Source: Nocardioides sp. (GTDB lineage: Bacteria > Actinomycetota > Actinomycetes > Propionibacteriales > Nocardioidaceae). From it: a DNA stretch of 11,451 nt. The stretch lies in NCBI GenBank assembly GCA_021731205.1, contig JAKFXV010000108.1, forward strand, positions 1 through 11,451, given 5' to 3'. Below the pieces are notes generated by a model, which was given only the letters and a program-made list of their open reading frames with translations, searched no databases and was not told the origin of the DNA. Numbering within the stretch: position 1 is the stretch's first letter; each line of letters starts with the position of its first letter. Below are positions 1-11,451 of this stretch, piece by piece. Both the position numbers and the translations under genes were made by a program.

Positions 1-9
1 GGAGCTCGC

Positions 10-456
10 GTGCTGCTGGTGGGTTCCAGCGGGGGGCATCTGACACAGCTGCACGCTCTCAAGTCCTGGTGGTCCGGCCACGAGCGAGCCTGGGTGTGCT
101 TCGACACCCCTGATGCCGTGCACACCCTGGAGGACGAGGCGACGGTGTGGTGGGCTCACCACCCGACCACTCGAAACATCAAGAACCTGGTCCGCAACAC
201 CTGGCTCGCCTGGCGGGTGTTGCGCGCCTATCAGCCGACCGTCGTGTTGACCACCGGTGCGGGAGTGGCTGTGCCGTTCTTCGTGCTCGGTCGACTGACA
301 GGGGTGCGCACGGTCTACATCGAGGTCTACGACCGGATCGAGACCCCCACGCTCACCGGCCGCCTCTGTCGCCCCTTCACCGATCTGATGCTCGTGCAAT
401 GGCCTGAACAGGCGACGTTGTACGACGAGGCGGTCGTCGTGGGGCCGCTGCTATGA
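10..456 (+). CDS. pssD: PssD/ALG14-like subunit of a split glycosyltransferase
   Basis: The 148-residue product begins with the ALG14/PssD signature GSSGGHLTQL (residues 5-14) and ends with the family-typical QWPEQ and a final VVVGPLL, so it looks full length. In this family PssD is the membrane-associated half that anchors and partners PssE; the pair adds a sugar from a nucleotide-sugar donor to a lipid-linked saccharide at the inner face of the membrane. A hydrophobic stretch near residues 76-98 could be the membrane-association segment. GTG at 10 is taken as start because a GGAG lies at 1-4, five bases upstream, but the reading frame is open to the window edge, so a slightly earlier start cannot be excluded. 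The stop TGA (454-456) overlaps the ATG at 453 of the first 59-bp repeat unit. Sugar specificity cannot be read from the sequence. Confidence 0.85.
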   Translation: MLLVGSSGGHLTQLHALKSWWSGHERAWVCFDTPDAVHTLEDEATVWWAHHPTTRNIKNLVRNTWLAWRVLRAYQPTVVLTTGAGVAVPFFVLGRLTGVRTVYIEVYDRIETPTLTGRLCRPFTDLMLVQWPEQATLYDEAVVVGPLL

Positions 457-515
457 GCGAAGCGAGAGAGCGCGACGTTGCGCTCGAACTGCGAGCTCAT
501 CTGGAGGAGTCATGA
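453..515 (+). CDS. Micro-ORF 1 in repeat unit 1 (20 codons)
   Basis: The frame opens with ATG at 453, which overlaps the pssD stop as ATGA, and closes with TGA at 513-515, which overlaps the ATG of the next unit. The product starts MSEARERDVALEL and continues RAHLEES: a charged peptide of helical character with no recognised family. A GTGGGG at 439-444, eight bases upstream, is a weak ribosome site. Whether the peptide matters, or only the act of translating it, cannot be decided here. It may equally be a by-product of a repeat that happens to be open. Confidence 0.35.
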   Translation: MSEARERDVALELRAHLEES

Positions 516-574
516 GCGAAGCGAGAGAGCGCGACGTTGCGCTCGAACTGCGAGCTCATCAGGAAGAGTCATGA
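512..574 (+). CDS. Micro-ORF 2 in repeat unit 2 (20 codons)
   Basis: It has the same layout as micro-ORF 1, in another reading frame because 59 is not a multiple of three. GGAGGAG at 503-509 precedes the ATG. The peptide differs from micro-ORF 1 by Leu to Gln at residue 17; the only other base change is silent (GAG to GAA). The TGA at 572-574 overlaps the next ATG at 571. Function is unknown. Confidence 0.35.
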   Translation: MSEARERDVALELRAHQEES

Positions 575-633
575 GCGAAGCGAGAGAGCGCGACGTTGCG
601 ATCGAACTGCGAGCTCATCAGGAGGAGACATGA
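571..633 (+). CDS. Micro-ORF 3 in repeat unit 3 (20 codons)
   Basis: This is the third copy of the micro-ORF, with GGAAGAG just upstream (562-568). Relative to copy 2 it carries Leu to Ile at residue 11 and Ser to Thr at residue 20, both conservative, plus one silent change. Its TGA at 631-633 overlaps the ATG at 630 that starts pssE, so ribosomes ending here could reinitiate directly on pssE. Function is unknown. Confidence 0.35.
   Translation: MSEARERDVAIELRAHQEET
620..627 (+). promoter_or_regulatory. Ribosome binding site that fixes the pssE start
   Basis: AGGAGGAG sits two bases before the ATG at 630; the best AGGAGG match (620-625) is four bases from it. This strong site, plus the family N-terminus that begins directly at 630, argues for ATG 630 over the upstream in-frame ATG at 537, which would only translate repeat DNA in an unrelated frame. 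Confidence 0.75.
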
Positions 634-1187
634 GGGTGATCGTGGTGCTGGTGGGCACCGACCATCACCCCTTCGAGCGGGCGGTGCGCTGGGCCGACGA
701 CCGGCAGCGGAGCCATCCGCAGGACCGGGTCTTCATCCAGTACGGCAAGTCGCGAGAGCCACGACTGGCGACCGGTGAGGCGTTCGTGAGTCCGCAGCGG
801 TTGCGACAGCTCGTCGCCGAAGCCGACATCGTGATCACCCACGGCGGGCCGGGCACGATCAGTGACGCTCGCCAGGCAGGACACCGACCGATCGTCTTCC
901 CCCGAGATCCGCAACACGGCGAGCACGTCGACGATCACCAACAGCGCTTCGCGGCCTGGTGTGCTCGCCGTGGCCTGGTGGGGTTCGCGGCCACGAGCAG
1001 CGACGTCGATGAGGCGATCGCCCGGCTGGGCGAATCCGGCACCCGTGGCCTCGCTCTGGCGGATCCTGCTGCTCAGGCTGCGGTCGCTCGCGTCGGCGAA
1101 CTCATCGATGGACTGATCCAGCGCCCCGAGTCTGGCCGTCGCACGATCCGACGCCTGCTCCGGATCGGGCAGCGCGCGGGTCGCTAG
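630..1187 (+). CDS. pssE: PssE/ALG13-like catalytic subunit of a split glycosyltransferase
   Basis: The 185-residue product starts MRVIVVLVGTDHHPFERAV, matching the VTVGTxxHPF opening of the ALG13/PssE family. It carries the nucleotide-sugar binding region HGGPGTISDARQAGHRPIVF (71-90), followed by PRDPQHGEHVDDHQ (91-104), the GT28-type donor site. It is expected to act with PssD at the cytoplasmic membrane, extending a lipid-linked oligosaccharide for an exopolysaccharide or capsule. The family opening often has His after the GT; here it is Asp11. The tail beyond about residue 165 is Arg-rich and a little longer than usual. Its ATG overlaps the stop of micro-ORF 3, so its translation is probably coupled. 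Its TAG at 1185-1187 abuts the stop of the convergent flippase gene. Confidence 0.85.
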   Translation: MRVIVVLVGTDHHPFERAVRWADDRQRSHPQDRVFIQYGKSREPRLATGEAFVSPQRLRQLVAEADIVITHGGPGTISDARQAGHRPIVFPRDPQHGEHVDDHQQRFAAWCARRGLVGFAATSSDVDEAIARLGESGTRGLALADPAAQAAVARVGELIDGLIQRPESGRRTIRRLLRIGQRAGR

Positions 1188-2693
1188 TCAGCGGCGACGT
1201 CGCAGTCCGGCTACCAACTCGTCGATCAGCAGCACCCGGCGGTTGGCGTACACCAGGCCGGCATACGCCAGGCCCGCGACGAGGACCGAACCCAACTGCC
1301 ACCACAGTGAGTCGGTGACCGCTCCGGTCGTCAGCGGGATGACCCCGAAGGTGCCCAGGGCCACCACGGCGGCGACCGCCGTGCGCCGGTCGGAGGTCCA
1401 GCCGAGCTGAGGTCTGATCTGCCACGTAGGCAGGGCATTGCTCACCAAGATGGACACGGCCCAGGCGAATGCCGCCCCAGCGATGCCCCACACCGGGATC
1501 AGCGCGAAGTTGAGCACGAGGTTGGTGAGCAACGCCGCCATGTTGTTGCGCAGGCTCTGCACACTGCGACCCAGCATCAGCAAGGCGATGTCGACCGGCC
1601 CGGCAGCGGTCCCGATCAGCATGCCGATGGCCAAGATGACCACGACGATCTCGCCGGGTGAGTAGTCGTACTGCGCGCTGTCGAACAGCGCCATGACCAG
1701 GCCGGGCAGCGCGGCGCAAGAGAGGTAGATCGGCCAGGCGAGCAGCACGTTCCAGGTGGTCGCGGCGCGGAGCGTGGTGCCGGCCTGCGCGGAGTCACCG
1801 ACGGCGACCAGTCGCGCCAGCTGGGGGCCGACCATCTGCTGGATCCCCTTGATGCCTTGGAGCCCCGACGCAACGAAGCGGGATGCCGCGGTGTAGATGG
1901 CCGCCGCCTCCTTGCCGGCGATGGCGCTGACGATCGGGATGTCCGCGCGCCGGATGGACATCTGCGCGATCTGGGTGATCGAGCGGGGCGCGTTGAACCG
2001 CCAGACCTCCTCTGCCACGCCGGCCGCGGAGCCGGCACGTGGTGAGACCCAGGCCGGGATCTCGTTGCGGCGGCAGATGCCGCGGTACGCCCACAGGCCG
2101 CCGGCGGCCGAGACGGCGTACGGCACGATCCAGGCGGCCACGAGCCAGTAGCTGTCGGCGGACAGCAAGGCCACGATCAAGGCGAGGATCGGCTGCAGCC
2201 CCTGACGCAGCAGGCTCTCGATCATGATGGTCTGCCGCACGCTCCCGAACCCGCGCGTCGCGGCCAGGGTCAGATTGGACACTGCGGCCACGGGCAAGAA
2301 CACGGCGAGCAACCTTGCCTGGTCCACCTGCCCGGCGTACGACGTATCGGCCAGCAGCCCCGGCAGCGCCCAGACCAACGTGGCGGCGAGCAGGCTGGAC
2401 AGACCGAGGACCGGCAGCAGGATGCTTGCCATCACGGCACCGACCTGCTCAGGTGCGAGTTCGCGTTTGAGCGCCACGAACCGGACCACGCCGGTGTCCG
2501 ACCCGAGGGTCGCGACCGCGAGCGCGATGAGGAACAACGAGGTGAGGGTGAAGACTTCCCCCGCGGCGCTGCGGGAGTAGTTGTGGGTGATGATGGCGAT
2601 GAAGACGAGCCCCCCGAGGGAACTCACCACCGCCGCGAGCAGGCCACCTAGGCCGCCCCGAGCCAGTCGCTGCAGCTCGGGCCGCTCAGTCAC
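1188..2693 (-). CDS. Polysaccharide flippase, MATE/MOP superfamily (Wzx-like)
   Basis: The 501-residue product is almost entirely hydrophobic, with about 12-14 predicted membrane helices, beginning with GLLAAVVSSLGGLVFIAI near residues 16-35. It ends in a short basic tail of four arginines. Size and pattern fit the polysaccharide-biosynthesis flippases that move undecaprenyl-linked repeat units from the inner to the outer face of the membrane. GTG at 2693 is chosen because it overlaps the co-polymerase stop by 8 bp (GTGACTGA) and leads straight into a short cytoplasmic N-terminus; an open frame runs further upstream to 2801 but lies inside the preceding gene in another frame. A GGAG sits about 11 bases upstream. 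It forms a co-transcribed pair with the co-polymerase. MurJ or another MOP member is less likely given the neighbours. Confidence 0.85.
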   Translation of the reverse strand: MTERPELQRLARGGLGGLLAAVVSSLGGLVFIAIITHNYSRSAAGEVFTLTSLFLIALAVATLGSDTGVVRFVALKRELAPEQVGAVMASILLPVLGLSSLLAATLVWALPGLLADTSYAGQVDQARLLAVFLPVAAVSNLTLAATRGFGSVRQTIMIESLLRQGLQPILALIVALLSADSYWLVAAWIVPYAVSAAGGLWAYRGICRRNEIPAWVSPRAGSAAGVAEEVWRFNAPRSITQIAQMSIRRADIPIVSAIAGKEAAAIYTAASRFVASGLQGIKGIQQMVGPQLARLVAVGDSAQAGTTLRAATTWNVLLAWPIYLSCAALPGLVMALFDSAQYDYSPGEIVVVILAIGMLIGTAAGPVDIALLMLGRSVQSLRNNMAALLTNLVLNFALIPVWGIAGAAFAWAVSILVSNALPTWQIRPQLGWTSDRRTAVAAVVALGTFGVIPLTTGAVTDSLWWQLGSVLVAGLAYAGLVYANRRVLLIDELVAGLRRRR

Positions 2694-4179
2694 CGTTGAC
2701 GGGCTCCAACTCTCGGCGCTTGGCCCGGCCGAAGATGTCCATCGGAGAGTCGACGAGCACCACGCCCAGGGTTTCGACCCCGGTGGTCCTCGCCCAGGCA
2801 AGACCGCGCTCGAGGTCCTCGCGGGTGGCGATCCCGAGTTCGACGATCGGGATCCAGTAGCGGCAGGCCCCGACCACGGCGCGGCCCGCGGTGAGGTCGC
2901 TGCCCGGGCTCTCGACGATCACCCAGTCGTACTCGGTCGTCGCCGACTCAAGGGCGTCGGTCATCCGGGAGGTCGAGTAGAGCGCGAAGCCTCTGGACGG
3001 ATCCTTGCCGACCCTGATCCGGGCCACGGGGTCGACCGGCTTGCCTCGGGTGCGCTTGACCAGGGTGGTCTTCAGTTCGACGTTGCCGCCGAGAACCTCG
3101 GAGAACCCCGGCGTCGGCGTGGGGACTTCGCTGGCGGCATCGATCAGCAGCACGCCCTCGCGCCCATGCGCGAGGTTGGTCGCCAAGTCGTTGACGAACA
3201 TCGTGACGGGTGCCACGCCGGACAGACTGGAGACGGCAACGGTTGCCGATCCGTTGGACCGGCGGTTCAAGATCGTGCCGGCGAGGTTGGCAACGTCGTA
3301 GGTCCCGGGCTCGAGTTGTTCGGGGTCTGCGGCGTCGTCGGGGTCCTGATCGGCGTACACACCGAGCACGGTGACACCGAGGTGCTCGACATCGTCGATC
3401 GAACGCAGCAACTCGGAACGACGCTCCAAGAACAGCGCGACGACGGCGCCTAAGGCCAAACCGAGCAGCCCGCCCACCAGGCCACCGAGCTGCCAGGTGA
3501 CACTCAGCCCCGAACGCGAGGCGGTCGGCAGCGTGATCACTTCGCCTGGGTTGCTGTCCGCGGTGTCCAACGTCGCCAACTGCAGTCGCAAGTTGGTCTG
3601 CTGGGCGCCAATGGCGCGCACCTCCGGGTCGTCGGTCTCACGGTTGTCGCGGCGCAGCTCGCGCAGCTGCTCCGAGAGCGCATCGATGCGCTCGGCGACC
3701 GAGTCACGCTTGGAGTCCACGAACCGGTCGCGTCGTTCGGAGCGGAAGTCGAGGTACTTCTCGGCGTACAGCTGAGCCGTCCGCTCAGTGAGCTCCGGGC
3801 TCCCTGCGGAGTAGGTGATCTGGACGATCTGGGTGTTCGGCGCGACGCCGACCCGCAAGGACCGGCGCGGCCCGAGGGCCAGGTCGTCTTGGGCGAGCTC
3901 TTCGCTGACCGCGACGGCGACAGTGTCCGAGGCGACGACCTGGGCTTCGGTCTCGAGGTTGGTCAGGTCGCTGCCCTGCGCATTGGGGGCGTAGGAATTT
4001 CCGTCCAGCGGAAGCACCAGCACACCGGCAGTGGCGGTGTAGGTGCGCGGGATCAGGCCGGTCGCTGCTAGACCCGCCAGCAGTCCGGCCACGGTGCAGA
4101 TCAAGATCAACGCCCGGTGGGTGTACAGCGAGGAGCGGATGTGCAAGCGAGTCGTGGTGGGGGCTGCTGATGCATCCAT
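2686..4179 (-). CDS. Wzz/Wzc-like polysaccharide co-polymerase with degenerate tyrosine-kinase-like domain
   Basis: The 497-residue protein has the polysaccharide co-polymerase layout: a short cytoplasmic N-terminus, a first membrane helix (about 23-43), the YTATAGVLV strand (47-55), an extracytoplasmic part with a charged coiled-coil-like stretch (about 146-205), and a second helix (about 229-251). A cytoplasmic region like bacterial tyrosine kinases follows (about 255-490), with LLIDAA (344-349) at Walker A', PGFSEVLGG (357-365) and YDWVIVESPG (417-426) at Walker B. The Walker A position reads SSLSGVAPVT (317-326) without the GKS/T lysine, Walker B has Glu423 in place of the usual Asp, and the C-terminus has no tyrosine cluster. 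It should therefore regulate chain length without the usual kinase chemistry. The ATG at 4179 has only a distant GGGAGAG upstream. Confidence 0.85.
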   Translation of the reverse strand: MDASAAPTTTRLHIRSSLYTHRALILICTVAGLLAGLAATGLIPRTYTATAGVLVLPLDGNSYAPNAQGSDLTNLETEAQVVASDTVAVAVSEELAQDDLALGPRRSLRVGVAPNTQIVQITYSAGSPELTERTAQLYAEKYLDFRSERRDRFVDSKRDSVAERIDALSEQLRELRRDNRETDDPEVRAIGAQQTNLRLQLATLDTADSNPGEVITLPTASRSGLSVTWQLGGLVGGLLGLALGAVVALFLERRSELLRSIDDVEHLGVTVLGVYADQDPDDAADPEQLEPGTYDVANLAGTILNRRSNGSATVAVSSLSGVAPVTMFVNDLATNLAHGREGVLLIDAASEVPTPTPGFSEVLGGNVELKTTLVKRTRGKPVDPVARIRVGKDPSRGFALYSTSRMTDALESATTEYDWVIVESPGSDLTAGRAVVGACRYWIPIVELGIATREDLERGLAWARTTGVETLGVVLVDSPMDIFGRAKRRELEPVNGD

Positions 4180-4251
4180 GAGGTGTGCGGTCTCTCCCGT
4201 TTCCCGAATCAGTGCGCCGGAGCCATCCCGCGGTCAACACCCGTACACCCG

Positions 4252-4257
4252 ATTGTA
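4252..4257 (-). promoter_or_regulatory. Possible -10 box for the co-polymerase/flippase operon
   Basis: Reading the - strand, TACAAT lies at 4257-4252, close to the TATAAT consensus and AT-rich against very GC-rich surroundings. It lies in the 171-bp gap between the LamG lipoprotein and the co-polymerase, and would give a leader of roughly 65 bases. No convincing -35 hexamer is seen 17 bases upstream (ACTCCG). A TTGACC occurs further downstream but has no good matching -10. The rest of this gap shows no gene. Confidence 0.35.
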
Positions 4258-4350
4258 GACCGCGAGCAGGGGCTCGGAGTGAATTCTGCGGATCGAGGCG
4301 AGACCTTCACCGATCCTTCACAGCCGGTCCCGGTCCGAGCTCCGCGGGGT

Positions 4351-5226
4351 TCAATCTGGGAGTGTCGCGACGCGCACATTGTCGAGTACGCCGGTGAACT
4401 GGTCGGGCGCGCTGGTGACGATGGATCCGCTCTTGTTGAGCTTGCCGCCGATCGAAACGGGCGCATTGAGCGTCGAGGAACCGAGCTTCCCGGTTCGGTC
4501 GGGGAGCGACCACGACCACCACGTGAGGTCGGTCGGTGCCTGGGCATCCTGTTCCTTCGACAGCGGCGCGACGAACAGCGTGACCGCGCCTGCTGCGCGT
4601 TGGCACACCAGTCGGTACCACTGCTCGGCCACCAAGGTCTGGGTGGCCGCCACCAGGGTTTCACCGCCGGGGCCGGCGATGCGGCACCCGGGACGGCCGT
4701 GATCCACCTGCAGCTTGAGTTGCCCGCGTCCGTCGAACAACCCGCGCTGAAGGAGATTGTCGCCGTCGTCGCCGGCTGAGTCCCCGGCACTTCCTTGGGG
4801 ATACATCACGTCCACGCCGTACTGGAAGTTCGCACCGGACACCACTGCTCGTGGGCCGGAGACTCGCAACACCGCGCGGGCGCCGGTCTGCACTTCAGTG
4901 CTCGTCGGAAACGCAACCGCGGTGCCTCCTGCCCGATCCGCCACGGTGCGCACGGCGCCACCTCCGAGCGTGACGGCCACGGCGGAGGCGTCGCCGAGCG
5001 TGGACCGAACACTGGTGACGATCTCGTCGCTGCCCGTGAGCTGTTCGAAGTCGAAGACCAGTGAGGTGGTTCCGCCCGGGGCTGGGGACCGCTCCAAGGA
5101 CGAGCCCCGAGGGGGTGGTGGCGTGGTCGGTCCGGCACTGCAGGCACCGGTCGCGACGAGGAGGAGAACGCCGAGGAAGGCCACCGTCGGCCGGGCTCCC
5201 GAGTACGCCGTGCTGGGCTGGCTCAT
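4351..5226 (-). CDS. Secreted LamG/concanavalin-A-like domain protein, probable lipoprotein
   Basis: The 291-residue product has an N-terminal signal: a short polar start, hydrophobic core VAFLGVLLLVATGA (about 15-28), then Cys29. The box TGAC is not a textbook lipobox (Thr at -3), so lipid attachment is likely but not certain. A Pro-rich linker follows (PTTPPPP), then a beta-rich domain ending in FTGVLDNVRVATLPD, the closing strand typical of LamG/concanavalin-A-like folds, which often bind carbohydrate. No catalytic glycosidase motif was recognised. ATG 5226 is preferred over GTG 5229 because GAGAG lies nine bases upstream of it. It shares strand with the co-polymerase and flippase and is divergent from cysQ, 59 bp away. 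A role at the cell surface with the polysaccharide is inferred from position only. Confidence 0.7.
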   Translation of the reverse strand: MSQPSTAYSGARPTVAFLGVLLLVATGACSAGPTTPPPPRGSSLERSPAPGGTTSLVFDFEQLTGSDEIVTSVRSTLGDASAVAVTLGGGAVRTVADRAGGTAVAFPTSTEVQTGARAVLRVSGPRAVVSGANFQYGVDVMYPQGSAGDSAGDDGDNLLQRGLFDGRGQLKLQVDHGRPGCRIAGPGGETLVAATQTLVAEQWYRLVCQRAAGAVTLFVAPLSKEQDAQAPTDLTWWSWSLPDRTGKLGSSTLNAPVSIGGKLNKSGSIVTSAPDQFTGVLDNVRVATLPD

Positions 5227-5285
5227 CACTCCATTCTCTCAGAGCCCGACTGCCTGGCCCGCGCCGGTCATGGGAGGATCGACGA

Positions 5286-6083
5286 GTGAGCGACAACCAC
5301 ACCCACCCCCTCGTGACCGACGATCATGAGCTCGCGACCTGGCTTGCGACCACTGCTGGTGCCCGTCTCCTCGAGGTCCGCGCCAACGGCCTGGACGGTT
5401 CCCCGTTGGAGGGCAAGGCCCTCAAAGACGCGGGCGACCGGGCGGCCCACGATCTGCTGATGCGACTGCTCGCCGAACAACGGCCAGGCGACGCAGTGTT
5501 GTCGGAGGAGGCACTGGAGAGCAGCGATGACACCGCCGCGCGGCTGGCTGCCCGACGAGTGTGGATCATCGACCCGCTCGACGGAACACGGGAGTTCTCC
5601 GAGCCACCGCGCGACGACTGGGCGGTGCACGTCGCGTTGTGGGAGAACGGTGAGTTGGTGGCCGGCGCGGTCGCGCAGCCGGCACTGGGCGAGACGTTCA
5701 ACACCGGTTCCCCGCCGGTCGTGCCACCACGCACCTCCCTCCGGCCACGGATCGCCGTCTCGCGCACTCGTCCGCCGGCCTTCGTCGAGGCTCTGGCCGC
5801 CGAGATCGGCGCCGACCTGGTCCCGATGGGCTCAGCCGGGGTGAAGGTGCTGTCCGTGGCTCGCGACGTGGCCGACGCCTACGTCCACGCCGGAGGTCAG
5901 TACGAGTGGGACAACGCAGCACCGGTCGCCGTCGCCCGGTCGGCCGGGCTGTTCTGCTCTCGGGTCGACGGCTCGGAGCTGACCTATAACCAGGAGAACG
6001 TCTCTTTGCCGGACCTGATCGTGTGTCGGCCTGAGCTGGCCGATCAGATCCTCGACTTCGTGCGTCGCCACGGCACTGACTAG
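5286..6083 (+). CDS. cysQ: CysQ-type 3'(2'),5'-bisphosphate nucleotidase, inositol monophosphatase family
   Basis: The 265-residue protein has the metal-binding motifs of the inositol-monophosphatase superfamily: SEE (73-75), WIIDPLDGTREF (93-104; Asp96 and Asp99) and WDNAAP (208-213). The stretch RDDWAVHVALW and the C-terminal DGSELTYNQ...LPDL closely follow mycobacterial CysQ as I recall it. The enzyme hydrolyses 3'-phosphoadenosine 5'-phosphate to AMP, clearing the by-product of sulfate activation and sulfotransfer; mycobacterial members also act on inositol phosphates and fructose bisphosphate. The start is GTG 5286, with GGAGG eight bases upstream; the open frame extends to 5061 but that part is antisense to the lipoprotein gene. 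mfd follows after 7 bp, suggesting one transcript. Confidence 0.9.
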   Translation: MSDNHTHPLVTDDHELATWLATTAGARLLEVRANGLDGSPLEGKALKDAGDRAAHDLLMRLLAEQRPGDAVLSEEALESSDDTAARLAARRVWIIDPLDGTREFSEPPRDDWAVHVALWENGELVAGAVAQPALGETFNTGSPPVVPPRTSLRPRIAVSRTRPPAFVEALAAEIGADLVPMGSAGVKVLSVARDVADAYVHAGGQYEWDNAAPVAVARSAGLFCSRVDGSELTYNQENVSLPDLIVCRPELADQILDFVRRHGTD

Positions 6084-6090
6084 CGCCGAC

Positions 6091-9000
6091 GTGGCCAGTG
6101 GCCCCACCATTCCCGGCGGCGCGCTTGCCGAGTTCGCGACCGCCGTGCTGGCGACCCCGGCGCTGGTCGCCGCGCTGCGCGACGCCGATCCGCAGGTCCA
6201 CCTCACCGGGCCGGCCGCGATGCGGCCCTTCGTCGGCGCCGGTCTCGCGCTCGGAGGGGCGCCCGTCGTCGTGGTCACGCCCACGGCCCGGGAGGGCGAG
6301 GAGCTGGCCGCAGAGTTGGCCGATCTGCTGGATCCCGAGGCGGTTGCGTTCTATCCCAGCTGGGAGACCCTTCCGCATGAACGCCTCAGCCCTCGCAGCG
6401 ACACCGTGGGCGCGCGCCTGGCCGTCCTCCGCCGGCTCAAGCACCCCGGCACCGAGCCGGGGACCGGCCCCCTCCGCGTGGTCGTCGCACCGGTTCGCTC
6501 CATCCTCCAACCGCAGGTCGCCGGGCTCGCCGACCTGACCCCGGTGGAGTTGAGCACCGGTCAAGCCGTCGCTCTGGACGACGTCGTCGCGGGGCTGGCC
6601 GGGGCGGCGTACCAGCGAGTCGACCTGGTCGAGAAGCGCGGGGAGTACGCCGTGCGGGGCGGCCTGGTCGACGTGTTCCCTCCCACCGAGGAACACCCCT
6701 TGCGGATCGAGTTCTGGGGTGACGTGATCGAGGAGATCAGATCGTTCGCGGTGGCCGACCAGCGCACGATCGCGGTGGCTGACCGAGTCTGGGCACCGCC
6801 GTGCCGCGAGCTCCTCCTCACCCCCGAGGTACGCCGCCGCGCGGCCGAGCTCGGCGAAGCCCATCCCGTGCTGGCCGAGATGACCGACCAGCTGGCCGAA
6901 GGCATTGCGGTGGAAGGCATGGAGGCGCTCACGCCCGCACTGGTGCCCGGGCTGGAGCTGTTCCTCGACCTGTTCCCCGACGACGCCAGGGTGTTGATCG
7001 TGGACCCTGAGCGAGTTCGCACGCGCGCCGAGGACCTGGTCGCAACGTCCGAGGAGTTCCTGGCCGCCAGTTGGGCCGTCGCAGCCGGTGGGGGCAAGGC
7101 CCCTATCGATCTGGGAGCAGGGTCCTATCGCTCGGTTGCGGAGGTCCGGTCCGCTGCGCTCGCCAGAGGCCTGGCGTGGTGGACCCTCAGCCCGTTCGGC
7201 CTGGGTTCGTCCGACACCGCGCTGTCGGCGACGCCGGCGCCGGAATACCGCGGCGACATCGAAGCCGCGCTCGTCGACATCCGAGCCTGGTTCGGCGAGG
7301 GCTATCGCGTGCTCGTCACCCACGCCGGCTCCGGCACCGCCCAGCGGATGGTGGAGGTTCTCGCCGAGCACGATCTGCCGGCTCGGCTGGGTGGCCTCGC
7401 CCCGGACGTAGTCGCCGTCACCACCTCGCGACTGCAGCACGGCTTCGTCGATCCGGGCAGCCGGCTGGTCCTGTTGACCGGCGACGATCTCTCCGGTCAA
7501 CGCTCCTCGACTCGGGACATGCGGGCCATGCCGGTCCGCCGTCGCAAGCAAATCGATCCCCTCGAGCTCAGCGCCGGCGACTACGTCGTCCACGAGCAAC
7601 ACGGCGTCGGCCGGTTCGTCGAGATGCGGCAGCGCGAGGTCGGTGGAGCGGTCCGCGAGTACCTCGTCCTCGAGTACGGCGCCTCCAAGCGCGGCGGCCC
7701 TCCCGACCGGCTCTACGTGCCGGCGGACTCGCTCGACCAGGTCACGAGGTACGTCGGCGGGGAGCAGCCGAGCCTGGACCGGCTCGGCGGCGCGGACTGG
7801 GCCAAGCGCAAGGGTCGGGCCCGCAAGGCGGTGCGCCAGATCGCTGCGGAGCTGATCAAGTTGTACGCCGCCCGCCAGGCCACCCACGGACACGCCTTCG
7901 GACCGGACACGCCGTGGCAGCGCGAGCTCGAGGATGCCTTCCCCTTCACCGAGACCCCCGATCAGCTGAGCACGGTCGACGAGGTGAAGGCCGACATGCG
8001 GCGACGGGTGCCGATGGACCGGCTCGTGTGCGGCGACGTGGGCTACGGAAAGACCGAGATCGCCGTGCGCGCCGCCTTCAAGGCGGTGCAGGACGGCAAG
8101 CAGGTCGCCGTACTCGTCCCGACCACCCTGCTGGTCACCCAGCACCTGTCGACGTTCACCGAGCGGATGAGCGGGTTCCCGGTGGTGGTCAAAGCGCTGT
8201 CACGATTCCAGACAGACAGCGAGGCCCGCGCGGTGATCGAGGGACTCGGCGCCGGCTCGGTCGACATCGTGATCGGCACCCACCGGCTGCTCAACCCCGA
8301 CATCAGGCTGAAGGATCTGGGGCTGATCATCGTCGACGAGGAGCAGCGTTTCGGGGTCGAACACAAAGAGCAGATGAAGCGGCTGCGGACCAGTGTCGAC
8401 GTCTTGTCGATGAGCGCGACGCCCATCCCCAGGACCCTGGAGATGGCGATCACCGGTATTCGCGAGATGTCGACGATCACCACGCCGCCCGAAGAGCGAC
8501 ACCCGGTGTTGACCTACGTGGGTGGCTACGAGGATCGAACGATCGTGGCGGCCATCCGACGTGAGCTGCTGCGCGACGGGCAGGTCTTCTTCATCCACAA
8601 CCGGGTCTCGTCGATCGAGAAGGCGGCGGCCCGGATCCGTGAGCTGGTCCCCGAAGCCCGGGTGGCCACCGCGCACGGCCAGATGGGCGAGCAGCAACTC
8701 GAGGAGCGGATGCTGGATTTCTGGGAGAAGCGCAGCGACGTGCTGGTCTGCACCACGATCGTGGAGTCGGGCCTCGACGTGTCCAACGCCAACACCATGA
8801 TCATCGAGCGCGCCGACACCCTGGGGCTCTCGCAGCTGCATCAACTGCGCGGTCGGGTCGGACGCAGCCGCGAACGCGCCTATGCCTACTTCCTCTATCC
8901 CGCCGAGAAGCCGCTCACCGAGACTGCGCACGAGCGGCTCGCGACGCTGGCCCAGCACTCCGACCTCGGTGGCGGTATGGCCATTGCGATGAAGGACCTG

Positions 9001-9600
9001 GAGATCCGCGGCGCGGGCAATCTGCTGGGTGGCGAGCAGTCCGGTCATATCGCCGAGGTCGGCTTCGACCTCTACGTCCGGTTGGTCGGCGAGGCGGTCC
9101 AGGAGTTCCGGGGCGAGGCCGAAGAGGAGTTGCGCGAGGTGCGGATCGAGCTCCCCGTGGACGCGCACCTGCCGCACACCTACATCGGCTCGGAGCGGTT
9201 GCGGCTGGAGATCTACAAGCGGCTCGCCGAGGTGCGCCACGACGGCGACGTCGACGAGATCCGCGAGGAGCTCCTCGATCGGTACGGCGACCCGCCCGAC
9301 GAGGTTGCCTCCCTGCTGCTCGTGGCCAGGTTCCGGGCACGAGCGAGGTCCGCGGGCGTCGGCGAGGTCACGATCACCGGCAAGTACGTCCGGTTCGCGC
9401 CAGTCGATTTGCCCGAATCGCGTTCGGTTCGGTTGAGTCGGCTGCACCCGGGAGCGATCGTCAAGCCCGCCGTACACAGTGTGCTGGTGCCCCGCCCCCA
9501 GACTGCGGTGGTCGGGGGGCGACCGATTGCCGGTATCGCCCTGCTTGAATGGGCGCGAGCCGTGATCGATGCGGTGATCGACCCACGGGGCGAGTCGTGA
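6091..9600 (+). CDS. mfd: Mfd, transcription-repair coupling factor
   Basis: The 1169-residue product is full length for Mfd, the ATP-driven DNA translocase that removes stalled RNA polymerase and recruits UvrA. The UvrB-like N-terminal region is marked by FYPSWETLPHERLSP (from Phe87) and RIEFWGD (around 209). The RNA-polymerase-interacting domain starts at DPLELSAGDYVVHEQHGVG (from 489). The helicase core has Walker A GDVGYGKT (648-655), DEEQ (749-752), SATPIPRTL (from 775) and QLRGRVGR (918-925), followed by GAGNLLGGEQSG (974-985). The C-terminal UvrA-regulating domain lies at about 1015-1130 (ELPVDAHLPHTYIG). GTG 6091 has no clear ribosome site and follows cysQ by 7 bp, so translation may depend on ribosomes arriving from cysQ. 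Nothing essential appears to be missing. Confidence 0.97.
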   Translation: MASGPTIPGGALAEFATAVLATPALVAALRDADPQVHLTGPAAMRPFVGAGLALGGAPVVVVTPTAREGEELAAELADLLDPEAVAFYPSWETLPHERLSPRSDTVGARLAVLRRLKHPGTEPGTGPLRVVVAPVRSILQPQVAGLADLTPVELSTGQAVALDDVVAGLAGAAYQRVDLVEKRGEYAVRGGLVDVFPPTEEHPLRIEFWGDVIEEIRSFAVADQRTIAVADRVWAPPCRELLLTPEVRRRAAELGEAHPVLAEMTDQLAEGIAVEGMEALTPALVPGLELFLDLFPDDARVLIVDPERVRTRAEDLVATSEEFLAASWAVAAGGGKAPIDLGAGSYRSVAEVRSAALARGLAWWTLSPFGLGSSDTALSATPAPEYRGDIEAALVDIRAWFGEGYRVLVTHAGSGTAQRMVEVLAEHDLPARLGGLAPDVVAVTTSRLQHGFVDPGSRLVLLTGDDLSGQRSSTRDMRAMPVRRRKQIDPLELSAGDYVVHEQHGVGRFVEMRQREVGGAVREYLVLEYGASKRGGPPDRLYVPADSLDQVTRYVGGEQPSLDRLGGADWAKRKGRARKAVRQIAAELIKLYAARQATHGHAFGPDTPWQRELEDAFPFTETPDQLSTVDEVKADMRRRVPMDRLVCGDVGYGKTEIAVRAAFKAVQDGKQVAVLVPTTLLVTQHLSTFTERMSGFPVVVKALSRFQTDSEARAVIEGLGAGSVDIVIGTHRLLNPDIRLKDLGLIIVDEEQRFGVEHKEQMKRLRTSVDVLSMSATPIPRTLEMAITGIREMSTITTPPEERHPVLTYVGGYEDRTIVAAIRRELLRDGQVFFIHNRVSSIEKAAARIRELVPEARVATAHGQMGEQQLEERMLDFWEKRSDVLVCTTIVESGLDVSNANTMIIERADTLGLSQLHQLRGRVGRSRERAYAYFLYPAEKPLTETAHERLATLAQHSDLGGGMAIAMKDLEIRGAGNLLGGEQSGHIAEVGFDLYVRLVGEAVQEFRGEAEEELREVRIELPVDAHLPHTYIGSERLRLEIYKRLAEVRHDGDVDEIREELLDRYGDPPDEVASLLLVARFRARARSAGVGEVTITGKYVRFAPVDLPESRSVRLSRLHPGAIVKPAVHSVLVPRPQTAVVGGRPIAGIALLEWARAVIDAVIDPRGES

Positions 9601-9629
9601 GTGGAGAGATGGAGTTGAGGGAGTCAGTG

Positions 9630-10337
9630 GTGAGCGAAGTCCGTGTCCGGCGGTTCGGCCGGACCCGTCGAGCGCTGCAGGTGGCCGTGGCCCTGGGCTG
9701 TGTGCTCGTGGTTGTCGGCTGTGCCTCGGCCCGTCCCGGCGTGGCCGCACAGGTGGGCTCGTCTCGGATCACGTTGGCCGAAGTGGACGCCGCCGCGCTG
9801 GACCTCTGCACGGCGTTCTTGCCGCAGATCGAGGCCGAGGGTGGGACCTATCCGCTGAAGGTGCTCAGCGGCTTCGTGGTCGGTTCGCTCACTCGTCAGT
9901 CCATCGCCGAACAGATCGCCGCCGCGCGGAACATCGACGTACCCCCCGGCTACGACGAGCAGGTGGGCGCCGTCGAGGCGGCAGCCGAGCAGATCGCGGC
10001 GGGGGTGCGGGACACCTACACCGAACTCTCGGTCGCGGGGCTCTACGCCGACGCGATCACCCAGGAGGCCGGTCGCCTGGCCCTGGCGGAGGAGGGGACG
10101 GCCGACGCCACGCCCGAGGACCAGGTGGCGCGTGGGCGAGAGGTCTTCGCCGAGTGGGTCGCAGACCACACCGTCGAGATCGATCCGCGCTACCAGCTCG
10201 CGGTGGTCGGCGGGGACGTCGTGACCGCCGACACGTCAGTGTCCGTGGCCGTCGGGCCGGCGGCCCTGGCCGGTCAGGCCGAGCAGCTCGACCCCGCGGC
10301 AGCGGCCGCGCTGCCCAGCTCGCAACGGTGCAACTGA
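9630..10337 (+). CDS. SurA-N-like lipoprotein, possible secreted-protein chaperone
   Basis: The 235-residue product has a basic N-terminus (VRRFGRTRR), a hydrophobic core and a good lipobox VVGC with Cys31, so it should be lipid-anchored outside the membrane. The mature part opens with ARPGVAAQVGSSRITLAEVDA, the usual start of SurA-N/peptidyl-prolyl-isomerase-type lipoproteins, and contains an Ala-rich helical region and VEIDPRYQ near the end. No parvulin catalytic domain was seen, so isomerase activity is not supported; a holdase-like role is an inference. GTG 9630 is chosen because GAGGGAG lies six bases upstream. GTG 9597, which overlaps the mfd stop as GTGA, ATG 9609 and GTG 9627 are alternatives. 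The 3' end overlaps mazG by 10 bp, placing it in the mfd-mazG operon. Confidence 0.75.
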   Translation: MSEVRVRRFGRTRRALQVAVALGCVLVVVGCASARPGVAAQVGSSRITLAEVDAAALDLCTAFLPQIEAEGGTYPLKVLSGFVVGSLTRQSIAEQIAAARNIDVPPGYDEQVGAVEAAAEQIAAGVRDTYTELSVAGLYADAITQEAGRLALAEEGTADATPEDQVARGREVFAEWVADHTVEIDPRYQLAVVGGDVVTADTSVSVAVGPAALAGQAEQLDPAAAAALPSSQRCN

Positions 10338-11011
10338 TTCCGAACGATTCGCCGTTCTCCAACGGGGCCGTCGGCCCCCGAATGGAGGAGTTCATGGCGG
10401 TGATGGTCAGGCTGCGCGCCGAATGCCCGTGGAAGGCGGCGCAGACTCATCGGTCGCTGACCCGCTATCTCCTCGAGGAGACCCACGAGACCGTCGAGGC
10501 CATCGAGACGGGTGGTCCGGACGACCTTCGAGAGGAACTGGGCGACCTCCTGCTGCAGGTGTTCTTCCACGCGGTGATCGCTGCGGAGGCGGGCGAGTTC
10601 ACCCTCGAGGATGTGGTCGGTGAGATCACCGAGAAGATGATTCGCCGCAATCCGCACGTCTTCGCGGTGCCCGAGCGGGCTCGCCCGCTGAGTGTCGACG
10701 AGGTCAACGACGCCTGGGAGGCCATCAAGGCCACCGAGAAGCCTCGCGAATCGGTCACCGCAGGCCTCGGCTCCGGGCTGCCGGCGCTGTTGTATGCCGA
10801 CAAGGTCCTCGACCGCCTCTCCCGGGCGGCCGGGCCGCAGGCCGCGGCGAGCATCGCACCCTCGCCGGTGCTGCCGGCCGACGAGCTGGGACGGCGGCTG
10901 CTGGCCCTGGTCGAGGTGGCCCGCGCGTCGGGGGTGGATCCGGAGCAGGCCCTGCGCGACGCCGTACGCCATCGGGTGAAAGCCCACGAGGGACGCTCCG
11001 AGCCGAACTAG
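10328..11011 (+). CDS. mazG: MazG-family nucleoside triphosphate pyrophosphohydrolase
   Basis: The 227-residue protein has a complete N-terminal MazG domain: CPWKAAQTHRSL (33-44), the metal-binding EETHE (50-54) and EELGD (69-73), then LLLQVFFHA and KMIRRNPHVF (103-112). The family cleaves (d)NTPs, including damaged or non-canonical ones, to NMP and pyrophosphate, which fits its place beside the repair gene mfd. A second, C-terminal half keeps the fold pattern (ALLYADKV; LLALVEVARASGVDPEQAL) but its EELGD equivalent reads DELGR (185-189), so it is probably non-catalytic. The usual Asp after CPW is Lys36. GTG 10328 overlaps the lipoprotein stop; ATG 10382, just before the conserved region, is a credible shorter start. 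Confidence 0.9.
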   Translation: MQLIPNDSPFSNGAVGPRMEEFMAVMVRLRAECPWKAAQTHRSLTRYLLEETHETVEAIETGGPDDLREELGDLLLQVFFHAVIAAEAGEFTLEDVVGEITEKMIRRNPHVFAVPERARPLSVDEVNDAWEAIKATEKPRESVTAGLGSGLPALLYADKVLDRLSRAAGPQAAASIAPSPVLPADELGRRLLALVEVARASGVDPEQALRDAVRHRVKAHEGRSEPN

Positions 11012-11024
11012 GGACGCGAACTGA

Positions 11025-11451
<427 letters not shown>

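Follow-up and report, generated by a model that had tools for sequence, protein, structure and literature searches.

A repeat array between pssD and pssE in Nocardioides as probable tandem copies of a dispersed hairpin element at stop/start overlaps

In the genome of a Nocardioides species (GenBank assembly GCA_021731205.1) three nearly identical short repeats, each with an open frame of its own, lie between the genes pssD and pssE. This raises the question of what such repeats do between two genes and how they came to be there. The window, by which we mean the whole stretch of DNA analysed, comprises positions 1 to 11,451 of contig JAKFXV010000108.1. A preliminary description had proposed a relay of three 59-bp units and four ATGA stop/start overlaps leading from pssD to pssE, and both Tandem Repeats Finder (453-634, period 59, 3.1 copies, 95% matches) and a check of the frames agree with it. 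The chain of start codons 453, 512, 571 and 630 with its 20-codon frames is exact, each unit works in a different frame (the four ATGs lie in frames 0, 2, 1 and 0), and pairwise the units differ at 2, 3 and 3 positions. The gene names given are fair, Pfam placing an Alg14-like domain upstream and Glyco_tran_28_C downstream, and the arrangement for coupling, as read from the sequence, is present and recurs in the repeat family described below. The strong ribosome site claimed for every unit stood in part: taking site strength as the hybridisation energy to the anti-SD, it holds before 512 (-9.3) and 630 (-10.3) and fails before 571 (-4.3 kcal/mol). The features of the locus are as follows.

1..456, forward strand: pssD, Alg14-like (PF08660, E 1.1e-12), truncated at its 5' end by the start of the contig
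454-456, forward strand: TGA stop of pssD, inside the first ATGA
453..500, forward strand: hairpin of unit 1, ATGAGC paired with GCTCAT, three helices with internal loops, predicted fold -22.6 kcal/mol, with covariation
453..515, forward strand: micro-ORF of unit 1, 20 codons, its stop (513-515) overlapping the ATG at 512
501..511, forward strand: 11-nt tail of unit 1, ribosome-binding sequence, -9.3 kcal/mol
512..559, forward strand: hairpin of unit 2
512..574, forward strand: micro-ORF of unit 2, 20 codons, its stop (572-574) overlapping the ATG at 571
560..570, forward strand: 11-nt tail of unit 2, weaker ribosome-binding sequence, -4.3 kcal/mol
571..618, forward strand: hairpin of unit 3, predicted fold -15.9 kcal/mol, one stem pair lost by a C to A change at unit position 31
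571..633, forward strand: micro-ORF of unit 3, 20 codons, its stop (631-633) overlapping the pssE ATG at 630
619..629, forward strand: 11-nt tail of unit 3, ribosome-binding sequence for pssE, -10.3 kcal/mol
630..1187, forward strand: pssE, Alg13-like, 185 codons, Glyco_tran_28_C (PF04101, E 1e-12)

The length of the chain alone was rejected as evidence, because dinucleotide shuffling of the window produced a chain of at least three NTGA-linked micro-ORFs in 237 of 300 cases. Chance would not account for the repeat itself, for its placement from gene to gene or for its recurrence at other junctions. We consider it highly probable that the three units are tandem copies of one small hairpin element, dispersed in the genome, whose place is the 4-nt NTGA stop/start overlap and which most likely gets there by insertion.

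The element is dispersed through its own genome. A 21-base pattern, allowing at most 3 mismatches, gave 19 matches on 13 contigs, where the reversed control pattern gave none, and a covariance model added one copy on contig C3; the assembly is fragmented (2.09 Mb, 350 contigs, 84% complete), and repeats in it may be collapsed. Copies stand singly, in twos and, within the window, in three. Most are of a short form, a 48-nt hairpin followed mostly by an 11-nt tail, while two long copies (75 nt; L010, L013) carry 27 extra loop bases and keep the frame. The unit measures 59 bp in this genome, and 86 bp is common across the genus. By Pfam, one copy lies between a HisC-like aminotransferase and a HisB-like gene, others precede genes for an AIR-synthase-like protein, an ABC transporter and a YbaB protein, and one follows an ECF sigma factor.

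To follow the element further we used two models, R1, built from 16 elements and containing the RTGA, and R2, built from 21 long forms without the RTGA ends and the tail. R1 matched 18 of 118 Nocardioides genomes at E<=0.01. R2 matched 37 of 209 at E<=0.001, the own genome included, and left 172 of the 209 without a match; one genome (G158) had 11 R2 hits. Within the order there are matches in 6 of 147 genomes, five of them in the genus and one (G305) outside it. Across the class R2 matches 10 of 394, three in the genus and seven elsewhere with one marginal hit each (E 1.8e-4 to 5.1e-4); seven in 394 exceeds what the E-values alone predict, their calibration being rough. A pattern scan of named genomes found 12 stretches in 11 records, all from Nocardioides or Nocardioidaceae. 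Cultured species with copies include N. szechwanensis and N. psychrotolerans. Sampling was one genome per species. Phage and plasmid records gave no match. In IMG/VR ten stretches carried the pattern of the 5' arm and none of these the 3' arm within the next 110 bases, and we took them as chance. At one of these ten loci, on a viral contig, R2 gives a weak hit (L225:4545-4610, E 1.1e-4).

Single short units are predicted to fold with -15.9 to -24.7 kcal/mol, locus L007 favouring another fold. The hairpin covaries. In an alignment of 16 elements 97.9% of the cells pair, compared with 93.3% in shuffles, and 13 cells are double-changed compared with 4.2; the first base of the start codon belongs to the closing RTG/CAY pair, and this pair is divided evenly between A-U (8 of the 16 rows) and G-C (the other 8). 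For 21 long forms the corresponding values are 97.0% against 85.5% and 26 cells against 7.6, in an alignment drawn largely from hits of R1, which rewards pairing and contains the RTGA, and therefore selected for pairing; tandem and orthologous copies in both alignments are not independent. Two of five covariation measures show no clear excess over shuffles, these being pairs changed on both sides (reached by 44 of 500 shuffles for the 16 elements and 55 of 500 for the long forms) and further pair types (83 of 500 and 213 of 500). The array as a whole has a predicted fold of -77.5 compared with -66.6 for shuffles (z -2.9), in which arms of different units pair with one another. One copy in the collection, on the minus strand of L009 (G000 C100, 1499-1546), lies outside any NTGA overlap; it has CCGAGC...GCTCGG ends, and its base is fully paired.

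Covariation and placement in operons, together with one junction that is occupied in four species despite their divergence, would also be expected of a functional RNA, a site for a protein, an RNase or a ribosomal protein that controls the downstream gene and has spread through that function. We think this rather unlikely. The downstream genes are unrelated to each other (SdhB-, HisB-, YbaB-, AIR-synthase- and ABC-transporter-like), only the 37 of 209 genomes of the genus carry the element, and it stands at neither of the two junctions tested in relatives. Nor does Rfam hold a family for it: over positions 300-800 of the window there was a single match (E 0.32), outside the array, and no curated family fell on the element, while over 10 related loci the single match (E 0.21) lay away from the element. 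The match in the window is to the NiCo riboswitch at 639-729, inside pssE; at 17.6 bits it is below the cut-off of 37, and we took it as chance.

The dispersed element tends to sit on stop/start overlaps. R2 gave 89 hits in 73 arrays, and NTGA precedes 65 of the 89, leaving 24 without a 5' NTGA; the NTGA-bearing copies lie in the gene sense, mostly with open frames. The upstream frame that ends at the TGA of the NTGA has the highest GC3 of the three frames in 47 of 54 testable arrays, compared with 95 of 759 background NTGA sites in the studied loci. Of 46 testable arrays, 44 show the highest GC3 in the downstream frame that starts from the overlap; this test was limited to arrays whose micro-ORF is shorter than 40 codons and ends in NTGA (a looser criterion gives 55 of 60). 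Thirty-five arrays lie at loci that neither belonged to the R1 hits nor served to train R2; the NTGA is present in 21 of them, and here the upstream frame is right in 18 of 21 and the downstream frame in 17 of 18. Many loci are related, among them four sdhA-sdhB sites, so all of these counts overstate the number of independent events. Micro-ORFs shorter than 40 codons were found in 48 arrays, with a length of 29 codons in 28 of them, 28 codons in seven and 20 codons in five, the other eight spanning 4-26. Frames are broken in some copies (L060, L015, L160). At the junction occupied in four species, where the flanks are SdhA- and SdhB-like by domain in L064, three of the species in the alignment lack 1 base at one place and 2 at another, 3 in total.

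These placement and frame data point to selection on coupling rather than on the peptide. Were the peptides of 20-29 residues themselves functional and selected, one would expect recurring residues, and ELRAH/ELRAN-type ends do recur. However, it is the conserved arms that encode these residues, and in L061 and L065 the peptide shifts frame midway yet ends at the NTGA overlap. Functional peptides are therefore the explanation to which we give the least credence.

A mobile hairpin with its own micro-ORF would account for the placement as follows. A typical copy has RTGA at both ends and its own start codon in the closing pairs of the hairpin; a frame stays open across the hairpin, and an SD-like tail often follows. 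When it enters an NTGA overlap the upstream gene would still end in NTGA, the micro-ORF would take over the ribosome finishing that gene and hand it on at its own NTGA, and because the stop of the micro-ORF again overlaps the downstream start, termination-reinitiation could go on. Lengths of 3n+2 per restarting unit, or 3n per unit that is read through, would preserve this arrangement, so that insertion and duplication could occur with little harm and copies may be nearly neutral. The keeping of placement and frame at unrelated junctions suits an element that must not harm the operon of its host. In the pssD-pssE junction one copy would have entered and then been duplicated twice; duplication is the simplest explanation of the tandem state.

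The spacings between tandem copies bear on this. All 16 are 2 mod 3 (11) or 0 mod 3 (5) and none is 1 mod 3, some of them coming from arrays without NTGA (L151, L153, L155, L165), which suggests that a copy either restarts or reads through. Copies follow each other by read-through, with no restart, in L004 and L005, spaced by 57 bp, and in L152, which is the same as L077, spaced by 84 bp. Two or three copies are present in 13 of the 73 arrays and a single copy in 60.

The preliminary description had suggested that the number of units acts as a rheostat, setting the number of termination/reinitiation steps before pssE and hence the PssD:PssE ratio, with slippage altering the number. Three nearly identical units and the 13 arrays with two or three copies are in keeping with this. 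Alg14/Alg13-type partners are expected to act as a pair, which makes a variable PssD:PssE ratio less obvious as a purpose. Most arrays (60 of 73) hold one copy only, and in L004, L005 and L152 (L077) the read-through means that unit number does not set reinitiation steps there. Two of the three starts supplied by the array also have strong SD-like sites, so fresh initiation could bypass the counting. The idea itself is not new, similar regulatory roles having been proposed for repeats of mycobacteria, the MIRUs discussed below, in the part of PMC2734929 used here; the same part reports that in M. tuberculosis the transcript level of fpg1 dropped with shorter upstream repeats, the changes being modest and at the level of the transcript. 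On balance we regard a rheostat as unlikely.

What the array may do for initiation at pssE can be considered separately from unit number. ATG 453, which is preceded by pssD sequence, has an anti-SD hybridisation energy of -4.8 kcal/mol, and since this site at the end of pssD is weaker than the one in front of pssE (-10.3), the array may raise initiation of pssE here. As a general property of the element the supply of a better ribosome site was rejected, the means being -7.16 compared with -7.12 kcal/mol before the element (n=50, p=0.83). Within the folded array the start codons are mostly paired, with predicted unpaired probabilities of 0.05-0.06, and the SD stretches have predicted values of 0.68, 0.71 and 0.35. 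Start codons paired in this way would favour ribosomes arriving by translation over fresh ones, and the SD-like tails may either assist the relay or permit fresh initiation.

Insertion into an existing overlap is consistent with the state of the same junctions in relatives. At the hisC-hisB junction, where the own genome carries a copy, the HisC-like frame directly overlaps hisB by NTGA in 22 of 24 relatives, the overlap being unconfirmed in two (L180, L182). At the pssD-pssE junction a PssD-like frame directly overlaps pssE in 10 of the 16 relatives with a pssE match, nine times by GTGA and once by TTGA; among the other six, where the overlap is unconfirmed, four have a gap (L085, L087, L089, L097) and two appear unlike such pairs (L098, L099). 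R1 and R2 together found no copy at either junction in the 40 loci of relatives, and they recovered the own copies. Weak hits away from the junctions occur in some of these loci (L176:776-843, E 0.004; L095, 0.03; L189, 0.06; L086, 0.08). In L182 (G041, another family) 12 bases that match the 5' arm, GAGCGAAGCGAG, occur a short distance ahead of the ATGA before a HisB-like gene and may be a remnant or chance.

The two ends of the element also resemble each other slightly beyond the NTGA. In 26 of 43 arrays, where 11.7 are expected, the same base precedes the NTGA at the two ends, and the similarity of the two ends over 14 nt is 6.26 compared with 5.01, a value reached by none of 2000 shuffles. 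This may reflect a short target duplication. In L072 and L141 the bases before the upstream GTGA (CAGGGGGAGAT and CAGGGGGAAGC) are repeated before the downstream GTGA, with 11 of 14 bases in common, which resembles a longer target duplication; the upstream frames of these two loci end alike, and the sites may be orthologous. The ends of L138 share 13 of 14 bases, and this copy seems to follow the remnant of another.

Mobile elements of other kinds have some of these properties. MITEs are short, lack a transposase of their own, and have inverted arms and a short target duplication. The Nocardioides element is likewise short and without its own transposase, with inverted arms and possibly a short target duplication, but its arms cover nearly all of it, no related transposase is known, and its site is a codon overlap. 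REP elements and REPINs, moved by RAYTs (Y1 tyrosine transposases), are short imperfect palindromes in several copies, and the present element, a short imperfect palindrome that is dispersed and in some cases tandem, could be taken for one. In the part of PMC3733652 used here REPs are given as 20-40 bp long and as mostly bearing GTAG or CGTC at one of their ends. The Nocardioides element is larger, no such tag was noticed by eye at the ends of the listed copies, and the NTGA-bearing copies lie at NTGA junctions in the gene sense, mostly with open frames. The domain of the mobilising enzyme, PF01797, matched in none of the 12 genomes that hold copies, of which the own genome is 84% complete, while the E. 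coli control was positive. A REP moved by a RAYT is thus very improbable here.

The closest known system is that of the mycobacterial interspersed repetitive units (MIRUs), a name that reportedly goes back to Supply et al. in 1997. To our knowledge, MIRUs lack obvious palindromes. The part of a 2025 review used here (PMC12548453) describes them as apparently mobile repeats whose insertion at start codons leaves their ORF coupled at -4 nt and probably affects the genes very little, and the part of PMC3914561 used gives 46-101 bp and 41 loci. As far as these parts of the sources go, the two have in common a length of tens of bp, occurrence at many loci and at times in tandem, presumed mobility and an internal ORF at -4 nt. 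The Nocardioides repeat falls within the range of about 40-100 bp, is dispersed (13 contigs of its own genome by pattern and one by the model) and is tandem at some loci; in architecture its internal ORF lies at -4 nt to the gene (47 of 54 upstream, 44 of 46 downstream). It differs in its hosts, which are Nocardioides and Nocardioidaceae rather than mycobacteria, and in having a hairpin that covaries and whose closing pairs take in the start codon, the likening to MIRUs being by description. According to the same part of the 2025 review, no other spacing motif among closely spaced ORFs is nearly as common as the -4 nt overlap (PMC12548453); the overlap here is that of an ordinary NTGA junction, which a repeat carrying an ORF, probably by insertion, has multiplied. 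The element is MIRU-like in the way it probably works, and we do not file it as a MIRU. Its kind is already known, whereas a hairpin-built repeat of this kind from Nocardioides or other actinobacteria was not found described in the literature searched, which mostly excluded subscription journals.

Whether it is a class of mobile hairpin that is Nocardioides' own, targeting and duplicating the NTGA overlap, holding a start codon in the hairpin base and stackable in tandem as a portable translational coupler, and so an independent solution to the strategy of MIRUs, seems to us evenly balanced. The findings suggest that this strategy, of entering operons at stop/start overlaps while leaving translation unbroken, extends beyond mycobacteria and may have evolved on more than one occasion. 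Orthologous junctions that are empty or filled, arrays of one to three units, and arrays that restart or read through are natural material for measuring the relay of ribosomes through successive -4 overlaps.

In two loci a truncated half of the element apparently forms the N-terminus of the downstream gene. One is L003:1560-2309, whose protein has no Pfam match, and the other is L014 from position 18 onward; in both, the start codon and the arm (MSEARER...) now appear to be coding.
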